Assembly (NCBI GenBank): GCA_002030045.1
Contig: LQBI01000024.1
Coordinates: 62,001-126,000 of the forward strand
DNA length: 64,000 bases
Source: Candidatus Aegiribacteria sp. MLS_C
Lineage (GTDB): Bacteria; Fermentibacterota; Fermentibacteria; Fermentibacterales; JCC-6
Reading direction: 5' to 3'
Positions 1 to 64,000 of this stretch are shown here, in pieces; position 1 is the first letter of the stretch; each line of letters begins with the position of its first letter. The notes beneath the pieces were generated by a model. That model was not told the DNA's origin and made no database searches. It was given only the letters and a program-made list of their open reading frames with translations. The position numbers and the translations under genes are program-made.

Positions 1-2
1 GG

Positions 3-422
3 AGCTGCGGGCTCTCGGAGTACGCCATCGAATCATTGTCCTCTCTGAATGCCGGTCCATGGCTGAAAGCCAGGGCCTCAGGCCTGTCGGCCCAGTTCCG
101 CGGGGATGCGGAGGAAGCAGTCCTTCTGCTTTCCGGTTCCATGGACCTGGCATCCTCGAGGCGGCAGAAGTTCTACTCGGCCCTGGACCTCAGTTTCGCT
201 CTTGTGTCCGCCGGGCGGTTCGAGGAAGCCTCTGAGATCGCGGCCCTGCTTGCGGACGGTTTTCCGGGAGAGGGTCTTCCCCTGGTGGCCCTTGCCCTCA
301 GCATGCATGCACAGGGGGACTACGGCAGGGCGATGTCGGTTCTGCAGAACCTCTACTCGTCTGCCGGCTACTCCTTCATCACCAGGCACTACGCAAGATC
401 CATGATGGAAGACATGGAATGA
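3..422 (+). CDS. TPR-like protein, 5' end cut by window edge
   Basis: The reading frame is open to the left edge, so the TTG at 36 is internal and the gene starts upstream of the window. The visible 139 residues are helical and repeat-like: a segment near 'YSALDLSFALVSAGRFEEASEI' is followed by 'LVALALSMHAQGDYGRAMSVL', the A/G/Y pattern of tetratricopeptide repeats. It probably forms a protein-interaction scaffold; the partner is unknown. Its stop overlaps the next start by 4 nt (ATGA), so it is translationally coupled to the glycosyltransferase-like gene that follows and may belong to the same envelope-sugar operon. Confidence 0.6.
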   Translation, partial: SCGLSEYAIESLSSLNAGPWLKARASGLSAQFRGDAEEAVLLLSGSMDLASSRRQKFYSALDLSFALVSAGRFEEASEIAALLADGFPGEGLPLVALALSMHAQGDYGRAMSVLQNLYSSAGYSFITRHYARSMMEDME

Positions 423-1360
423 CCGGATGGATCGGAAGGCTCCTGAGAATGGCGGGTCTCCGCCGTTCCGGCCGTGGAGGCCCCGCCGGTGGAAGGCTCA
501 TGCGTCTTCCCGGTGATATGAGGGAACCCGGTGGGATCGTTGTCTACTCAGGGCCCATGGTGTCCGACGTATGGCCGGCGCTCTACACGGCAAACTCACT
601 TCAGAAGGCCTTCAGGGAAAGGGAACTGATCGTCATAGCCCCGAAGCGGGACGACAAACTGTACAACATGATGGGCCGCAGGCCTAAGGTCCACTGCTAC
701 TCCGAAAGACCTGAGCTGCCAGGCGATCTGGACAGGGAGAAGCTCGCCAAAGGCTTCCTGTTCTTCTATCCGTACTCGAAGGTGATCGAATCAGACCGCA
801 AGCTCCTGGAGAGGATACCATGCGGTATACGCATAGCACCTCTCGACGATCCTTCCCCGCTGATAAACCTGACCGTCAGGACAGAAAGCCCGCATTTCCC
901 GGAAAAACTTCAACAGATGTTCCATGTACTGGGAATCGACTACGACGAAGAATGGAGACCATCTGTCCGGAAGCACGCGGAACAGGCCGCCAAGCAGCGC
1001 CTTGCCCCCGTTACTGGAAGGATGATGCCCTATATCGTGGTGACGGATTCCGCACAGGCGATCCTCGAGAGGAGCAGGGCCGAGATTCCGCTGCGCACGG
1101 TCTCGTTCTCGGGGAAGAAGAGCGAGCTGGCTGACCTGGACAGGGAGATAAGGACGGCGGTGGTGGCAGGAGCCAGTGCCGTGGCAACAGACAGCGACGA
1201 TCTCTGGGGAGATGCCTGCGCCTTCGATGTGCCCGTGGCGGGCCTCGACAACAGCGGCGACTTCATCAAATGGCATGGCATGGAGTCCGCGCAGAGCCGG
1301 GAGGGTTTCGTTCAGGCATGGGTGGAAATCCTGAAGAGGGGAGTGCTGGTATCCGGCTGA
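419..1360 (+). CDS. Divergent GT9-like glycosyltransferase homologue
   Basis: This 313-residue protein resembles the two-Rossmann layout of GT9 heptosyltransferases without their signature residues. The N-terminal part (about 38-125) has 'GPMVSDVWPALYTANSL', comparable to the family's 'NWLGDAVMALPAL', and later 'CGIRIAPLDD', comparable to 'RIGY'. The C-terminal part has 'AVATDSDDLWGDACAFDVPV' where GT9 enzymes have the 'GNDSGGVHLSAAAGVP' donor-site stretch. There is no 'FPGA' motif. The gene lies directly before a canonical GT9 gene and overlaps it, suggesting a paralogous pair. It may be an inactive partner or a transferase with altered specificity. The fold assignment is an inference from pattern. 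Confidence 0.45.
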   Translation: MTGWIGRLLRMAGLRRSGRGGPAGGRLMRLPGDMREPGGIVVYSGPMVSDVWPALYTANSLQKAFRERELIVIAPKRDDKLYNMMGRRPKVHCYSERPELPGDLDREKLAKGFLFFYPYSKVIESDRKLLERIPCGIRIAPLDDPSPLINLTVRTESPHFPEKLQQMFHVLGIDYDEEWRPSVRKHAEQAAKQRLAPVTGRMMPYIVVTDSAQAILERSRAEIPLRTVSFSGKKSELADLDREIRTAVVAGASAVATDSDDLWGDACAFDVPVAGLDNSGDFIKWHGMESAQSREGFVQAWVEILKRGVLVSG

Positions 1361-2280
1361 CCGTAAGGACCCCGAACTGGCTCGGAGATGCAGTCATGGC
1401 GCTGCCGGCGCTTTCCGCCGCCGCAGGGGCGGACCTGAGGATATGGTCGCATCCCAGGGTAGCCGGGCTGTTTCCAGTGTTCTTCCCCGGCATCCCTGTC
1501 GTGACGGGACGGAGGGTGGACCCATCGAACGGGGGAAGGCTCCTCCTCATGACCGGGTCCTTCCGTTCTGCCCTGCAGGGCCTGCTTTCGGGCTTCAGGG
1601 ACAGGATCGGGTATTCGACTGATATGAGGGGCCTTTTCCTTACAAGGGCTCCTGACCCCCCTTCGGGAAGGGACCACCACCACTCGGAGGACTACCTGAA
1701 GCTGGTCTCGGAGGCCGGTCTGAACTGTGAACCTCATGTTCCCCCGCCGTCGGTGGAGCCGTCCGGTCGTCCGCACGTTGCTTTCTTCCCGGGGGCCAGG
1801 TTCGGTCCCGCGAAGAGATGGCCGGGATTCGGTCCTCTTGCGGGGGAACTGGCCTCGAGGACAGGTCTTCCCGTGGTACTCTACGGCTCCCACGAGGAGG
1901 AGGATGAAATGCGGCGGATGTCAGGCGGGAGCGGCGACCCGGAGGTCATGGCGGGGCTTCCGCTTGCCGAGCTTGTATCGAGGCTCCTGTCCGCCGTCCT
2001 AGCGGTGGGGAACGATTCCGGAGGTGTTCACCTGTCGGCGGCCGCGGGGGTTCCCACGGTTACCGTGTTCGGCTCCACCTCGCCGGTCTGGACTGCTCCG
2101 CTTGGTCCGAGGACCGCCATCGTTGCGTCTTCCGTGGAATGCTCTCCATGCTTCCGCAGGTCCTGTCCGAGGGGAGATGCCGTCTGCCTCTCGGGAATAC
2201 CCTGGGAACTGGTTGCGGAAAGGGCGATGGTGCTTCTCGATGAGGGTTACGGAAAAGTCGCGGAGAAGGGGGCGAGATGA
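1318..2280 (+). CDS. ADP-heptose:LPS heptosyltransferase (GT9 family)
   Basis: A canonical GT9 protein of about 320 residues, which transfers heptose from ADP-heptose to the lipopolysaccharide inner core at the cytoplasmic face of the inner membrane. Visible landmarks are 'RTPNWLGDAVMALPAL' at the N terminus, 'DRIGYSTDMRGLFLT', 'FFPGARFGPAKRWP' at the start of the second Rossmann domain, and 'GNDSGGVHLSAAAGVPTVTVFGST' at the donor site. This is closest to the WaaF type. I chose ATG 1318, which has an AG-rich stretch upstream. A CTG at 1357 overlapping the upstream stop would give a start matching the family even better. gmhB at 8.9-9.4 kb supplies another heptose-pathway step. Confidence 0.85.
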   Translation: MGGNPEEGSAGIRLTVRTPNWLGDAVMALPALSAAAGADLRIWSHPRVAGLFPVFFPGIPVVTGRRVDPSNGGRLLLMTGSFRSALQGLLSGFRDRIGYSTDMRGLFLTRAPDPPSGRDHHHSEDYLKLVSEAGLNCEPHVPPPSVEPSGRPHVAFFPGARFGPAKRWPGFGPLAGELASRTGLPVVLYGSHEEEDEMRRMSGGSGDPEVMAGLPLAELVSRLLSAVLAVGNDSGGVHLSAAAGVPTVTVFGSTSPVWTAPLGPRTAIVASSVECSPCFRRSCPRGDAVCLSGIPWELVAERAMVLLDEGYGKVAEKGAR

Positions 2281-4967
2281 TGCCGGGACGCACATACCTG
2301 CTGGTCGACTGCAGTTCCCTGGTGTACCGGGGTCACTTCGCGATGATGAGCAATCCGCTGAGAGCTGAGGACGGCACCAACACGAGCGGTCTCTTCTTCC
2401 TGGTGAGGGAGATACTGGACAGGAGGGAAGCCCGGTCCCCCGACGTCGTCGCGGCGGTTTTCGATCACCCGGGTCCTGCCTTCAGGGTGGGTATCTACCC
2501 GGAGTACAAGGCCAACAGACCTCCGATGCCCGAAGAACTCAAGGTACAGACGGATATTGCCCGCCGTCTGATCCCCGCTCTGGGAGTACCCCTGCTGGAG
2601 AGGAGGGGCCTCGAGGCCGACGATATAATAGCATGGCTGGCCCAGGAGGCAGGTTCGGTAGGGAATACCGTGGAGATACTCTCCTCTGACAAGGACCTTC
2701 TACAGCTGGTCTCCGGGAACGTGACCGTAATAAGGCCGGGAGGGACGTCTGGACAGGACGTGATAGTAGGCGAGGGAGACGTGGAGGAGGTCATGGGTAT
2801 ACGGGCGGACCAGGTGGCTGATTTTCTGGCACTGAGCGGCGATTCATCGGACAACATCCCGGGAGCGAGGGGCATCGGCAGGAAAACGGCCCTCCGGCTG
2901 CTCGGCGACCACGACAGCATCGAGGATATCTACGGGGCGCTGGAGAGCCTGACACCCACGGTTCGCGGCAAGCTCGAGAGGGACAGGGACATGGTCCTCC
3001 TCAGCAGAAAACTGGTGTCCCTCAAGCCCGCGGTGGATGCCGGAATACGACCGGAGGACCTTTCCATGGGACCGCCTGATCTGAAGACAGCCTCGAAGCT
3101 CCTTTCTAGCCTGGGTATGACCAGCATCATGGAGAGGCTCGGCATACCCCCGGAAGACGACCTCTTCGCCCCATCGAAGCCCGGGGCGGGTGACGAGGAA
3201 TTCAGGGTGACCATCGTAGGCAGTCTCGAGGAGCTGAAGGACCTGGACCTCGGACCGATGCATGAGAATCCCGTAGCCATCGACACGGAGACTACCTCGA
3301 AGGATCCATTCCAGGCGAAGCCGGTGGGGGTATCACTGGTCTCGGCGGCAGGAGGACCGTGGTACGTACCGCTGGCGGGCCCCGACGCTCTGGACTCTGA
3401 AGGTGCCGTCGGAATACTCGCGACCAAGCTGTCCGGAAGGGACATAGTCGCTCAGAACGGCAAGTACGACATGCACGTGCTGGAGAGACTTGGTCTGAGA
3501 ATACCGACCCTTGCCGGCGATCCCATGATAGCCGACTACCTCCTCCGCCCCGAGATACAGTCACACTCTCTCTCCAGTCTGTCGGCCAGATGGCTGGGGC
3601 GCTCAGTGAGGAACTACGCCGACGTCCTCGGGGACGCGAGTACCCTGGACCAGGTGGATACCCGGAACGTGGCCGAGTACTGCGGGGCTGATTCAGCAGC
3701 GGCGCTGGAGCTCTCGAATCTCCTGGAGACCAGGCTGAAGGAGGATCCCGGGCTGCTTTCCATCTACAGGGACGTCGAACTCCCACTTGTCTCCGTGATA
3801 AGGGACATGGAGAGCAGAGGTGTCGGACTGGACGTGGTATCCCTCGGCAGCCTGGAAACCGAGTTCTTGGAGGCGATAAGGAACATCGAGCTTAACGCGG
3901 CTGCGATGGTGGGATGGGACGTGAACCTCAACAGTCCCTCCCAGGTCTCTACGGCACTCTTCGAGACACTGGGACTGGAACCGGTCACGAAGACATCGAC
4001 AGGTGCCAACTCATCCAGCATGGAAGTGCTTGAGAAGCTCCGGGGCCGGCACGAGTTCGTAGATGCGGTAATAGAGCACAGGGAACTGTCGAAACTGCTT
4101 AACACCTACGTCAGCCGTCTTCCCGAATACCTCAGCCCCGGCGACGGGCTGATACATACCAGCTTCAGCCAGACCGTGACCGCCACGGGCAGGCTCAGCT
4201 CCAGCGGTCCGAACCTTCAGAACATACCCATAAGGACAAGCAGGGGACGTCAGGTGAGGAAGTGTTTCGTGCCGGGAGTACCCGGACATGTCTTCGTCAC
4301 CGCGGACTATTCGCAGATAGAACTCAGGATACTTGCCCACCTTGCAGGCCCGGGGAACCTGAGGAAGGCCTACGAATCCGATAAGGACGTTCACTCCAGC
4401 ACAGCAGAGGCGGTCTTCGGCGATGCCTCACCCGAACACAGGAGAAAGGCCAAGGAGGTCAATTTCTCCATATTGTACGGTATCAGCCCCTGGGGGCTCA
4501 GCAACAGGATCAACATCAGCAGGGCGGAGGCTTCGGAAATAATCGAGAGGTACATAGAGACATATCCGGAAGTCGAGACATTCTTCAGGCAGTGCGTGGA
4601 ATACGCAGAGAAGCATGGCGAGACAAGGACACTACTAGGAAGGAGGAGGGAATTCCCGGGTATGGAACGCGCGAAAGGAGCAGCAAGGAGCGCAATGGAG
4701 AGGATGGCGGTAAACACTACCATACAGGGCTCCGCGGCGGACATCATAAAGCTGGCCATGATATCTGTGGATCGCAGGCTCAACGGAATCCAGGGAGCAG
4801 GACTGGTACTCCAGGTCCATGACGAACTGGTCGCAACGGCTCCCGGGGAAGTGTCCGAAGAGGTCGAGAAAGTACTGAGGGAGGAGATGTCTGGTGCCTT
4901 CGAGCTGGAGGTGCCTCTGAAGGTCGACACCGGAACGGGTACCGACTGGCTGGAGGCGCAGCACTGA
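2277..4967 (+). CDS. polA: DNA polymerase I
   Basis: Full-length, 896 residues, with all three domains. The 5'-3' exonuclease/FEN domain covers about 1-290 ('LVDCSSLVYRGHFA', 'LEADDIIAWLA', 'DKDLLQLVS', 'GDSSDNIPGARGIG'). The 3'-5' proofreading domain (about 310-490) keeps its acidic residues in 'AIDTETTSKDPF', 'NGKYDMHVL' and 'YCGADSAAALEL', so proofreading looks active, unlike in Thermus enzymes. The polymerase domain carries motif A 'DYSQIELRILAHLAG', the O-helix 'RRKAKEVNFSILYG' and motif C 'QVHDELV'. It acts in Okazaki fragment processing and repair. The start overlaps the heptosyltransferase stop (ATGATG), and the stop overlaps the next start. Confidence 0.97.
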   Translation: MMPGRTYLLVDCSSLVYRGHFAMMSNPLRAEDGTNTSGLFFLVREILDRREARSPDVVAAVFDHPGPAFRVGIYPEYKANRPPMPEELKVQTDIARRLIPALGVPLLERRGLEADDIIAWLAQEAGSVGNTVEILSSDKDLLQLVSGNVTVIRPGGTSGQDVIVGEGDVEEVMGIRADQVADFLALSGDSSDNIPGARGIGRKTALRLLGDHDSIEDIYGALESLTPTVRGKLERDRDMVLLSRKLVSLKPAVDAGIRPEDLSMGPPDLKTASKLLSSLGMTSIMERLGIPPEDDLFAPSKPGAGDEEFRVTIVGSLEELKDLDLGPMHENPVAIDTETTSKDPFQAKPVGVSLVSAAGGPWYVPLAGPDALDSEGAVGILATKLSGRDIVAQNGKYDMHVLERLGLRIPTLAGDPMIADYLLRPEIQSHSLSSLSARWLGRSVRNYADVLGDASTLDQVDTRNVAEYCGADSAAALELSNLLETRLKEDPGLLSIYRDVELPLVSVIRDMESRGVGLDVVSLGSLETEFLEAIRNIELNAAAMVGWDVNLNSPSQVSTALFETLGLEPVTKTSTGANSSSMEVLEKLRGRHEFVDAVIEHRELSKLLNTYVSRLPEYLSPGDGLIHTSFSQTVTATGRLSSSGPNLQNIPIRTSRGRQVRKCFVPGVPGHVFVTADYSQIELRILAHLAGPGNLRKAYESDKDVHSSTAEAVFGDASPEHRRKAKEVNFSILYGISPWGLSNRINISRAEASEIIERYIETYPEVETFFRQCVEYAEKHGETRTLLGRRREFPGMERAKGAARSAMERMAVNTTIQGSAADIIKLAMISVDRRLNGIQGAGLVLQVHDELVATAPGEVSEEVEKVLREEMSGAFELEVPLKVDTGTGTDWLEAQH

Positions 4968-6292
4968 TGCGCATAAAGACTGCAGCACTGCTTGTTATCG
5001 TACTCCTTCTTTCGTGCGGTGAATCGGACGAGGACGAAGGATCGAGCGTGCTCCTTGTGATAATAGACACTATCAGGGCTGATCACCTTGGTTCCTGGGG
5101 TTACGAAAGGGACGTCACGCCGGCGCTTGACAGCCTCGCATCCGCCGGAACAAGGTTCTCGGAGTGCCAGGCGCACAGTTCCTGGACGCTTCCATCGGTG
5201 TCCTCGATACTCACCGGACGCACTCCCAGGGAACACGGGGCCGGTTCAGTGGAAGGAAGGATGTTCGGAATACCGCCGTCGGTCCCTACCCTGCAATCTC
5301 TTCTCCATTCCCGCGGATGGAGTACATGCGGTCTTTTCAACGTGGTCTTCCTCAGCGAGGATTTCGGTTTCCACAGGGGATTCGACCATTTCGACTGCAG
5401 GGGCGTTACCGGCAACAGGGGTACCAGGAGGGCGGATGAGACCGTGGACGAGCTCATTCAGTGGCTGGATGGACTGGAACGCGGCCAGCCCTTCCTGGCG
5501 GTGCTGCACCTCTATGACCCGCACATTCCCTACGATCCTCCGCCTCCCTGGGATACTCTGTACGCGGGTTCGATAACGGGAAGCATCAGGCAGGGCGGCT
5601 CCCAGATAGATACGATGCAGGCGGTCAACAGCGGGAATGCCGAACTCTCCCCTGAAGGCCTGCGGAGCATGATCGATCTCTACGACGGCGAGATAGCCTT
5701 CACGGATTCCCAGCTGCAGAGGCTGTTCCGTCACCTCAGGTCCTCCGGCCGGGGTGAGACGACCGTGATTGTAGTCGTAGGCGACCACGGGGAGGAGTTC
5801 ATGGAGCATTCGGGAATCGAGCACGGCAGGACCCTCTACCAGGAAGTCCTCCATGTGCCGCTCATCATGAGCGGCCCAGGAATCCCGCGCGGGACCGTGG
5901 TGGATCGGGTATGCGCCCAGGTGGACCTGCTGCCCACCATCCTGGAGATACTGGGCATGCAGCCGCAGCCGGGGCTTCCCGGAATAGACCTGCTCTCCGG
6001 AGTTCCCGAAGGCAGGGACCTCCCCTCGAGCAACCTGCTCTGGACCAACGTTCCGCAGGCAGCGATCAGAAGGGACGGTCTGAAGCTCATCTGGTTCCCC
6101 CAGGACACCGTCCACCAGTTCTACGAGCTTGATTCCGACCCGCTGGAGCAGATGGATCTCGAAAGCGCAGACAGCTCGATGACAAGGGCAGCCGAGTACT
6201 ACTGGTCCACCCCCGTTCTCGCGGACCCGCCGGAGGTAAGCTTCGACGAGGCCGAGAACAACCAGCTTCGGGACCTGGGCTACATCAGATAG
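4967..6292 (+). CDS. Sulfatase/alkaline-phosphatase superfamily lipoprotein
   Basis: A 441-residue exported hydrolase. The N terminus is a lipoprotein signal ('VIVLLLSCGES', lipobox cysteine at about residue 17). The sulfatase fold follows: 'LLVIIDTIRADHLGSWGY' gives the first metal aspartates, 'SSWTLPSVSSILTGRTP' the nucleophile region, 'DPHIPYDPP', and 'VVVGDHGEEFMEHSG' the distal metal ligands. The nucleophile region lacks the C/S-x-P-x-R formylglycine signature and reads W-T-L-P-S, so a threonine or serine nucleophile, as in phospho-transferring relatives, is more likely than true sulfatase activity. The substrate is unknown. The start overlaps the polA stop in TGATG. It converges on the minus-strand methylase gene. 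Confidence 0.8.
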   Translation: MRIKTAALLVIVLLLSCGESDEDEGSSVLLVIIDTIRADHLGSWGYERDVTPALDSLASAGTRFSECQAHSSWTLPSVSSILTGRTPREHGAGSVEGRMFGIPPSVPTLQSLLHSRGWSTCGLFNVVFLSEDFGFHRGFDHFDCRGVTGNRGTRRADETVDELIQWLDGLERGQPFLAVLHLYDPHIPYDPPPPWDTLYAGSITGSIRQGGSQIDTMQAVNSGNAELSPEGLRSMIDLYDGEIAFTDSQLQRLFRHLRSSGRGETTVIVVVGDHGEEFMEHSGIEHGRTLYQEVLHVPLIMSGPGIPRGTVVDRVCAQVDLLPTILEILGMQPQPGLPGIDLLSGVPEGRDLPSSNLLWTNVPQAAIRRDGLKLIWFPQDTVHQFYELDSDPLEQMDLESADSSMTRAAEYYWSTPVLADPPEVSFDEAENNQLRDLGYIR

Positions 6293-6302
6293 AACGCAGA
6301 TA

Positions 6303-6314
6303 CCGGCATGCCGG
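6303..6314. other. 12-bp palindrome between convergent genes
   Basis: A perfect palindrome CCGGCATGCCGG sits in the 30-bp gap between the sulfatase stop and the stop of the minus-strand methylase gene. It could fold in either transcript, but no U-run follows on either strand, so it is not a textbook intrinsic terminator. Confidence 0.3.
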
Positions 6315-6322
6315 GAAAAGCT

Positions 6323-6826
6323 TCAGGGCAAAGCCCTGCGCCTCTGCAGTTCGGCCGCCACTATCGCGGCTGTGCTCGAGACGTTGATGCAGCACCTGCT
6401 GCCGCTCTGCGGGAACATCACGGTGATATCGGCCATTTCCCTGATACCCGGGCTCAGGCCTTCCGCCTCGTTGCCGAGGAGAAAAGCGGCAGAAAGAGGG
6501 AAGTCCGCATTCCAGATAGGCACCGAACCCCTTCCGTTCTCGACCGCAACCAGAGTCCTGCCGCTGCTGCGCGCCCATTCCAGGGCTTCCCGGACTTCAC
6601 TGAAGTACCTCCAGGGTACCTCTGAATGGGTGCCCCTGGATGTGTGGGCAAGCTTCCTGCCTCCGGGTCGTGCGCAGATACCTGTGAGGAACACGGCGCA
6701 CGGTGTGACCGCTTCAGCGCTCCGGAAGACTGAACCGACGTTGAAGGCGCTCCTGAGATTGTCAAGCACGAATATGGGCATGCCACTTGAACCATGGAGT
6801 GAGGCGGAGTAGAATGTATGCGACAT
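6323..6826 (-). CDS. SpoU/TrmH-family RNA 2'-O-methyltransferase
   Basis: A 167-residue SPOUT methyltransferase, predicted to methylate a ribose 2'-OH in tRNA or rRNA using S-adenosylmethionine bound in a trefoil knot. The three family motifs are clear: 'DNLRSAFNVGSVFRSAEA' (motif 1), 'LLGNEAEGLS' (motif 2) and 'CINVSSTAAIVAAEL' (motif 3). The ATG at 6826 shares the palindrome CATG with the start of the divergent comEC-like gene. An internal ATG at 6781 gives 'MPIFVLDNLRSAFNVG', which also matches how short members begin; neither start has a strong Shine-Dalgarno sequence. The substrate cannot be told from the sequence. Confidence 0.85.
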   Translation of the reverse strand: MSHTFYSASLHGSSGMPIFVLDNLRSAFNVGSVFRSAEAVTPCAVFLTGICARPGGRKLAHTSRGTHSEVPWRYFSEVREALEWARSSGRTLVAVENGRGSVPIWNADFPLSAAFLLGNEAEGLSPGIREMADITVMFPQSGSRCCINVSSTAAIVAAELQRRRALP

Positions 6827-8123
6827 GGAACTCAGAAGATATCCTTTCCTTCTCGTTGCGCTTTTCCTGACCGGCTACTATACCCGCAATACGGCAGGAT
6901 TCCCAGTCCTGTTACCTGCACTGGCGGCTGGAACGGTAGCGGCAGCCTTTGGTATGAGGCGCGCCGGAATGCTTCTGATCTGCGTATCGGCCTTCCTTCT
7001 CGGTTCGCGTTTCGCCCGGGAAACATCGCTCAACCAGCCTGGAGGTACCCTTCCTCCCGGTATCTGGGAGGTCAGGGTAGAGACGGCCACAACCGCCGGA
7101 CTCCTGGTCAGGGAGGCATCATACGGGACCATGTGGCTTCCCGGGAACCACCTGGCCGCTTCATGCGGCAGGGGGGACAGCCTGAGGGTGATGGGAAGGG
7201 CCGACGACGGGTTCCTCGATGCCTGCGCTATCGAGTCCAGGCCATCTGTGCATCTCCCGGACGTTATCAGGAGAGATCTGTCCGGTGCCATAATAGGCAG
7301 TATTCCATCGAGGACGGCGGGCTCACTTGCCTCGGCACTTCTCACCGGCGACAGGGGAAGTATTCCCAGGCAGACCAGGGAGCTTTTCAGGGCAACAGGC
7401 ACTTCCCACCTGCTTGCCCTCTCCGGTCTCCATGTAGGGATAGTAGCCGCCGCCGTCCTGCTTCTCCTGAGGCGGTGCCTCGGCCGGGGGATCGTTCCCG
7501 CCGTTATGACGGTCGCGGTATGCGGCGCCTATGCACTGGTATCCGGCGCCAGACCTTCCACGATGAGGGCATGGCTTATGCTCACCGTCGCAATTACGCT
7601 ATGGAGGGTATCAGGAAGGAAACCTCAAATCCTCATGGCATGGTCCGTTAGTCTCATCATTCTGGTTCTGTTATCCGGCGGCGGCATACTTGATGATCCA
7701 GGAGCCCAGATGTCCTTCGCCGCGGTTCTCTCGCTGATACTCGTGGGCACCCCCTCGTCCTCATCGGCAGGGGGATGGGGGATCTCAGCCCTGCAGGCGG
7801 GTATCGTGGTAACCGTCGCCATTGCACCTCTGGTCTCATACGTATACGGAGGGTTCAACCCCGTAGCACCCCTGGCAACGGCATTATCGATACCATTCAT
7901 GCTGGCCCTGATGGTACTTGGGGGGCTGTCGCCCCTGCTGCCGGTCTTTGTGGGAGCGCATCTTGCGGCGGAATGGACCGCCTGGCTCTGGCTCTCGATT
8001 CTTGACCTTCTCAGGACCCGAGAGCTGGCCTTCTCTGCATGGATGTTCTGGTTGTGGGTGCCCGGTCTGTTCCTGCTATGGTTCCTGGCCAGGAGAAGGC
8101 GGATCATCCTCAGGTTCAGGTGA
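6825..8123 (+). CDS. ComEC/Rec2-like channel protein without MBL domain
   Basis: A 432-residue polytopic membrane protein. Residues 1-70 hold short hydrophobic segments, residues about 70-150 form the DUF4131/OB-like part, and 'TGTSHLLALSGLHVGIVAAAVLLL' begins the Competence (ComEC core) domain, with many transmembrane helices to the C terminus. Classical ComEC proteins are about 700-800 residues with a C-terminal metallo-beta-lactamase domain; this gene stops after the membrane domain. ComEC imports single-stranded DNA during transformation. Whether this short form does so is inference. The last 48 bases overlap the 3' end of the next minus-strand gene. Confidence 0.8.
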   Translation: MELRRYPFLLVALFLTGYYTRNTAGFPVLLPALAAGTVAAAFGMRRAGMLLICVSAFLLGSRFARETSLNQPGGTLPPGIWEVRVETATTAGLLVREASYGTMWLPGNHLAASCGRGDSLRVMGRADDGFLDACAIESRPSVHLPDVIRRDLSGAIIGSIPSRTAGSLASALLTGDRGSIPRQTRELFRATGTSHLLALSGLHVGIVAAAVLLLLRRCLGRGIVPAVMTVAVCGAYALVSGARPSTMRAWLMLTVAITLWRVSGRKPQILMAWSVSLIILVLLSGGGILDDPGAQMSFAAVLSLILVGTPSSSSAGGWGISALQAGIVVTVAIAPLVSYVYGGFNPVAPLATALSIPFMLALMVLGGLSPLLPVFVGAHLAAEWTAWLWLSILDLLRTRELAFSAWMFWLWVPGLFLLWFLARRRRIILRFR

Positions 8124-8837
8124 GGACCCATCGGATGCAGATACTTCCTCTGACGAGTCCTCCATGATCTCGAACACCACCTGTATGCTCCCCTGGTTGT
8201 CCATCGCCTCCTCCATGATATCGAGTCCGGTCGCCTGAACCGTACCGCCGAGAGGAAGGCTGAGGAAGAGAGTATCGCCGGGAAGGATGCCGTAGGCTTC
8301 CCTGGCTCCGCCGAGGGTTGTGACCACAAGTATCACCAGCCCGTCGTAACCGGAGAGCGCTTCGGCTGTTGAAACGGTCCTGTAGACACCGGGAGCTATC
8401 TGCATGCTGCGGGCCCTCTCCAGTATGGACAGATGGTAGGCGGCGGATACCGAGATGGAAGGAACAACTTCGGGGATTACGGGGAGGAACCTGACGGTAT
8501 CCGAGACAGATGGCGTGGTTATAATTATCGAGACCGAATCCTCAAGACCGGGCGAAGGCTGCCATGTGACCGTCCTTCCCGAGGCTACGGTGGTCCCGCT
8601 CTCCATGAAGGCACCGTTCGAGCATTCCCATACAGCCTGGTTACCGTCCTCCAGTATGGTTGAGAATGTGGTTGTCCTTCCGCCCTCGAGGTTCATGGAA
8701 GCTACGATATGAAGCGGGTTCTCCTCCTGGCCGCTGCACTGCGAAGAAAGCCAGAGCACAAGCACTCCCGTGGGAAGAGCGAATGGCAGCACCAGGCTCA
8801 GGAACCTGATGATCCTGCTTCTTTTTGATTTTCTCAT
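8076..8837 (-). CDS. Hypothetical membrane-anchored exported protein
   Basis: A 253-residue protein with a basic N terminus (MRKSKRSR) and one hydrophobic segment at about 11-31, so it is secreted or anchored. The body is beta-rich and includes 'LEGGRTTTFSTILEDGNQAVWECSNG', reminiscent of an immunoglobulin-like or big domain. A second region (about 135-215) resembles a ligand-binding or LysM-adjacent beta domain. The tail is acidic and proline/serine-rich (SSEEVSASDGSSPEPEDDPP). I do not recognise the family. It lies 13 bp downstream of gmhB on the same strand and could be co-transcribed with it. The C-terminal 48 bases run antiparallel to the comEC-like gene. Confidence 0.6.
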   Translation of the reverse strand: MRKSKRSRIIRFLSLVLPFALPTGVLVLWLSSQCSGQEENPLHIVASMNLEGGRTTTFSTILEDGNQAVWECSNGAFMESGTTVASGRTVTWQPSPGLEDSVSIIITTPSVSDTVRFLPVIPEVVPSISVSAAYHLSILERARSMQIAPGVYRTVSTAEALSGYDGLVILVVTTLGGAREAYGILPGDTLFLSLPLGGTVQATGLDIMEEAMDNQGSIQVVFEIMEDSSEEVSASDGSSPEPEDDPPSPGQEP

Positions 8838-8850
8838 GGCTGGAATATGT

Positions 8851-9411
8851 TCATCGGAGTCCGTTGAGGGAAAGTATGATGTCCACCGCCTCGGAAATGT
8901 CCTCGGCCACCCTCCAGGGTCCCGGCAGTCCGGTGGACTCTATAAGCTCCAGCTGTTCCCTTCCGCGGCCGGTCATGACCATTATGGTTCGCAGACCTGC
9001 ATTCCTTCCAAGTTCCATATCGGATACGGCATCGCCGACGATGAATCCTCCTGAGGGAAGATCGAGGTCCCTGACCGCGGAATCGACCATGCCGGTGGCG
9101 GGTTTTCGGCAGCTGCATCCGTCGTCCGGCAGATGAGGACAGTAGTAGATACCTGAAAGTACCCCTCCCGCGGTGCTGACAAGCTCCGACAGATGGTAGT
9201 TGACAGCCCTCACGGAATCCTCGTCGCAGAGTCCCCTACCGATGCATGACTGGTTGGTCACCACCACTACTGGATGTCCGGCACGGTAAAGCCTGACTAT
9301 AGACTGGATGGCGCCGGGAAGCGGGATGAAATCATCGATCCCTCTGACGTAGTACCGACGGTTGCGGTTTATGACTCCGTCGCGGTCGAGGTAGACGGGC
9401 AGGGGGGTCAT
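8851..9411 (-). CDS. gmhB: D-glycero-D-manno-heptose 1,7-bisphosphate 7-phosphatase
   Basis: A 186-residue HAD phosphatase that removes the 7-phosphate of heptose 1,7-bisphosphate in ADP-heptose synthesis for LPS core. The HAD nucleophile motif 'YLDRDGVIN' lies near residue 8, 'VVVTNQS' is motif II, and 'VGDAVSDMELG' is motif IV. The zinc-binding insert of GmhB is visible as 'YYCPHLPDDGCSCRKP' (Cys-x-His and Cys-x-Cys). The related histidinol-phosphatase part of HisB is possible, but the heptosyltransferase and lipid A genes nearby favour GmhB. The start overlaps the epimerase stop by ATGA, so the two are coupled. Confidence 0.9.
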   Translation of the reverse strand: MTPLPVYLDRDGVINRNRRYYVRGIDDFIPLPGAIQSIVRLYRAGHPVVVVTNQSCIGRGLCDEDSVRAVNYHLSELVSTAGGVLSGIYYCPHLPDDGCSCRKPATGMVDSAVRDLDLPSGGFIVGDAVSDMELGRNAGLRTIMVMTGRGREQLELIESTGLPGPWRVAEDISEAVDIILSLNGLR

Positions 9412-10352
9412 TCAGCGGTCTCCAGTCTCTTCCTGTGGTATTCCACCAGGTCCTTCAGACCCTGCTCGAATGTAATGGCGGGTTTCCAGCCCAGCTCCTC
9501 CCCGGCTCTCGTTCCATCCAGGGCTATCCTGTTTATCTCCTCCGGGAGAGGAGGCCCGAAGACAGGTTCCAGGCCCGTACCAACCGTTTCCCTGATTATT
9601 CCGTCCAGTTCCAGGACGGACCTTCCGACCCCGAAACCTAGGTTGTATATCCTTCCATCCAGCTCTTTCCTGTCCAGGTCCAGTGCCATCAAGTTGGCCC
9701 TGGCGATGTCCTTCACGTGGACGTAATCCCTGAGCTGCATTCCGTCGCCGTTTATTCTCGGCGGATTGCCGGTCAGATAGGCCAGAGTGAAAATGGCGGT
9801 GACACCGGCTTCTCCGCAGGGGTTCTGTCTTGGGCCGTAGACGTTGGGATATCTCAGTACGACGTAGTCGAGACCGTAGAGGTGCCTGTAGAGGAACAGG
9901 TAGTGCTCTACAGCGTGTTTGCTGACCCCGTAGTGGCATATGGGGTTCACCGGATGCTCCTCGGTCACGGGAATGGTCTCGGGCTCGCCGTAGACCGCAC
10001 CTCCGGTCGATGCATAGACGACCCTTTGTACACCGCCCTTCCTGCAGGCCTCCAGGAGGTTGAGGGTTCCGATTATGTTCACGTCGGCATCGAAGACGGG
10101 TTCCCTCACAGACCGTCTGACATCCATCTGGGCCGCGTGGTGGCATACCGCGTGGAATCCTCCCGAGACGACGAGATCGTGTGCTTCGGGGCTCCTGATG
10201 TCCATCCTGTGGAATGTCACCCCGCGGCTCACGTTCTCGATGAACCCGGTGGAGAGGTCGTCGAGTGAATGGACTTCGAATCCCTGCTCAAGCAGGTGAT
10301 CGGCTATATTGGAGCCTATGAAACCTGCTCCTCCTGTTATCAGTACCCTCAT
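9408..10352 (-). CDS. NAD-dependent sugar-nucleotide epimerase (GalE-like)
   Basis: A 314-residue extended short-chain dehydrogenase. It starts with the NAD-binding 'MRVLITGGAGFIGSNIADHL' motif. The catalytic site shows 'YASTGGAVYGEP' and the YxxxK motif 'YGVSKHAVEHYL'. 'RYPNVYGPRQNP' and 'RDYVHVKDIARAN' are typical of UDP-glucose/UDP-GlcNAc 4-epimerases. It probably interconverts UDP-hexoses for surface polysaccharide. I chose ATG 10352 because a GGAGG lies 5 nt upstream; the frame stays open another 47 codons without family similarity. It precedes gmhB with a 4-nt overlap. ADP-heptose 6-epimerase is a less likely alternative. Confidence 0.88.
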   Translation of the reverse strand: MRVLITGGAGFIGSNIADHLLEQGFEVHSLDDLSTGFIENVSRGVTFHRMDIRSPEAHDLVVSGGFHAVCHHAAQMDVRRSVREPVFDADVNIIGTLNLLEACRKGGVQRVVYASTGGAVYGEPETIPVTEEHPVNPICHYGVSKHAVEHYLFLYRHLYGLDYVVLRYPNVYGPRQNPCGEAGVTAIFTLAYLTGNPPRINGDGMQLRDYVHVKDIARANLMALDLDRKELDGRIYNLGFGVGRSVLELDGIIRETVGTGLEPVFGPPLPEEINRIALDGTRAGEELGWKPAITFEQGLKDLVEYHRKRLETAE

Positions 10353-10411
10353 CGATCCTCCGATCCTTGCCGCATGGAGCACCGTACCTGCGCACGGCTG
10401 AGTCCGGACGT

Positions 10412-10442
10412 ATATTAACTCCGAACAGGTGCCACGGCACAA
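10412..10442 (-). promoter_or_regulatory. Possible promoter of epimerase-gmhB
   Basis: On the minus strand a TAATAT (complement of 10412-10417) resembles a -10 element. TTGTGC (complement of 10437-10442) resembles a -35 with a 19-nt spacer. This lies about 60 nt upstream of the epimerase start. The match is loose. Confidence 0.25.
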
Positions 10443-10468
10443 TAACATTGTGGAGGTCATGGTCAAGG

Positions 10469-10667
10469 GCTGAATGAAGAGCAGGCTCTTCATTCAGCTT
10501 GGGAGAATCACCTGCGGTGTTCTCCACGATGAGAGCAGGCTCTTCATTCAGCTTGGGAGAATCACCTGCGGTGTTCTCCTCGACTGAATCGAGGTTGTTG
10601 ACCGTTATTCAGCCTGGGAGAATCACCTGCGGTGTTCTCCTCGATGAGAGCAGGGTTTTCATTCAGC
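10469..10667. repeat. Array of two alternating hairpin units (A-B-A-B-A-B-A)
   Basis: The 367-bp divergent gap between the epimerase and ddl contains a regular array. Unit A1 (10469-10498) is a perfect inverted repeat of 14-bp arms (GCTGAATGAAGAGC) with a 2-nt loop. Unit B is a 25-nt hairpin with arms GGAGAATCACC/GGTGTTCTCC. It occurs three times without a single difference, at 10501-10525, 10555-10579 and 10616-10640. Between and after the B units are degenerate A units at 10528-10552, 10584-10612 and 10643-10667; all end in TTCAG or ATTCAGC. B starts are 54 and 61 nt apart. No protein frame, U-run or CRISPR-like spacing is evident. It could be a REP/BIME-type element, a protein-binding array or a leader RNA of ddl. 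Confidence 0.85.
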
Positions 10668-10719
10668 AAGTATTGAGCAGTGCATGTATTTCGGTCTGCC
10701 GGTTTCCCAGGGAGGAAAG

Positions 10720-11730
10720 ATGAAGGTTCTGCTGCTCTACGGAGGCAGGTCCGCCGAACACGACGTTTCGCTGGTCTCAGCCGGGTTCGTGCGTGAAGTC
10801 CTCTGCAATTCAGGTCACGAGGTCATCATGGTCCTCATCGGCCGGGACGGCGGATGGAGGCTCGAGGAAGACGCTATCACCGTTTCGGCGGACGGTACGC
10901 CCTGGGAGCTGAGATCGGGTTCGGAGCGGATTTCCTTCGACATCGTCTTTCCGGTACTGCACGGACCGATGGGGGAGGACGGAACGCTGCAGGGACTATG
11001 CATGATGGCGGGCTGGCCCTTCGCGGGTGCCGGTGTCATGACCTCCTCCATGGCCATGAACAAGGTGACAGCCAAACTGATGGCCGGCACATGCGGACTT
11101 CCGGTGCTTCCCTGGACATTCTTCGAGGAGGGGTGCGAACCCGACATGGAAGCTGTCTCCACCCTTGGCTACCCTGTCTTCGTCAAGCCCGCCAGAATGG
11201 GTTCCAGTGTGGGCATCTCGCGGGTCGATGCCCCGGTGGAACTTCGGGCGGCAGTGGAACTCGCCAGAAGACATGATGGACTTGTCCTGGTCGAGAAGGG
11301 CATGGTCCGGGCAAGGGAGATAGAGGTGGCCCTGCTGGCTGAGGAGGGCAGGGTATCATCATCGATACCCGGGGAGATAGTACCCGGGCTGGAGTGGTAC
11401 GACTACGAGGCCAAATACAATTGTCCTGGATCGAGGCTTCTCATACCGGCCCCTATACCGGACGGACTGGCGGAGAAGGTCCGTTCCATGGCCGAGACAA
11501 GTTTCTCAATGCTCTCAGGGAGCGGTTTCGCCAGGGCTGATTTCCTCCTCGACAGCAGCGGGAACCTCTACTTCAACGAGATCAATACCATACCCGGGTT
11601 CACAGGTATCAGCATGTTCCCGAAGCTCTGGGAGGCAAGCGGCGTACCGGTCCCGGAAGTGCTCGAAAGGATAATCGGGGAAGCCATCAGGAGGCATTCC
11701 CGGCTCGGGGGCCCCGGAGGTGGCGGATGA
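10720..11730 (+). CDS. ddl: D-alanine--D-alanine ligase
   Basis: A 336-residue ATP-grasp enzyme making D-Ala-D-Ala for peptidoglycan in the cytoplasm. The N terminus 'MKVLLLYGGRSAEHDVSLVS' is characteristic. 'FPVLHGPMGEDGTLQGL' is the substrate loop, 'FVKPARMGSSVGISRV' the ATP-binding lysine region, and 'FLLDSSGNLYFNEINTIPGF' the metal-binding end. ATG 10720 is preceded by GGAGGA; the upstream in-frame ATG at 10684 lacks family similarity. The hairpin array lies immediately upstream. The downstream gene begins one base after its stop. Confidence 0.95.
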   Translation: MKVLLLYGGRSAEHDVSLVSAGFVREVLCNSGHEVIMVLIGRDGGWRLEEDAITVSADGTPWELRSGSERISFDIVFPVLHGPMGEDGTLQGLCMMAGWPFAGAGVMTSSMAMNKVTAKLMAGTCGLPVLPWTFFEEGCEPDMEAVSTLGYPVFVKPARMGSSVGISRVDAPVELRAAVELARRHDGLVLVEKGMVRAREIEVALLAEEGRVSSSIPGEIVPGLEWYDYEAKYNCPGSRLLIPAPIPDGLAEKVRSMAETSFSMLSGSGFARADFLLDSSGNLYFNEINTIPGFTGISMFPKLWEASGVPVPEVLERIIGEAIRRHSRLGGPGGGG

Positions 11731-11731
11731 C

Positions 11732-12769
11732 ATGAGATATCTAAGGGTGGACCTCAGGAGCGATACCGTCAGCACTCCGTGCCATTCCATGCGGAACGCA
11801 ATGGCCAGGGCCGAGGTCGGTGACGACGTATTCGGAGAGGACCCGTCGGTCAATCATCTCGAGGAATTGGTGGCGGAAATGACCGGATTCGACAGGGCGG
11901 TCTTCATGCCCACCGGTACGATGTCCAACGGTGTCGCCATACGGACCATCGCTGCGCAGGGGGATGAGGTGATATGCGGCAGCAGAAGCCATGTTTATGT
12001 CTACGAGAACGCCCAGTACGCCGCGCTCGGGGGAATACAGATGCACAGGGTGGACGAGGACGGCAGCGGTAGTCCGCCTCCGAAGGAGGTTGAGGAACTG
12101 CTCTCGAGGGGAGATGACCAGCATCACGCTCCCAGGACCCTGGTAACGCTGGAGGATACACATAACATCATGGGAGGCCTTGTCATGCCGCAGGAGAGGA
12201 AGGAACAGCTCCTGGGCGTATGCAGGGCAAGGGGAGTACCGTTATACCTCGACGGCGCAAGGGCGTGGCACGCTGCTGTGACACTGGACGTAACCCTGAG
12301 AGAACTGCTTTCCGGTTACAGAATGGTTTCCATGTGTTTCTCAAAGGCCCTGGGAAGTCCTGCAGGCTCGATCCTGCTCTGTTCGGACGAGGACGAGAAG
12401 AGGGTCAGGTTCCTCAGGAAGCAGCACGGGGGTGGGATGCGCCAGGCGGGCATTCTGGCGGCAGCCTGTATCTACGCCCTGGAACACAACCTGCCTCATC
12501 TCGAGAGGACCCACAGGTACGCCAGGAGTCTGGCCAGGGGGATCTCACGCTCTAGACTGCTGAAACCGGTGAATCCGGATCCACAAAGCAACATAGTCAT
12601 AGCCGACACACCTGAGGGCAAGGCCCAGGCGATAGTAGAGGCCCTGGCCGACCTGGACATAGGCTGTCTGGCCCTTTCCCCCTCCAGACTGAGGTTCGTC
12701 ACGCACCTGTCACTGTCGGTGAGCGGGGTCAAGTATGCTGCTGACATCCTGTCGGCGTTTGGAGGATGA
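11732..12769 (+). CDS. ltaE: Low-specificity L-threonine aldolase (PLP enzyme)
   Basis: About 345 residues, fold-type I PLP enzyme of the beta-eliminating lyase family, which cleaves threonine or allo-threonine to glycine and acetaldehyde. Landmarks are 'DLRSDTVSTP' at the start, 'FMPTGTMSNGVAIR', 'HNIMGGLVMP', 'YLDGARAWHAAV' (PLP-binding aspartate and arginine) and the Schiff-base lysine in 'MCFSKALGSPAGS'. ATG 11732 was preferred because GGAGG ends 11 nt before it; a GTG at 11720 lies inside that Shine-Dalgarno sequence. It sits in a peptidoglycan/lipid A gene run, so it may feed glycine or be co-opted; that is speculation. Confidence 0.87.
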   Translation: MRYLRVDLRSDTVSTPCHSMRNAMARAEVGDDVFGEDPSVNHLEELVAEMTGFDRAVFMPTGTMSNGVAIRTIAAQGDEVICGSRSHVYVYENAQYAALGGIQMHRVDEDGSGSPPPKEVEELLSRGDDQHHAPRTLVTLEDTHNIMGGLVMPQERKEQLLGVCRARGVPLYLDGARAWHAAVTLDVTLRELLSGYRMVSMCFSKALGSPAGSILLCSDEDEKRVRFLRKQHGGGMRQAGILAAACIYALEHNLPHLERTHRYARSLARGISRSRLLKPVNPDPQSNIVIADTPEGKAQAIVEALADLDIGCLALSPSRLRFVTHLSLSVSGVKYAADILSAFGG

Positions 12770-12770
12770 A

Positions 12771-13706
12771 ATGGTAACAGGAGTCATAGGCGCGGGGCAT
12801 CTCGGCTATCATCACGCCAGGATACTGGGGGAACTGACCGGCGGCACCGTCCCTGTCTTCGACACTGACGGGGAAAGGATGAGAACGCTGGCCTCCGAAC
12901 TCGACGTCCGGCCGTGCACGGGTCTGGAATCAATGCTGGAGGAGTGTGATTCCGTGGTCGTTGCAACCAGTACCTCGACACACCACCAGGTGGTCATGAA
13001 GGCCCTGGATGCAGGGGTCCACGTGCTGGTGGAGAAACCCATCGCCTCCAGCGCCGCCGAAGGCAGGGAGATGGTGCTGAAGGCCGAGGATTCGAACCTG
13101 GTGCTAGCCGTCGGGCACGTAGAGAGGTTCAATCCCGCGATAATGGCTGCATCCGAACTGATCGAGAACCCGCTGTTCATTGAGGGGCACAGAATGGCGC
13201 CCTTCAACCCGAGGGGTACGGACGTTTCCGTCGTGCTTGACCTGATGATACACGACATAGACCTGGTCCTCTCGTTCGTCCGTTCACAGGTAGCTTCGGT
13301 CCAGGCCTCAGGAATGCCCGTCCTGAGCGGTAACGTGGACATAGCAAGCGCAAGGATACAGTTCGAGAACGGCTGCGTGGTGAACATGACAGCCAGCAGG
13401 ATATCAAGGGAGCGGATAAGAAAGCTGCGATTCTTCCAGCCCAGGATGTACGTGGCGGTGGATTTCGCCGCCAGGGAGGTGGAGGCTTACCGGCTGCAGG
13501 GGGATTCCATAATGCCTGTGACAGTTGAAGTGCCGGATAGTGACGCGCTCACGGAGGAGCTGAGGGATTTCCGGAACGCCTGCTCCACAGGCGGCGCTCC
13601 GGTGGTCAGCGGCCGGGAAGGTCTCAATGCGCTGATATCGGCGCAGATCATCTCCGGCAGAATAAACGAGGCCGTGGAGAATCTGATGGGCCGTCCGACG
13701 GAATGA
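12771..13706 (+). CDS. Gfo/Idh/MocA-family oxidoreductase in lipid A locus
   Basis: A 311-residue NAD(P)-dependent sugar oxidoreductase. The Rossmann motif 'GVIGAGHLGYHHARIL' is at the N terminus, 'HVLVEKPIASS' is the EKP motif with the catalytic lysine, and 'DLMIHDIDLVLSF' is the C-terminal domain signature. ATG 12771 follows GGAGGATGA directly. It overlaps lpxB by 4 nt. This coupling to lpxB recalls GnnA, which oxidises UDP-GlcNAc at C3 on the way to 3-amino lipid A, but no obvious GnnB-type aminotransferase lies beside it. The substrate is therefore unproven. Confidence 0.8.
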   Translation: MVTGVIGAGHLGYHHARILGELTGGTVPVFDTDGERMRTLASELDVRPCTGLESMLEECDSVVVATSTSTHHQVVMKALDAGVHVLVEKPIASSAAEGREMVLKAEDSNLVLAVGHVERFNPAIMAASELIENPLFIEGHRMAPFNPRGTDVSVVLDLMIHDIDLVLSFVRSQVASVQASGMPVLSGNVDIASARIQFENGCVVNMTASRISRERIRKLRFFQPRMYVAVDFAAREVEAYRLQGDSIMPVTVEVPDSDALTEELRDFRNACSTGGAPVVSGREGLNALISAQIISGRINEAVENLMGRPTE

Positions 13707-14794
13707 GGGTGGTAATATCCGCCGGAGACCCTTCCGGCGATGTAAGGGCTGCGGAACTTGTGACTGAGCTTTCAAGAAGGGTGGATATCTCCGTTTCCGG
13801 GCTTGGAGGCCCCCATCTCAGGGAATCTGGCGTCTCCGTCCTCTTCGACCTGGAGGAATACTCGGTGATGGGATTCGCCGAAGTGCTGACATCGCTGGGA
13901 AGGTTCCGGCGCCTCAGGAACATGATCAGGAGGCACATCGAGGAGGCTGCTCCCGATATTGTCCTTCTGGTGGACTATCCGGGTTTCAACATACCGCTTG
14001 CCCGATGGGCCAGTTCCAGGGGGTTCAGGGTAGTCTACTACATCTCCCCGCAGCTCTGGGCATGGGGGAGAGGCAGGGTTAGAAAGATCAGGGGTTCCGT
14101 CGACCTGATGATAACGCTGTTCGAATTCGAGGTGGATTTCTACCGTGAACACGGTGTAAGGGCCTTCTTCGCGGGACATCCGCTGGCCGATTCGATACCT
14201 GAGCCCATGGAGACAGGGCTCACGGGACGGATAGCTCTGCTTCCGGGAAGCAGGCGCCAGGAGGTGTCGATGCTTGCCGGACCGATGGCCGATGCCTACG
14301 GGCTGCTGAGGGAGGGAGGTCTGGTTGGATCCGCCGCGGTGGCGGTATCAGGCAGCGTACCGAATGAGCTTTATGACCCGATCCTCCGTATGGAGGGGGT
14401 GTCGGCAGCCGGTTCCGTCAGGGAGGCTCTCACCGGAGCTGCAGCTGCTGTTGTCTGTTCCGGAACGGCCACTCTTGAGACGGCCATGTGGGGTATACCC
14501 TTCATCGTCACCTACAGGACCTCCAGGCTTACATGGAGCATCGCAAGGCTTCTCGTCCGAGGGGTCAGGAACATAGGGATGGCCAACCTGGTGGCGGGAG
14601 AGGAGTACTTCCCCGAGCTGCTGCAGAACCGTGTGACACCGGAAGGAATAGCAGAATGCATCTCGTCCATGCTCAGGGTCGGACCCGAAAGGAACAGGGC
14701 GCTGGAGGGTACGACCAGGGTGAGGGAGGCCCTGGGAGAGCCGGGATCCTCCGCCAGGGCCGCTGAAGCCCTGATCCGGTCAGCCGGAGAATAG
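13703..14794 (+). CDS. lpxB: Lipid-A-disaccharide synthase
   Basis: A 363-residue GT19 glycosyltransferase that joins UDP-diacylglucosamine and lipid X at the inner membrane. Family landmarks are 'ISAGDPSGDVRAAELV' at the N terminus, 'EYSVMGFAEVL', 'VLLVDYPGFNIPLA', 'VYYISPQLWAWGRGRVRKI', 'FFAGHPLAD', 'LLPGSRRQEV', and 'CSGTATLETAMWGIPFIVTYRTS'. The length is usual for the family. The ATG overlaps the oxidoreductase stop by 4 nt. An acyltransferase-Kdo transferase fusion and lpxK follow directly, so this is the late lipid A operon. Confidence 0.95.
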   Translation: MRVVISAGDPSGDVRAAELVTELSRRVDISVSGLGGPHLRESGVSVLFDLEEYSVMGFAEVLTSLGRFRRLRNMIRRHIEEAAPDIVLLVDYPGFNIPLARWASSRGFRVVYYISPQLWAWGRGRVRKIRGSVDLMITLFEFEVDFYREHGVRAFFAGHPLADSIPEPMETGLTGRIALLPGSRRQEVSMLAGPMADAYGLLREGGLVGSAAVAVSGSVPNELYDPILRMEGVSAAGSVREALTGAAAAVVCSGTATLETAMWGIPFIVTYRTSRLTWSIARLLVRGVRNIGMANLVAGEEYFPELLQNRVTPEGIAECISSMLRVGPERNRALEGTTRVREALGEPGSSARAAEALIRSAGE

Positions 14795-14800
14795 CATCCC

Positions 14801-16666
14801 ATGGACCTTATGAGCCTGTCCCGGTCACTCGGCAGGATATTCATGCGCCTCAGCGGCTTGTCATGGAGGGTGGTGTACCTCCGACCCGCGGGAGGAAGAG
14901 CCGGCGGCGCAAGGGGAAGACCCGTCTTCTTCGCTTTCTGGCACGGAAGACAGCTCCCGCTTATACACACGCACAGGGACGAGGGCGTCACCGTCCTCGT
15001 AAGCAGCAACACCGACGGGCAGTACGTGACCAACGTCATCCTTTCAATGGGTTTCGACACCGTCCGTGGTTCCAGCTCCAGGGGGGGCACCCGGGCTGTG
15101 AGAAGCATGTCAAAGGTACTCAGGCAGGGCATTGACTGCGCGATAACACCTGACGGACCAAGGGGCCCGGCGTGTGCGGCCAAGCCGGGCACTGCCCTTA
15201 TCTCGAGACTGGGGTCCAGACCGGTGGTTCCCATGGGCACCTCCGCATGGCCGGCGATACGGTTCGGTTCCTGGGACGGTTTCCTGCTTCCCCTTCCCTT
15301 CTCGAGGGTTGTCGTAGTCGAGGGAAGACCTCTGCATCCGATGAGCAGGGGCAATGACCAGGATCTGTGGATCCGCCGTCTGGAAAGGGAGCTGAACTCC
15401 GTTACCGCTACGGCGGACCTCCTGTCGCTGCCCTCTTCGAGAATGTCTTTCGGGCTATGCAGGTTGGCCGGCCACCTTTTCATGCCCGCCGCCGCTCTTG
15501 TCCTCAGGTTGCGCGGCAGCGAGGAAAGACTGGAACGGAGCGGGAGGATCGAACCCAGGAACGACCGCCCTGTATGGCTCCACGGCTCTTCCCTGGGCGA
15601 GCTGAACGGGCTGCTGCCATACATGAAAGTGCTCAGGGAGAACGGGCTTCCCGTGTTCGTGACATGTTTCACTCCGGCGGGAAGGGAGTTCGTCAGGGAG
15701 CAGGGTCTTAGCGGTTCCTACCTGCCCCTTGACCTGCCGCTCTTCGTACGGAGGTTCCTGGACCGATTGACACCCCGTGCACTGGTACTTGCTGAGACCG
15801 AAATATGGCCGAACACGCTCCTTGAAACCGTCTTAAGGGGAATACCGTGCCTTCTGGTGAACGGAAGGCTCTCATCAGGAAGCCTCAGGGCCTACCGGAG
15901 GCTCCTTCCGTTGTCAGGCGAAATCCTCTCATGTTTCAGGACTGTCTCAGCGAGAACACCGGAGGACATGGAGAGGTTCAGGGAACTCGGAGTGGACGGT
16001 TCCGTACTGCTGACCGGCGGCGACTCAAAGTCCCTGGCGGACAGCGGGGATCCGCCGTTAGGATGGAGGCGGCTCCTCTACAGGGGAAGACCCGTGCTGG
16101 TTGCGGGATCCACCAGGAGCGGAGAGGAGGGGACCGTGGTCAGGTCGGCCCTGGCTGCGGGATACCTTCCGGTGGTGGCGCCCAGGCATATCGAGCGGCT
16201 TCAGGAGGTGGAAGATATAATGCGCAGCGAGGGTCTTTCGCCGGTAAGATGGTCGGTGCTTTCGAGGGGCGGGACCGGCGAGCTTGATTTCGATTCCGTG
16301 ACCGTAGATGTTCGCGGTGTGCTGGCTTCCCTCTACGGGGCCGGTGATGCGGCTTTCGTTGGAGGGACTCTGGTGCCCGTCGGAGGCCACAACGTGCTGG
16401 AACCGGTTATGCGGGGAGTCCCGCTTCTGACAGGCCCGTATTTCCACAGTTTCGGTGAACAGGTCATTAGACTTTCCGAGGCGGGTGCGGCATTCATATG
16501 CAGCGGCGGGGAGGAAATGACGGCGGCTCTGAATGCCGTCTCAACCGGCAGTGTAACGAAGGAGATGGTCCTGGGATGCTTCAGCGATCTGAGAGCCGGG
16601 GCGGATGCCGGGATCAGGGATGTTCTGGTGGAGTCCGGAATAATGGAGGACCATGGAGAGACCTGA
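14801..16666 (+). CDS. waaA: Fusion of DUF374 acyltransferase and Kdo transferase
   Basis: A 621-residue two-domain protein. Residues 1 to about 215 are a lysophospholipid-acyltransferase-like DUF374 domain: 'FFAFWHGRQLPLI' carries the histidine of the HX4D-like region, followed by 'VLVSSNTDGQYVTNVI', 'GSSSRGGTRAVR' and 'CAITPDGPRGPACAAKPG'. Residues about 235-621 are a 3-deoxy-D-manno-octulosonic acid transferase (KdtA/WaaA): 'WLHGSSLGELNG', 'VTCFTPAGREF', 'LVLAETEIWPNTL', 'LVAGSTRSGEEG' and 'GAGDAAFVGGTLVPVGGHNVLEP'. One polypeptide would thus add Kdo and perhaps an acyl chain to the lipid A precursor at the inner membrane. The acyl substrate is not known. No internal stop or frameshift separates the halves. 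Confidence 0.88.
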   Translation: MDLMSLSRSLGRIFMRLSGLSWRVVYLRPAGGRAGGARGRPVFFAFWHGRQLPLIHTHRDEGVTVLVSSNTDGQYVTNVILSMGFDTVRGSSSRGGTRAVRSMSKVLRQGIDCAITPDGPRGPACAAKPGTALISRLGSRPVVPMGTSAWPAIRFGSWDGFLLPLPFSRVVVVEGRPLHPMSRGNDQDLWIRRLERELNSVTATADLLSLPSSRMSFGLCRLAGHLFMPAAALVLRLRGSEERLERSGRIEPRNDRPVWLHGSSLGELNGLLPYMKVLRENGLPVFVTCFTPAGREFVREQGLSGSYLPLDLPLFVRRFLDRLTPRALVLAETEIWPNTLLETVLRGIPCLLVNGRLSSGSLRAYRRLLPLSGEILSCFRTVSARTPEDMERFRELGVDGSVLLTGGDSKSLADSGDPPLGWRRLLYRGRPVLVAGSTRSGEEGTVVRSALAAGYLPVVAPRHIERLQEVEDIMRSEGLSPVRWSVLSRGGTGELDFDSVTVDVRGVLASLYGAGDAAFVGGTLVPVGGHNVLEPVMRGVPLLTGPYFHSFGEQVIRLSEAGAAFICSGGEEMTAALNAVSTGSVTKEMVLGCFSDLRAGADAGIRDVLVESGIMEDHGET

Positions 16667-17762
16667 CAGGCTCTACTGGCGAATAGTCCGCAGGGAAGGT
16701 CACTACGCCTGGATCGGATGGAGCCTCATGCCTCTGGGATGGCTCTACGGTCTTGCGGCCGGTCTCAGACGCAGATGGTACGAGCACGAAAGACGTCAGG
16801 TCAGACTTCCGGTGCCCGTCATGAGCGTCGGGAACATAGAGGTCGGCGGGACCGGCAAGACACCGGTCACCATCTGGCTGGCCAACAGGATCACCGGCAT
16901 GGGCTACAGCGTCGCCGTGGTAGCCAGGAACTTCGGCAGGAGGAGCAGTTCCTGCAGGGTTCGCCTCGACAGCGACGATGTCAGGAAGAACTTCACCGAC
17001 GAGGTGCTCCTGCTTGCCGAGAGTCTCCTGGGAAGGAGCAGTGTCTACGCCGGCAGATCCAAGACCGAGGCCGCTATCAGGGCCTGCAGGGGCGAGAAGC
17101 CGGACATCATCCTCGTTGACGATGGTTTCCAGCATCTGAGACTGCACCGGGACATAGAACTGCTTGTACTTGATTTCATGAGCCCCTTCGGACAGGGAGG
17201 CATGCTCCCCGCAGGTACTCTCAGGGAGTTCCCCTCCGTGATATCGAGGGCGGACCACATCTGGATCAACAGGATACCTTCCGGCATGTCCGCCGAATGG
17301 ATCAAGCGAAGGCTGGTGGACTACAACTGGAAAGCCCCGGTGCAGTTCAGCAGGGTCAAGCACACCGGTGTCAGGCTCGTGGGAGGCGGTTCCCTTGCAC
17401 ACCTTCCCAGCCGTACACTGTACGCCTTCTGCGGAATAGGAAAACCCGAGAGTTTCAGGAACTCGCTGGAGGAGGTGGGCATAAGGCTGGAGGGAATGGA
17501 GGTCTTCCCCGACCATCACGTCTACACGGAGGATGACGTGGTGCACCTGAGGAAATTGATGGGGGCGACGGGTGCATCCGGGCTGATAACAACCGCCAAG
17601 GACGCGGTCAAGCTTTACGGAATTCCGGATACCGGGGATATTATGGTCCAGACGATGAATCTGGATGTCAGGGGTGCCGTCGCGGAACTGCTCGAGGACG
17701 TAAGGAAGACCATTGACAGTTACCGGAAGGACAAGAGGGAAAACGGGGACAGGATTGACTGA
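16653..17762 (+). CDS. lpxK: Tetraacyldisaccharide 4'-kinase
   Basis: A 369-residue kinase that phosphorylates the 4' position of the lipid A disaccharide. It has an N-terminal membrane-associated helix (WIGWSLMPLGWLYGLAAGLR), the family 'PVPVMSVGNIEVGGTGKTP' stretch with the P-loop, 'ARNFGRRSS', 'TDEVLLLAESL', 'DIILVDDGFQHLRLHRDIEL' and 'GMLPAGTLREFPS'. C-terminal 'FPDHHVYTEDDV' and 'TTAKDAVKL' are also characteristic. The GGAGG is only about 3-4 nt from the ATG, inside the 3' end of the preceding fusion gene, which the start overlaps by 14 nt. Confidence 0.95.
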   Translation: MERPDRLYWRIVRREGHYAWIGWSLMPLGWLYGLAAGLRRRWYEHERRQVRLPVPVMSVGNIEVGGTGKTPVTIWLANRITGMGYSVAVVARNFGRRSSSCRVRLDSDDVRKNFTDEVLLLAESLLGRSSVYAGRSKTEAAIRACRGEKPDIILVDDGFQHLRLHRDIELLVLDFMSPFGQGGMLPAGTLREFPSVISRADHIWINRIPSGMSAEWIKRRLVDYNWKAPVQFSRVKHTGVRLVGGGSLAHLPSRTLYAFCGIGKPESFRNSLEEVGIRLEGMEVFPDHHVYTEDDVVHLRKLMGATGASGLITTAKDAVKLYGIPDTGDIMVQTMNLDVRGAVAELLEDVRKTIDSYRKDKRENGDRID

Positions 17763-19350
17763 CAAAGCTACAGAGACAGACGTACTCATACTCGGCGCCG
17801 GAATGGCGGGACTTACCTGTGCACTCTCGCTTCCCCGGGAACTTCGAATCCTTCTGGTAAGCAAGGTCCCCATGCCTACCGGAAGTACCTATCTCGCTCA
17901 GGGAGGACTTGCTGCTGTCGTTTCAGATGATGACAGCTTCGAACTCCATCTCAGGGATACCGTGGAAGCCGGAGGAGGTCTCGTGGACGAGAAAGTGGCC
18001 ATGGGTATCATCCGCACGGGACCCAGGCTCGTCCGGCAGCTCGCGGATTGGGGAGTTGAGCTGGAAGGTTCCAACGGAGGAGGGAAGAGCGGAATAGAAG
18101 GCGGACACTCGGTGAGGAGGGTCCTGCACCACAAGGACCGCACCGGCAGGCTTATAAGCGAGGTCCTGACCGAGCGCTGCATGGAGAGGGATAATATCAG
18201 AATCCTGCAGCCCGCCTTCGCAGTCAATCTGCTCACCGCATCCCGCGAAATGCCCGACCTCGTGGAAGGGGCTGTGGACAGGTGCATAGGAGCTCACATA
18301 CTGTATGAGGGCGAGATAGCCACCGTGCTGGCGGGAGAGACCGTAATAGCAACCGGAGGCGCCGGAAAGGTCTACAGGTATACATCCAACCAGGACTCGG
18401 CGACTGGAGACGGCATGGCCATGGCCTACAGGGCAGGTCTTCCCATCCGCAACATGGAATTCTACCAGTTCCATCCCACCTGCCTCTTCCACCCCGATAA
18501 ACGCAACTTCCTGATAACCGAGGCCCTGAGGGGAGAGGGAGCGCGTCTGCTGAACATAAGGGGCGAGAGGTTCATGGAAAGGTACGATCCGGAGAGAATG
18601 GAGCTGGCGCCGAGAGACATCGTTGCCAGGGCGATAGACTCTGAGATGAAGAGGCTTGGCGACGACCACGTCCTCCTTGATGCGACCCATCTGGGCAGAC
18701 GGAGACTGGAGGATTCCTTCCCGGAGGTGACGGAAGGTGTCCTCTCCGTCGGCATAGTCCCATGGGAGGTGCCGATACCCGTGGTACCCGCAGCGCATTA
18801 CTCCGTGGGGGGAATAGAGGCCGCCGTGGACGGGAGAACCGCGATGCACGGTCTCAGGGCCATAGGCGAGGCTTCCTGCACAGGTTTCCACGGAGCTAAC
18901 CGACTCGGCAGCAACAGTCTTCTGGAAGCGGGAGTCATGGGACTGAAGTGCGCCGATTCGATCCCCGGAACGGTGATGGATCCCTGCCAGTTCCGTGCCA
19001 GGGACTGGTCTTTCGGAAGGGCGGAACCCATAATGGAGAACGTCCTGGTCGACCACGCATGGGCTGCGATTCGAAGCGTGATGTGGGACTACGTAGGCAT
19101 TGTCAGATCGGACAGGAGGCTGCACAGGGCCCTGAGGATAATCGACGTTCTCTCTGACGAGGTGGAGGAGGACTACTGGTCGCTGCTGCCAGTCATAGGG
19201 CTCCTCGAGCTGCGCAATATCTGCACCGTAAGCCGGGCCATAGTGATGTCGGCCCTGAGAAGACGGGAGAGCAGGGGCCTCCACTACAGCCTCGACTGCC
19301 CGGAAACGCATCAGCCTCCAAGGGACACGGTGATAAAGCTTACGTTATGA
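17755..19350 (+). CDS. nadB: L-aspartate oxidase
   Basis: A flavoprotein of about 531 residues that oxidises L-aspartate to iminoaspartate in de novo NAD synthesis. 'DVLILGAGMAGLTCALSL' binds FAD. 'STYLAQGGLAAVVSDDDSFELH', 'GGHSVRRVLHHKDRTGRLI', 'YQFHPTCLFHP', 'LITEALRGEGARLLN', 'PAAHYSVGGIEA' and 'GFHGANRLGSNSLLEA' are typical of NadB rather than of fumarate reductase or SdhA. There is no ATG near the start; TTG 17755 overlaps the lpxK stop and gives the usual length. nadA and nadC are not in the window. Confidence 0.92.
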   Translation: MTDKATETDVLILGAGMAGLTCALSLPRELRILLVSKVPMPTGSTYLAQGGLAAVVSDDDSFELHLRDTVEAGGGLVDEKVAMGIIRTGPRLVRQLADWGVELEGSNGGGKSGIEGGHSVRRVLHHKDRTGRLISEVLTERCMERDNIRILQPAFAVNLLTASREMPDLVEGAVDRCIGAHILYEGEIATVLAGETVIATGGAGKVYRYTSNQDSATGDGMAMAYRAGLPIRNMEFYQFHPTCLFHPDKRNFLITEALRGEGARLLNIRGERFMERYDPERMELAPRDIVARAIDSEMKRLGDDHVLLDATHLGRRRLEDSFPEVTEGVLSVGIVPWEVPIPVVPAAHYSVGGIEAAVDGRTAMHGLRAIGEASCTGFHGANRLGSNSLLEAGVMGLKCADSIPGTVMDPCQFRARDWSFGRAEPIMENVLVDHAWAAIRSVMWDYVGIVRSDRRLHRALRIIDVLSDEVEEDYWSLLPVIGLLELRNICTVSRAIVMSALRRRESRGLHYSLDCPETHQPPRDTVIKLTL

Positions 19351-19865
19351 GATCCGCAGGAAGGACAATCCTCACTGTATTGGCGCTGATGCTCGCCGCC
19401 TCGTGCGGCCCGTCGCCCGTATACCGCGGCAGCGGAATAAGCTGCGCAGGGGGTAGATGGTCCGGTACCATGTCCTCCGGAGGCGGCCCCAGGACATCCA
19501 CGGACAACAGGATGATGGACGAGATAGAATCATGGATGGGCACACCTTACCAGTACGGCGGGGAGAGCCGGTCCGGGGTGGACTGTTCCGGCTTTACCCA
19601 GGCCGTATACCGGTCGGTCAGCATTGAGATACCGAGGACAGCCAGCCAGCAGGCGGAATATGCAAGGGAGGTTGACACAGGAGGTATCAGGTTCGGCGAC
19701 CTGGTCTTCTTCAACACGGAAGGTTCGGGTATTTCCCACGTGGGGATCTACATAGGCAACGGCTTCTTCGCCCATGCATCCTCCAGCAGGGGCGTGGTAA
19801 GGGAGTCCCTCTCAAAGGAGTACTACGCCAGCAGAATAGTATCGGTGGGGAGGTACCTCGAATGA
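19347..19865 (+). CDS. NlpC/P60 peptidase lipoprotein
   Basis: A 172-residue exported cysteine peptidase. The N terminus is a lipoprotein signal (VLALMLAASCGPS). After a short glycine/serine linker comes the NlpC/P60 domain: 'IESWMGTPYQYGGESRSGVDCSGFTQAVY' with the catalytic cysteine, 'FGDLVFFNTEGSGISHVGIYIG' with the catalytic histidine, and 'FFAHASSSRGV' with the third polar residue. It probably cuts the gamma-D-Glu-diamino acid bond of peptidoglycan stem peptides. The start overlaps the nadB stop by 4 nt. Confidence 0.9.
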   Translation: MRSAGRTILTVLALMLAASCGPSPVYRGSGISCAGGRWSGTMSSGGGPRTSTDNRMMDEIESWMGTPYQYGGESRSGVDCSGFTQAVYRSVSIEIPRTASQQAEYAREVDTGGIRFGDLVFFNTEGSGISHVGIYIGNGFFAHASSSRGVVRESLSKEYYASRIVSVGRYLE

Positions 19866-20296
19866 CCCTGGCGATCATGCTCGTACTGTTACGTTCCCTT
19901 TTGCCGCAGGGTTTCGTTCCCGTTTCCGGCTTCGAGGAACTGGAGGCTGCCGCGACGCCTGCAAGGTTCGGGCTGCTGCTGGTCACCGGGGAGGATTCGG
20001 TATCATGCGCAGCCGTTGCCGAAGAAATACTGGAGGCCCTTGAAGAGCTTCCCGAAAATGCGGTCACAGACCTCTTCGCCATCTCACCCGGTATGGGCGG
20101 CTATCCTGATATCGAGGCTCTGTGCACAGATTACCCGGAATTACCCTCGGTCATGGTGCTCGTGGGGCACTGCGGTTACATTCAGCTGGATACTTCGATG
20201 CTTTCGGCCGAGATACAGGATGCCTGGTTCAACTGGGGCGACCCGGAGTCGAGGATGACCGGGATCTGCAACTTCTGCAGGAGGTGCAATCCGTGA
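19862..20296 (+). CDS. Hypothetical exported cysteine-containing protein
   Basis: A 144-residue protein of unrecognised family. The N terminus is hydrophobic (TLAIMLVLLRSLLP) and may be a signal or anchor. A middle region alternates beta and alpha segments (ARFGLLLVTGEDSVSCAAVAEEIL, then LPSVMVLVGHCGYIQLD), which is compatible with a thioredoxin-like fold. The C terminus ends in a cysteine cluster, 'GICNFCRRCNP', that could bind metal or take part in redox. The ATG overlaps the NlpC/P60 stop, and the stop overlaps the GTG of the methyltransferase, so it is translated in a coupled chain. Confidence 0.6.
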   Translation: MTLAIMLVLLRSLLPQGFVPVSGFEELEAAATPARFGLLLVTGEDSVSCAAVAEEILEALEELPENAVTDLFAISPGMGGYPDIEALCTDYPELPSVMVLVGHCGYIQLDTSMLSAEIQDAWFNWGDPESRMTGICNFCRRCNP

Positions 20297-21087
20297 CGGG
20301 CAATGACAGGATGATGGACTGGTTCCTCAGGGACGATTTCTGGGAGCTGACCTATCCTTTCATGTTCCCTTCCTCAAGAGTGGAGAAAGCCGAAGCCGAC
20401 TCAGATGCACTGCTCCGTCTCACGAGTACGGAAAGCGGCAGCAGTGTCCTCGACCTCTGCTGCGGTCCCGGGAGGTTCTCCGTACCCCTGGCCAGGAGGG
20501 GTCTCATGGTGACAGGGATCGATACTAGCGGTTTTCTTCTGGATATCGCGAGGAACAGGGTCAGGGCGGAGGACCTGGACGTTGAACTGCTCAACCTGGA
20601 CATGAGGGAAAAGGTCCGGCCCGGAGGTTTCGACCTTGTCGTGAACATGTTCACCTCCTTCGGGTACTTCGAGGACTGTGACGAGAACATGAAGGTACTG
20701 GTGAACGCCAGGGAATCGCTGAGACCGGGAGGGAGGATGCTCCTTGAGACCATGGGCAAGGAGACCCTGGCCTCCATCTTCCTTCCGGCCACCTGCGACC
20801 AGACCGAGGAGGGACATCTCCTTGTGCAGAGGCACGGCATCTCCGATGACTGGACCAGGATAGAGAACGACTGGATACTCATTCACGGCGACAGGCTACT
20901 GGGAAGATGGAGCTTCTCCCACTGGATCTACAGCGGAGCTGAACTGAGGGACATGATGCTCGATGCCGGGTTCTCGGAAGTAAGGCTCTTCGGCGACCTT
21001 GACGGTTCTCCATACGGTCCCGATTCCTCCAGGCTTGTGGTCATGGCTCTCAACGGAAGTGATGTCCGATGTCCAGGGAGACAGTGA
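20293..21087 (+). CDS. Class I SAM-dependent methyltransferase
   Basis: A 264-residue methyltransferase. 'SVLDLCCGPGRFSVPLARRG' is the SAM-binding motif I, 'VTGIDTSGFLLDIAR' contains the motif II acidic residue, and 'FDLVVNMFTSFGYFEDCDEN' is the post-motif region. I chose the GTG at 20293 because a GGAGGT (20280-20285) lies 7 nt upstream and it overlaps the previous stop in GTGA; the frame is open for a further 57 codons upstream, but those overlap the preceding gene. The substrate is unknown. Confidence 0.85.
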   Translation: MTGNDRMMDWFLRDDFWELTYPFMFPSSRVEKAEADSDALLRLTSTESGSSVLDLCCGPGRFSVPLARRGLMVTGIDTSGFLLDIARNRVRAEDLDVELLNLDMREKVRPGGFDLVVNMFTSFGYFEDCDENMKVLVNARESLRPGGRMLLETMGKETLASIFLPATCDQTEEGHLLVQRHGISDDWTRIENDWILIHGDRLLGRWSFSHWIYSGAELRDMMLDAGFSEVRLFGDLDGSPYGPDSSRLVVMALNGSDVRCPGRQ

Positions 21088-21731
21088 CCCTGTGGCCGGA
21101 ACTCAGGGAGTACATGCTCTCGGTCTCCCTTCGGGAGGTCCCTGTACTGAGGGAACTGCGCGAGGAGACTTCCGGCATTATAGGGTCCAACATGCAGGTA
21201 TCCCCGGAACAGGGGCAGCTGCTTCATTTCCTGGTCAGGCTCATCGGAGGCAGGAGAACACTTGAGGTAGGCACCTTTACGGGATACAGCGCACTCTGGA
21301 CAGCGCTCGCCCTTCCGGAGGACGGCAGCCTGACCGCCTGCGACGTGAGCAGCGAGTGGACCGGGGTCGCGGAGAGGTACTGGCGTAAGGCAGGGGTGAA
21401 CGACAGGATGAGGCTCATACTGGGTCCGGCTTCGAACACGCTTTCAGCCCTTCTGGAGTCTGGAGAGACCGGAAGCTTCGATTTCGCGTTCATCGACGCA
21501 GACAAGGAGAACTACGGCGACTACTACGAGAAATGCCTGCTGCTGCTCAGGCAGGGAGGGCTGATGGCCCTGGACAACGTTTTCCGTCACGGAAAGGTTA
21601 TCGACATGGACGCCCACGACCCCGGCACGGTTGCGATGAGGGAACTCAATGCTCGTATCGCTGCTGATGAGAGGGTGGACCTTTCGATGATCCCCTTGGG
21701 GGACGGGCTCACACTTGTTCGAAGGAGATGA
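21069..21731 (+). CDS. Class I O-methyltransferase (family 3, CCoAOMT-like)
   Basis: A 220-residue enzyme of the metal-dependent catechol/caffeoyl-CoA O-methyltransferase family. 'QGQLLHFLVRLIGGRRTLEVGTFTGYSALWTALAL' contains the SAM motif, 'GSFDFAFIDADKENYGDYYEKCL' has the metal-binding aspartates, and 'GGLMALDNVFRHGKV' follows. Bacterial relatives act on small phenolics or on RNA, so the substrate stays open. It overlaps the preceding methyltransferase gene by 19 nt and the following gene by ATGA. Confidence 0.88.
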   Translation: MSRETVTLWPELREYMLSVSLREVPVLRELREETSGIIGSNMQVSPEQGQLLHFLVRLIGGRRTLEVGTFTGYSALWTALALPEDGSLTACDVSSEWTGVAERYWRKAGVNDRMRLILGPASNTLSALLESGETGSFDFAFIDADKENYGDYYEKCLLLLRQGGLMALDNVFRHGKVIDMDAHDPGTVAMRELNARIAADERVDLSMIPLGDGLTLVRRR

Positions 21732-22081
21732 CACGCCTCATGAGAGCACATTCCGTACCTTTACTGTTGGCCGTCGTCGCAGTTGCTGTAATGGGATCCT
21801 CCTGCGCGGTCAACAGGGTGATATACAACGAGTCCACAACGGAAGAGGGACTCCTGGCCAGGGTGGTAGTGCTGAAAACCGGCGAGATGATGGAGCTCGT
21901 GATCACCATGCAGGAGACCGGAGGCCCCATAAGGGAGAGGGTCTTCAGGGTGAACTGGATGCCGGACCATTACGAGATCAGCGATTACAACGATGATTCC
22001 AGGCCCGATTTCCGTATAGTGAGCACCGCAGGGGAGACCCACTACTTCTACAGCACCGCCCAGGGCTTCGTGGACATCTGA
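21728..22081 (+). CDS. Small hypothetical lipoprotein
   Basis: A 117-residue protein with a signal peptide and lipobox-like end (VVAVAVMGSSCAVN). The mature part is short and beta-rich, with 'ESTTEEGLLARVVVLKTGEMMELVITMQ' and an acidic 'DYNDDSRPDFRI' stretch. I do not recognise the family. The first ATG overlaps the previous stop; an ATG at 21740 would give a tighter signal peptide. Confidence 0.6.
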   Translation: MTRLMRAHSVPLLLAVVAVAVMGSSCAVNRVIYNESTTEEGLLARVVVLKTGEMMELVITMQETGGPIRERVFRVNWMPDHYEISDYNDDSRPDFRIVSTAGETHYFYSTAQGFVDI

Positions 22082-22089
22082 ATCCATTC

Positions 22090-22644
22090 ATGTCCAGCGG
22101 CATAGATATCATCGAATGCGACATCACACGCCTGGAATGCGGGGCAATCGTGAACGCCGCCAACAGGACCCTTCTCGGAGGCGGAGGCGTGGACGGTGCC
22201 ATACACAGGACTTCTGGACCGGGACTGCTGGAGTACTGCAGGAGACTTCCGGAGATCGAGCCCGGCGTAAGGTGCAGGACCGGCGACGCTGTTATAACGC
22301 CGGCTTTCAGTCTCCCCTGTGAATTTGTAATACACACGGTAGGTCCGATATGGCGGGGCGGTTACAGCAGTGAAGAGGAGCTTCTTGCCAGATGCTATTC
22401 CAGCAGTCTCGCCCTTGCCGTGGAGAAAGGAGTCACCTCCATCGCCTTCCCGGCCATAAGCTGCGGCGCGTACGGCTTCCCGGCCGACAGGGCCGCGGAA
22501 ATAGCCGTGGGGACGTGCATGATGCTGCAGGAGCGTAGAATGTCGCCGGAGAGGATTGTTCTCGTCGCCTATGACAGCTGGATGGAGGGACATCTGGACA
22601 GGGCCCTGAGAGAACGCATGAACCGTTCACTCGGACCGTCGTGA
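22090..22644 (+). CDS. Macro-domain ADP-ribose hydrolase
   Basis: A 184-residue single macro domain. 'IECDITRLECGAIVNAANRTLLGGGGVDGAIHRTSGPGLLEYC' holds the invariant asparagine and glycine-rich loop, 'GDAVITPAFSLPCEFVIHTVGP' the conserved core, and 'SIAFPAISCGAYGFP' the second ligand loop. Members such as YmdB deacetylate O-acetyl-ADP-ribose or remove ADP-ribose from proteins. It is the last gene of the long plus-strand run starting at ddl. Confidence 0.92.
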   Translation: MSSGIDIIECDITRLECGAIVNAANRTLLGGGGVDGAIHRTSGPGLLEYCRRLPEIEPGVRCRTGDAVITPAFSLPCEFVIHTVGPIWRGGYSSEEELLARCYSSSLALAVEKGVTSIAFPAISCGAYGFPADRAAEIAVGTCMMLQERRMSPERIVLVAYDSWMEGHLDRALRERMNRSLGPS

Positions 22645-22768
22645 AAGCTGCCTCTTTCGCTTCCGCCTCGCATGTCTGACGATATGCTGCATAAATCAAG
22701 GGCAACATGCCACGGTTTCCTCGAAGTGTCGCTGCACGACTTCGCGGGGGAACGTGGCCCGGGATACT

Positions 22769-25003
22769 CTACCTGGCAAGCACCAGCCTGGCGGAGGCCT
22801 GCAGCTGACCGGCCGTAAGCCTGATCAGGTACACCCCGCTGGGAGCCGATGGACCTGATGCGGTCCGCCCGTCCCAATGGACATGGTGAACCCCTGCTCC
22901 CAGCCATCCCGAGGCCGGTACAGCCACCAGCCTTCCTGCCATGTCGAAGACCTCCAGGCGTGCGGTGACGGCCTCGGGAAGCTCGAAGAATGCTGTCGTG
23001 CTCTCCCTGGCGGGATTTGGCGTCAGGCTGAGGTCGAACACGGGCATCGGAGCGACCCCGCCCCCGGGGATACCCACGGAGAGGCTCAGACGGTAGCCGG
23101 CGCTTCCCCGGGTGCCAGCGTGCAGGTACTGGCTGGAGGCCAGCGCGAGGCATTCCACGCAGGTGTTTTCAAGACCGTCGTTGAGAGGGATCCAGTTGGT
23201 GCCGCCGTCGGTGGATGTGTAGACCCCCATGGATTCGGTCCCCAGGTAGAGCAGCGAGGAGGCGAGGGGATCCGCGACGATGCAGTGGACCCCTGCAATG
23301 GAGGCTGACACCTTCGTGAAACTGTCTCCACCGTTGGTGGACCTGTAGATGCCCTGAGGGGTACCGGCGTAGACCGTACCCGAGGCATCGGCCCTTACCG
23401 CCAGTGCGTAGATGTAGCCGGAGATGCCGCTGGCGGACATCTTCGTCCAGGTCGTGCCGCCATCGGTCGTCCTGTAGAGTGCGGGGGAACTGAGTTCCCG
23501 TCCCCCGGCATAGACCGTGGATGTGGCCGAGGGGGCTACTGAAAGGGCGAACAGCCGGCTGTCGCTCGTTGCGAGGGTGTCTCGCTCCCACGGTGGCCCC
23601 GAGGTCGTGGTCCTGGAAACGCATGCCAGCTGGACGGGACCTGAGGATACCGAGCCTGCGGTCCAGCAGGTACCCGAGCTGGAAGGATCGGCGCACACCG
23701 CACCCGCCGAGGCGTAGTGCTGATCGACGCTGGTCCAGGATACTCCACCGTCGGTCGAGCGGTAGAGCCTGGGAGAGGAGTAGAGAGCTGACGTCAGAGC
23801 GAAAACCAACACGTCCGTGTCGGAATCCACTGCCAGGGCGCAGACCTCTCCCGCAAAGAACGGTGAGGTGGTGGCGGTCCAGTTTGCCCCGCCGTCAGTG
23901 GATTTCCAGACGCCCATGCCGTTCAGCGCCTGGTAGACGGTCTGGGGATGCGAGGGGGAGAGGGCCATGGCCCGGGAATGGCCTATGAGGAGGCCGTTGT
24001 TTGAGGGAGTCCAGTTCACACCCGCGTCGGTGCTTCGGAAGAAACCGGCGCTGCTCGTGGTGTAGACCGTGTTCTGGTCGCTGCAGCTCGGCACTGCATT
24101 GAGGAACGTCCACCCGGAGAGGCCGCTGGAGCTGGAGGTCCATGTCTGCCCTGAGTCTGTGCTGCGATGGACCGACAGGTCACTGGACGCGAAGGCGTAG
24201 CTGCTGCCGGCAGGCGAGAAGCTCACGTCGTAGTAGATGTGGCCGCTGCTGCCGCCGGGGATGCTCCAGTTAGCACCGAGATCGTCTGTACGGAGCAATC
24301 CGTTGTAGGTGCCGACCAGAATGGTCTCGGTATCCCCCGGCATTCCGTCTATGGAGGTGGGGCTCCAGGCGGAGCTGGGGGAGATGTTGTAACCCGTCAG
24401 CCAGGAGCCGGCGAATACGGTGCACTTGTCCGTCAGGTCGGGAGCGTACATGCACTGGTAGTTGAAACCGGGATCTGTCCTGGAGAAAGCGACCCCGTAC
24501 CCGTAGAACTGGGACATGGAAGCCAGGAACGGCTGGTCCGTCCAGGTAGCCCCTCCGTCCTCGGACCAGTAGAACATGACGTCATGCCAGTTGCCTGTGA
24601 GGGTGTCTCCGATGGCGATCACACGGGATGGCATCAGGACGTTGCTGGCGATGTCACGGATCACGCAGGAGGGACAGGCGGTGGTCGTCCAGGACGCACC
24701 TCCGTCGGTGGACCTCCAGATGTTCGCTGCCCCTGCTGCGAAGACATTGCCGTTAGAAGAGACATCAATACAGTTCACGATGCCGTTTATTGTCGAGGCC
24801 CGGTTCCAGTTGAGACCTCCGTCGGTGGTCTTCATCACGTCCACGGGGTCGTTGCTGCTGATCAGGTAGAGCACCATGGGGGATGACGGCGACTGGGCAA
24901 GGTCCAGCACCGGTCCTCCAGCGGGGCCCGTGTTCACCCATTCTGCAGCGACGGGCTGTACCAGGAGCAGCAGCTGCAGCACTGCGATCGCTGATCGACC
25001 CAT
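22769..25003 (-). CDS. Secreted BNR/YCF48-type beta-propeller with T9SS-like C-terminal domain
   Basis: A 744-residue exported protein. The signal peptide is 'VLQLLLLVQPVAAEW'. At least ten repeats of the sialidase/Asp-box type follow ('STDGGASWTTT', 'STDSGQTWTSS', 'STDAGVNWTPS', 'TTDGGTTWTKM'), forming one or two propellers. The last 90 residues ('FDLSLTPNPARESTTAFFEL', 'LEVFDMAGRLV', 'SGVYLIRLTAG') match FlgD-Ig/type IX secretion C-terminal domains. It is thus predicted to be secreted to the cell surface. No catalytic sialidase residues can be assigned. ATG 25003 follows GGAGG at a 6-7-nt spacing. A PorV/PorQ-like protein is encoded at 29.4 kb. Confidence 0.85.
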   Translation of the reverse strand: MGRSAIAVLQLLLLVQPVAAEWVNTGPAGGPVLDLAQSPSSPMVLYLISSNDPVDVMKTTDGGLNWNRASTINGIVNCIDVSSNGNVFAAGAANIWRSTDGGASWTTTACPSCVIRDIASNVLMPSRVIAIGDTLTGNWHDVMFYWSEDGGATWTDQPFLASMSQFYGYGVAFSRTDPGFNYQCMYAPDLTDKCTVFAGSWLTGYNISPSSAWSPTSIDGMPGDTETILVGTYNGLLRTDDLGANWSIPGGSSGHIYYDVSFSPAGSSYAFASSDLSVHRSTDSGQTWTSSSSGLSGWTFLNAVPSCSDQNTVYTTSSAGFFRSTDAGVNWTPSNNGLLIGHSRAMALSPSHPQTVYQALNGMGVWKSTDGGANWTATTSPFFAGEVCALAVDSDTDVLVFALTSALYSSPRLYRSTDGGVSWTSVDQHYASAGAVCADPSSSGTCWTAGSVSSGPVQLACVSRTTTSGPPWERDTLATSDSRLFALSVAPSATSTVYAGGRELSSPALYRTTDGGTTWTKMSASGISGYIYALAVRADASGTVYAGTPQGIYRSTNGGDSFTKVSASIAGVHCIVADPLASSLLYLGTESMGVYTSTDGGTNWIPLNDGLENTCVECLALASSQYLHAGTRGSAGYRLSLSVGIPGGGVAPMPVFDLSLTPNPARESTTAFFELPEAVTARLEVFDMAGRLVAVPASGWLGAGVHHVHWDGRTASGPSAPSGVYLIRLTAGQLQASARLVLAR

Positions 25004-25302
25004 GGACGACCTCCATCATCACTGTGTCAGCAGAAGGAGACTGGATCGCATGGATTCCATGGCTCCGGTGAATCCTACATGACACGAAGTCCGTTTACAC
25101 ATCACTTTCTCAGGGCTTAGTTTAAATATCCGATAGTGATCGACAGGTCAAGAAGGTACGGTCCCGGGATCGCTTCTGAGACTGTGACCCGCTGATATGC
25201 CTGAATTGACAGGTCTTCAGACCCGATACTCCTGTTTATTCATATAATTCATGATAGCCTGTTGAAAACAGTTGAAATAGTTTATCCTGAGCACCTTACC
25301 TT
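25004..25302. other. 299-bp intergenic stretch
   Basis: The gap between two minus-strand genes is more AT-rich than its surroundings. It must hold the promoter and ribosome-binding site of the propeller gene (GGAGG complement at 25010-25014). Small inverted repeats occur at 25210-25222 (GGTCT/AGACC) and 25259-25271 (CTGTT/AACAG), neither followed by a U-run. No coding frame, tRNA or convincing terminator was seen. Confidence 0.5.
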
Positions 25303-26064
25303 TCAGCGCCTGGAGGAGCGCTGCTCCTGCAGGATGGCGTACTCGGCGGCCATCAGCCGGATTGCGGCGTCGGCCTCGGGGCTGGCCAGGATCTCGCGCC
25401 AGATGCCGGAAGCCTGGTAGTAGTGTCCCGTCACGGTGTATATGAGCGCCGCCGCCGCAAGCGCTTCGAAAGGCGGATCCTCGTCCATGAGGCATATCTC
25501 CAGCTGCCTGAGCGCAGCGTCGGTGTCGCCATTGTTCCAGGCTATCTCCGACTGGATGAGCGCTGCTTCGTACTTGTGGGCCACCGGGCGCAGCATCTCG
25601 ATGACTTCCCCGGGGCCGTCCTGGCTGAGCATTATCAGGGCCAGGTCGTATGCGGGTATCGACCATGTGGAGTCGGTTTCCATGGCCTGCCGTAGGAGGG
25701 TCCTTACAGCCGATGTATCCTCCTCAGCCAGGGCTTCGGTGGCCTCCCGCACCAGCCTGGCGGCATCCAGGCGTCTCTCGAGAGCTTCCGAGAGGTCCTG
25801 GTGGATGGGAAGGACTATCTCGTCCCCCGGCAAGGGTACCTGGTCCGGAGCGCGGCCTGACTGCAGGGCCAGGACCTGGGCGCCTCCATCTATGTCCAGC
25901 GCCCAGGCGAGGAACGCCCATCCGTCACCCTCGCGCCATGTGTAGGTGCACCTCTCGGGACCGGAATAGACGGTTCCCGCAGTGATCACCACCGTCCTCT
26001 CACTTCCGCAGGAAAGGAGAAGCGGCAGCAGTCCGGCAACGATGAGGTTCCTGCAGGATCTCAC
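25303..26064 (-). CDS. TPR-containing lipoprotein
   Basis: A 253-residue lipoprotein ('VAGLLPLLLSCGSE' with the lipobox cysteine at about 19). Residues 25-85 form a small domain that includes a LysM-like ending ('PLPGDEIVLPI'). The C-terminal two thirds is helical, with TPR-like repeats ('PAYDLALIMLSQDGPGEVIEML', 'AALIQSEIAWNNGDTDAALRQL', 'AAALIYTVTGHYYQASGIWREIL'). It probably scaffolds envelope proteins. The start overlaps the dusB stop by ATGA, so it is translated from the same message. Confidence 0.7.
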   Translation of the reverse strand: MRSCRNLIVAGLLPLLLSCGSERTVVITAGTVYSGPERCTYTWREGDGWAFLAWALDIDGGAQVLALQSGRAPDQVPLPGDEIVLPIHQDLSEALERRLDAARLVREATEALAEEDTSAVRTLLRQAMETDSTWSIPAYDLALIMLSQDGPGEVIEMLRPVAHKYEAALIQSEIAWNNGDTDAALRQLEICLMDEDPPFEALAAAALIYTVTGHYYQASGIWREILASPEADAAIRLMAAEYAILQEQRSSRR

Positions 26065-27035
26065 TGCGCTTCCGACTCCTTCCGTTGCAGGTGTTCACGC
26101 AGATTACGGATAATATCCTCAAGATCCTCCCGGTCCGCCACTCCTGTGGCCCTCACCCTCAGGTCGGAGGCACCCCTGAATCCCTTTATGTACTGGAGAA
26201 GGCTCCCTCTGAGAACGTGATAGAGGTGTTGCTCCGGAACGTACTCGGACATCATTCGGAACTGGTCCCGGATCACCTCCGTAACTTCCTCCGGAGATGG
26301 CATGTATTCCCGTCCCTCGCTCAGGCTTCGGAATATCCACGGGTTCCCCATTGCGCCCCTGCCCACCATCAGGCCGGTGGCGCCGGTGGCGGACAGCAGC
26401 GCCCGGGCGTCGTCAGGACATGTGACGTCACCGTTGGCCACCACCGGTATCGGGGAGAGACCCGCAAGCCTGGCGATCCGGTCCGTCCTGACACTCCCCC
26501 CGAACATGTCCGTCCTGTACCTTCCGTGTACAGCTATGGCCGAGGCCCCGGCATCGGCCAGTAGGGAGGGAAGGGAATCTGGCACAGGCTCCTCCGGAGA
26601 CCATCCGACCCTGACCTTTACGGTGACCGGCAGGTCCGTGCCCGATACAGTTGCCCTGACTATCTCAGTCAGTGCCGGGATGTCCCTGAGGAGAGCCGAT
26701 CCGGAACCGCTCCTCACGACCTTCTTTACCGGGCACCCGGCGTTGATGTCTATGAAATCGAAGCCCAGACCCGAGACTATGTCCGATGCCCTGGCGAAAT
26801 CACCCGGTCTGCGTCCGAAGAGCTGCACGCCTATAGGCTTCTCCCCGGGGTGGAATCGAAGCAACCTGTGGCTCCTGACCGAACGCCTGGAAAGCCCGGC
26901 GGCAGCGACCATCTCGGTGACCACCGCCGTGGCGCCCATGCGACGGCAGATCCGCCGGAACGCGGAATCCGTCGAACCCGCCATCGGGGCCAGGACCGTT
27001 CCGCCGGTGTACGCCAAGAAGCTGACTTCGTCCAT
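26061..27035 (-). CDS. dusB: tRNA-dihydrouridine synthase
   Basis: A 324-residue FMN enzyme that reduces uridines in tRNA D-loops. 'LAPMAGSTDSAFRRICRRMGA' is the N-terminal signature, 'DFIDINAGCPVKKVVRSGSGSALL' carries the catalytic cysteine, and 'VTVKVRVGW', 'AIAVHGRYR', 'VVANGDV' and 'LMVGRGAMGNPWIF' complete the TIM barrel. ATG 27035 gives the usual family start (MDEVSFLAYTGGTVLAPMAG); the longer frame to 27098 runs into the ribosome-binding site of the divergent gene. DusB is the likeliest subgroup. Confidence 0.92.
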   Translation of the reverse strand: MDEVSFLAYTGGTVLAPMAGSTDSAFRRICRRMGATAVVTEMVAAAGLSRRSVRSHRLLRFHPGEKPIGVQLFGRRPGDFARASDIVSGLGFDFIDINAGCPVKKVVRSGSGSALLRDIPALTEIVRATVSGTDLPVTVKVRVGWSPEEPVPDSLPSLLADAGASAIAVHGRYRTDMFGGSVRTDRIARLAGLSPIPVVANGDVTCPDDARALLSATGATGLMVGRGAMGNPWIFRSLSEGREYMPSPEEVTEVIRDQFRMMSEYVPEQHLYHVLRGSLLQYIKGFRGASDLRVRATGVADREDLEDIIRNLREHLQRKESEAQ

Positions 27036-27100
27036 GTGTCCAAACATATTCCACGTGGTCATGACGACCAAACGTGCAACGATAAACGAAGGAGGCATAC

Positions 27101-27652
27101 CTGGCCTGCGACATATGTCTCTTCCTGGACGGGGAGACCGAGAGCACGGTCAGAAAGGTCTGGAGCGTGCTCAGGACCAGGGGGTTCTCGTCGCCGCTCC
27201 TCCGTTCCGGAGGAAAACCCCACCTCACACTTGCCATATGGGAGGACCTCGACCCTGACCTGATCCTCGACGATCTCAGGGACTTCGCCAAGACCCACAG
27301 GGCGTTTCCAGTCACCTTCTCGACGGTGGCGACGTTCGGAAGGGAGAGCGGGACAGTATTCCTGGGGCCGGTCTTCACTCCGTCCCTTCTCATAGTCCAC
27401 GAGCAGCTTTACCGCATCTTCGGTGCCGTTAAGGACCTGTCCGCGGGACTCTACCGACCGGGGTCATGGGTTCCGCACTGCTCCCTTACGATCGGTCTTC
27501 CGCCGGAATCCATGCCCGACGCCATCCTGGCATGCCTGGAGTTGGTCGAACTTCCCATCAGAGGATGGATAAGTGAGATAGGACTGCTGACCTTCGAGGA
27601 GGATTCCGTTCATTCGGTAAGGAGCTACAGGCTGGAGGAAGCCGAAGACTGA
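27101..27652 (+). CDS. 2'-5' RNA ligase-like phosphoesterase with CTG start
   Basis: A 2H-phosphoesterase-superfamily protein of 183 residues. The two HxT/S motifs are 'PHLTLAIW' and 'PHCSLTIG'. No ATG, GTG or TTG lies between the upstream in-frame stop (27083) and GTG 27167, but a perfect GGAGG (27091-27095) stands 5 nt before CTG 27101. Starting there restores the expected first strand 'ACDICLFLDGETESTVRKVW'. A GTG 27167 start would delete that strand. Members act on RNA 2',3' ends or cyclic nucleotides. The 3' end overlaps the lipA 3' end by 28 nt. Confidence 0.8.
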   Translation: MACDICLFLDGETESTVRKVWSVLRTRGFSSPLLRSGGKPHLTLAIWEDLDPDLILDDLRDFAKTHRAFPVTFSTVATFGRESGTVFLGPVFTPSLLIVHEQLYRIFGAVKDLSAGLYRPGSWVPHCSLTIGLPPESMPDAILACLELVELPIRGWISEIGLLTFEEDSVHSVRSYRLEEAED

Positions 27653-28515
27653 CCTTCTCCTCTGAAACTCTCGTCTGCATGGAAGGAACTCCTGACCAGG
27701 GGACCTGATGCCACAGTTGAGAAGCCCATCTCCCTGGCCGCCAGAGCCATATCATCGAACTCCTCCGGAGGAAGGTACCTGTGAACCGGCCAGTGCCTCC
27801 TGGAAGGCTGAAGGTACTGTCCGAGGGTGAGCATCGTGACGCCTGATTCCCGCAGGTCCTCGAGAGCACCCAGCACCTCCAGGGGGGTTTCTCCAAGACC
27901 CAGCATCAGTCCGCTCTTCAGAGGTGTTCCCGGCGAGAGAGTCCCGAAGGTCCTCAGGACTCCCAGGGACCTGGCGTAATCGGCCTCGGGCCTCACTTCG
28001 GGGAAGAGCCTCTCTACGGTCTCCAGGTTGTGGTTGAACACGTCGGGTCCCGATACCGCAAGGGTCCTTATGGACTCTGTTTCGCCGCAGAAATCGGGGG
28101 TCAGTACCTCCACTGTGACCCCCGGGATCGCCAGCCTGAGTTCCCTCACTACGGCTGCGAAGTGACCGGCGCCGCCATCAGTCAGGTCGTCCCTCGTGAC
28201 CGAAGTCACGACCACATATGAGAGGCCCATTTCTGCCGAGGCCTCCGCTACCCTTGCCGGTTCCCGGGGATCGAGCGGGGGGGGATCACCCGCCGAGTGC
28301 TCTATGGCGCAGTACCTGCAGTTCCTTGTGCAGCTGTCCCCCATTATGAGGAATGTGGCGGTGCCCCTCTGGAAACAGTGACCGATGTTCGGACACATGG
28401 CTTTTCGGCAGACGGTCTCGAGGCTGTACTTCCTCAGTATGCCCCTTACCCTGGCAGCCTCCCCGGAGCCCCTCTCCGGCATTCTGAGCCACGAGGGTTT
28501 CCTCCTATAGGTCAT
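27625..28515 (-). CDS. lipA: Lipoyl synthase
   Basis: A 296-residue radical-SAM enzyme that inserts sulfur into protein-bound octanoyl groups. Both iron-sulfur motifs are intact: the auxiliary cluster 'CRKAMCPNIGHC' and the radical-SAM 'CTRNCRYC'. Other landmarks are 'YVVVTSVTRDDL', 'DVFNHNLETV', 'KSGLMLGLGET' and the C-terminal 'VRSSF' whose serine ligates the auxiliary cluster. It starts inside the last codons of the octanoyltransferase gene, an 11-nt overlap, so the two form a lipoate operon. Confidence 0.96.
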   Translation of the reverse strand: MTYRRKPSWLRMPERGSGEAARVRGILRKYSLETVCRKAMCPNIGHCFQRGTATFLIMGDSCTRNCRYCAIEHSAGDPPPLDPREPARVAEASAEMGLSYVVVTSVTRDDLTDGGAGHFAAVVRELRLAIPGVTVEVLTPDFCGETESIRTLAVSGPDVFNHNLETVERLFPEVRPEADYARSLGVLRTFGTLSPGTPLKSGLMLGLGETPLEVLGALEDLRESGVTMLTLGQYLQPSRRHWPVHRYLPPEEFDDMALAAREMGFSTVASGPLVRSSFHADESFRGEGQSSASSSL

Positions 28516-29332
28516 CGGCGCACTCCTTCAGCAAAAGGTTCAGGCGGGGGCCCTGCAGTGACCGCCATTCCTCTTGAAGCACAGGTTCCTTCAGGGAGCG
28601 GGAGAATGACTGCACGAGTGCCGGGACCACCGATGAGGAGGATACTCCGGGGAGGAATTCCTCGAGGCAGGCGATGCCATGCGTTAGATGCCCCCCCAGC
28701 ATCTCAAGCAGGGCGGGAGGTGTGCCTTCCGGCATGTAGTCGAGTATCTTCCACTGGTCGTTCCCCAGCAGGATCGAACCGTGTTCCAGAAAGACTCCCC
28801 TGCTCCTTGCCTGTGCGCTTCCCACCAGCTTCCTGCCGTCACCGGTGCCTATCTCCCAGAGCCCGTGGGATGTGAAGCATGGATTGGCAGACATTCGCGG
28901 TCCTCCGGCACGGTGATTCTCCGAAGGATTTGCGACCGCCGGCACACCCAGCGACCTTATGGCCTCGAGCATGGGGGTCGAGGTCTTCCTGAGGGCTTCG
29001 CGCATCGGTCCCGAGACCGCCGGGTGCCTTTCCGGAGCGACTATGCTGTAAGTTACCTCGGTCTCGTGCCATACGGCCCTTCCACCTGTGGGACGCCTGA
29101 CGAGACCGTAGCCGTCGTTCGTCAGTCTTTCAGCGTCCACTTCCCTGTGTACCTTCTGCAGCTTTCCTATGGAGACGCAGGGCGGCGTCCAGCCGTATGT
29201 CCTCAGGACGAAATCCCATCTGCCGCCGCCCACCAGCTCCATCAGGAGCCTGTCGAAGGCCATGTTCCAGACACCGTCGTGGTCTGCCGTATGGATGTGC
29301 ACAGCACTCAAGTTGGCCTCCCGGAAGCGCAT
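28505..29332 (-). CDS. lipM: Octanoyltransferase / lipoate-protein ligase family
   Basis: A 275-residue biotin/lipoate A/B-type transferase. 'RRPTGGRAVWHETEVTYS' is the substrate-binding loop, 'ANPCFTSHGLWEI' carries the cysteine used as acyl nucleophile in LipM, and 'GRKLVGSAQARSRGVFLEHGSILL' carries the conserved lysine. The cysteine and the adjacent lipA favour octanoyl transfer from acyl carrier protein over ATP-dependent lipoate salvage, but LplA activity cannot be excluded. It is the first gene of the lipoate operon. Confidence 0.82.
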   Translation of the reverse strand: MRFREANLSAVHIHTADHDGVWNMAFDRLLMELVGGGRWDFVLRTYGWTPPCVSIGKLQKVHREVDAERLTNDGYGLVRRPTGGRAVWHETEVTYSIVAPERHPAVSGPMREALRKTSTPMLEAIRSLGVPAVANPSENHRAGGPRMSANPCFTSHGLWEIGTGDGRKLVGSAQARSRGVFLEHGSILLGNDQWKILDYMPEGTPPALLEMLGGHLTHGIACLEEFLPGVSSSSVVPALVQSFSRSLKEPVLQEEWRSLQGPRLNLLLKECADDL

Positions 29333-29448
29333 GTAGATGCGTGGGCCGCCGGCCCAGGCATGGGAACCGGACTGGAACTATTGTCATTCTCTCGGTTACA
29401 GAATAGATAATGATAATACACTGGACCGATAAACCGGAATGGCTTCAA

Positions 29449-30345
29449 ATGAAGATACTGGCTCTGGCTTCGATTCTGCTCTTTTCGGTGCCTTCTCTGT
29501 ACGGTGACGTCTACCGCGACGCCGGAGCGGGGGCGTTCAGTTTCCTGAAGATAGACCCCGGTGCCCGGGCCGCCGCGCTTGGCGGCACGGCTCTCCTCAA
29601 CTCCGGGGAGACAGGTGTTTTCACCAATCCGGCCCTCCTGCCGGACCTGGATGGAGCAAGCATGACGGCGGGTCACAATCAGTGGTACGGCGACGCCGTG
29701 CAGAACTTCCTGGCGTGGAATTTCCCGCTGGGAAGCTTCGACTGCTCCCTGGGCGCCAGGTACGTCCATGTGGGAGACCTGGAGATGAGGGAGGGAGCCA
29801 CGTCCGATCCTCTGACCACCTTTTCCGCCTGGGACCTCTCAATACATGGCGCTGCCGGTGTGCGGCTGGGGATGTTCGACCTGGGGGTCGGGCTGAAGTA
29901 CCTCCGCGAGAAGGTATGGACGGAGAGCGCTACCGGTTTTGCGGCGGACCTGGGAGTCGCGGTCCGTCCGGCGGAAGACCTCTGCATCGCTGCCGCACTT
30001 CAGCACATGGGTCCCCCGGTCACCATGGCCGTCGAGGACTACCGCCTGCCTGCCACATGGAGGGCGGGGGCAAGGTACGGGTTCCCCACGTCTCTGGGAA
30101 GGGTCTCCATATCCGCCGAGGCAGGCAAGCCCCTGGACAACAGGCCTTTCGCGGGGACCGGCATAGAGTACGAGCCATCGGAATGGCTTGCCCTCCGCTT
30201 CGGTTCCAGGTTCGGCAACGAGACCGGCGATCTCACCTTCGGAACAGGTCTCACCGCGGGGGGCTGGGGACTGGACTATGCGTTCGTCCCCTCTGACCAC
30301 GCACTGGGAACGGTGCACAGGTTCACGCTGGGCAGATCTCTCTAG
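29449..30345 (+). CDS. PorV/PorQ-family outer membrane protein
   Basis: A 298-residue exported beta-barrel protein. The signal peptide is 'MKILALASILLFSVPSLYG'. The mature start 'GAGAFSFLKIDPGARAAALGGTALLNSGETGVFTNPALL' is the PorV/PorQ (UPF0164) signature. Amphipathic strands follow and it ends in an aromatic/leucine strand (RFTLGRSL). PorV acts in type IX secretion as the shuttle of C-terminal-domain cargo. Such a cargo-like protein is encoded at 22.8-25.0 kb. ATG 29449 was chosen for the signal peptide; an upstream in-frame ATG at 29410 gives a non-signal extension. Confidence 0.82.
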   Translation: MKILALASILLFSVPSLYGDVYRDAGAGAFSFLKIDPGARAAALGGTALLNSGETGVFTNPALLPDLDGASMTAGHNQWYGDAVQNFLAWNFPLGSFDCSLGARYVHVGDLEMREGATSDPLTTFSAWDLSIHGAAGVRLGMFDLGVGLKYLREKVWTESATGFAADLGVAVRPAEDLCIAAALQHMGPPVTMAVEDYRLPATWRAGARYGFPTSLGRVSISAEAGKPLDNRPFAGTGIEYEPSEWLALRFGSRFGNETGDLTFGTGLTAGGWGLDYAFVPSDHALGTVHRFTLGRSL

Positions 30346-30348
30346 GGC

Positions 30349-31101
30349 ATGAGAATACTCCTGACCAACGATGACGGCTATGACCAGCCGGGCCTTCTGA
30401 AGCTGACGGAACTCCTGGATCATGATAATGAGGTATGGGTGGTGGCTCCACTTCACCACTGCAGCGGAGCAAGCCACTCCCTAGGTCTTTACTCCTCGAT
30501 GGAACTAAGGGGGACAGGCCGGCGCAGGTGGGCACTGGAGGGCACCCCCACGGACTGCGTGAAGATAGCCCTCATGGAGATCATGGGTAAACAACCCCCG
30601 CAGCTGGTGATATCGGGAATAAACCCCGGGGCCAACATGGCCAACAACATCTTCTATTCGGGAACGGTGGCCGCCGCCACGGAAGCCTCTCTGTGGGGCA
30701 TACCGTCTATGGCGGTCAGCGTGCAGGTCACTTCTCCGGAAAGGAAGCCAAGGTTCGATACGGCGGCCAGGGTTACCGGACATCTCCTGGAAAGGGGTGT
30801 CGCGTCCATCATACCCATCGGGACCGTCCTCAACGTGAACGTCCCTGAGTCCGGCCCCGAGGGAATAAGGGGTATCAGGTGGACCAGGGTGGGGAGGTTC
30901 GCCAGGGACATCACCTTCAGGCAGCTGGAACCGGGCAGGGTATTCGCCTACGACAGGTACCGCTCGCTTCCAGTGGTCGAATCCTCCAATACGGACGTAC
31001 AGGCGGTGGACGAACACATGGTAAGCCTCACCCTGCTGGATTCCGACAGGACCTCCGGTGCAGTCCCTCCGGACCTGGAGCTGTTCGACGGGAGCTTCTG
31101 A
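30349..31101 (+). CDS. surE: 5'/3'-nucleotidase SurE
   Basis: A 250-residue metal-dependent nucleotidase that dephosphorylates nucleoside monophosphates. 'MRILLTNDDGYDQPGL' has the metal-binding DD pair, 'VVAPLHHCSGASHSL' the conserved loop, 'GTPTDCVKIAL', and 'LVISGINPGANMANNIFYSGTVAAATEA' the SurE hallmark. It begins 3 nt after the PorV-like gene and is followed by the transglutaminase gene with a 2-nt gap. Confidence 0.95.
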   Translation: MRILLTNDDGYDQPGLLKLTELLDHDNEVWVVAPLHHCSGASHSLGLYSSMELRGTGRRRWALEGTPTDCVKIALMEIMGKQPPQLVISGINPGANMANNIFYSGTVAAATEASLWGIPSMAVSVQVTSPERKPRFDTAARVTGHLLERGVASIIPIGTVLNVNVPESGPEGIRGIRWTRVGRFARDITFRQLEPGRVFAYDRYRSLPVVESSNTDVQAVDEHMVSLTLLDSDRTSGAVPPDLELFDGSF

Positions 31102-31103
31102 AG

Positions 31104-32891
31104 TTGCTTCCACTGCTGTTCCTGGCAATCTCCACAGGCGTCCCTGACGCTGTTTTCCTCCAGCACAGCGCATACGTCGACATGTCCCGCGCCGACTCCT
31201 CCTACGTGGAGACCACCGTCGAAGTGGTGATACCCCTTACGGCCAGGGGGGTCAGGCGTTACAGGAGCATCTCGGTCCCCTACTGGAGAACATGGGAGGA
31301 CCTGGAGGTGGAGGCCACCATCGCGCACTGGAGGTCCGGAAGGGGGGAGGAAGCGGCTTCCCTCCACGAGGAGGCCCACAGTTCACTCCTGCCGGGAAAC
31401 AGGCTGGAGAGTTCCCTTAGGGAGGTCCGCGTGGACTTCCCCGGGATCGAGGCGGGCGACACACTTAGAATGATCGTGCGGAGGACCATCCTGAACCTTC
31501 CCATGGACGACTGTTACTCCTATAGCTTCTACTCCGCCTCCAGGGACAGTGTCCACTGCGCATCCTTCTCCGTCGTCCACCGTTCCGGATACCCCTTCCA
31601 CGAAACGGAGACCGGCGGACCATTCATCCGAGATGAGAGGACCGGTACCGACGGTCTGGTTCGGACGGTGTGGGAGGCGGGACCATCATCAGGTTCAGCG
31701 ATACTCCCCTTCTCCGTTGATCCGGTCTTTACAAGTCCGAGGGTCACGGTGTCCAACCGTACTCCGGAGGAAGTGAGCAGCATGCTGTACCGTTCCCTTG
31801 TGGAAGCTCCCCTGGGGTCCTGCGAGCTGCCCGATACCCTTCCCGCCGATGCCGGATCGGAGCCGTCGGAGGTATGCCTCTGGGTCTACCGTTCCATCGA
31901 ATACCTGGGCGGACGGTGGGGTGCGGACCCGGGATATTCTCCCAGGGACCCGGCCGCCACGCTTGCCGAGAGGGCCGGGGTCTGCAGGGAGAAAGCGCTG
32001 CTCCTGCTCTGGATGCTCAGGGTTTCGGGTCACGATCCCTTCGCGGTCCTGACCTCCTCAGCTTCACCCCTCGGCCCCCTGCCGGGTTCGAGGAGTTTCG
32101 ACCACATGCTTGTAGCACTGGCCGGCTCCCCGGGCGATACCCTCTTCCTGGATCCCACTCGTCCTGTTCCCGATCCCGGGTTCACGTACACGCTCAGGGG
32201 AAGGGAGTACCTTCCCCTGGTGCCCGGTGGAGCCGCCGTCAGGAGGTTTCCGGAAACCATCACGGGTGATACTCTCCTCGTATTCATAAAAGGTACCCTG
32301 GATACTTCCAGGAGCGTCATATCGGGTAACTTGGAGGTCCGATTCGCAGGAGCGGCGGAAGAGCTTTTCAGGTCTATGCTCTCATCGGTCGATGGTTCCG
32401 CAAGGGTAGAACTCCTTTCCAGGCTCTTCGGCGAGGCGGGCGGATCCGGTCTTTCCCTTGAGGGAGACCCGTCGGACCTGCTCTCCGATATTTCTGTTCG
32501 GGGCACCGGTACCTGGGACTGCCGAAGCGTTGATACCGACAGAGGGTTGTACCTCCTTCTTCCGGGTCTTCAGCAAATCGACCTTGCCGGTTCCAGGGCA
32601 GTGGCTTACCTGCTGCCTGAACTCGGCAGGGAGTTGATGGTGGAGACCCCCTATACCGCGGTGCTGGAGATCGAGCTGGCCGGCATGGCCGGTGTCCGTA
32701 CACCGCTTCCCGAACCCGTCGAGATTGAGGGTTACCGAGCAGGCGTCACCCTGGCCGGGGACACGCTGCGAATGAGAGAGGTCCTGTCCCTTTCTCCGAC
32801 CTATCCCGATCCCGGGGCCGAGACCTCGGTCCTGAGGGAGGCTGCCACGGCCTCACTTGACTGCGGTCCCAGGACGCTGGTGCTGGAATGA
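31104..32891 (+). CDS. Exported transglutaminase-fold protein, triad intact
   Basis: A protein of about 595 residues, with TTG 31104 as the start (GGAG 9 nt upstream). It opens with a signal-like segment (LLPLLFLAISTG). Residues about 20-230 form a DUF3857-like beta domain. The transglutaminase-like core follows: cysteine in 'RAGVCREKALLLLWML', histidine in 'SFDHMLVALAG' and aspartate in 'LFLDPT'. A C-terminal beta domain completes it. It probably cross-links or hydrolyses peptide bonds in the periplasm; the substrate is unknown. The next gene is a paralogue with all three catalytic residues replaced. A CTG at 31098 would give 'MKLLPLLF' but lies too close to the GGAG. Confidence 0.75.
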   Translation: MLPLLFLAISTGVPDAVFLQHSAYVDMSRADSSYVETTVEVVIPLTARGVRRYRSISVPYWRTWEDLEVEATIAHWRSGRGEEAASLHEEAHSSLLPGNRLESSLREVRVDFPGIEAGDTLRMIVRRTILNLPMDDCYSYSFYSASRDSVHCASFSVVHRSGYPFHETETGGPFIRDERTGTDGLVRTVWEAGPSSGSAILPFSVDPVFTSPRVTVSNRTPEEVSSMLYRSLVEAPLGSCELPDTLPADAGSEPSEVCLWVYRSIEYLGGRWGADPGYSPRDPAATLAERAGVCREKALLLLWMLRVSGHDPFAVLTSSASPLGPLPGSRSFDHMLVALAGSPGDTLFLDPTRPVPDPGFTYTLRGREYLPLVPGGAAVRRFPETITGDTLLVFIKGTLDTSRSVISGNLEVRFAGAAEELFRSMLSSVDGSARVELLSRLFGEAGGSGLSLEGDPSDLLSDISVRGTGTWDCRSVDTDRGLYLLLPGLQQIDLAGSRAVAYLLPELGRELMVETPYTAVLEIELAGMAGVRTPLPEPVEIEGYRAGVTLAGDTLRMREVLSLSPTYPDPGAETSVLREAATASLDCGPRTLVLE

Positions 32892-34450
32892 CACTGCTTC
32901 TTGCCGTTCTTATCGCCATTCCGCCGGATCCGTCCGGCATCTGCTCCAGGATCTCCACGTACCGGGTCATTCATGGCATGGAGGGCGACACCCTCGTGAG
33001 GACCGTGGATTTACGCGGCGTGCAGGGAAGCGACAGGCTGCTGAGCCGGGTTGTCATTCCCTTCGACCCGGAATACCAGTCGATCTTGCTCTGTGATGCC
33101 GAAATGGGTCCTGCCGGAGCGGACCCCCGGGACATACCCTCCTGGGCTGTGGACACGTTGACCGGGTCTGGAGGCCGGGGAAGGTCCCTCGTGGCAGCGT
33201 TCCCTGCTCTGGCGGAAGGTATGGAGGTGCATGTCGGACTGGTCCTCAGGGACTGGAGCGACAGCTGGTCCCATGGGGCGTGGGGAGTGCTGCAGCCGGT
33301 ATTCAACGGCATGAAGGCGGACTCATGCATCTTCTGTTTCGAACAGGGCATGATCGAAGGTATCGCGTGGTCCGGGGATGACTACCTCGAGGAGAGAAGG
33401 AACGGTATGCTCGTCCTCTCCGGGGGAGCCTCGGCGGGACCCCTGACATTCTCTCCCTTCCAAGACCACCGTGAACTCTATGAATTCATCCTTCAGAAGG
33501 CTGATAACGCTCTTTCCGGGCCGTTTCCCCCGGACCTGAGGGAAGCCGCGCTGCAGGCAACCTCCGCAGGCGCGGATCACTGGTCCCAGAGCATGAGGGC
33601 CAGGACCCTGCTCTGCAACAGCATAGCTCCCGCCGCAGGATCAGAGGGGGGGAGCAGCCGGGAATGCAGTTCACTTCAGGAAATACTCGACTCACGTACT
33701 GCCACTCCGCTCGAAATGGCGGTGGTCTTCACCGCCGTCTGCCGTGAACTGGGCATGAACGCGGAAATCGTACCGGCAGGGGGAAGTGCCGAGGGTATTC
33801 CGGTCCCCTCGGGCTGGGACAGGTTCCTTGTGGGCCTGCGCTCGGACGGCGGTGGCGAATGGCTTGTGGAACCATCCGCGTACCTGACCCCGGCCAGCTG
33901 GATAACAAGGAACGGACCTCTCAACTGCATACGTGCAGGCCGTCTGTTCACGCTTCCCTCCAACAACGCCGGCGAGAGCTGCTGCATCGAATCATGGAAG
34001 CTGGATACTTCGGAAGGGACATTCGTTCTCAGCCTCAGGGCAACTGGCTGGTTCGACGTGCTGCTCAGGCGCATGACTGCAGGACTTCCCGTGGAACAGC
34101 TCATACTTGAGTTCTCCGAACTCTGCTGGCTGGCTGGCAGGACCACCGTTCCGGAAACCCTGGAATTGTCAGACCCCTATGTGCTTGACAGCAGGATGAC
34201 GATAACTGTGGCCGGACGCCTGGGGGGTGGCGGACTCGAAGCAGGCACGATAGCGGTGCTTCCGGCTCTGGCATGGTCAGTTCCGGACAGCCTCTACAGC
34301 AGCCTGGACCGCAGCTGGACCATCGAGGGAACCTGCGTCCCCGTCGCGCTGGAGGAGGGTATGGCAATGACCATGGGCGAAGGTTGCATTGAAGTGCGTA
34401 ACACATCCTCGGCCGGCATTGCAGCGGTGGTCATGGGAACACTGGAATGA
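32888..34450 (+). CDS. Degenerate transglutaminase-fold paralogue
   Basis: A 520-residue exported protein overlapping its upstream paralogue by 4 nt. Its core aligns with the neighbour's: 'TATPLEMAVVFTAVCREL' lies where the partner has 'AGVCREKALLLLWML', so the nucleophile is Thr. 'GWDRFLVGLRSDG' replaces 'FDHMLVAL', so His is Arg. 'WLVEPSAY' replaces 'FLDPT', so Asp is Glu. It is therefore predicted to be catalytically dead and may be a partner or a peptide-binding subunit. The N terminus is weakly hydrophobic ('TLLLAVLIAIPP'), consistent with export. Confidence 0.65.
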   Translation: MTLLLAVLIAIPPDPSGICSRISTYRVIHGMEGDTLVRTVDLRGVQGSDRLLSRVVIPFDPEYQSILLCDAEMGPAGADPRDIPSWAVDTLTGSGGRGRSLVAAFPALAEGMEVHVGLVLRDWSDSWSHGAWGVLQPVFNGMKADSCIFCFEQGMIEGIAWSGDDYLEERRNGMLVLSGGASAGPLTFSPFQDHRELYEFILQKADNALSGPFPPDLREAALQATSAGADHWSQSMRARTLLCNSIAPAAGSEGGSSRECSSLQEILDSRTATPLEMAVVFTAVCRELGMNAEIVPAGGSAEGIPVPSGWDRFLVGLRSDGGGEWLVEPSAYLTPASWITRNGPLNCIRAGRLFTLPSNNAGESCCIESWKLDTSEGTFVLSLRATGWFDVLLRRMTAGLPVEQLILEFSELCWLAGRTTVPETLELSDPYVLDSRMTITVAGRLGGGGLEAGTIAVLPALAWSVPDSLYSSLDRSWTIEGTCVPVALEEGMAMTMGEGCIEVRNTSSAGIAAVVMGTLE

Positions 34451-35985
34451 AACACCGGATCCTGCCGCTGCTGCCCTTCCTCGCGGCTGCACTGCTCGTG
34501 AGGTTCCAGTTCCTGCTGGAAATGGACGTGCTCCTTCCGCTGGAAGGACTGTACGTGGACGAGGTGACCTTCTTCGGCACCCCCTTCGTGGAGGGTATCG
34601 AGGGTTTCTCGAGACCCCCCGGCATGTTCGTGGCAGCCACTCTTCTCGGTGCCGCCGGCAGCGTCACGGCGGCAAGGGTCCTGATGTCGGTGCTCTCGCT
34701 TGTCCCGGCCCTGGTCCTGTTCCTCGCATTCGGCTGCAGGAACAGGTGGGGCAGGACCTTCTCAGTGGCCATGGCATTCTCACCCTTTCTCCTTCTCTTC
34801 GGTACTCAGCTCATGCCCGCGGTTCCCGCGGCAGTGCTGGTATCACTGTCACTCTATGCCGCATTGAGGAATGAATACCTCCTGTCGGGCTTCGCCGCCG
34901 GTGCAGCCATGCTGTTCAGGGCCGAACTGGCCATGGTCCCGCTGGTCCTTCTCCCTCTCTCTACAGGAGAACGTTTCCGTCTGTGGGGCAGATTCGCCGG
35001 AGGTTCGGCCGCGGCGGTTCTACCCGTAGTCGTCCTCAACCTGCTGGCAGGGGCGGGACCGGTCATAGCCGCCAACGGAGGTGAGAACCTATGGCTGGGG
35101 ACCGACTGGGGATTGATTTCCACTCCTCCCGGTACCGAATTCGAGGAACTGGTATCCACAGGTGACAGCCCTGGCACCGGTGACAGGGTCTTCCTTGGAA
35201 GGGCACTGGACGCCGTGTCCTCGGATCCACTGCGCTGGACGGGAATGGGGATTTCCAAGGTGGCCGCATTCCTCAGCCTGCCCGGCCCTGGAAGGAACTT
35301 CGAGACCGGATGGATAATGAAAAGCACCTTCCTGTTCGCTCTCCTTCCTCTCACCCTCGCTGCCATGTCACTCGGCACAGGCTGCTCCTTTGGAGGCGGA
35401 GAGGAAGAATACTGGAAGCGCATATCTGTTTCCGTGGTGATGACCGGCGTCCTGGCCGCCTTCGTCTTCTTTCCTTCGGCGAGGTTCAGGACCGCTGTGA
35501 TACCTGCCTTCTGGTTCCTGGCTTCCGGTTGTACGGGCAGCACGAGAAGGAGGCTCCTCGGCGGTGCAGCGCCTGCAGCCCTGATCGTCCTGCTCTCTCT
35601 TTTTCATACATACCCCGGAATGGAGAGGCCAGGCCTCACAGCTGTGCTTGCAGCGCAGCACGAACTGAGCACCGGGAACCTGGGAGCTTCCTTCGAATAC
35701 CTGGATGACGCGGTTTCCCGGGGGTTCAGGGGAGCAGACCTGCACAACATCAGGGGCGCGCTTCTCTCGCTCTCCGGAAGACGAGTCGAAGGTCTAGGGG
35801 AGTTCCGAAGAGCCCTGGAATCAGCCCCGGAGTCGCCCACCATATGGAAGAACTTGGCCGTATCACTCTGGTCCAACGGCCTGTACCGGGAATCGGTGGA
35901 GGCGGCGCGGAATGCGGTCCATCTGAACCCGTTGCTTCGCGAGGAGCTTGCGCCAATACTTGTGCGTGAGGAGGACCTGCGATGA
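34447..35985 (+). CDS. GT-C (GT39-like) membrane protein with TPR tail
   Basis: A 512-residue membrane protein. Residues 1-390 contain roughly ten hydrophobic helices, and the first periplasmic loop carries 'YVDEVTFFGTPFVEG', an acidic site typical of GT-C glycosyltransferases that use lipid-linked sugars. 'FSRPPGMFVAA' resembles the 'PPL' motif of this fold. Residues about 405-500 form TPR repeats ('LHNIRGALLSLSGRRVEGLGEF', 'IWKNLAVSLWSNGLYRESVEAA'). It may glycosylate proteins or envelope polymers. It overlaps the transglutaminase paralogue and murJ by 4 nt each. Confidence 0.68.
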   Translation: MKHRILPLLPFLAAALLVRFQFLLEMDVLLPLEGLYVDEVTFFGTPFVEGIEGFSRPPGMFVAATLLGAAGSVTAARVLMSVLSLVPALVLFLAFGCRNRWGRTFSVAMAFSPFLLLFGTQLMPAVPAAVLVSLSLYAALRNEYLLSGFAAGAAMLFRAELAMVPLVLLPLSTGERFRLWGRFAGGSAAAVLPVVVLNLLAGAGPVIAANGGENLWLGTDWGLISTPPGTEFEELVSTGDSPGTGDRVFLGRALDAVSSDPLRWTGMGISKVAAFLSLPGPGRNFETGWIMKSTFLFALLPLTLAAMSLGTGCSFGGGEEEYWKRISVSVVMTGVLAAFVFFPSARFRTAVIPAFWFLASGCTGSTRRRLLGGAAPAALIVLLSLFHTYPGMERPGLTAVLAAQHELSTGNLGASFEYLDDAVSRGFRGADLHNIRGALLSLSGRRVEGLGEFRRALESAPESPTIWKNLAVSLWSNGLYRESVEAARNAVHLNPLLREELAPILVREEDLR

Positions 35986-37655
35986 ACGGACATACCGAAG
36001 CGACACCCTTCGAAGAACAGCATCTGGATACCGCCCTGGACGACCTGGGTACTCCCGGGCAGGAAGCCACGCGAATAGCAAGGGCAACTGGTCTCATGGG
36101 CGGGCTCACGGTGACGAGCAGGATACTGGGACTTCTCAGGGACGTGGCCCAGGCGGCCGTCCTCGGAACGGGCCTGGCGGCGGACGCTTTCACACTGGGT
36201 TTCATAATTCCGAACACCCTCAGGAGGCTGTTCGGGGAATCAACAACCAGTGCAGCCTTCGTCCCCACATACGTGGAGACCCTCGGAAGGGACAGCAGGA
36301 GGGATGCCTTCCGCCTTGCCAGCAGGGTGCTCACTCTGGTGGGCACGATCCTCCTTGTCCTTGTCGTCGCCGGTATGCTGTTCGCCCCCGCACTGGTATA
36401 TCTCTTCGCTCCCGGTTTCGCCGGGATCCCCGGCAAGACCCAGCTGGCCACCGGACTCCTCAGGCTCATGTTCCCCTATATCCTGGTCGTCGGCCTTGCG
36501 GCCGTGGTGGGTGGCATACTGAACGCTCACAGACACTTCACGGCCCCCGCCAGCGCCCCCATTCTCTTCAACGTATCCGCCCTTTTGGGAATCCTGCTCC
36601 TTTCCAGATGGTTAATGCCGAATGAACCGGTGTGGGGTTATTCCATAGGGATCCTCCTCGGCGGGTTCCTGCAGCTTGCGGTCCAGATACCGGTCCTGTG
36701 CAGGAAGGGCTTCAGCTTCAGGCCGGACTTCAACTGGACGAGCCCGAAGGTACGGAGAATAGGAAGGCTGGCGTTCCCCGCCCTGGTCGGGCTCCTGGTG
36801 GCAGAAGTGAACATAATCGTGGACAAGATGATAGCATCGATGCTGGAGCCCGGGAGCGTCGCCGCACTGGCCTACGGCAACAGGATAATGCAGTTCCCGC
36901 AGGGGGTCTTCTCCATTTCTCTTGCCACCGCCCTTCTTCCAACCCTTAGCAGACAGACCTCCGGAGGCAAGCTCTCGGATGCCGGTAAGACCCTGGGCAA
37001 GGCCACTCTGGCCCTTGCCGCCGTCATGGTGCCGGCCACTTTATGCATGCTTCTCCTCGCCGGTCCGGTCGTTCGAGTGCTCCTGGCTCGGGGGGCCTTC
37101 ACAGCCGAGTCGACCGCTCTCACCACTGCCGCGCTGGTCTACTACTCCGCTGGACTGCTTTTCTACGGGGCGGTGAAGATAACGGTGCCGGTCTTCTACT
37201 CACTCAAGGACACCAGGACACCGGTAAAGATAGCCATAGCCTGCATGGGTCTGAACATTGTCCTCAACGTGGTGTTCACGCTCATCTTCCTTCGGACAGG
37301 GCTCTCGAGGCCTCTCGCGGGCCTTGCACTGGCCACAAGCGTAGCCTCCGTCGTCAACTTCACCCTTCTGAGAATGGCGCTTCGAAGGAAGACAGGGGTC
37401 GTGGTACAGTCCTCCGGAAGGGCATGGCTGTCCATGCTGCCGGCTGGAGCCCTGTCACTGGCCGTACTCCTTCTGCTTGGTCCATGGGTTCGAAGCGCAG
37501 CGGGAAGCTCCACGCTGTCGGGCATTGCCGCGATACTCTCGGCATCTGCAGGCTCCATGGGGGTCTTCCTGGCGGTCTTCGCGGCGACAGGCGGACCTAT
37601 GGCCAGGTCGGTCTTCTCCCTGGCCTTGCGTAGAAGAAGGCGGGGTCCTGAATAG
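35982..37655 (+). CDS. murJ: Lipid II flippase MurJ
   Basis: A 557-residue MOP-superfamily transporter with about 14 transmembrane helices, predicted to flip lipid II across the inner membrane. 'SRILGLLRDVAQAAVLGTGLAADAFTLGFIIPNTLRRLFGE' is the MurJ/MviN N-terminal signature; the 'RDVAQA' and 'PNTLRRLFGEG'-like region contains the essential arginines. 'PALVGLLVAEVNIIVDKMIAS' and 'ALAYGNRIMQFPQGVFSISLATALLP' are also characteristic. The first 30 residues are a hydrophilic extension. Confidence 0.95.
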   Translation: MNGHTEATPFEEQHLDTALDDLGTPGQEATRIARATGLMGGLTVTSRILGLLRDVAQAAVLGTGLAADAFTLGFIIPNTLRRLFGESTTSAAFVPTYVETLGRDSRRDAFRLASRVLTLVGTILLVLVVAGMLFAPALVYLFAPGFAGIPGKTQLATGLLRLMFPYILVVGLAAVVGGILNAHRHFTAPASAPILFNVSALLGILLLSRWLMPNEPVWGYSIGILLGGFLQLAVQIPVLCRKGFSFRPDFNWTSPKVRRIGRLAFPALVGLLVAEVNIIVDKMIASMLEPGSVAALAYGNRIMQFPQGVFSISLATALLPTLSRQTSGGKLSDAGKTLGKATLALAAVMVPATLCMLLLAGPVVRVLLARGAFTAESTALTTAALVYYSAGLLFYGAVKITVPVFYSLKDTRTPVKIAIACMGLNIVLNVVFTLIFLRTGLSRPLAGLALATSVASVVNFTLLRMALRRKTGVVVQSSGRAWLSMLPAGALSLAVLLLLGPWVRSAAGSSTLSGIAAILSASAGSMGVFLAVFAATGGPMARSVFSLALRRRRRGPE

Positions 37656-37705
37656 AATGAACGCACTGACCGCGCAGTGCGGTAAACGGTGACGGACGGC
37701 GGGGT

Positions 37706-39541
37706 TTGAGAGGATCGCCCGGGAATCCTTCCGAAAGCCTCAGGGAAGCTGTTGACCGAGCTCCAGACCTCCCGGGTGTCTACAGCTTCCTCGACTTGTC
37801 CGGCCAGGTCCTCTACATCGGTAAGGCCAAGAGCCTGAGAAAGAGGCTGAAGGGACATCTCGCCACCGAGGGGGACCCCCGTCACGACCTTCTTCTTCAC
37901 AGGTCCGTCTCCGTCGAGTGGACGATCACCGGGGATGAAGTGGAAGCCCTGGTACTGGAGGCGGAACTTATCCGTCTCAGGAAACCGCCCCTCAACGTCA
38001 GGCTCAGGACATCCGGACGTTATCCCTATCTCGAGATCAGCACCGACGAGAAATGGCCGAGGCTGATAGTCACCAGGGAGAGGAGCAACCCCCGGGAGAG
38101 GCCCCGTTTCGGTCCGTATCCGGACTCCAGGAACCTGCGCAGGCTCGTGGAATTCCTTCTCGAGACCAACCCCCTGAGGCGCTGCTCGGGCGAGGATCCC
38201 CCCTCCTCCGGAAGACCCTGCATCATGGGACAGATGGGGCGCTGTCCAGCTCCCTGCACCGGAGGAGCGGACAGGGATGATTACGATCGAAGAGTGCGTG
38301 AGATCGAATCAACGCTTCGCGGGGACTGGGACCATGCCAGGGAGAGACTGAAGCGCCTAATGGAGGAGGCAGCGAAGCGGATGGACTACGAGGAGGCCGC
38401 CAGGCTGAGAGACCTGTCCGCGAGGCTGAACAGCTTCGGATGGCCGGTCCCGGAGGGAGTTCGGGACAGGATCAACCGTGACGTTGCCGTGGTAAGGGAG
38501 AACTGGGGCCTGATAATGAGGATCAGGGGAGGAAGGTGCACCTGCATAGTGAGGATGCCCTTCGACGGGCGCTGGAAGCTCACACCGCTCACCGAACGCC
38601 TGTCGATCCTGCTCCGAAGCTACTACGCCCGGACCCGGGAGATACCGAGGGAGGTCCTGGTGCAGGAGATCCCCGAGGATTCCTCACAGCTGGAGGACTG
38701 GCTCGGGAGCAGGAGGGGAGGTTCAGTATCCGTCACCGTTCCCAGAAGGGGAGGTAACAGGCGGGTGCTCGAACTGGCGGAGCAGAACCTGGACCAGTTC
38801 CTGGTGAGGCTCAGCTGGAAGCACCCGGCGGTGGGCAGGGAGAGGGTGGAGGCTGCCCTGGAGGGTCTGGCGGACATCTTCGGTCTGGGATCTCCCCCTG
38901 ACTGGGTCGTGTGCCTGGACGCCTCTACCATCCAGGGCTCCTGGCCGGTGGCGGCCATAGTGAGCTTCAGGGGAGGATATCCGGACAGGAACGGCTACAG
39001 GAAGTTCTCCATGCCCGACGAAATAAGCAGGAACGACCCGGCGATGATAGCTTCCGCAGTCAGCAGATACCTTTCGACCCTGGAGGATGGCGCCTATCCG
39101 GATCTGTTCGTAATAGACGGGGGACTGACGCAGCTCAGGGCCGCCGTTGGGGCTGCCGGTGCCGAATGGTCGGGACGGATGAGGTTCCTGGCCATCGCCA
39201 AGAGGGAGGAACTGATCATCGAAGGGGTCTCGGAGAGGCGGATACAGCTTCCCATGGATTCCATCCCGCTTTCGTTCGTAAGGACCGTCAGAGACGAGGC
39301 GCACCGTTTCGTTCTCCACTACCATCAGCAGAAACGTTCCAGGGGCAGCCTCAGGTCGGTCCTTGACGATGTCCCGGGAATAGGTTCCGCCACCCGGATA
39401 AGGCTTCTCACTCACTTCGGCAGCGCCGAGAGGATAGCGGCTGCCACTGTGGAGGAGATGATGGAGGTACCGGGGGTTGGCAGAACACGCGCCATTGGAA
39501 TACACAACCATTTTCGAAGGGCGGAGGAGAGTGGATACTGA
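37706..39541 (+). CDS. uvrC: Excinuclease ABC subunit C
   Basis: A 611-residue nucleotide-excision repair nuclease. The GIY-YIG domain is at the N terminus ('GVYSFLDLSGQVLYIGKAKSLRKRL'). The cysteine-containing region 'CIMGQMGRCPAPCTG' and the UVR motif 'EEAAKRMDYEEAARLRDL' follow. The RNase H-like second nuclease is 'WVVCLDASTIQGS ... SFRGG' with 'LFVIDGGLTQLRAA', and the C terminus is a helix-hairpin-helix pair ('LDDVPGIGSATRIRLLTHFG', 'MEVPGVGRTRAIGI'). Residues Asp/His usually expected in the RNase H domain are only partly visible. TTG 37706 is the only usable start, with a poor ribosome-binding site. Confidence 0.93.
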   Translation: MRGSPGNPSESLREAVDRAPDLPGVYSFLDLSGQVLYIGKAKSLRKRLKGHLATEGDPRHDLLLHRSVSVEWTITGDEVEALVLEAELIRLRKPPLNVRLRTSGRYPYLEISTDEKWPRLIVTRERSNPRERPRFGPYPDSRNLRRLVEFLLETNPLRRCSGEDPPSSGRPCIMGQMGRCPAPCTGGADRDDYDRRVREIESTLRGDWDHARERLKRLMEEAAKRMDYEEAARLRDLSARLNSFGWPVPEGVRDRINRDVAVVRENWGLIMRIRGGRCTCIVRMPFDGRWKLTPLTERLSILLRSYYARTREIPREVLVQEIPEDSSQLEDWLGSRRGGSVSVTVPRRGGNRRVLELAEQNLDQFLVRLSWKHPAVGRERVEAALEGLADIFGLGSPPDWVVCLDASTIQGSWPVAAIVSFRGGYPDRNGYRKFSMPDEISRNDPAMIASAVSRYLSTLEDGAYPDLFVIDGGLTQLRAAVGAAGAEWSGRMRFLAIAKREELIIEGVSERRIQLPMDSIPLSFVRTVRDEAHRFVLHYHQQKRSRGSLRSVLDDVPGIGSATRIRLLTHFGSAERIAAATVEEMMEVPGVGRTRAIGIHNHFRRAEESGY

Positions 39542-39543
39542 TC

Positions 39544-40197
39544 TCAAAGGTCCGCAAGGTGCCTCAGAAGGCTGGTTGCATCCCTTCTTTCATCGTACCG
39601 GAGGGCCAGCCTCTCCGAATTCCGTCTGAGGGTATCGTCCCGGAACGTGAAACCTATTATCATGGATGCGTTTGCCTCGTTCCAGGGGTAGACTATCATG
39701 CCCCTCTTCTTCCGTACCAGCTCCAGGTAGTCCCAGGCCGCCAGCCTGGTGCCCCTGGGCCCTTCGAAGCCGGTCTGCCACAGGACGATAAGCCTCTCCC
39801 AGAATACCTTCTCGTTGTCGGGGCAGTTGGCTGTACCCCTTTCGAGGAGCCTGAGTCCCTCCTCCGGCATTCCCAGGTTGATGGCCAGGTGGTTCCCTCC
39901 GTCCACGTAGGCGTCGGGGAAGTCGGGGTTCAGCTGTATGACCATCCAGAGCTGGGGAAGGTACTCGGTGTTCGTGACCCAGTCCTCTCCCTGGTACATC
40001 CAGATGTGATGGTAACGGTCCGTCTGCAGCCAGAGGAGGTCCGCCAGTATGTCGCCGAGTTCTCCCGCCCCCGCCTCCACCGTCTCCCGGGCTGCCTGGT
40101 TCTCTGCGGAGGACCCTCCTGTGGCCGCCCTGCCCGTGACGACCGCCATCACGAGGAAGAGAACGGCGACGAGGTACTGCCTCAGGTCCCTGATCAC
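39544..40197 (-). CDS. Membrane-anchored protein of unknown function, ABC-locus partner
   Basis: A protein of about 217 residues from GTG 40197, preceded by AGGAGG and overlapping the upstream stop in GTGA. One N-terminal helix (YLVAVLFLVMAVVTG) anchors it. The soluble part is helical: 'LGDILADLLWLQTDRYHHIWMYQ', 'PQLWMVIQLNPDFPDAYVDGGNHLAINLG' and 'GLRLLERGTANCPDNEKVFWERLIVLW' look like divergent TPR repeats. From memory, similar 'LADxLWL ... PxFPDxW ... A.NLA' proteins occur beside ABC exporters in other phyla, but I could not confirm this. It is the last gene of the four-gene operon. Confidence 0.65.
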   Translation of the reverse strand: MIRDLRQYLVAVLFLVMAVVTGRAATGGSSAENQAARETVEAGAGELGDILADLLWLQTDRYHHIWMYQGEDWVTNTEYLPQLWMVIQLNPDFPDAYVDGGNHLAINLGMPEEGLRLLERGTANCPDNEKVFWERLIVLWQTGFEGPRGTRLAAWDYLELVRKKRGMIVYPWNEANASMIIGFTFRDDTLRRNSERLALRYDERRDATSLLRHLADL

Positions 40198-40577
40198 CTC
40201 CGCCGCCTCCTGTACCCGGAGCCCAGGTAGACCGTCAGGGCCAGTACGACCAGTACCACAGAGTCCCTGAGCATCTTCCCCCATACGAAGCTGGCGGCCC
40301 AGGGCTGGTTGAAGAACCACGCGGTGCCGTGGTTCCTCTGTCCCGGCTCGTGAAAGTGCATCTCCGAACCGCTGAGGCCTTCCGTGTCCGATCCCTGCTC
40401 ATGTTCTTCGGAGTGCCGGTGTTCGGAATGCTCGTCCTCCGGGCCTGCCTGTCCGGTGTGCGAGTGATCGCAGGCCTCTCCCTCGAAGGATTCCGGAGCC
40501 ACCTCCCCTATATCGTAATCGGTCCTGCAGGATGACATCAGGGACAGGAGGGAGATCACCAAGAGAAGGCGTCTCAC
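40194..40577 (-). CDS. His-rich membrane-anchored lipoprotein
   Basis: A 127-residue protein from GTG 40577, which overlaps the permease stop in GTGA. 'LLLVISLLSLMSSCRTD' is a lipoprotein signal. Residues about 35-85 are packed with His, Glu and Asp ('CDHSHTGQ', 'EDEHSEHRHSEEHEQGSD', 'EMHFHEPGQRNHG'), about ten histidines, a likely metal-binding patch. A single C-terminal helix (DSVVLVVLALTVYLG) is followed by 'YRRRRR', which would place the His-rich part outside the cytoplasm between two membrane anchors. It may sense or pass metal to the ABC transporter; that role is inference. Confidence 0.68.
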   Translation of the reverse strand: MRRLLLVISLLSLMSSCRTDYDIGEVAPESFEGEACDHSHTGQAGPEDEHSEHRHSEEHEQGSDTEGLSGSEMHFHEPGQRNHGTAWFFNQPWAASFVWGKMLRDSVVLVVLALTVYLGSGYRRRRR

Positions 40578-41329
40578 TTCATGTCCCTTCTCCTGAACAC
40601 AGCCAGGGCCAGTGCCAGCATGAAGGCCATGTAGGAAAGGCCGTACACGATAGCCAGCAGGAAGTAGACGCCGGGGATCTCCATACCGTGGGCTATGGGG
40701 TCCTTGATGTGGAACACGTCCATGTGAGGCAGGAGGAGCCTCAGGGTCCTCATGAGACCCGGAGCTCTGGGGAAGAGGCCGACGAAACCCGACACCGACA
40801 GCTGGGAGACTATGAAAAGGAGGGCCGTAAGGGGGGCGTTCAGCGGAGGGGATGTCCAGAAGCTGAAGAAGAACACCACCGCCAGCAGGAACCATCCTTC
40901 CACCACCAGGAGACCGGTGGCCGGAAAGAGATCCGCCGGCACCGCGTGTTGCTTCACGATGAGGACCACCATGAGTCCCAGGCAGCCGACGATCATGGAG
41001 ACCGCCTGTATCATGGCGGCACCGGTGAACCTTCCCATGAGGTACTGGCCCCTGGACAGGGGAACCGCAAGCAATGGCGTTATCGTCCTGGTCTCCCTGT
41101 CCCTGGGATAGATGTTGGAGGCGAGCCCGATGGCCAGCAGCAGAGCGCCTATCTCCAGCCCGAAGAGCCCGAAGTCGAGTATGAATCGGCCCTGAGTGGT
41201 CACACCGTATCCCGGGACCTGTCCTATGCCTGTGAGGGCGAGCAGGATGACAATACTGATTCCCCAGACGGTCCTCCTCCTGAGAAGGCTCCTCACGGTC
41301 ATCTGAGCGAAGGTCAGGACCGGTCTCAT
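40574..41329 (-). CDS. ABC-2 type transporter permease
   Basis: A 251-residue membrane protein with about six helices. The N-terminal 'FAQMTVRSLLRRRTVWGISIVILLALTG' and the inner loop 'NIYPRDRETRTITPLLAVPLSRGQYLMGRF' are typical of ABC-2 permeases such as NosY and GldF. It overlaps the ATPase stop by ATGA and the His-rich lipoprotein start by GTGA. Export of an unknown substrate, or mechanical action on an envelope complex, is likely. Confidence 0.85.
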   Translation of the reverse strand: MRPVLTFAQMTVRSLLRRRTVWGISIVILLALTGIGQVPGYGVTTQGRFILDFGLFGLEIGALLLAIGLASNIYPRDRETRTITPLLAVPLSRGQYLMGRFTGAAMIQAVSMIVGCLGLMVVLIVKQHAVPADLFPATGLLVVEGWFLLAVVFFFSFWTSPPLNAPLTALLFIVSQLSVSGFVGLFPRAPGLMRTLRLLLPHMDVFHIKDPIAHGMEIPGVYFLLAIVYGLSYMAFMLALALAVFRRRDMK

Positions 41330-42210
41330 TCGGGTCCCTCCTCTCCGGTGGCGGTGAGGAATACCTCTTCCAGGCTCCTGTATACCGGTGCGACGGAAAC
41401 TATAGGAAGACCTCTGCCCCTTATCTCATCTATAGTGCTCTGCAGTAAGTCCCCGGGCACTCGGACCTCCGTGACATCCTCCGGTCCCTCCTCAGCGGCC
41501 GCATACCTGACCGAATATGTGTCCTCGGTCCTAAGGAGTTCCTCCATAGTGCCCTCCGACACCTTGCGGCCCTTTGCCAGTATGACCGCCCTGTGGCATA
41601 CGGTCTCCACTTCGGAGAGAAGATGGGAGGACAGGAATACTGAAGCTCCCCTCCGGTTCTCCTCCAGTATGATGTCCCTGAATTCCTTCCTGGCGGCGGG
41701 ATCCAGACCTCCGGTGGGTTCGTCCAGCACAAGGAGGTCCGGTCCGGACTGAAGCGCCAGGGCAAGGCTGACCCTCTGTCTCATACCCTTCGAGAAGCTC
41801 CTCAGCCTGGTCCTCTCCCATCCGGAAAGTCCCACCCTGGAAAGCAGGACACGTTCCTTCCGGTCGTCCTGGTCCAGTCCCCTCATGGATGCGAACATCG
41901 AGAGGAGTTCCAGCGGAGTGAATATGTCCTCGTAATCAGGGTTCTCCGGAACAAACCCTATTCGTCTCCTCGCGCCGCGGGAACCGGGTGGTTCCCCCCA
42001 GAGCGATATGCTGCCAGAGGATGGTCTCAGAAGCCCCAGTACGCATTTGATGGTAGTGGTCTTGCCGGCTCCGTTGGGTCCCAGGAAACCCAGTATCTCC
42101 CCGGACGACATCTGTATGTCCACCGAATCCACGGCCCTGAAGCTGGAGAGACCCAGACGCCTGGGAAAGGTCTTCCCCAGTTTTCTGACGCTTAACGGAC
42201 TGTCTTCCAT
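41326..42210 (-). CDS. ABC transporter ATPase
   Basis: A 294-residue nucleotide-binding subunit, first gene of the coupled four-gene operon. Walker A is 'GPNGAGKTTTIKCVLGLL', the Q-loop is 'FVPENPDYEDIFTPLE', the signature is 'FSKGMRQRVSLALAL', Walker B is 'LLVLDEPTGGLDP', and the switch histidine is in 'FLSSHLLSEVE'. The C-terminal 60 residues form the small regulatory extension usual in ABC-2 exporters. The sat gene is transcribed divergently. Confidence 0.93.
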   Translation of the reverse strand: MEDSPLSVRKLGKTFPRRLGLSSFRAVDSVDIQMSSGEILGFLGPNGAGKTTTIKCVLGLLRPSSGSISLWGEPPGSRGARRRIGFVPENPDYEDIFTPLELLSMFASMRGLDQDDRKERVLLSRVGLSGWERTRLRSFSKGMRQRVSLALALQSGPDLLVLDEPTGGLDPAARKEFRDIILEENRRGASVFLSSHLLSEVETVCHRAVILAKGRKVSEGTMEELLRTEDTYSVRYAAAEEGPEDVTEVRVPGDLLQSTIDEIRGRGLPIVSVAPVYRSLEEVFLTATGEEGPE

Positions 42211-42260
42211 TCCTGCCGCCTTTCAACAGGAAATAAGATACGAAATGGCGTCCATCGGGA

Positions 42261-42275
42261 CCAGACGCTGTCTGG
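42261..42275. other. Short perfect hairpin in the sat/ABC divergent region
   Basis: CCAGAC-GCT-GTCTGG is a perfect inverted repeat of 6-bp arms with a 3-nt loop, in the 155-bp gap between the divergent ABC operon and sat. A TATACT at 42296-42301 could be a -10 box of sat. The repeat is placed like an operator, but no regulator is known. Confidence 0.35.
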
Positions 42276-42365
42276 TTGGGAATCCCACTTCGGATTATAC
42301 TAATCGTTGCCATCGATTCGAATTCCGGTAATACCCTGTCCTGAAAGACATGAAAGGCAGTGCAG

Positions 42366-43559
42366 ATGCTAGTAGCTCCGCATGGCGGCCGACTTGTGGA
42401 CCGTCAGTTCGAGGGCCTCGAGGCCGAGGAACTCATCGGGGGACTTCGAGGATGCAGGTCCCTTACTCTCAACGCAAGGGAGAGGAACGACCTGGAGATG
42501 ATCGGCAACGGCGCCATGAGCCCCATGGAGGGGTTCATGTGCAGTCCCGACTACCACTCGGTGGTTGACCTCATGCACCTTGCATCGGGTCCGTTATGGT
42601 CATTGCCGGTGGTCCTCTCCGCCAAGGACGGGGACCCCGAGGTCTCGCCGGGGGAGAAGGTGGCTCTGGTGGACACCTCGGGAGATATCTGGGGAGACAT
42701 GGTAGTTGAGGAGGTCTTCCACGCGGACCTGGACATGGAGGCGGAGAAAACCCTGGGCACGCAGGATCCAGCCCATCCGGGAGTCGCGTACCTCCGCAGC
42801 CTGAGCGGGCATTACATCGGCGGTCCCGTACGTTCCGTGAGGCGCAGGCGGACGGAGAGCTTCCCCAACTACAGGCTGGACCCTAAGGAGACAAGGGTGC
42901 TCTTCAGGGCCAGGGGGTGGAACAGCGTCGTGGCCTTCCAGACCAGGAACCCCATACACCGCGCCCACGAATACATCCAGAAATGCGCCATGGAGATCGT
43001 GGACGGCCTCCTGCTGCATCCACTGGTAGGCGAGACCCAGGAAGGGGATATTCCGGCGGAGGTCAGGATGAGGTGCTACGAGGAGATACTGAAGGACTAC
43101 TACCCTTCCACCAGGGTTGCAATGAGCGTTTTCCCCGCGGCAATGAGATACGCGGGACCGCGGGAGGCCGTCTTCCATGCGCTCCTGAGGAAGAACTACG
43201 GGTGCAGCCACTTCATAGTCGGAAGGGACCATGCCGGTGTAGGCAGCTACTACGGCACGTACGATGCACAGATGATCTTCGACAGTTTCGACCCCGATCA
43301 GCTGGGTATCGTGCCCCTTAAGTTCGAGCACGCCTTCTACTGCCGCAAATGTGACGGTATGGCCACTTCCAAGACATGTGCCCACGATTCCGAACACCAC
43401 GTTTTTCTGGCCGGAAAGAAGGTCAGGGCGATGCTAAGAGAAGGAGTGATGCCGCCGCCGGAGTTCACCCGTCCCGAGATAGCAAGGATACTCATGGAAG
43501 CCGCAGCTCAGCCGGCCGGGAACTCGAATGCCGGGACCGGGGAGGGAGAGGGTCGATGA
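42366..43559 (+). CDS. sat: Sulfate adenylyltransferase (ATP sulfurylase)
   Basis: A protein of about 397 residues, homo-oligomeric Sat type. It makes adenosine 5'-phosphosulfate from sulfate and ATP, or the reverse in sulfur oxidation. The PUA-like N-terminal domain includes 'LTLNARERNDLEMIGNGAMSPMEGFM'. The catalytic domain has 'VAFQTRNPIHRAHEYIQ' (QTRNP and HxxH), 'VGRDHAGVGSYYGTYDAQ', and a cysteine set 'CRKCDGMATSKTC' typical of bacterial and archaeal Sat. ATG 42366 was chosen; GTG 42360 is also in frame. No apr, dsr or cysH gene is in the window, so its metabolic direction is open. Confidence 0.95.
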   Translation: MLVAPHGGRLVDRQFEGLEAEELIGGLRGCRSLTLNARERNDLEMIGNGAMSPMEGFMCSPDYHSVVDLMHLASGPLWSLPVVLSAKDGDPEVSPGEKVALVDTSGDIWGDMVVEEVFHADLDMEAEKTLGTQDPAHPGVAYLRSLSGHYIGGPVRSVRRRRTESFPNYRLDPKETRVLFRARGWNSVVAFQTRNPIHRAHEYIQKCAMEIVDGLLLHPLVGETQEGDIPAEVRMRCYEEILKDYYPSTRVAMSVFPAAMRYAGPREAVFHALLRKNYGCSHFIVGRDHAGVGSYYGTYDAQMIFDSFDPDQLGIVPLKFEHAFYCRKCDGMATSKTCAHDSEHHVFLAGKKVRAMLREGVMPPPEFTRPEIARILMEAAAQPAGNSNAGTGEGEGR

Positions 43560-43978
43560 AAGGGCTGGTAATATGGATAAGGACGGCCGGGGACTCCGGC
43601 GAGGCCGTCCTGGACGAGCTGGGAGCCGAGATCTCCGGCCGCGGCGGAAGGGTGGAGGTGTTCCACGGTCATGCGGTGGAGAACCTCGGAATGGAGGAGA
43701 ACAGCAGGGCGAAGGCCGTGGCATGCGCCATGCTGGCCAGTCACGGAGTCGTGGTAATTGCATCAGGGGTCGATCCGTCGGGACTTGAGACAGGGGAGAG
43801 GTTCGCCCTACGGGAAGTATCAGAGCAGCAGCTACTTGATATCACCTACAGGAACAGTTTCATAAGGGACCTCGAACTCTCCGGACTGATCCCGCCGCCG
43901 GCACTGGACGTTCACCCGGACGAGGAGAAGGAGATACTGAAACGGCTCAGGGAGATGGGCTACCTTGATGAGGACTGA
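43556..43978 (+). CDS. Degenerate APS-kinase-like protein, P-loop lost
   Basis: A 140-residue protein coupled to sat by ATGA. It follows the CysC layout: 'GLVIWIRTAGDSGEAVLDEL' sits where APS kinase has 'TVWLTGLSGAGKSTIA', and 'GGRVEVFHGHAVENLGMEENSRAKAVACAMLASHGVVVIASGV' matches 'vevlDGDavR ... LGFs ... dR ... vA.ll...GviVI.a.i'. The Walker A lysine and Ser/Thr are replaced (GDSGEA), and the DGD aspartates are changed to HGH, so kinase activity is unlikely. It could instead bind APS or PAPS and regulate Sat, as the inactive kinase-like domain of fungal ATP sulfurylases does. Confidence 0.65.
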   Translation: MKGLVIWIRTAGDSGEAVLDELGAEISGRGGRVEVFHGHAVENLGMEENSRAKAVACAMLASHGVVVIASGVDPSGLETGERFALREVSEQQLLDITYRNSFIRDLELSGLIPPPALDVHPDEEKEILKRLREMGYLDED

Positions 43979-44151
43979 GCCTCCACTGATCCGCTGAGCC
44001 CTTTTTCCGCCGCCGATTCCGGGTACAGCTCCGATGCGCATTCCGGGAGCAGACCCTCCAGCGACCTTATGCGTTCCAGCAGCTGTTTCGTGAAGAGTAT
44101 GCAGATGGTACCGACAAATGCAGTTAAAAGGGTTTCCGGTCTTTCTGCTAC
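43963..44151 (-). other. Possible hidden small membrane ORF without a normal start
   Basis: In the 169-bp gap a minus-strand frame reads 'LLTAFVGTICILFTKQLLER', then 'IRSLEGLLPECASELYPE' and a polar tail, stopping at about 43963. It uses AGG, ATA, CTG and GAG codons as the neighbours do, and has one hydrophobic helix followed by a charged tail. No ATG, GTG or TTG exists in frame. The frame is -1 relative to the end of the small ribbon-helix-helix gene and stays open through it to 44223. It could start at a rare codon, arise by frameshifting, or be a remnant. Confidence 0.3.
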
Positions 44152-44345
44152 TCCATGTAGCCGAGACCCTCCATCTTCCGGCGGATCTCCTCCTCCGACT
44201 CGGCGTCCTGCGGAGCCAGGCTGTCAAGTTCGCGCTGAAGCACGTGCATCACGAACTCCTCGGGAGAGGAATAACCACCGGCGCCGGCAACCATCCTTAC
44301 CCTGTCCATAGTGACGTCGTCGAGTTTGAGCTTCATTCTTGGCAT
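44148..44345 (-). CDS. Small ribbon-helix-helix-like protein
   Basis: A 65-residue protein. 'MKLKLDDVTMDRVRMVAGAGGYSSPEEFVMHVLQREL' has the strand-helix-helix layout of Arc/CopG proteins, and the charged tail ends in 'EEEIRRKMEGLGYME'. It may bind DNA as a dimer or act as an adaptor. It lies 13 bp downstream of the membrane-protein gene on the same strand and could be in the phosphatase operon. Confidence 0.6.
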   Translation of the reverse strand: MPRMKLKLDDVTMDRVRMVAGAGGYSSPEEFVMHVLQRELDSLAPQDAESEEEIRRKMEGLGYME

Positions 44346-44358
44346 TTGCAGGCCCTCC

Positions 44359-45174
44359 CTAGACCCTTATCTTCATTATCCTCGCACCGGCGAGGGCCGC
44401 CACCATGGAGAAAACCAGGAACACGGCCTCCCAGGACCAGTGCATGCCGAATATGCCGAAATCCTTTCCCGGTAGCGAGTACCAGCCGGATACTGGCCCT
44501 TCCCCGGAGCCTTCGACCACATGTACCATCGGGGTTAAGAGGACCAGGGGCGAGGGATCCGCATCAAAGCCCCTCAGAACTATGCTGCCGCTTCTGGTAT
44601 CGGTCCCCGCGAAACCCGCCCGAACGCCGTCTACCGTTATGCAGGCAGGTGGACCGTTCCGTTCCTCGAGCCTGAATGATGCCTGTTCCAGGGTGTCCAC
44701 CACCATCAGGGGAGGGACGACCAGGACCCCCTCGGCCGTTATCTCGATGCTGTCCGCTGGGGGGACCTCTTCCGCATACTGGACGGTGACCGTCACCTGG
44801 AATCCTTCCTGAGCCCCGGATGAGGAGAACCTCGCATCGAGCTGACCCCACAGGATCATGAACGGAACGGCCATTACCAGCAGCGGCTTCAACAGGAGTA
44901 CAAGGTACGAGGTATTGCTCCTGATAAGCCTTCCGGCGAACCTGAGGACTGTTATCGGGCTGCTGACGTGGAGGAGTATTCCGAGGATCTCTCCTCCCAT
45001 CCTCCTCCTCAGCCGGGCTATTCCCTCCTGGTCCGATACGGCCCTGAACACGAATATCATCCCCAGCCCCGAAGCCACGGAGATGAACAGGAGTCCCCAA
45101 ATGGGGGGGAGCCATCCGAAGGGGTACAGAATCATGTCGAAGAACCCGTTGAGGAGGAAGGAGATATGCCGCAT
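44359..45174 (-). CDS. Three-helix membrane protein, possible YidC/DUF106-like N-terminal part
   Basis: A 271-residue protein. Residues 1-110 show a helix (PPIWGLLFISVASGLGMIFVF), a charged pair of helices (VSDQEGIARLRRRMGGEIL), and a second membrane pair ('SYLVLLLKPLLVMAVPFMILWGQL'), an arrangement like DUF106/EMC3/YidC-type insertases. Residues about 115-240 are a periplasmic beta domain ('GFQVTVTVQYAEEVPPADSIEITAEG'), and a C-terminal helix (WSWEAVFLVFSMVAALAGARI) ends the protein. The insertase resemblance is an inference from topology only. The gene directly follows the phosphatase genes. Confidence 0.55.
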   Translation of the reverse strand: MRHISFLLNGFFDMILYPFGWLPPIWGLLFISVASGLGMIFVFRAVSDQEGIARLRRRMGGEILGILLHVSSPITVLRFAGRLIRSNTSYLVLLLKPLLVMAVPFMILWGQLDARFSSSGAQEGFQVTVTVQYAEEVPPADSIEITAEGVLVVPPLMVVDTLEQASFRLEERNGPPACITVDGVRAGFAGTDTRSGSIVLRGFDADPSPLVLLTPMVHVVEGSGEGPVSGWYSLPGKDFGIFGMHWSWEAVFLVFSMVAALAGARIMKIRV

Positions 45175-45176
45175 CC

Positions 45177-47147
45177 CTAGGCCTCGCCCTCGGCGAACAT
45201 GTCAATGCCCGCCTCCGGCGTTTCCCGCAGGTCAAAGAGCCCTGCTATGCTCCTTCCCATGTCCCTTATGTCAGGATCATCGATGACCGGCTTCCTCGAG
45301 GAGAGAAGGACGCAGGGAACCACGGAAGGGTCGATGCAGTGGGTCCCGCTCCAGGGATCCAGGTTGTCGGTGACCACCTCATCGGGGAAACTGCCCAGTG
45401 TCGTCTCCCAGGACGCCCTGAATCCCCTGTCGTAGCCGACTATCATGTCAGGCGCATAGGGAGGAAGAGGTCCCGGGAATACCTCGGAAGTAATGTAGGC
45501 GTTGGCTATAACTCGCCTTCCGCTGGCGGGATCGGTGACGGACTCCAGGTCCGCCTTCAGCCTCTCCAGCAGTGCAGGAGCCTGGTCGGGCGGAACCGCC
45601 CCGCCCTGTTCCCTTCCGCTGAGGTTCAGGTAGAGGGAGTTGAGGCCCAGGCCGTAGGCGGCAGTGCCGCTCCAGTCAAGGGCTTCGAACATGTCCCTGC
45701 CCCTGGACTGGGGAGAGGATACGGAGGCATAACCCTCCTCGGCCAGCCAGGTGTTGAGATTGAAGGACCTGTTGAAGGGAGCGAAACCGTGATCGGACAT
45801 GACAAGGAGTTCGGTATTCCCGTCCATGGCCTCCATGGCCCGGCCGATCACGCCGTCTATCGTGGCGTATAGCTCCCTTACGGAGCCCTTGAACCTGGGG
45901 TCGGTGCTGTCATGGAGAGGCGATGCCGGATCGATGGACCTGTAGAACATGTGGATGTTGAGGTCCAGGGAGCTGAAGTAGAAGAACAGAAGACCTTCCC
46001 TGAAACGTCCTAACTCGTGTTCGAAGAGGGCCAGTCTCTCCTGAAGGACTATCCACGCCTGCTGCAGGTATTCCTCGTCGTCAAGGATACCGCGGGAGAG
46101 GGCTTTCGTGTCCTCGGGGAAACCCTGGGTGAAGTATCGGCCCACCTCCCTGGCCAGGTCGCTGCTGAGCCCGGAGGGACTGCAGATGGGCAGCGCCGGG
46201 TCCATGGGATCGATGTTTATGGGCGTCATGTAGAGCTTCAGCCTGGGAGATATCTCCTTCACATAGAACCTTACGATACCGCTGACCGACGACAGGTGTG
46301 GTATGGCTTCGAACCTCAGTTCCACCCAGCGACTCCATTCTCCCGCCGAAAGCATGGTGGAGCTTCCCTGGATATCGATTCTTGCGGCATCGGCGACCCT
46401 GTCCACCCAGACTTCCGCCGGTATCTCCATGTAGGGGGATTCGGCCCTCATTGTATTCCTGGGTCCCCGTATCGTGCAGTTGTAGCGGCCGTCACCGTAA
46501 TCCCTCACCGGAACGACGACACCGCCGGAGGTATCGTCGGTTATCGACCTCGCGTCGTCGGTGAATAGCGTGAAGCTGCCCTGGCTGCCCCTGAGGTCGG
46601 GAGTGCCGAGACCCGAAAGAACCCGGGCACCGCACGGGTCTGGAGGGAAGTCGACGGGGAGCTTTATCATCGAGACCGGTACGCCCTGGTCCGTGAGTTT
46701 CTTCCAGAAGGGCACGCCTTTCCTGAGGAGTTCCACCTTCGCTCCCGTAAGGGGAAGTCTCAGGTCACCTATGCTCAGTACCTTTTCGGGTTCCACGACA
46801 CGGGATGTGGAGAGGTAGGGGACACGGGTCTCAGGGTCCCTGTGAACGAAATCGAATATTCCGTGGACCTCGGGACCGCTGCCGGTGATGAAACTGGACC
46901 ACGCTACGGGGCTCTGTGGAGGATTGCTGGTACGCATCCTGCTGAGGCCTCCGCGGGAGACAAGTCTGTATGTGTTCGGCATGACGCCCTCGTTCATGAA
47001 GCTCCTGAGGAGGAAGTGGTCCATGCCGTCTATGCCGAGGACTATGACCCTCCTGACCGGGCGGGTCCTGCTGGCGCAGCCTGTATTCAGCGCCAGCAGG
47101 GCTGCGGGGGTTACCGCGGCCATCCTGAGGAAGTCCCGTCTGTTCAT
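45177..47147 (-). CDS. Tat-exported alkaline-phosphatase-superfamily phosphodiesterase
   Basis: A 656-residue type I phosphodiesterase/nucleotide pyrophosphatase-like protein. The N terminus has a twin-arginine motif and lipobox ('MNRRDFLRMAAV', 'LLALNTGCASR'). Metal and catalytic motifs are 'IVLGIDGMDHFLL', 'PPQSPVAWSSFITGSGPEVHGIFDF' (nucleophile Ser/Thr region), and 'LLVMSDHGFAPF'; 'WSGTHCIDPSVV' provides a distal histidine. It is a paralogue of the next upstream gene and their stop/start are adjacent. Such pairs are often annotated as nucleotide pyrophosphatases; the true substrate is unknown. Confidence 0.82.
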   Translation of the reverse strand: MNRRDFLRMAAVTPAALLALNTGCASRTRPVRRVIVLGIDGMDHFLLRSFMNEGVMPNTYRLVSRGGLSRMRTSNPPQSPVAWSSFITGSGPEVHGIFDFVHRDPETRVPYLSTSRVVEPEKVLSIGDLRLPLTGAKVELLRKGVPFWKKLTDQGVPVSMIKLPVDFPPDPCGARVLSGLGTPDLRGSQGSFTLFTDDARSITDDTSGGVVVPVRDYGDGRYNCTIRGPRNTMRAESPYMEIPAEVWVDRVADAARIDIQGSSTMLSAGEWSRWVELRFEAIPHLSSVSGIVRFYVKEISPRLKLYMTPINIDPMDPALPICSPSGLSSDLAREVGRYFTQGFPEDTKALSRGILDDEEYLQQAWIVLQERLALFEHELGRFREGLLFFYFSSLDLNIHMFYRSIDPASPLHDSTDPRFKGSVRELYATIDGVIGRAMEAMDGNTELLVMSDHGFAPFNRSFNLNTWLAEEGYASVSSPQSRGRDMFEALDWSGTAAYGLGLNSLYLNLSGREQGGAVPPDQAPALLERLKADLESVTDPASGRRVIANAYITSEVFPGPLPPYAPDMIVGYDRGFRASWETTLGSFPDEVVTDNLDPWSGTHCIDPSVVPCVLLSSRKPVIDDPDIRDMGRSIAGLFDLRETPEAGIDMFAEGEA

Positions 47148-49220
47148 CTATTCCTCACCTCCATCGTCCCTGGGGAGCAGGGACCTTCCTTCCATGTAGG
47201 AGGGGGGGCGCACACCCAGTGCTGAGAGTACGGTGGGCGCGATATCGACTATCTCCGCGTCCTCTGCCGACAGCTCCCTGCTGCAGGCGAGTACTCCGGG
47301 GACCAGGCGGTGGTCATGGCAGTGGTCGCCGTCCCAGTGTCTCTCGTTAGGATAGAGCACTCTCTCTCCAACTCCTCCGGTGACGCATCCCCAGCCTGCC
47401 CTGTAACCCCTCGAGGTCCCGACGATTATGTCGGGCCCTTCCGCGGCGTAGGGGCCGCTGTACACCTCCGCAGCCGGCACTGCGGAGCTGATGACACTAT
47501 TCCCGTCGGCGTCGGTAAGCCGGAGCAGTCCTTCGCATATCTCCGCAGCCAGTTCCTGCGCCTCGCTTCCGGGTTCCACGATGCCGCCGGCTTCCCTGCC
47601 CCTGATATTTAGCATTATTCCCGCAAGACCCATGGACCATGCCCTGGTCCCGGACCAGTCCACTCCCCTGAAGGATGTCTCCACGCTCTCGACTCCTTCC
47701 TCGAGTACCATATAGCCGTTCTCCAGGAGCCAGCGGTTGAAATCCACACAGGTATGGAATGAAGTGAAGCCATGGTCGGACATGACAATGAGCATGTCCC
47801 TGCCGCCCAGTTCCCGAACAGTCTCGCCTATCAGCCGATCCATCCTCAGGTACATGTCGAAGACCGGGCTGCCCTGGGCGTGACCGGCGGACCAGAACAT
47901 GTGCTGGATCCTGTCCGAAGTGTCGAACACGCATGCGACCAGTCCGGAGGGATTCCTTTGCAGGGCATCAAGGAACATCTTCCTTCTCTCCTCGAAGATG
48001 GACCACGCCTGGTCCAGAAAGGCTTCCTCGGACAGGGCACCGTTGCTCAACGCCCACGTGTCCTCCGCGAGACCCAGTGTGGCGAAGTTCCCGTTGATGC
48101 CGGCAAGATACCTGGAGTAGTGGACCGGATGGGACACCGGGACAGAAGGCGACATGGGACTTACGTTGATGGCGGTAGCGTAGAGTTCCGGGCTGTTCCC
48201 TTCCCTCAGTGAAAGACAGAACTTCGCTATACCCCGGACCTTCGCGCCTCCAGTCCTGAACACGAGTTCGACCCATTCCGTAAGCCGGCCGGGTTCGACA
48301 GGTATGGTCGCCCCGCCGGCTCTCAGCATGAAGCCCTTCCTGCCCTTCTGCAGGAGTATGTCCACGCACGCGGGGTCCCCTCCTGGCTCATACGGACCGG
48401 GAAGGGAGGCTTCCCATGCGCAGTCGCCCCTTCTCCGGAGGCGGCCCCAGAGTCCTCCGGTGAAGGGTGCCCCGGGCTCATTCTCCGAAAAGATCGTGTA
48501 GCTCCCCTGTGTTCCTCTGAGGTCGGGCACGCACATTCCGCTCAGTAGATGGCCGTCCAGCGGCTCCGGGGGATAGGTTATCGGCACCCTGAGAACTGTG
48601 GACCGCAGACCGTAGCGTCCCAGAAGACTCCAGAAGGGCCTGCTTTTCCTGAGAAGTCTTACCACCTGCTTCATCGAGGGTCGAAGGAAGGGGAGGAACC
48701 TGTTCCTGTGTTCGGCGGACAGCGTCTCCACCGATGAGAGCCTGGGCAGGTAACGGCGCCTGTCGGGTGCCAGAAAATCGAATATGCCGTGCTTGCCCGG
48801 ATTGACACCGGTCTGGAAAGACGACCATGCAACCGGTGAAATACCGGGACAGGTGGTCCCCAGCTCCGTGAAGGTCCCCTTTTCGGCCAGGCCGGCCAGG
48901 TTGGGCATCATTCCTCCGGCCATCAGTTCCGAAGCTATCTCGGGAGAAAGCCCGTCCAGGCCGAGGATAACCACCCTGCGGGCGACGGCCTTCCTTTCCC
49001 GCCGGCCTTTGCGCACGAACCTGAAGATCATGCTCACGGGCCACAGGAAGGCCGAGAGCAGGGATACCAGAATGGCGTTGAGGAATACCAGGAAGGAGGT
49101 GACTATACCGAACCCAGCTCCCGGTCCGACATAGGCGGATGCTTGCCCCGCCAGAAGGAGGAGCAGCGTCAGAAGAACGGGAAACCGTTGAATACCGTTA
49201 CCCTTTTGTACCTTGGAAAT
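47148..49220 (-). CDS. Alkaline-phosphatase-superfamily protein with signal peptide and likely ATT start
   Basis: About 690 residues if started at ATT 49220. A GTG at 49037 is the first ordinary start but lies after the signal peptide. The frame continues upstream as 'SKVQKGNGIQRFPVLLTLLL', ending 'LLAGQASAYVGPGAGFGIVT' and then a second helix 'SFLVFLNAILVSLLSAFLWP', a perfect signal-anchor module. GGAGG (complement of 49227-49231) stands 6 nt before the ATT, and a stop lies 18 codons further up. The catalytic domain matches its neighbour: 'VVILGLDGLSPEI', 'CPGISPVAWSSFQTGVNPGKHGIFDF', 'IVMSDHGFTSFH', 'HWDGDHCHDHRLV'. Confidence 0.8.
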   Translation of the reverse strand: MSKVQKGNGIQRFPVLLTLLLLLAGQASAYVGPGAGFGIVTSFLVFLNAILVSLLSAFLWPVSMIFRFVRKGRRERKAVARRVVILGLDGLSPEIASELMAGGMMPNLAGLAEKGTFTELGTTCPGISPVAWSSFQTGVNPGKHGIFDFLAPDRRRYLPRLSSVETLSAEHRNRFLPFLRPSMKQVVRLLRKSRPFWSLLGRYGLRSTVLRVPITYPPEPLDGHLLSGMCVPDLRGTQGSYTIFSENEPGAPFTGGLWGRLRRRGDCAWEASLPGPYEPGGDPACVDILLQKGRKGFMLRAGGATIPVEPGRLTEWVELVFRTGGAKVRGIAKFCLSLREGNSPELYATAINVSPMSPSVPVSHPVHYSRYLAGINGNFATLGLAEDTWALSNGALSEEAFLDQAWSIFEERRKMFLDALQRNPSGLVACVFDTSDRIQHMFWSAGHAQGSPVFDMYLRMDRLIGETVRELGGRDMLIVMSDHGFTSFHTCVDFNRWLLENGYMVLEEGVESVETSFRGVDWSGTRAWSMGLAGIMLNIRGREAGGIVEPGSEAQELAAEICEGLLRLTDADGNSVISSAVPAAEVYSGPYAAEGPDIIVGTSRGYRAGWGCVTGGVGERVLYPNERHWDGDHCHDHRLVPGVLACSRELSAEDAEIVDIAPTVLSALGVRPPSYMEGRSLLPRDDGGEE

Positions 49221-49364
49221 TACTGTCCTCCGTTTGCCTATGAGAATCAGACCAATGTCCGGAACGGACGGAAACTACCGTAATATAACCGATTTGTTTA
49301 TCTTCGGGTTCCCGTACACTGAACTCAGACCGTCCACCGGAGGACATCAAAGGAGCGCCCGTCA

Positions 49365-52300
49365 ATGAGTAGAAGTCTCGGAATAGACATGGGTTCCGTA
49401 AGTACAAAGGTAGTGCTGCTGGATGGTGACAGGATCCAGTCGGCCATGTACCGAAGGCACCACGGAAGACCGGTTGAGGCCCTTATGGGGATACTGTCGG
49501 ACATGGAAGGATGGCGCGGTTGCCGGGCATCCTTCACCGGCAGCGCTTCGAGGTCTGCGGCCTCCCATGCCGGATGCTCCCCGGTGAACGAAGTAGTGGC
49601 GCTGGCGGGGGCGGTGCCGGTCTACTGTCCATCCGTGAGTTCGGTGATCGAGATGGGCGGACAGGATTCCAAGCTCCTTCTGTTCCGTTCCGGAAGGAAC
49701 GGTCCCGTGTTCGACGATTTCTCGATGAACTCCGTATGTGCGGCGGGAACCGGTTCATTCCTTGATCAGCAGGCATCCAGGCTCGGTCTCGAAATAGAGG
49801 AACTGGGGGAGCTTGCCCTCCAGTGCCCCAGACCGCCGCGAATAGCCGGGCGCTGCAGCGTCTTCGCAAAGTCCGACATGATCCACCTCCAGCAGATCGG
49901 CACTCCGGTCTCCCACATAGTTGCCGGGCTCTGCTTCGCCGTAGCAAGGAACTTCAAGAGTTCAATAGCTTCCGGCAGGGATTTTCGACCGCCTGTGGCC
50001 TTCGTAGGAGGGGTGGCCGCAAACAGCGGCATGACAAGGGCCTTCAGGGAGGTGCTCGGAAGCGAGTTCTACGATCTGGTGATACCTGAGCATTACAGGT
50101 TCATGACAGCCGCGGGAGCGGTCTTCACGGCTTCCCACGGGGAACGCGCCGTATTGGACGGTGATTTTCTCAGGCTTCTCATGGACTCCGAATCATGCGA
50201 TCCCGGACAGGAGGGACCCGAACCACTTGCCGGGCACGCTGTGGAGCACCCCGGTAAAAGCATGGCGCCGGAAGATCCTGAGGAACCGGTCTACCTCGGC
50301 ATAGACGTCGGTTCCATAAGCACCAATCTCGTCGCTCTCGGAACCCGTTCCGGACGGCTTCATGCATCCGAGTACCTCATGACCGCCGGGAGACCCCTGG
50401 AGGCCGTGAAACAGGGACTCGCCAGACTGGCTGCCAAACTGGGCGCCGGAAGGGAAGTGCTGGGTCTAGGCACCACCGGCTCCGGCCGCTACATGATCGG
50501 GGATTTCACGGGGGCCGATGTGATCAGGAACGAGATAACGGCACAGGCCAGGGCGGCTGTGGAGATCGACCCGGAGGTGGACACCATCTTCGAGATAGGC
50601 GGCCAGGACTCCAAGTATATCTCCCTGAGCGGGGGAAGGGTCGTGGACTTCGAGATGAACAAGGTCTGCGCTGCGGGGACCGGTTCCTTCCTTGAGGAGC
50701 AGGCGGAGAAACTGGGCCTGGACATAAGGGAATTCGGCCCAATGGCCCTGGAGGCCCCCAGGCCCTGCGGACTCGGAGAACGCTGTACGGTCTTCATGGA
50801 GAGCGATGTGTTCTCGCATCAGGCCGGAGGTGCATCCGTTGACAACATCGTAGCCGGCCTTTCCTATTCCATTGTTAAGAACTACCTGCACAGGGTGGTG
50901 GGGGAGAAGAAGATCGGCAGGCGGATCTTCTTCCAGGGAGGCACCGCGTTCAACTCCGGAGTGGCAGCCGCCTTCAATTCCGTCCTCTCTGACCGGGAGG
51001 TGCATATTCCCCCCGAGCACCACGTCACCGGAGCCATCGGGGCCGCGCTCCTGGCCAGGGAGGAGAAGCTTCCCGGTCCCTCCGGCTTCAAGGGATTCAG
51101 CCTGGCCGATGAGAACTACACGCAGGAGACCTTCGTCTGCTCCGCCTGCCCGAACAGGTGCGAGATACACAGGGTCATCCTCCAGGACGGCAGGAATCTC
51201 TTCTACGGCGGCAGGTGCGAAAAATACGAGACCGGCACCGGCCGTCGAAGGAACGCCGGCAACGGAAGGAACTGGTTCGTTCAGCGAGAAAGCGCCCTGC
51301 TTGCAGGTTACGAGCCGGAAGACCGTGGCGGCTCCCCGGTGGTAGGCATACCCAGGGCGCTCTGGTTCTGGGAGTTCTTCCCGCTCTTCAGGACTTTCTT
51401 CACGCAGTGCGGTTTCGGCGTCGAGATCTCCGGGGCTTCCACCAGCGACCTCATCCACTCGGGGGTGGAGAGCGTCGCCGCCGAGACATGCTTCCCCGTG
51501 AAACTGGCCCACGGACATGTGATCGACCTGCTGGAGAGGGGAGTGGACTACATATTCCTCCCTTCGATGATAAGGTCATTCCCTCAGGGCGATTTCTCCG
51601 AATCCTACAACTGTCCCTACATCCAGGCATCCCCCTACGTGATAGACGCCGGTCTCGGCCTTTCATCCGAGGAGCGGGTGGAAACCCTGACTCCGGTCCT
51701 GGATTTCTCCCTTCCCGGCAGGGAATGGACCAGGGCTCTCGTCGGAATGGCTGCCGGTATGGGAGTGGACCCGTCCACCGCCAGGAAAGCGGCCCTGAAG
51801 GCCAGGGAGGCTCACGAGAACTTCAGAGAGGAACTGCTATCCCTCGGACGGAAGGCACTGTCGGAACTGGATCCAGACCAGCCGGCCTTCGTCATTATCA
51901 GCCGTCCCTACAACGGGTCCGACCCTGCCGTCAATGCAGAGCTTCCGGAGAAGCTGGCCCGTCTCGGAGCATCGGTCATTCCCACGGATCTGCTGGATCT
52001 GCCCATGGACAGGGTTGCAGCCATACACGGCAACATGTACTGGCAGTACGGCCAGAGGATACTGGCCGCTGCCCTTGCGATCAGGGAGGACCCGAGGCTC
52101 AACGGAGTCTACATCACCAACTTCGGGTGCGGTCCGGATTCCTTCATCCAGCACGAGGTGGCGAGAATAATGGGTGAAAAGCCCATGCTCACCATCGAAA
52201 TAGACGAGCATGCCGCCGATGCCGGGGTCATAACCAGATGCGAGGCCTTCATGGACTCCATAAAAGGCAGGAGGGACCACGGTACCTCGGCATTCAACAG

Positions 52301-53597
52301 CGTCCTCGGCAACAGGGACATGGGGATCGAAGGAAGGACCGTCTGGGTTCCCTGGCTGGGCGACGCCACGCACATGGCCGTGGCGGCAGCCGAGAAGCAC
52401 GGCGTGAGGGCCGAGGTGATGCCGCCCACCACACGTCATTCGGTCACCCTGGGAAGGGCCGTAACCACGGGCAAGGAGTGCTACCCGGCCATAATAACCG
52501 CGGGGAACATGCTCTCGGTACTGCAGGAAAAGGATCCCGATTCCATCGCCTTCTTCATGGGAACAGCCTCGGGGCCATGCCGTTTCGGCCAGTACTGCAG
52601 CTACCACAGGATACTGCTGGACAGGCTGGGATACAGGGGGGTCCCCATCATCACCGCTACTTCGAGCGATTCCTACACCACCGTCAGGGAACTGTCCTCA
52701 ATGGGCTTCCAGATGGACATGCTCAGGGCCGCCGTTGCCGGGGACGTCCTCAGGGCCGCTACCTACAGGATAAGACCCTACGAAGTCACTCGGGGGGAGA
52801 CCGACGGCATCATGCTCAGGAGCCTTGAGGAGCTTTCGAGCGCAATGAGGTCGGGAGAGTCCCTGCCGGCAGTACTGGAGAGGGCGGCGGAGAGGTTCGC
52901 ATCCATTCCCACCGGGGGCCGGCCCAGGCCCCTGGTGCTGATGTTCGGTGAGATCTACGTAAGGAACGATCCCTTCGCCCACTCATTCACGGACAGGAGA
53001 ATAGAGGAACTCGGCGGGGAAGTCCTTCATACACCCCTGATGGAGTGGTTCGAGTACGTTAACTGGTCCTACATATCCCGTTCGAGGGAGAGACTGAGGA
53101 TACTGGACGTAATAAAAGGCTCAGCCAGGATGAGGATCATGGACAGACTCCGGAGGAAGCTCGAAGCGCCCTTCTCGGGACTGCTCTCCGACAGGCCGCA
53201 TGCCGGGCCTGAGGAGATAATGGACGCGGCAACGGAATACATGAAGGAGAACATCGGCGGCGAGGCTATCCTGTCCGTCGGAGCCCCCCTGGCGCTTCAC
53301 AGGAAGGGCGGCATACACGGGGCGGTCAATATCTTCCCGTTCACCTGCCTGCCGGGGACCGTGGTCACGGCCATCAGCAAGAAGATACGCAAGGAGAACA
53401 GGGACCTTCCGTGGCTCAACCTGGCCTTCGACGGCCAGGAGGATACTGACAACGAGGCCAGGCTCCAGGCTTTCATGTACCAGGTCCGCCAGAGCTTCAT
53501 GGCTCTCGGGGAGAAGCAAGAAGAGGGGGAGAGGGTACGCAGGGAGGCAGGGGATGGAATTGACGGTCATCACACTGAACGGAGCAATTCGACATGA
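49365..53597 (+). CDS. Giant acyl-CoA dehydratase activase-related fusion protein
   Basis: A 1410-residue protein. Two BadF/BcrA-type ASKHA ATPase domains stand in tandem: residues 1-270 ('LGIDMGSVSTKVVLLDGD', 'EMGGQDSKLLLF', 'CAAGTGSFLDQQA', 'GRCSVFAKSD') and about 300-570 ('LGIDVGSISTNLVALG', 'EIGGQDSKYISL', 'CAAGTGSFLEEQA', 'ERCTVFMESD'). A short cysteine region 'CSACPNRCEIHRV' (about 587) may bind iron-sulfur. DUF2229 and HgdB-like domains follow (about 650-1380; 'VGIPRALWFWEFFPLFRTFF', 'MGTASGPCRFGQYCSYHRIL', 'NFGCGPDSF'). It resembles activators of 2-hydroxyacyl-CoA dehydratases, but no separate dehydratase genes are present. AAAGGAG precedes the ATG. Confidence 0.88.
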   Translation: MSRSLGIDMGSVSTKVVLLDGDRIQSAMYRRHHGRPVEALMGILSDMEGWRGCRASFTGSASRSAASHAGCSPVNEVVALAGAVPVYCPSVSSVIEMGGQDSKLLLFRSGRNGPVFDDFSMNSVCAAGTGSFLDQQASRLGLEIEELGELALQCPRPPRIAGRCSVFAKSDMIHLQQIGTPVSHIVAGLCFAVARNFKSSIASGRDFRPPVAFVGGVAANSGMTRAFREVLGSEFYDLVIPEHYRFMTAAGAVFTASHGERAVLDGDFLRLLMDSESCDPGQEGPEPLAGHAVEHPGKSMAPEDPEEPVYLGIDVGSISTNLVALGTRSGRLHASEYLMTAGRPLEAVKQGLARLAAKLGAGREVLGLGTTGSGRYMIGDFTGADVIRNEITAQARAAVEIDPEVDTIFEIGGQDSKYISLSGGRVVDFEMNKVCAAGTGSFLEEQAEKLGLDIREFGPMALEAPRPCGLGERCTVFMESDVFSHQAGGASVDNIVAGLSYSIVKNYLHRVVGEKKIGRRIFFQGGTAFNSGVAAAFNSVLSDREVHIPPEHHVTGAIGAALLAREEKLPGPSGFKGFSLADENYTQETFVCSACPNRCEIHRVILQDGRNLFYGGRCEKYETGTGRRRNAGNGRNWFVQRESALLAGYEPEDRGGSPVVGIPRALWFWEFFPLFRTFFTQCGFGVEISGASTSDLIHSGVESVAAETCFPVKLAHGHVIDLLERGVDYIFLPSMIRSFPQGDFSESYNCPYIQASPYVIDAGLGLSSEERVETLTPVLDFSLPGREWTRALVGMAAGMGVDPSTARKAALKAREAHENFREELLSLGRKALSELDPDQPAFVIISRPYNGSDPAVNAELPEKLARLGASVIPTDLLDLPMDRVAAIHGNMYWQYGQRILAAALAIREDPRLNGVYITNFGCGPDSFIQHEVARIMGEKPMLTIEIDEHAADAGVITRCEAFMDSIKGRRDHGTSAFNSVLGNRDMGIEGRTVWVPWLGDATHMAVAAAEKHGVRAEVMPPTTRHSVTLGRAVTTGKECYPAIITAGNMLSVLQEKDPDSIAFFMGTASGPCRFGQYCSYHRILLDRLGYRGVPIITATSSDSYTTVRELSSMGFQMDMLRAAVAGDVLRAATYRIRPYEVTRGETDGIMLRSLEELSSAMRSGESLPAVLERAAERFASIPTGGRPRPLVLMFGEIYVRNDPFAHSFTDRRIEELGGEVLHTPLMEWFEYVNWSYISRSRERLRILDVIKGSARMRIMDRLRRKLEAPFSGLLSDRPHAGPEEIMDAATEYMKENIGGEAILSVGAPLALHRKGGIHGAVNIFPFTCLPGTVVTAISKKIRKENRDLPWLNLAFDGQEDTDNEARLQAFMYQVRQSFMALGEKQEEGERVRREAGDGIDGHHTERSNST

Positions 53598-54904
53598 ACT
53601 CATCGGGAACGCCTGCAGAAGGAAATGAGCTGACGGACGACCTGTTCGACTTCCTCGACTCCTCCCCGACTTCCTCCTTCGCGGTCTACGCCGCCGCAGG
53701 ACGTCTCGAAGCAGCCGGTTTCACCAGGTTGGATGAGAAGGACGGCTGGGACCTGAAGCCTGGCACCAGGTTCTTCGTGGTACGATCCTCATCCTCGGTG
53801 ATAGCGGGAATAACCGGCCGGGAACCGCCCCGGCTCTCAGGTTTCCGCATTGCGGGAGCCCATACCGACTCACCCGGTTTCAGGGTCAAACCGTGCCCCG
53901 AGAGGAAGACGGAGAACATCGGTACGCTTTCCGTGGAGATATACGGAAGTCCCATCATAGCCACGTGGTTCGACAGGGATCTGTCCCTTGCCGGTTCCCT
54001 TGCCTTGCGCGAAGGGAACGCAATAACAAGGCGACCCTTCATGACCAGGGATCCCCTGTTCAGGATGGCGTCCCCCGCTGTCCACATAGACAGGGAGATC
54101 AACAAGGAAGGCTTCAGGGTGGACAGGGAGAGCGGTACGCCGGTGATATACTCCGCTTCCGGCGCCACCTTCGACGACGTCCTCTCAAGAGTGTGCGCCA
54201 TGGCCTCGGTCGACAGGGAGAAGGTGGCGGGCTGGTCCCTGGAGCTCTGGGACCCGCAACCCGCCACGAGGGGCGGCCTGGACGGCGACATGATATTCTC
54301 GGGAAGGCTGGACAACCTGGCCATGTGCCATGCGGCGGTCAGGGCCCTTATCAAGGCGGGACCGGGCAGGACCACCAGTCTTGTTGCGCTTTTCAACAGC
54401 GAGGAGGTGGGGTCTGCGACCCTGAACGGCGCAGGCTCCAATTTCCTGGAAACGGTGACGGAACGCCTTGCGGGCGACAGGGAGAGCTATTTCAGGAGCA
54501 TTCCCCTGAGCGTGCAGGTCTCCGTGGACGGGGCGCACGGTCTGCATCCCAATTACGCCGGAAAGCACGATCCCACGTGCAGACCCCTGGTGAACGGCGG
54601 ACCGGTCATCAAGGTCAACGCCATGGAGAGGTACACATCCAGCGACGTCACTTCGGCATATTTCGCATCCTGCGCCGCCGACTGCGGTGTCGGGGTCCAG
54701 TACTTCGTGAGCAGGAACGACATGCCCTGCGGCAGCACAATAGGTCCTCTCACATCCACGAGGACCGGCATGAGGAGCGTCGACGCGGGTAATCCGATGC
54801 TCTCGATGCATTCCGTCAGGGAGATGTCCGGTCTTTCCGACCACAGCGACATGACGGCCGTCCTCGCCAGGCATCTCGGCGGGGAGATGGAAATAGACGA
54901 CTAG
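53594..54904 (+). CDS. M18-family aspartyl aminopeptidase
   Basis: A 436-residue dinuclear zinc aminopeptidase. Metal ligands appear in order: 'RIAGAHTDSPGFRVKP' (His), 'FSGRLDNLAMCHAAVRAL' (bridging Asp), 'LVALFNSEEVGSATLNGAGSNFL' (catalytic Glu and ligand), and 'LSMHSVREMSGLSDHSDM' (His). It removes acidic N-terminal residues from cytoplasmic peptides. The ATG overlaps the preceding giant gene by 4 nt. Confidence 0.93.
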   Translation: MNSSGTPAEGNELTDDLFDFLDSSPTSSFAVYAAAGRLEAAGFTRLDEKDGWDLKPGTRFFVVRSSSSVIAGITGREPPRLSGFRIAGAHTDSPGFRVKPCPERKTENIGTLSVEIYGSPIIATWFDRDLSLAGSLALREGNAITRRPFMTRDPLFRMASPAVHIDREINKEGFRVDRESGTPVIYSASGATFDDVLSRVCAMASVDREKVAGWSLELWDPQPATRGGLDGDMIFSGRLDNLAMCHAAVRALIKAGPGRTTSLVALFNSEEVGSATLNGAGSNFLETVTERLAGDRESYFRSIPLSVQVSVDGAHGLHPNYAGKHDPTCRPLVNGGPVIKVNAMERYTSSDVTSAYFASCAADCGVGVQYFVSRNDMPCGSTIGPLTSTRTGMRSVDAGNPMLSMHSVREMSGLSDHSDMTAVLARHLGGEMEIDD

Positions 54905-54917
54905 CCCGGTATCGCTC

Positions 54918-55271
54918 TCAGCCGAACTGTACCAGGCAGATGATGTTACCGTCGGGGTCCCTGCAGTAGAGGTAGGTGTTGCCGAAGGCTCTTATCCTGT
55001 CGTGTATGATCCTTCCCCCGGCTTCCTGAACCCTTGCCGCGACCTCCTCTATGGAATCGACGGATATGGCCAGCGATATGTGCCGGTCCATGGGCGAATC
55101 GGAGCTTCTGTATACCGAACAGTTGATCCCGGGACCCTGACCGGAGTCGAGGCGCCATCCGTCAGGCGGGTCCGGGAACTTGGTCACCTTCCAGTCGAAG
55201 GTCCTCCTGTAGAACTCGGTTATCCTGTCCGGTTCATCCGAAGTCATCTTCACGTGTATGATCCTGTTCAT
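54918..55271 (-). CDS. VOC (glyoxalase-fold) family protein
   Basis: A 117-residue single-module VOC protein. Its paired beta-alpha-beta-beta-beta halves are seen as 'IIHVKMTSDEPDRITEFYRRTFDWKV' and 'HISLAISVDSIEEVAARVQEAGGRIIH', ending 'YLYCRDPDGNIICLVQFG', the usual metal-ligand strand. The reaction is unknown. It follows the ABC permease gene by 24 nt on the same strand. Confidence 0.85.
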   Translation of the reverse strand: MNRIIHVKMTSDEPDRITEFYRRTFDWKVTKFPDPPDGWRLDSGQGPGINCSVYRSSDSPMDRHISLAISVDSIEEVAARVQEAGGRIIHDRIRAFGNTYLYCRDPDGNIICLVQFG

Positions 55272-55295
55272 CGGTAGACCCCCTCTCGCCGGATC

Positions 55296-56147
55296 CTAGA
55301 AGTCCATCCGCCTGAACCTCCAGTAGCCCAGCGCCAGCAGGACAAGGCTCCAGAACAGCGCATATGCCAGCTGCAGCGCAGGAACACCGGCAGTCACGCC
55401 GAAGAATGCCAGGTTCTCGGTTATGGCTGCATCGGAAGGTATGATGCCGTAGAGGACGCCCCTGTAGCCCCTGTCGGCGGGGAACAGGAGTATGACTGCC
55501 CTGGTGATGCTCTCGAGCAGTGGAGGTGCCTCGCCCGGGAACATTCTCATGATCTCGTGAAGACCTCCGAAAAGGGAGGAGACAGCCGTCAGGAAGAAGG
55601 CGATGAGCATTGCGGCCACCTTCCTTACCAGGAGTGAAAGGAGTATCACCGCCGACCATACCACGGCCAGCCATGAGAGCATCGATACCGGCACCAGGAG
55701 AAGGTTCCTGGGAGTGAACATGAAGTAGGAACGGGTTATCGCCAGTATGCCACCGAATATGAGCAGCGCCAGGACGAATGAGAGGGCCAGGGGCGCCAGG
55801 CTGGTGAGCGAGTATACCTTCAGCCTGCTCTGCGGCAGTGACAGCCAGAACGGCATCCTTCCCTCGTCTATCTCCTCGGGAAGCATGGTGGAGCCGATGA
55901 CTATCATGAGGGCCGTGATCAGGGTAGCCGCAAGCGGAGCGGATGTTATAACGGCAGCCAGGGCCGCATCAGCAGGTTTCAGCATTTTCGCGGCCTGGAA
56001 TTCCTCTTCACCGCCGTTTCCCGGGATCTCCGCTCCGGCGGCGGCGGATACGCCCCACCAGAACAGGCCCAGGAATACCAGCGTCGCCGCAACGGCGGTC
56101 AGCACTATCTTCCTTCGAAGGAGCTGCTCCAGGCCGTTCAGGAACAT
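55296..56147 (-). CDS. ABC-2 type transporter permease
   Basis: A 283-residue permease with about six helices. The N-terminal 'FLNGLEQLLRRKIVLTAVAATLVFLGLFWWG', the periplasmic acidic loop, and 'GSTMLPEEIDEGRMPFWLSLPQSRLKVYSL' are typical of ABC-2 exporters. It overlaps its ATPase gene by 10 nt. The substrate is unknown. Confidence 0.85.
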   Translation of the reverse strand: MFLNGLEQLLRRKIVLTAVAATLVFLGLFWWGVSAAAGAEIPGNGGEEEFQAAKMLKPADAALAAVITSAPLAATLITALMIVIGSTMLPEEIDEGRMPFWLSLPQSRLKVYSLTSLAPLALSFVLALLIFGGILAITRSYFMFTPRNLLLVPVSMLSWLAVVWSAVILLSLLVRKVAAMLIAFFLTAVSSLFGGLHEIMRMFPGEAPPLLESITRAVILLFPADRGYRGVLYGIIPSDAAITENLAFFGVTAGVPALQLAYALFWSLVLLALGYWRFRRMDF

Positions 56148-57079
56148 TCCCGCTTCCCCTTTCCGCCGTCCTTCTCCATCGCCTCGTCGCCCATGATCCT
56201 CAGGAACACGTCCTCAAGGCTTTCCCTCTTCCTGTTCACGCCTGTGAACCCTATTCCTGTATCAAGCACTGCCCTGACCATGGTCCCGAAATCCGCGCTC
56301 TCATCAAGCTCCACTGCCAGCCCGCGCTGATCCTGACGGCACGAATACCCGGACTCGAAGAGAGCGGCCGACATCCTTTCAGGCTCCCCCGTCTCCACCA
56401 TCACGAGTCCGGTGTGCCTTGAGAGGGAGTCCAGGTCGCCCATGGCCACAAGCCTTCCGCGGCTTATGAATGCCGCGGTGTGGCATACCCTCTCCACATC
56501 TCCAAGGAGATGGGAGTTCAGAAGGACTGTGGAACCCATGCGGGAGAGGTTTCCGATAAGGTTCCTCACCAGGATCCGGCCACCCGGGTCCAGGCCGGAT
56601 GAGGGCTCATCCAGCAGCACCAGGACCGGATCCCCGCAGGTGACCAGTGAAAGGGCCACCCTCTGCCTCTGGCCGCGTGACATCCTGCCCACCGGCCTCC
56701 TCAGGAGTTCCGAGCATTCCAGTTCCGCGCATCTGACCAGGAACTGGTCCATGGATACTTCCCTCCTGACCCTCTCCATCTGCCTGAACAGGACCAGGGG
56801 GGAGGCCCATTGAGGAAAGGTGATGTTCTCAGGAAGGTACCTGACACCGGTCCTGGAAGCCGGGGATGATACAGGTATCCCCTGCATCAGCACCTCTCCG
56901 GAATCCGAACTCACAAGTCCGAGGAGTATCTTCATGAGCGTGGTCTTGCCGGCGCCGTTGGGGCCCAGGAGAGAGAAGGCACTTCCCCTCTCGACCGACA
57001 GGGTAAGCGAGTCCAGTGCCCTGACCCTGCGATAGGATTTCGAGACTTCACGAACCCACAGTATCCCGTTTTTTTCCAA
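56138..57079 (-). CDS. ABC transporter ATPase
   Basis: A 313-residue ATPase. Walker A 'GPNGAGKTTLMKILLGLV', signature 'MSRGQRQRVALSLV', Walker B 'VLVLLDEPSSGLDP' and the switch histidine 'LLNSHLLGDVE' are intact. TTG 57079 is the start (complement CAA), with AAGGAA upstream; the gene begins at a run of A codons. It pairs with the permease at 55.3 kb. Confidence 0.92.
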   Translation of the reverse strand: MEKNGILWVREVSKSYRRVRALDSLTLSVERGSAFSLLGPNGAGKTTLMKILLGLVSSDSGEVLMQGIPVSSPASRTGVRYLPENITFPQWASPLVLFRQMERVRREVSMDQFLVRCAELECSELLRRPVGRMSRGQRQRVALSLVTCGDPVLVLLDEPSSGLDPGGRILVRNLIGNLSRMGSTVLLNSHLLGDVERVCHTAAFISRGRLVAMGDLDSLSRHTGLVMVETGEPERMSAALFESGYSCRQDQRGLAVELDESADFGTMVRAVLDTGIGFTGVNRKRESLEDVFLRIMGDEAMEKDGGKGKRECS

Positions 57080-57141
57080 CTTGCCGTTCCTTTAGTATAT
57101 ATCCTCGTTGACCCGTTCACCCGACCGGAACAGGGAATTTC

Positions 57142-58134
57142 TTGAAATATAGCAAAAAAGCCGCTGGAGCAATCTTCGGAACAGTGATCGGGGTCATCCT
57201 TGCCTGGCTGCTGCTGCGCAGCGCGGCAGGCGAGGGCGGTACTGGAGCAGCGCTGGACGGCATAGCGAGCAGGACCACCGGCGCGGACCCAATGCTGCTG
57301 GCGTGGGCCTTCGCCCTCTTCGTGCTGAGCCAGGTGCTCAGGGCATTGAGATGGATGCTGCTGGGCTTCAGGAGGAACTACCGCTTCGGACTCTCCATGG
57401 CTGTCACCTCCATTCACGTGGGACTGGGCCACCTGCTTCCATTCAGGCTTGCCGACCTGGCATTCGTAGGTCTCTTCCGCCATTACGGCGAGGTCCCGGT
57501 AGGACACGGCACAGCCAGTGTCGTCCTCGCGAAGCTGCTGGATCTCATGGCCATGGGCGTGGTCATAGGTTCGGCGGTCGCTGCAGGTGTGGGGGAGATG
57601 GTACTGGCCGCTGCCGTTCTGGTGGTCACCGGCCTTACAGGAATGGTCTTCCTTTCGCCGGTCCTGAGGTTCATGGCCAAACCCGCCAGGTGGACCCTGT
57701 CCAGATTCCTTCCCGGAGGCAGGACCCACTGGTACGACGACCTCATCGAGGCCTCATCGGTCAGGGGACGGAAAGGCAGGCTGGCCGCCGCCTTTGCGGT
57801 ATCCATACTCGTCTGGGCCGCCAAGCTCTACATGTTCTCGGTACTCCTCGAATCCCTGGGGGTGACCGGAATACCCCAGTGGAAGATATTCCTGGCGAGC
57901 GGAATAACGAACATGATCATGGCGATCCCGGTCCACGGCCTGCTCAGCATAGGCACGACCGAGGCCGGATGGACCGCCGCGTTCGCCATGGTCGGAGTCG
58001 AGGGGAGCATGATCTCCAGCTTCGACGTTGTGGAAGCCGGTTTCAGTGTCCATATACTATGGCTGCTCATGGCGTTGGTGCTTATGATCATGGCACTGCC
58101 TCTGCTGGCCATTGACAGGAGAAGGAACACTTGA
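57142..58134 (+). CDS. Lysylphosphatidylglycerol-synthase-type TM protein (UPF0104)
   Basis: A 330-residue integral membrane protein with about eight helices. 'ALFVLSQVLRALRWMLLGFRRNY', 'GLGHLLPFRLADLAFVGLFRHYG', 'ASVVLAKLLDLMAMGVVI' and 'GLLSIGTTEAGWTAAFAMVG' match the flippase part of MprF and related UPF0104 proteins. It may move lipids or glycolipids across the membrane. TTG 57142 is the start, with AGGGAA upstream. It overlaps the FAD protein gene by TTGA. Confidence 0.85.
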   Translation: MKYSKKAAGAIFGTVIGVILAWLLLRSAAGEGGTGAALDGIASRTTGADPMLLAWAFALFVLSQVLRALRWMLLGFRRNYRFGLSMAVTSIHVGLGHLLPFRLADLAFVGLFRHYGEVPVGHGTASVVLAKLLDLMAMGVVIGSAVAAGVGEMVLAAAVLVVTGLTGMVFLSPVLRFMAKPARWTLSRFLPGGRTHWYDDLIEASSVRGRKGRLAAAFAVSILVWAAKLYMFSVLLESLGVTGIPQWKIFLASGITNMIMAIPVHGLLSIGTTEAGWTAAFAMVGVEGSMISSFDVVEAGFSVHILWLLMALVLMIMALPLLAIDRRRNT

Positions 58135-59462
58135 CCGAACCTGAGGACATGACCCCCGGCGGACCCGTCGTCATCGTGGGCGGCGGCATTGCAGGTCTCA
58201 CCCTTGCCGAGAGGCTGACCGCATCCGGGAAGGACCTCGATGTCACAGTGCTTGAGAGGGAGAGAAAACCCGGAGGCCTGGCAAGGACCTTCAGCAGGGA
58301 CGGGTTCCTCTTCGACATAGGACCCCACAGGTTCCATACGGCCGACCCCTCGGTCAACCTTTACCTTCTTGACGTAATGGGCGCGGACCACGTCAGCATC
58401 AGCCGCTGCAGCAACGTATACATGGCAGGGAAATACCGGAGCTGGCCCCTCACCCTGAGGTCCGTTGCCGGCCTTCCGCTGCCGGTCCTGTTCAGGAGTT
58501 TCCTCGACCTCTTCAGGCAGGGTGAGGAGGATGAGATAAGGACCTTCGCCGACCACGTCATCTCACGTTACGGCAGGAACATCTACGAGTACTTCTTCAG
58601 GGACTACACCGAGAAGTTCACAGGCTGCAGCGCCGGGGAACTCCACTACGACTGGGCAGAGGCGGGGGTCAACCGTGCGGTGATCGACAGGAACGTAAGG
58701 GCCGGCGACCTTTTCTCGCTCCTGAAGGGCATCCTGATCCCGAAACCTGTATCCACCAGGTTCTACTACCCCTCCGAGGGGGGTATCCAGACCTTCTGCG
58801 ACCGTCAGGCGGAACGCATCCGCAGCAGGGGGGGGAGGGTGATCTGCGACTGCCGGGCCACCGGTATCGAAGTCCAGCTGGGAAGGGCCACAGGCGTAAG
58901 GACAGAGAACATGGGCACATTCGATTCGAACATGATCTACTGGTCAGCCCCGGTCTCCATACTCTATCCGGATGCGGGTTTCAGGTTCATGGATACGATC
59001 GTCTGCAACATCGCGCTGGAAAGCGCTAGATCCAACGGATACCAGTGGTGCTACTTCGGTGAAAAGGACCTGGTCTTCAGCAGACTGACCGTACCGAGAC
59101 ACTTCAGGGAGGACATGGTGCCCGAGGGCAGGGACAGCCTGGTGGCCGAGATAACGGTGAGCGACATGGAGATGAGGAGGAACCCGGAGAGCCTTCGGAA
59201 CAGACTGTTCGATGACCTGGCCAGGGTGGACGCCATCGATCCCTCCAAGGTCATCTTCGACGAATGGAGGGTCATTCCGGAAACCTACCCCATTTACGAC
59301 CTTGACTACAGGAACAGGATAGAGGGGCTAGAACTCCCTTCGGGCCTTGAACTCATCGGCAGGTGCGGTTCCTTCTGGTACAACAACATGGATCATTCCA
59401 TAGGCCAGGCTCTCGCCCTTGCCGAAGGTGGTGCGTTCGAGAAGGACTTCTGGAAGACCTGA
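58131..59462 (+). CDS. FAD-dependent amine-oxidase/UDP-galactopyranose-mutase-like protein
   Basis: A 443-residue flavoprotein. The FAD-binding 'VVIVGGGIAGLTLAERL', 'VLERERKPGGLARTF' and 'FLFDIGPHRFHTAD' motifs are clear. 'YEYFFRDYTEKFTGCSAGELHYDWA' and C-terminal 'GLELIGRCGSFWYNNMDHSIGQALALAEG' resemble sequences annotated as protoporphyrinogen-oxidase-like or UDP-galactopyranose mutase-like enzymes. Adjacency to the lipid-flippase-like gene suggests a glycolipid or cell-wall sugar role. The start is TTG 58131 with GGAGAAGGA upstream. Confidence 0.8.
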   Translation: MTEPEDMTPGGPVVIVGGGIAGLTLAERLTASGKDLDVTVLERERKPGGLARTFSRDGFLFDIGPHRFHTADPSVNLYLLDVMGADHVSISRCSNVYMAGKYRSWPLTLRSVAGLPLPVLFRSFLDLFRQGEEDEIRTFADHVISRYGRNIYEYFFRDYTEKFTGCSAGELHYDWAEAGVNRAVIDRNVRAGDLFSLLKGILIPKPVSTRFYYPSEGGIQTFCDRQAERIRSRGGRVICDCRATGIEVQLGRATGVRTENMGTFDSNMIYWSAPVSILYPDAGFRFMDTIVCNIALESARSNGYQWCYFGEKDLVFSRLTVPRHFREDMVPEGRDSLVAEITVSDMEMRRNPESLRNRLFDDLARVDAIDPSKVIFDEWRVIPETYPIYDLDYRNRIEGLELPSGLELIGRCGSFWYNNMDHSIGQALALAEGGAFEKDFWKT

Positions 59463-59540
59463 TTTGAGCGTGGACTCCGTCTCTGGTGCCGCGGTTTCGG
59501 ATCAGGCCAGGTTCTGGATCGGGACGGGAGTGCCGGTGGA

Positions 59541-60305
59541 ATGAACATAGCACTGATGCGCGAGGTCAGCCTGAGCATTTCCGAGTGCGAGATAACCAAC
59601 ATCTCCAGGAAGCCCATCGATCCCGACGAGGCCCGCAGACAGCATGAGGGCCTGGCTCAGGCCCTGAGGGAGCTGGGCTACAAGATACACATGATCCAGG
59701 AGGACAGGTCGCTCCCTGATTCGGCTTTCATAGAGGACACCGCCGTGGTCCTGGAGGAAATAGCCGTCATTACACATCCCGGAGCATCTTCCAGGAGAGG
59801 TGAGACCAAGGCAGTGGCCGAGGCGCTGAGCATATACCGCGACCTTGCCTTCATCGGAGAGTCGGGAACACTTGACGGCGGCGACGTGCTCAGGGTCGGC
59901 CGCACGCTGTACGTCGGGAAGTCATGCAGGAGCAGCGCGGTGGGAATAATCAACCTGAGGGACATCGTAGGGCAGTACGGGTACGATGTGGTTTCCGTGC
60001 CCGTTAACGGATGTCTTCATCTAAAATCCGCAGTAACACTGGTCGGCGAAGGAACCCTGCTGATCAACCCGTCCTGGGTGGATCCCTCCCTGTTCAGCGG
60101 AATGAAGCTTATTCCCGTCGACGCTTCAGAACCCTACGGCGCCAACTCGCTGCTGGTGGACGGGGGGCTGCTCTACTCCATCTCCTACCCAGGCACCAGG
60201 AAGAAGCTGGAGGACATGGGCCTGGAAGTGGTGGCGGTGGACATGACCGAGCTGGCAAAGGCCGAGGCGGACATTTCCTGCTGCTGCATTCCGTTCACCC
60301 TGTGA
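59541..60305 (+). CDS. Amidinotransferase-fold hydrolase (DDAH-like)
   Basis: A 254-residue beta-propeller guanidine-modifying enzyme. 'DSAFIEDTAVVL' has the substrate-binding Asp/Glu, 'GTLDGGDVLRVG' the second acidic site, 'GCLHLKSAVTLVGEGTLLIN' the catalytic histidine, and the C-terminal 'SCCCIPFTL' the catalytic cysteine. It is predicted to hydrolyse dimethylarginine or a related guanidino compound to citrulline. Confidence 0.9.
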   Translation: MNIALMREVSLSISECEITNISRKPIDPDEARRQHEGLAQALRELGYKIHMIQEDRSLPDSAFIEDTAVVLEEIAVITHPGASSRRGETKAVAEALSIYRDLAFIGESGTLDGGDVLRVGRTLYVGKSCRSSAVGIINLRDIVGQYGYDVVSVPVNGCLHLKSAVTLVGEGTLLINPSWVDPSLFSGMKLIPVDASEPYGANSLLVDGGLLYSISYPGTRKKLEDMGLEVVAVDMTELAKAEADISCCCIPFTL

Positions 60306-60363
60306 TCCCGGCTCTTGCCTGAAGGAACGCCATTGGTTATGTAACCCCCTGAAATAACTGGTC

Positions 60364-60500
60364 GCGGGGTGCAGGAAGGCGGTGCGAATCCGCCACGGTA
60401 GCGCCACTGTAACCGGGTACCCAGCCCCATTGTGCCACTGCCGGAATGGCGGGAAGGCGGGGTGGGGGGTCGATCCGGAAGTCAGGATACTGCACCGCGG
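60364..60500 (+). ncRNA. Cobalamin riboswitch aptamer
   Basis: The 5' leader of the TonB receptor gene carries the B12-riboswitch core: GGCGGTGCGAATCCGCC (60378-60394, a closed arm), GCCACTGTAA (60403-60412), a second GCCACTG...GGCGGGAAGGC arm, and the terminal GAAGTCAGGATAC (60478-60490). The P1 helix can be drawn between GTGCAG (60369-60374) and CTGCAC (60490-60495), extended by one or two pairs. The element is expected to lower receptor synthesis when adenosylcobalamin is bound. Confidence 0.93.
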
Positions 60501-60542
60501 CCTGGAACGGAGTCCCCGCTCAAGGGACGAGGTTCCGGTCCC

Positions 60543-60571
60543 GGCCTCCGCGGCCTCTTCCGACGGAGGTC
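60543..60571 (+). promoter_or_regulatory. btuB: Shine-Dalgarno-sequestering hairpin (riboswitch expression platform)
   Basis: CCTCCG (60545-60550) pairs with CGGAGG (60564-60569), with flanking G-C/G-U pairs possible and a 13-nt loop. The second arm is the ribosome-binding site of the receptor gene. Folding would block translation, so control is probably translational; no U-run terminator was seen. Confidence 0.6.
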
Positions 60572-60575
60572 GTTC

Positions 60576-62534
60576 TTGTATCCGGCATCTCTTCTGGCAC
60601 TCCTGGTCCTGAGGATCATCGGGATAATCGTAACGGGGCCTTCGGGGGAGCCCGTTCCAGGCGCTTCAGTCTTACAGGGCCATAATCTTGTCGGCATCAC
60701 TGATTCCCTGGGGTCCGTGAACCTTCCCGATACCGCAGGCACCTTAACGGTTTTCGCCCTCGGTTTCGTTGAATGGAGGGGGACTGTTCCTCCCTCCGGC
60801 CGGGTGGTGCTGGAACAGGTCCCTGTCCCATCTGGAATCGTGGTGACGGTAACAGGCGACAGGAGCACCCTGCGCAGGAGATTCCCCGCCACCACCATGC
60901 TGGACGGCGAAGACATGGAGACACTCTCCAGAAGCGGACTCGAAGGGCTCATGAGTCTCTCCGGAGGTGTCTTCGTGCGCGAGTACGGAGGGTCGATACC
61001 GGTGGTCTCGATATCCATCCGCGGAAGCGACCCCGCTCACACCAGCTATTCGGTCGACGGGCATGACCTTGCCAGTTGCATGGACGGCTCCCCAGGCCTG
61101 GTCCTGGACCCCGCAGTCTTCGGAGGCATGGAGGTCTCGAGAGGGTCAGGCTCGCGTTTCATGTCCGGAGGAATGGCCGGAACACTGAACTTCATCAGCG
61201 CTGCCGCTTCGAGGCCTCCGAAAGTCTCCGTTGATATCTCCGACGATGGTTCCGGCGGAGTATCCGGCAGTGTTCGGGCCGGGGAGGGAAGGCTGGGGTT
61301 CAGTCTGAGGAGATCCGTAGGCGTCAGGGAAACGACCGGGTACGGAGCCTCCCTGATCTACACCGGGAAAACGGGCCCTCTCACTGGAGGGGCTCTCGCC
61401 TCGGTCGCCGGGGGAGGCACTGAGAACCCCGACTGGAGCATTCCCACCGACGGCACCAGAGAACGGGGAAGCCTGGACTGCTGGGGAAGGGCGGAACTGG
61501 GCAGCGATCTCTCGTTAATAGCCGACCTGAGGACCGGAAGGCACGTCTTCTGCAGTACCGTACCGGAGTCCATCGATGATACACACGACGAGGCTGGAGC
61601 TGGTTTCGGAGCGGAACTGAGGATCCGTCCCGCGGGGATACACGCCATCATCTCGGCAGGGATCGAGGCCGACCGTGTATGGAGCACCTCGCTTGGAGAT
61701 CGCGGAAGGACAGCCCTGGAAGGCTCCATCGAGGCCGGTTTTCTCGAGGCGGTATCAGTGAACGCCTCGGCCGCTGTGAACCATGTACCGGGTGAAACCA
61801 CGCTACCGGGAGCAGGCATCATGCTGGGAGCACCGCTCCTGGATTCCATGGTCATCGCACATGCCGGAGCCGCACTCGGTTTTCGAAGGCCGACACTCAA
61901 CGACCTCTACTGGCCCCTGGACAGCTATGCGGTGGGGAATCCCGATCTGGAAGCGGAAACTTCTCTGGATACCGAGGCGGGAGTATCCCTCCATCCGGCC
62001 CGCCGGGCCAGTATATCGGTCACAGCTTTCTTCGGAAGGTCCAGGGACCTCATACGGTGGGAGCCGGGGGCCGAGGGCATATGGAGTCCGGTGAACAGGG
62101 CAAGGGTTGCCAGAAGGGGGGTGGAAGCCGAAGGATGGGCCAGCATAGGGAGCATGGAACTCCTGGGGACCCTCACTGTCCTGGAGGTGAGGGACGACGA
62201 TCCATGCTCCCCGGAATTCGGCAGGACCCTTCCCTACGTCCCGGACCACACATGGTCGCTGAAAGCCTCCATTGCACTGGACCGCAAGTGGCGTGTGAAT
62301 GCTGGAGCGAGGGGCATGGGCATACGCTTCACCAACTACAGCGAGACTTCCTGGCAGGCAGCGTACGCCCTGCTGCAGGCTGGCATCGATTTCAGGCCGT
62401 CGTTGCATGCCGGGATCACAATGGAACTGTCGGTGGACAACCTGCTGGACGAGGAATACCTTGAGACCAGCGGGTTCCCCGGAAGGGGAAGGACCTTCCG
62501 GGCCGGGCTGAGATGGACCGGGTCCGGATCATGA
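60576..62534 (+). CDS. btuB: TonB-dependent vitamin B12 receptor (BtuB-type)
   Basis: A protein of about 652 residues from TTG 60576, which lies 5 nt after GGAGGT. After a signal segment ('ASLLALLVLRIIG') comes a carboxypeptidase-like regulatory domain ('VTGPSGEPVPGASVLQGHNLVGITDSLGSV'). The plug domain follows ('RFPATTMLDGEDMETLSRSGLEGLMSLSGG', 'VSISIRGSDPAHTSYSVDG', 'SGSRFMSGGMAGTLNF'), then the beta-barrel ending 'YLETSGFPGRGRTFRAGLRWTG'. The cobalamin riboswitch upstream fixes the cargo as a corrinoid. BtuCD and TonB genes are not in the window. Confidence 0.92.
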   Translation: MYPASLLALLVLRIIGIIVTGPSGEPVPGASVLQGHNLVGITDSLGSVNLPDTAGTLTVFALGFVEWRGTVPPSGRVVLEQVPVPSGIVVTVTGDRSTLRRRFPATTMLDGEDMETLSRSGLEGLMSLSGGVFVREYGGSIPVVSISIRGSDPAHTSYSVDGHDLASCMDGSPGLVLDPAVFGGMEVSRGSGSRFMSGGMAGTLNFISAAASRPPKVSVDISDDGSGGVSGSVRAGEGRLGFSLRRSVGVRETTGYGASLIYTGKTGPLTGGALASVAGGGTENPDWSIPTDGTRERGSLDCWGRAELGSDLSLIADLRTGRHVFCSTVPESIDDTHDEAGAGFGAELRIRPAGIHAIISAGIEADRVWSTSLGDRGRTALEGSIEAGFLEAVSVNASAAVNHVPGETTLPGAGIMLGAPLLDSMVIAHAGAALGFRRPTLNDLYWPLDSYAVGNPDLEAETSLDTEAGVSLHPARRASISVTAFFGRSRDLIRWEPGAEGIWSPVNRARVARRGVEAEGWASIGSMELLGTLTVLEVRDDDPCSPEFGRTLPYVPDHTWSLKASIALDRKWRVNAGARGMGIRFTNYSETSWQAAYALLQAGIDFRPSLHAGITMELSVDNLLDEEYLETSGFPGRGRTFRAGLRWTGSGS

Positions 62535-62559
62535 ACACTTGAAGGGAAAAATACTGGAC

Positions 62560-63564
62560 ATGAATATCATCACAGGAATACTGACGGCGGTCCTGCTTCT
62601 CATCCTCTCATCGACCGCATGCAACTCCCCCGCGGATCCGGGATCATCCCCGAACCCGCCCGGAAACATCATAGCATGGTTCAACGGTCTGGGCAACAAC
62701 GTCGACCTGTATTTCCCCGCGTCCGATTCCCTTGTCCAGGGAGCGTACATCACGGGGGAAGTCCCGAACGACATCCTCTCCCCGGAACAGGGGCTGATGG
62801 TAGTCCTCAGCTCGCTCGACGCACGGATACAGGTGTTCGAGACCGACTCCACCGGCTCGGAGTACTTCTCAGTACAGCTCCCCTCCGGAAGCAACCCCTA
62901 CCTGATGTCCTGGGACGGCGAGCACCTCTGGGTCACCCTCCTGCTCACCTCGCAGGTCGCACGGGTCGACCTGGTCCCCGGTGGCGGCGTGGAACTATTC
63001 GACCTTCGCGGGAACCCGACATCCATCGCTTCCACCGGTCAGAGGGTGTTCGTAGGTAACGCATCATGGCCCGACCCCAGCGTCACCGGAGGCATAACCG
63101 TCCTTGACGCTTCCACGGGGGACAGCCTGGGCTCCGTGCAGACACCCGACAACGTGATCTTCCTGAAATACTTCGAGAGCACCGGAATGGTCCACGCCGT
63201 GACCACCACCTACACGGGGGACGGTCTGATCAGCATACTGGACCCGGTCTCCATGGAGATAACGGCCCAGGTACCTACGGGAGGCTCTCCCGGACAGCCC
63301 GTCGAATGCGGCGGGGGATTCGTGGCCGGCGGCGGCTGGGCGTCCGGAAGCCTTTACTTCTACGGCGAATCAGGTGTACTGGAGGATGAATGGGACACCG
63401 GGCACCTTTCGGCGGCGGGAGTTGTCTGCCTCGGGGACACCGCCTACGTGACCGATCCGACGAAAAACGTGGTTTTCGTCGCCGACTGCGAAGGGAGATC
63501 GCTCCTGGACACCCTTACTGCCGGCGCCTCAGGTCCGCAGGGCATCACCTCCGTCTCTCCCTGA
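62560..63564 (+). CDS. YVTN-type beta-propeller lipoprotein next to btuB (possible BtuG analogue)
   Basis: A protein of about 334 residues. It has a signal peptide with a weak lipobox ('LLLILSSTACNSP') and a proline-rich linker, then repeated blades: 'GLMVVLSSLDARIQVFETDSTG', 'HLWVTLLLTSQVARVDLVPGG', 'RVFVGNASWPDPS ... GGITVLDASTG', 'GLISILDPVSMEITAQVPTGG', 'GDTAYVTDPTKNVVFVADCEG'. This is a YVTN/NHL-type seven-bladed layout. It starts 26 nt after btuB and is presumably under the same riboswitch. In Bacteroides, BtuG, a beta-propeller surface lipoprotein beside BtuB, captures B12. Similar placement suggests, but does not prove, the same job. An in-frame TTG at 62539 is an alternative start. 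Confidence 0.78.
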   Translation: MNIITGILTAVLLLILSSTACNSPADPGSSPNPPGNIIAWFNGLGNNVDLYFPASDSLVQGAYITGEVPNDILSPEQGLMVVLSSLDARIQVFETDSTGSEYFSVQLPSGSNPYLMSWDGEHLWVTLLLTSQVARVDLVPGGGVELFDLRGNPTSIASTGQRVFVGNASWPDPSVTGGITVLDASTGDSLGSVQTPDNVIFLKYFESTGMVHAVTTTYTGDGLISILDPVSMEITAQVPTGGSPGQPVECGGGFVAGGGWASGSLYFYGESGVLEDEWDTGHLSAAGVVCLGDTAYVTDPTKNVVFVADCEGRSLLDTLTAGASGPQGITSVSP

Positions 63565-63586
63565 CCCCGAGTGTCCCGTTCTGGTG

Positions 63587-63723
63587 CCGGGCCCGGAAAA
63601 TGAGACATCCTGTATACGATTCCGGGCTTCGGAAGCATGTTCCGGGCCCGGAAAATGAGACATCCTGTATACGATTCCGGGCTTCGGAAGCATGTTCCGG
63701 GCCCGGAAAACGAGACATCCTGT
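63587..63723. repeat. 55-bp tandem repeat with palindromic core
   Basis: Two full copies (63587-63641 and 63642-63696) are identical over 55 bases. A third partial copy (63697-63723) has one change in 26. Each begins with the palindrome CCGGGCCCGG, which extends to TTCCGGGCCCGGAA at junctions, and contains GTATAC and a GCTTC/GGAAGC inverted repeat. There are no variable spacers. It lies in the 225-bp gap after the propeller gene and before the PHP gene. Confidence 0.9.
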
Positions 63724-63789
63724 GAATGACTGATGTGGTTCCGCGATTGAACAGGCTGCATATTACGGCTTGTCCATCCGGGAGGTGAA

Positions 63790-64000
63790 ATGTCGTTCCT
63801 TTCATGTGACCTTCATGTTCACTCCAGGTTCTCAAGCGAATCCGGGAGATGGGTCCTCAGATCGCTGAAGACTCCGGAGAGCTTCACTCCGCCTGAACTG
63901 ATCTACGAGCTCACCCGAAAAAGAGGCATGGACTTCGTCACGATAACCGACATAAACACAATAGAGGGAGCAATGTCCATCGCTCACCTGCCAGGAACCT
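63790..64000 (+). CDS. PHP-domain protein, 3' end cut by window edge
   Basis: A gene start with GGAGG 4 nt before ATG 63790. The 70 visible residues begin 'SFLSCDLHVHSRFSSESGRW', the PHP metal-binding motif 1 (DLHVHS), followed by 'SFTPPELIYELTRKRGMDFVTITDINTIEGAM'. The second motif is normally T-D-H; here it reads T-D-I, replacing a metal-ligand histidine. PHP proteins include phosphoesterases and fusions to glycosyltransferases. The remainder is outside the window. Confidence 0.85.
   Translation, partial: MSFLSCDLHVHSRFSSESGRWVLRSLKTPESFTPPELIYELTRKRGMDFVTITDINTIEGAMSIAHLPGT

Follow-up and report, generated by a model that had tools for sequence, protein, structure and literature searches.

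The closest described system to the one considered here is the BtuB-BtuG pair of Bacteroides thetaiotaomicron (PMC6143338; PMC10404256; PDB 8bmx, 8blw, 8p97/8p98), in which a riboswitch-controlled TonB receptor is encoded beside a seven-bladed propeller lipoprotein. In the BtuBG complex, the corrinoid-binding propeller turns its acidic face to BtuB, whose loop EL8 displaces the corrinoid (PMC10404256). BtuG was reported, on the basis of BLASTP, to be exclusive to Bacteroidetes (PMC6143338), and this exclusivity had been attributed to competition in the densely populated gut. Surface B12 capture has recently been extended beyond Bacteroidota by the BtuH/BtuJ (DUF4465) B12-binding lipoproteins (PMC8941943, PMC13398666); the 2026 DUF4465 paper argues that B12-scavenging proteins exist in a number of clades, frequently close to PF16819 propellers (PMC13398666).

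In Escherichia coli, too, the gene of a TonB receptor, pqqU, adjoins that of a YVTN propeller, yncE. We know of no lipobox in YncE and of no B12 riboswitch that controls it.

The locus described here is a divergent BtuB-BtuG-type pair outside Bacteroidota. It has the same riboswitch-controlled receptor beside a seven-bladed propeller lipoprotein, but it is a two-gene operon without btuFCD, btuH or btuJ. Its propeller also differs by fold from BtuH and BtuJ, and DUF4465 had no match among the locus proteins scanned. We found no report of such a pair in Fermentibacterota in the open-access literature.

The locus and its riboswitch

The window, i.e., the whole 64,000-nucleotide stretch of DNA that was analyzed, belongs to a 2.98-Mb MAG (97.65% complete) assigned to the Fermentibacteraceae. 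The features of the locus are listed in Table 1. The propeller gene begins with ATG 62560, and the distance from the receptor stop codon is 25 nt and not 26 nt as originally counted. A dimethylargininase-like gene (59541-60305; NF045660 214 bits, below the cut-off of 340) is located just 5' of the riboswitch, and a GC-rich tandem 55-bp repeat (63587-63723; 2.5 copies at 98%) lies directly 3' of the propeller gene.

Table 1. Coordinates of the features of the locus in the window
Feature	Position	Strand	Evidence
Cobalamin riboswitch aptamer (RF00174)	60349..60512	+	cmscan 87.6 bits, E 2.9e-20, full model 1-189
Expression-platform hairpin	60542..60572	+	MFE fold; CCTCC (60545-60549) pairs with GGAGG (60565-60569)
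TonB-dependent receptor, BtuB-like, 652 aa (most likely start)	60576..62534	+	PF00593/PF07715; PDB sequence matches; Foldseek on G010 orthologue
BtuG-like seven-bladed beta-propeller lipoprotein, 334 aa	62560..63564	+	AF2; Foldseek; hhalign; mature net charge ~-27
Lipobox cysteine codon (Cys21)	62620..62622	+	invariant in 32/32 homologues

The aptamer scores well above the RF00174 gathering score (31.5 bits) and is thus a cobalamin riboswitch. It is the only gathering-level match in the window and the only cobalamin riboswitch match in the source genome. The next open reading frame encodes a TonB-dependent receptor, in agreement with the B12 aptamer and receptor of the original prediction. The listed GTG start of this frame (60432) falls within the aptamer. 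Downstream of the aptamer, a hairpin in the MFE fold sequesters the Shine-Dalgarno sequence of the receptor gene; its energy is unremarkable (z only -1.5). A hairpin of different sequence, judged by eye, covers the ribosome-binding site at the same place in relatives. Together, the hairpin and its counterparts in relatives point to a putative translational switch and to TTG 60576, behind the GGAGG, as the most likely true start of the receptor. The direction of switching would presumably be repression by B12.

The riboswitch class is not the same everywhere. In genus g5 (L054-L062, L065 and L066), the same locus has an RF01482 (AdoCbl) riboswitch instead of RF00174, with a new hairpin over the Shine-Dalgarno sequence that is unrelated in sequence to the one in the window. 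The low RF00174 scores in this genus (24-28 bits) were considered as a sign of decayed switches, and this explanation was rejected because good AdoCbl aptamers occupy the same place.

The receptor and the propeller

The receptor has a plug and a barrel (PF00593, 3e-24; PF07715, 4e-6) preceded by a carboxypeptidase-regulatory-like stretch at the N-terminus. Its best sequence matches in the PDB are Bacteroides BtuB proteins (8bmx, 9e-17; 8p97; 8p98), with E. coli BtuB at 0.008. The fold was compared using a model of the G010 orthologue, which shares 46% identity with the window protein; BtuB structures take all of Foldseek ranks 1-11, with E. coli first and B. thetaiotaomicron BtuB1 second, and PqqU is at rank 17. 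Judged from this model, the receptor is BtuB-like and closest in fold to cobalamin receptors. It scores under the equivalog cut-offs of TIGR01779 (54.3 versus 599.7 bits) and PRK10641 (26.1 versus 836), models that look tight around enterobacterial BtuB. The Fermentibacterota receptors form their own monophyletic clade, which is not nested in Bacteroidales; support for the deep placement, which would tell whether they descend from Bacteroidales BtuB or were passed to that group, is only 0.34.

The propeller was modeled with AF2 from 32 homologues (alignment A1, also used for its profile); the propeller of one close relative (L031) is 64% identical. The model (pLDDT 92.2, pTM 0.86) has 28 strands arranged as seven blades of four. 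In a single-sequence Pfam search, the protein matched nothing at E<1, PF16819 included, and TIGR02276 ('beta_rpt_yvtn') gave an E of 0.0013, which is under its cut-off. The earlier description as a YVTN-type beta-propeller holds for the fold, whereas the sequence evidence is weak. As for the lipoprotein signal, Cys21, after a hydrophobic stretch, is one of 18 invariant columns in the 32 homologues, even though the lipobox agrees poorly with the consensus (LPAM_1 matches only two of them). All 32 propellers are acidic like BtuG, with net charges of -15 to -35. We infer that the lipoprotein is exposed at the cell surface.

By Foldseek E-value, the best PDB match of the propeller is not BtuG but 1l0q, a YVTN propeller from an archaeal surface layer; BtuG-type entries fill all of ranks 2-10 (TM 0.64-0.74, 12-14% identity), and the predicted fold is that of BtuG. 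The A1 profile gives the same order against the PDB (1l0q, 2e-17; BtuG chains, 3e-12). When A1 was aligned by hhalign with a Bacteroidales BtuG profile, made from 13 PF16819 sequences of which 11 have a receptor directly upstream, the match (probability 98.7, E 1.7e-16, 299 columns) extended collinearly from the lipobox through to the C-terminus. The two families have a C-terminal motif in common (DSLxAGxGPQGI/DSxxAGIIPGGF). Identity to BtuG is only about 13-16%, and single BtuG sequences match the propeller profile with probabilities from 23% to 97%; because these vary so much, the profile result outweighs any one pair. Because of the profile-profile E-value and collinearity, the relationship looks like homology rather than mere analogy. 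E. coli YncE, used as a single sequence, aligns with only 83 of the 338 profile columns at 29% probability.

The window propeller falls under the PF16819 threshold that recognizes BtuG: the PF16819 (DUF5074) profile has no match anywhere in the source genome, and E<0.1 is reached in only seven of the 32 relatives. The correspondence with the corrinoid pocket is partial. PMC10404256 names four aromatic residues of the BtuG2 pocket (W194, W272, Y316, Y335); Trp194 aligns with W170 of the propeller, a position that is W or Y in 31 of the 32 sequences, and Trp272, Tyr316 and Tyr335 have no counterpart in this alignment of about 16% identity. A pseudo-complex of the G010 receptor and propeller, made by reading through an in-frame TGA (NCBI table 4), gave a pTM of 0.59, too low for a confident docking, with an unpaired alignment and the signal peptide in the linker.

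Distribution of the pair

The propeller is present in 36 of the 42 genomes of the phylum; a 37th match, in G012, is a second propeller type and is not counted. The receptor is immediately upstream in 33 of the 36 (in G007 and G023, the locus is cut by contig ends, and in G003, the genes are separated), and the intergenic distance, where measured, is -4 to 47 nt. Thus, the expected co-occurrence with btuB was seen throughout the phylum. In total, 61 cobalamin riboswitches were detected in the phylum; a propeller follows within 4.5 kb in 44 cases, of the window type in 28 and of the second type in 16. Contig ends interrupt several of the remaining 17, and some lead to the second propeller (G033, G025, G029, G034) or to receptor or cob genes. 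In G039 and G040 (f3), frames of about 1,030 codons resembled receptor-propeller fusions. A fusion was rejected, since receptor and propeller are read in different frames and the long frame arises by chance from the GC content.

The G003 arrangement is more complicated. Its propeller lies directly under its own cobalamin riboswitch with no receptor gene beside it, and is still preceded by an expression hairpin and a short receptor-like leader (L158 1-900). Its receptor, 46% identical to that of the window, is elsewhere (L159 437-5636), as the last gene of a riboswitch-led His-phosphatase/CobU/CobT/CobS operon. Since each gene is behind its own riboswitch, each is independently tied to corrinoids, at least in this one MAG (67% complete, 310 contigs).

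A second cobalamin riboswitch occurs in many Fermentibacterota (L083 792-2826, L088 5906-7940, L089 2975-4965, L160, L165, L166), and this locus was not seen in the genome of the window. It controls a distinct PF16819-like propeller of about 400 aa that has a type IX secretion tail and no receptor beside it. The companion of this propeller is a conserved protein of about 270 aa with the motif DPWADxSPxVxYGxGAGFGQ... and no name in Pfam. The two are a candidate for a new secreted B12-binding pair.

Outside the phylum, the order riboswitch, receptor, propeller was found in five genomes of unrelated lineages (G042, G044, G050, G055 and G057). RpoB sets the last four apart from the sampled Bacteroidales, though they could belong to other Bacteroidota classes, as could G042, which had no RpoB match. 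The G042 propeller, and weakly that of G044, has a type IX sorting tail, and the G055 propeller has a lipid anchor; the G057 propeller match is weak (3e-6). G055 and G057 also carry BtuF/C/D-like genes. Four further genomes of the G044 phylum have a propeller downstream of a receptor. The riboswitch-btuB loci of G047, G049 and G056 have no propeller, and so the pairing is common but not universal. Two other loci deserve mention. In L073 (9193-17499), a series of cobalamin-biosynthesis-like genes behind a riboswitch begins with a NirF/cytochrome-d1-like propeller; this propeller, beside cbi genes, was not counted as BtuG-like. In L081 (3241-6264), a single 1007-codon frame reads as a BtuC-like permease that continues into a TonB receptor, either a fusion or an assembly artefact.

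Proposed corrinoid capture and other readings

The source genome encodes a MetH-like protein, the small subunit of methylmalonyl-CoA mutase beside MeaB, and a BtuF/BtuD/BtuC-like cluster that is not under a riboswitch match. CbiC, the only biosynthesis marker searched for, was not found in it. This gene content suggests that salvage of external corrinoid is the likely need of the organism.

We put the probability at about 78% that the two genes form a B12-repressed module for corrinoid capture in which the propeller hands corrinoid to BtuB. When intracellular cobalamin is low, the riboswitch would leave the Shine-Dalgarno sequence free, and BtuB and the propeller lipoprotein would be made from one transcript. 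The propeller, held by its N-terminal lipid anchor, would bind corrinoid on its acidic face at the outer surface and hand it to the adjacent BtuB for import with TonB. BtuFCD would then carry it inward for MetH and methylmalonyl-CoA mutase. A BtuG-like role of the propeller has good support from context, fold and homology; binding of corrinoid and a lid-type complex with BtuB are the predicted parts of this reading. The phylum-wide co-occurrence, the BtuG fold and the profile homology all favor the BtuG-like pair outside Bacteroides that was originally predicted.

The three pocket aromatics without a counterpart in the alignment fit another explanation, in which the propeller takes part in B12 uptake without binding corrinoid and instead stabilizes, assembles or gates BtuB, the pocket having been lost or never present. 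BamB and YncE, for example, are propellers found close to outer-membrane proteins for reasons other than corrinoid binding, and yncE adjoins pqqU. We consider this unlikely. Such an accessory protein would not be expected to have a riboswitch to itself with no receptor nearby, as in G003, nor would the second propeller type be riboswitch-controlled with no receptor beside it. Furthermore, the invariant loop residues of the propeller homologues (N112, P113, N198, H212, P244) suggest a conserved functional site.

The same E. coli gene pair, and the appearance of PqqU among the Foldseek matches of the receptor, might suggest that a cargo other than corrinoid, such as PQQ, is imported. With B12 riboswitch control throughout the phylum, only BtuB at the top of the receptor matches, and the G003 receptor gene in an operon with cobU, cobT and cobS, there is hardly any room for this reading. 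The orientation of the lipoprotein is a separate matter: the propeller could face the periplasm and pass corrinoid from BtuB to BtuF. This is quite improbable, given that BtuF is present separately and that the paralogous second propellers and the related G042 propeller (weakly also G044) have type IX tails, which are a route to the cell surface.

The corrinoid-capture reading can be taken one step further, and this we offer only tentatively, as somewhat doubtful. Propeller-assisted B12 capture may be an ancient and widespread complement to BtuB in many Gram-negative phyla, in which the means of surface delivery can be exchanged (a lipid anchor here and in G055, a type IX tail in G042 and in the second Fermentibacterota propeller), and the second propeller with its small secreted companion may be a detached corrinoid scavenger.

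In conclusion, the conservation of a riboswitch-bound BtuB-propeller pair throughout an uncultured phylum, and its recurrence in unrelated lineages, argue for a surface B12 capture that is more widespread and more ancient than its reported restriction to Bacteroidetes implied. The divergent sequences provide a means to define the true requirements of the corrinoid pocket and of the lid, and a protein that today has no family name receives a testable annotation.
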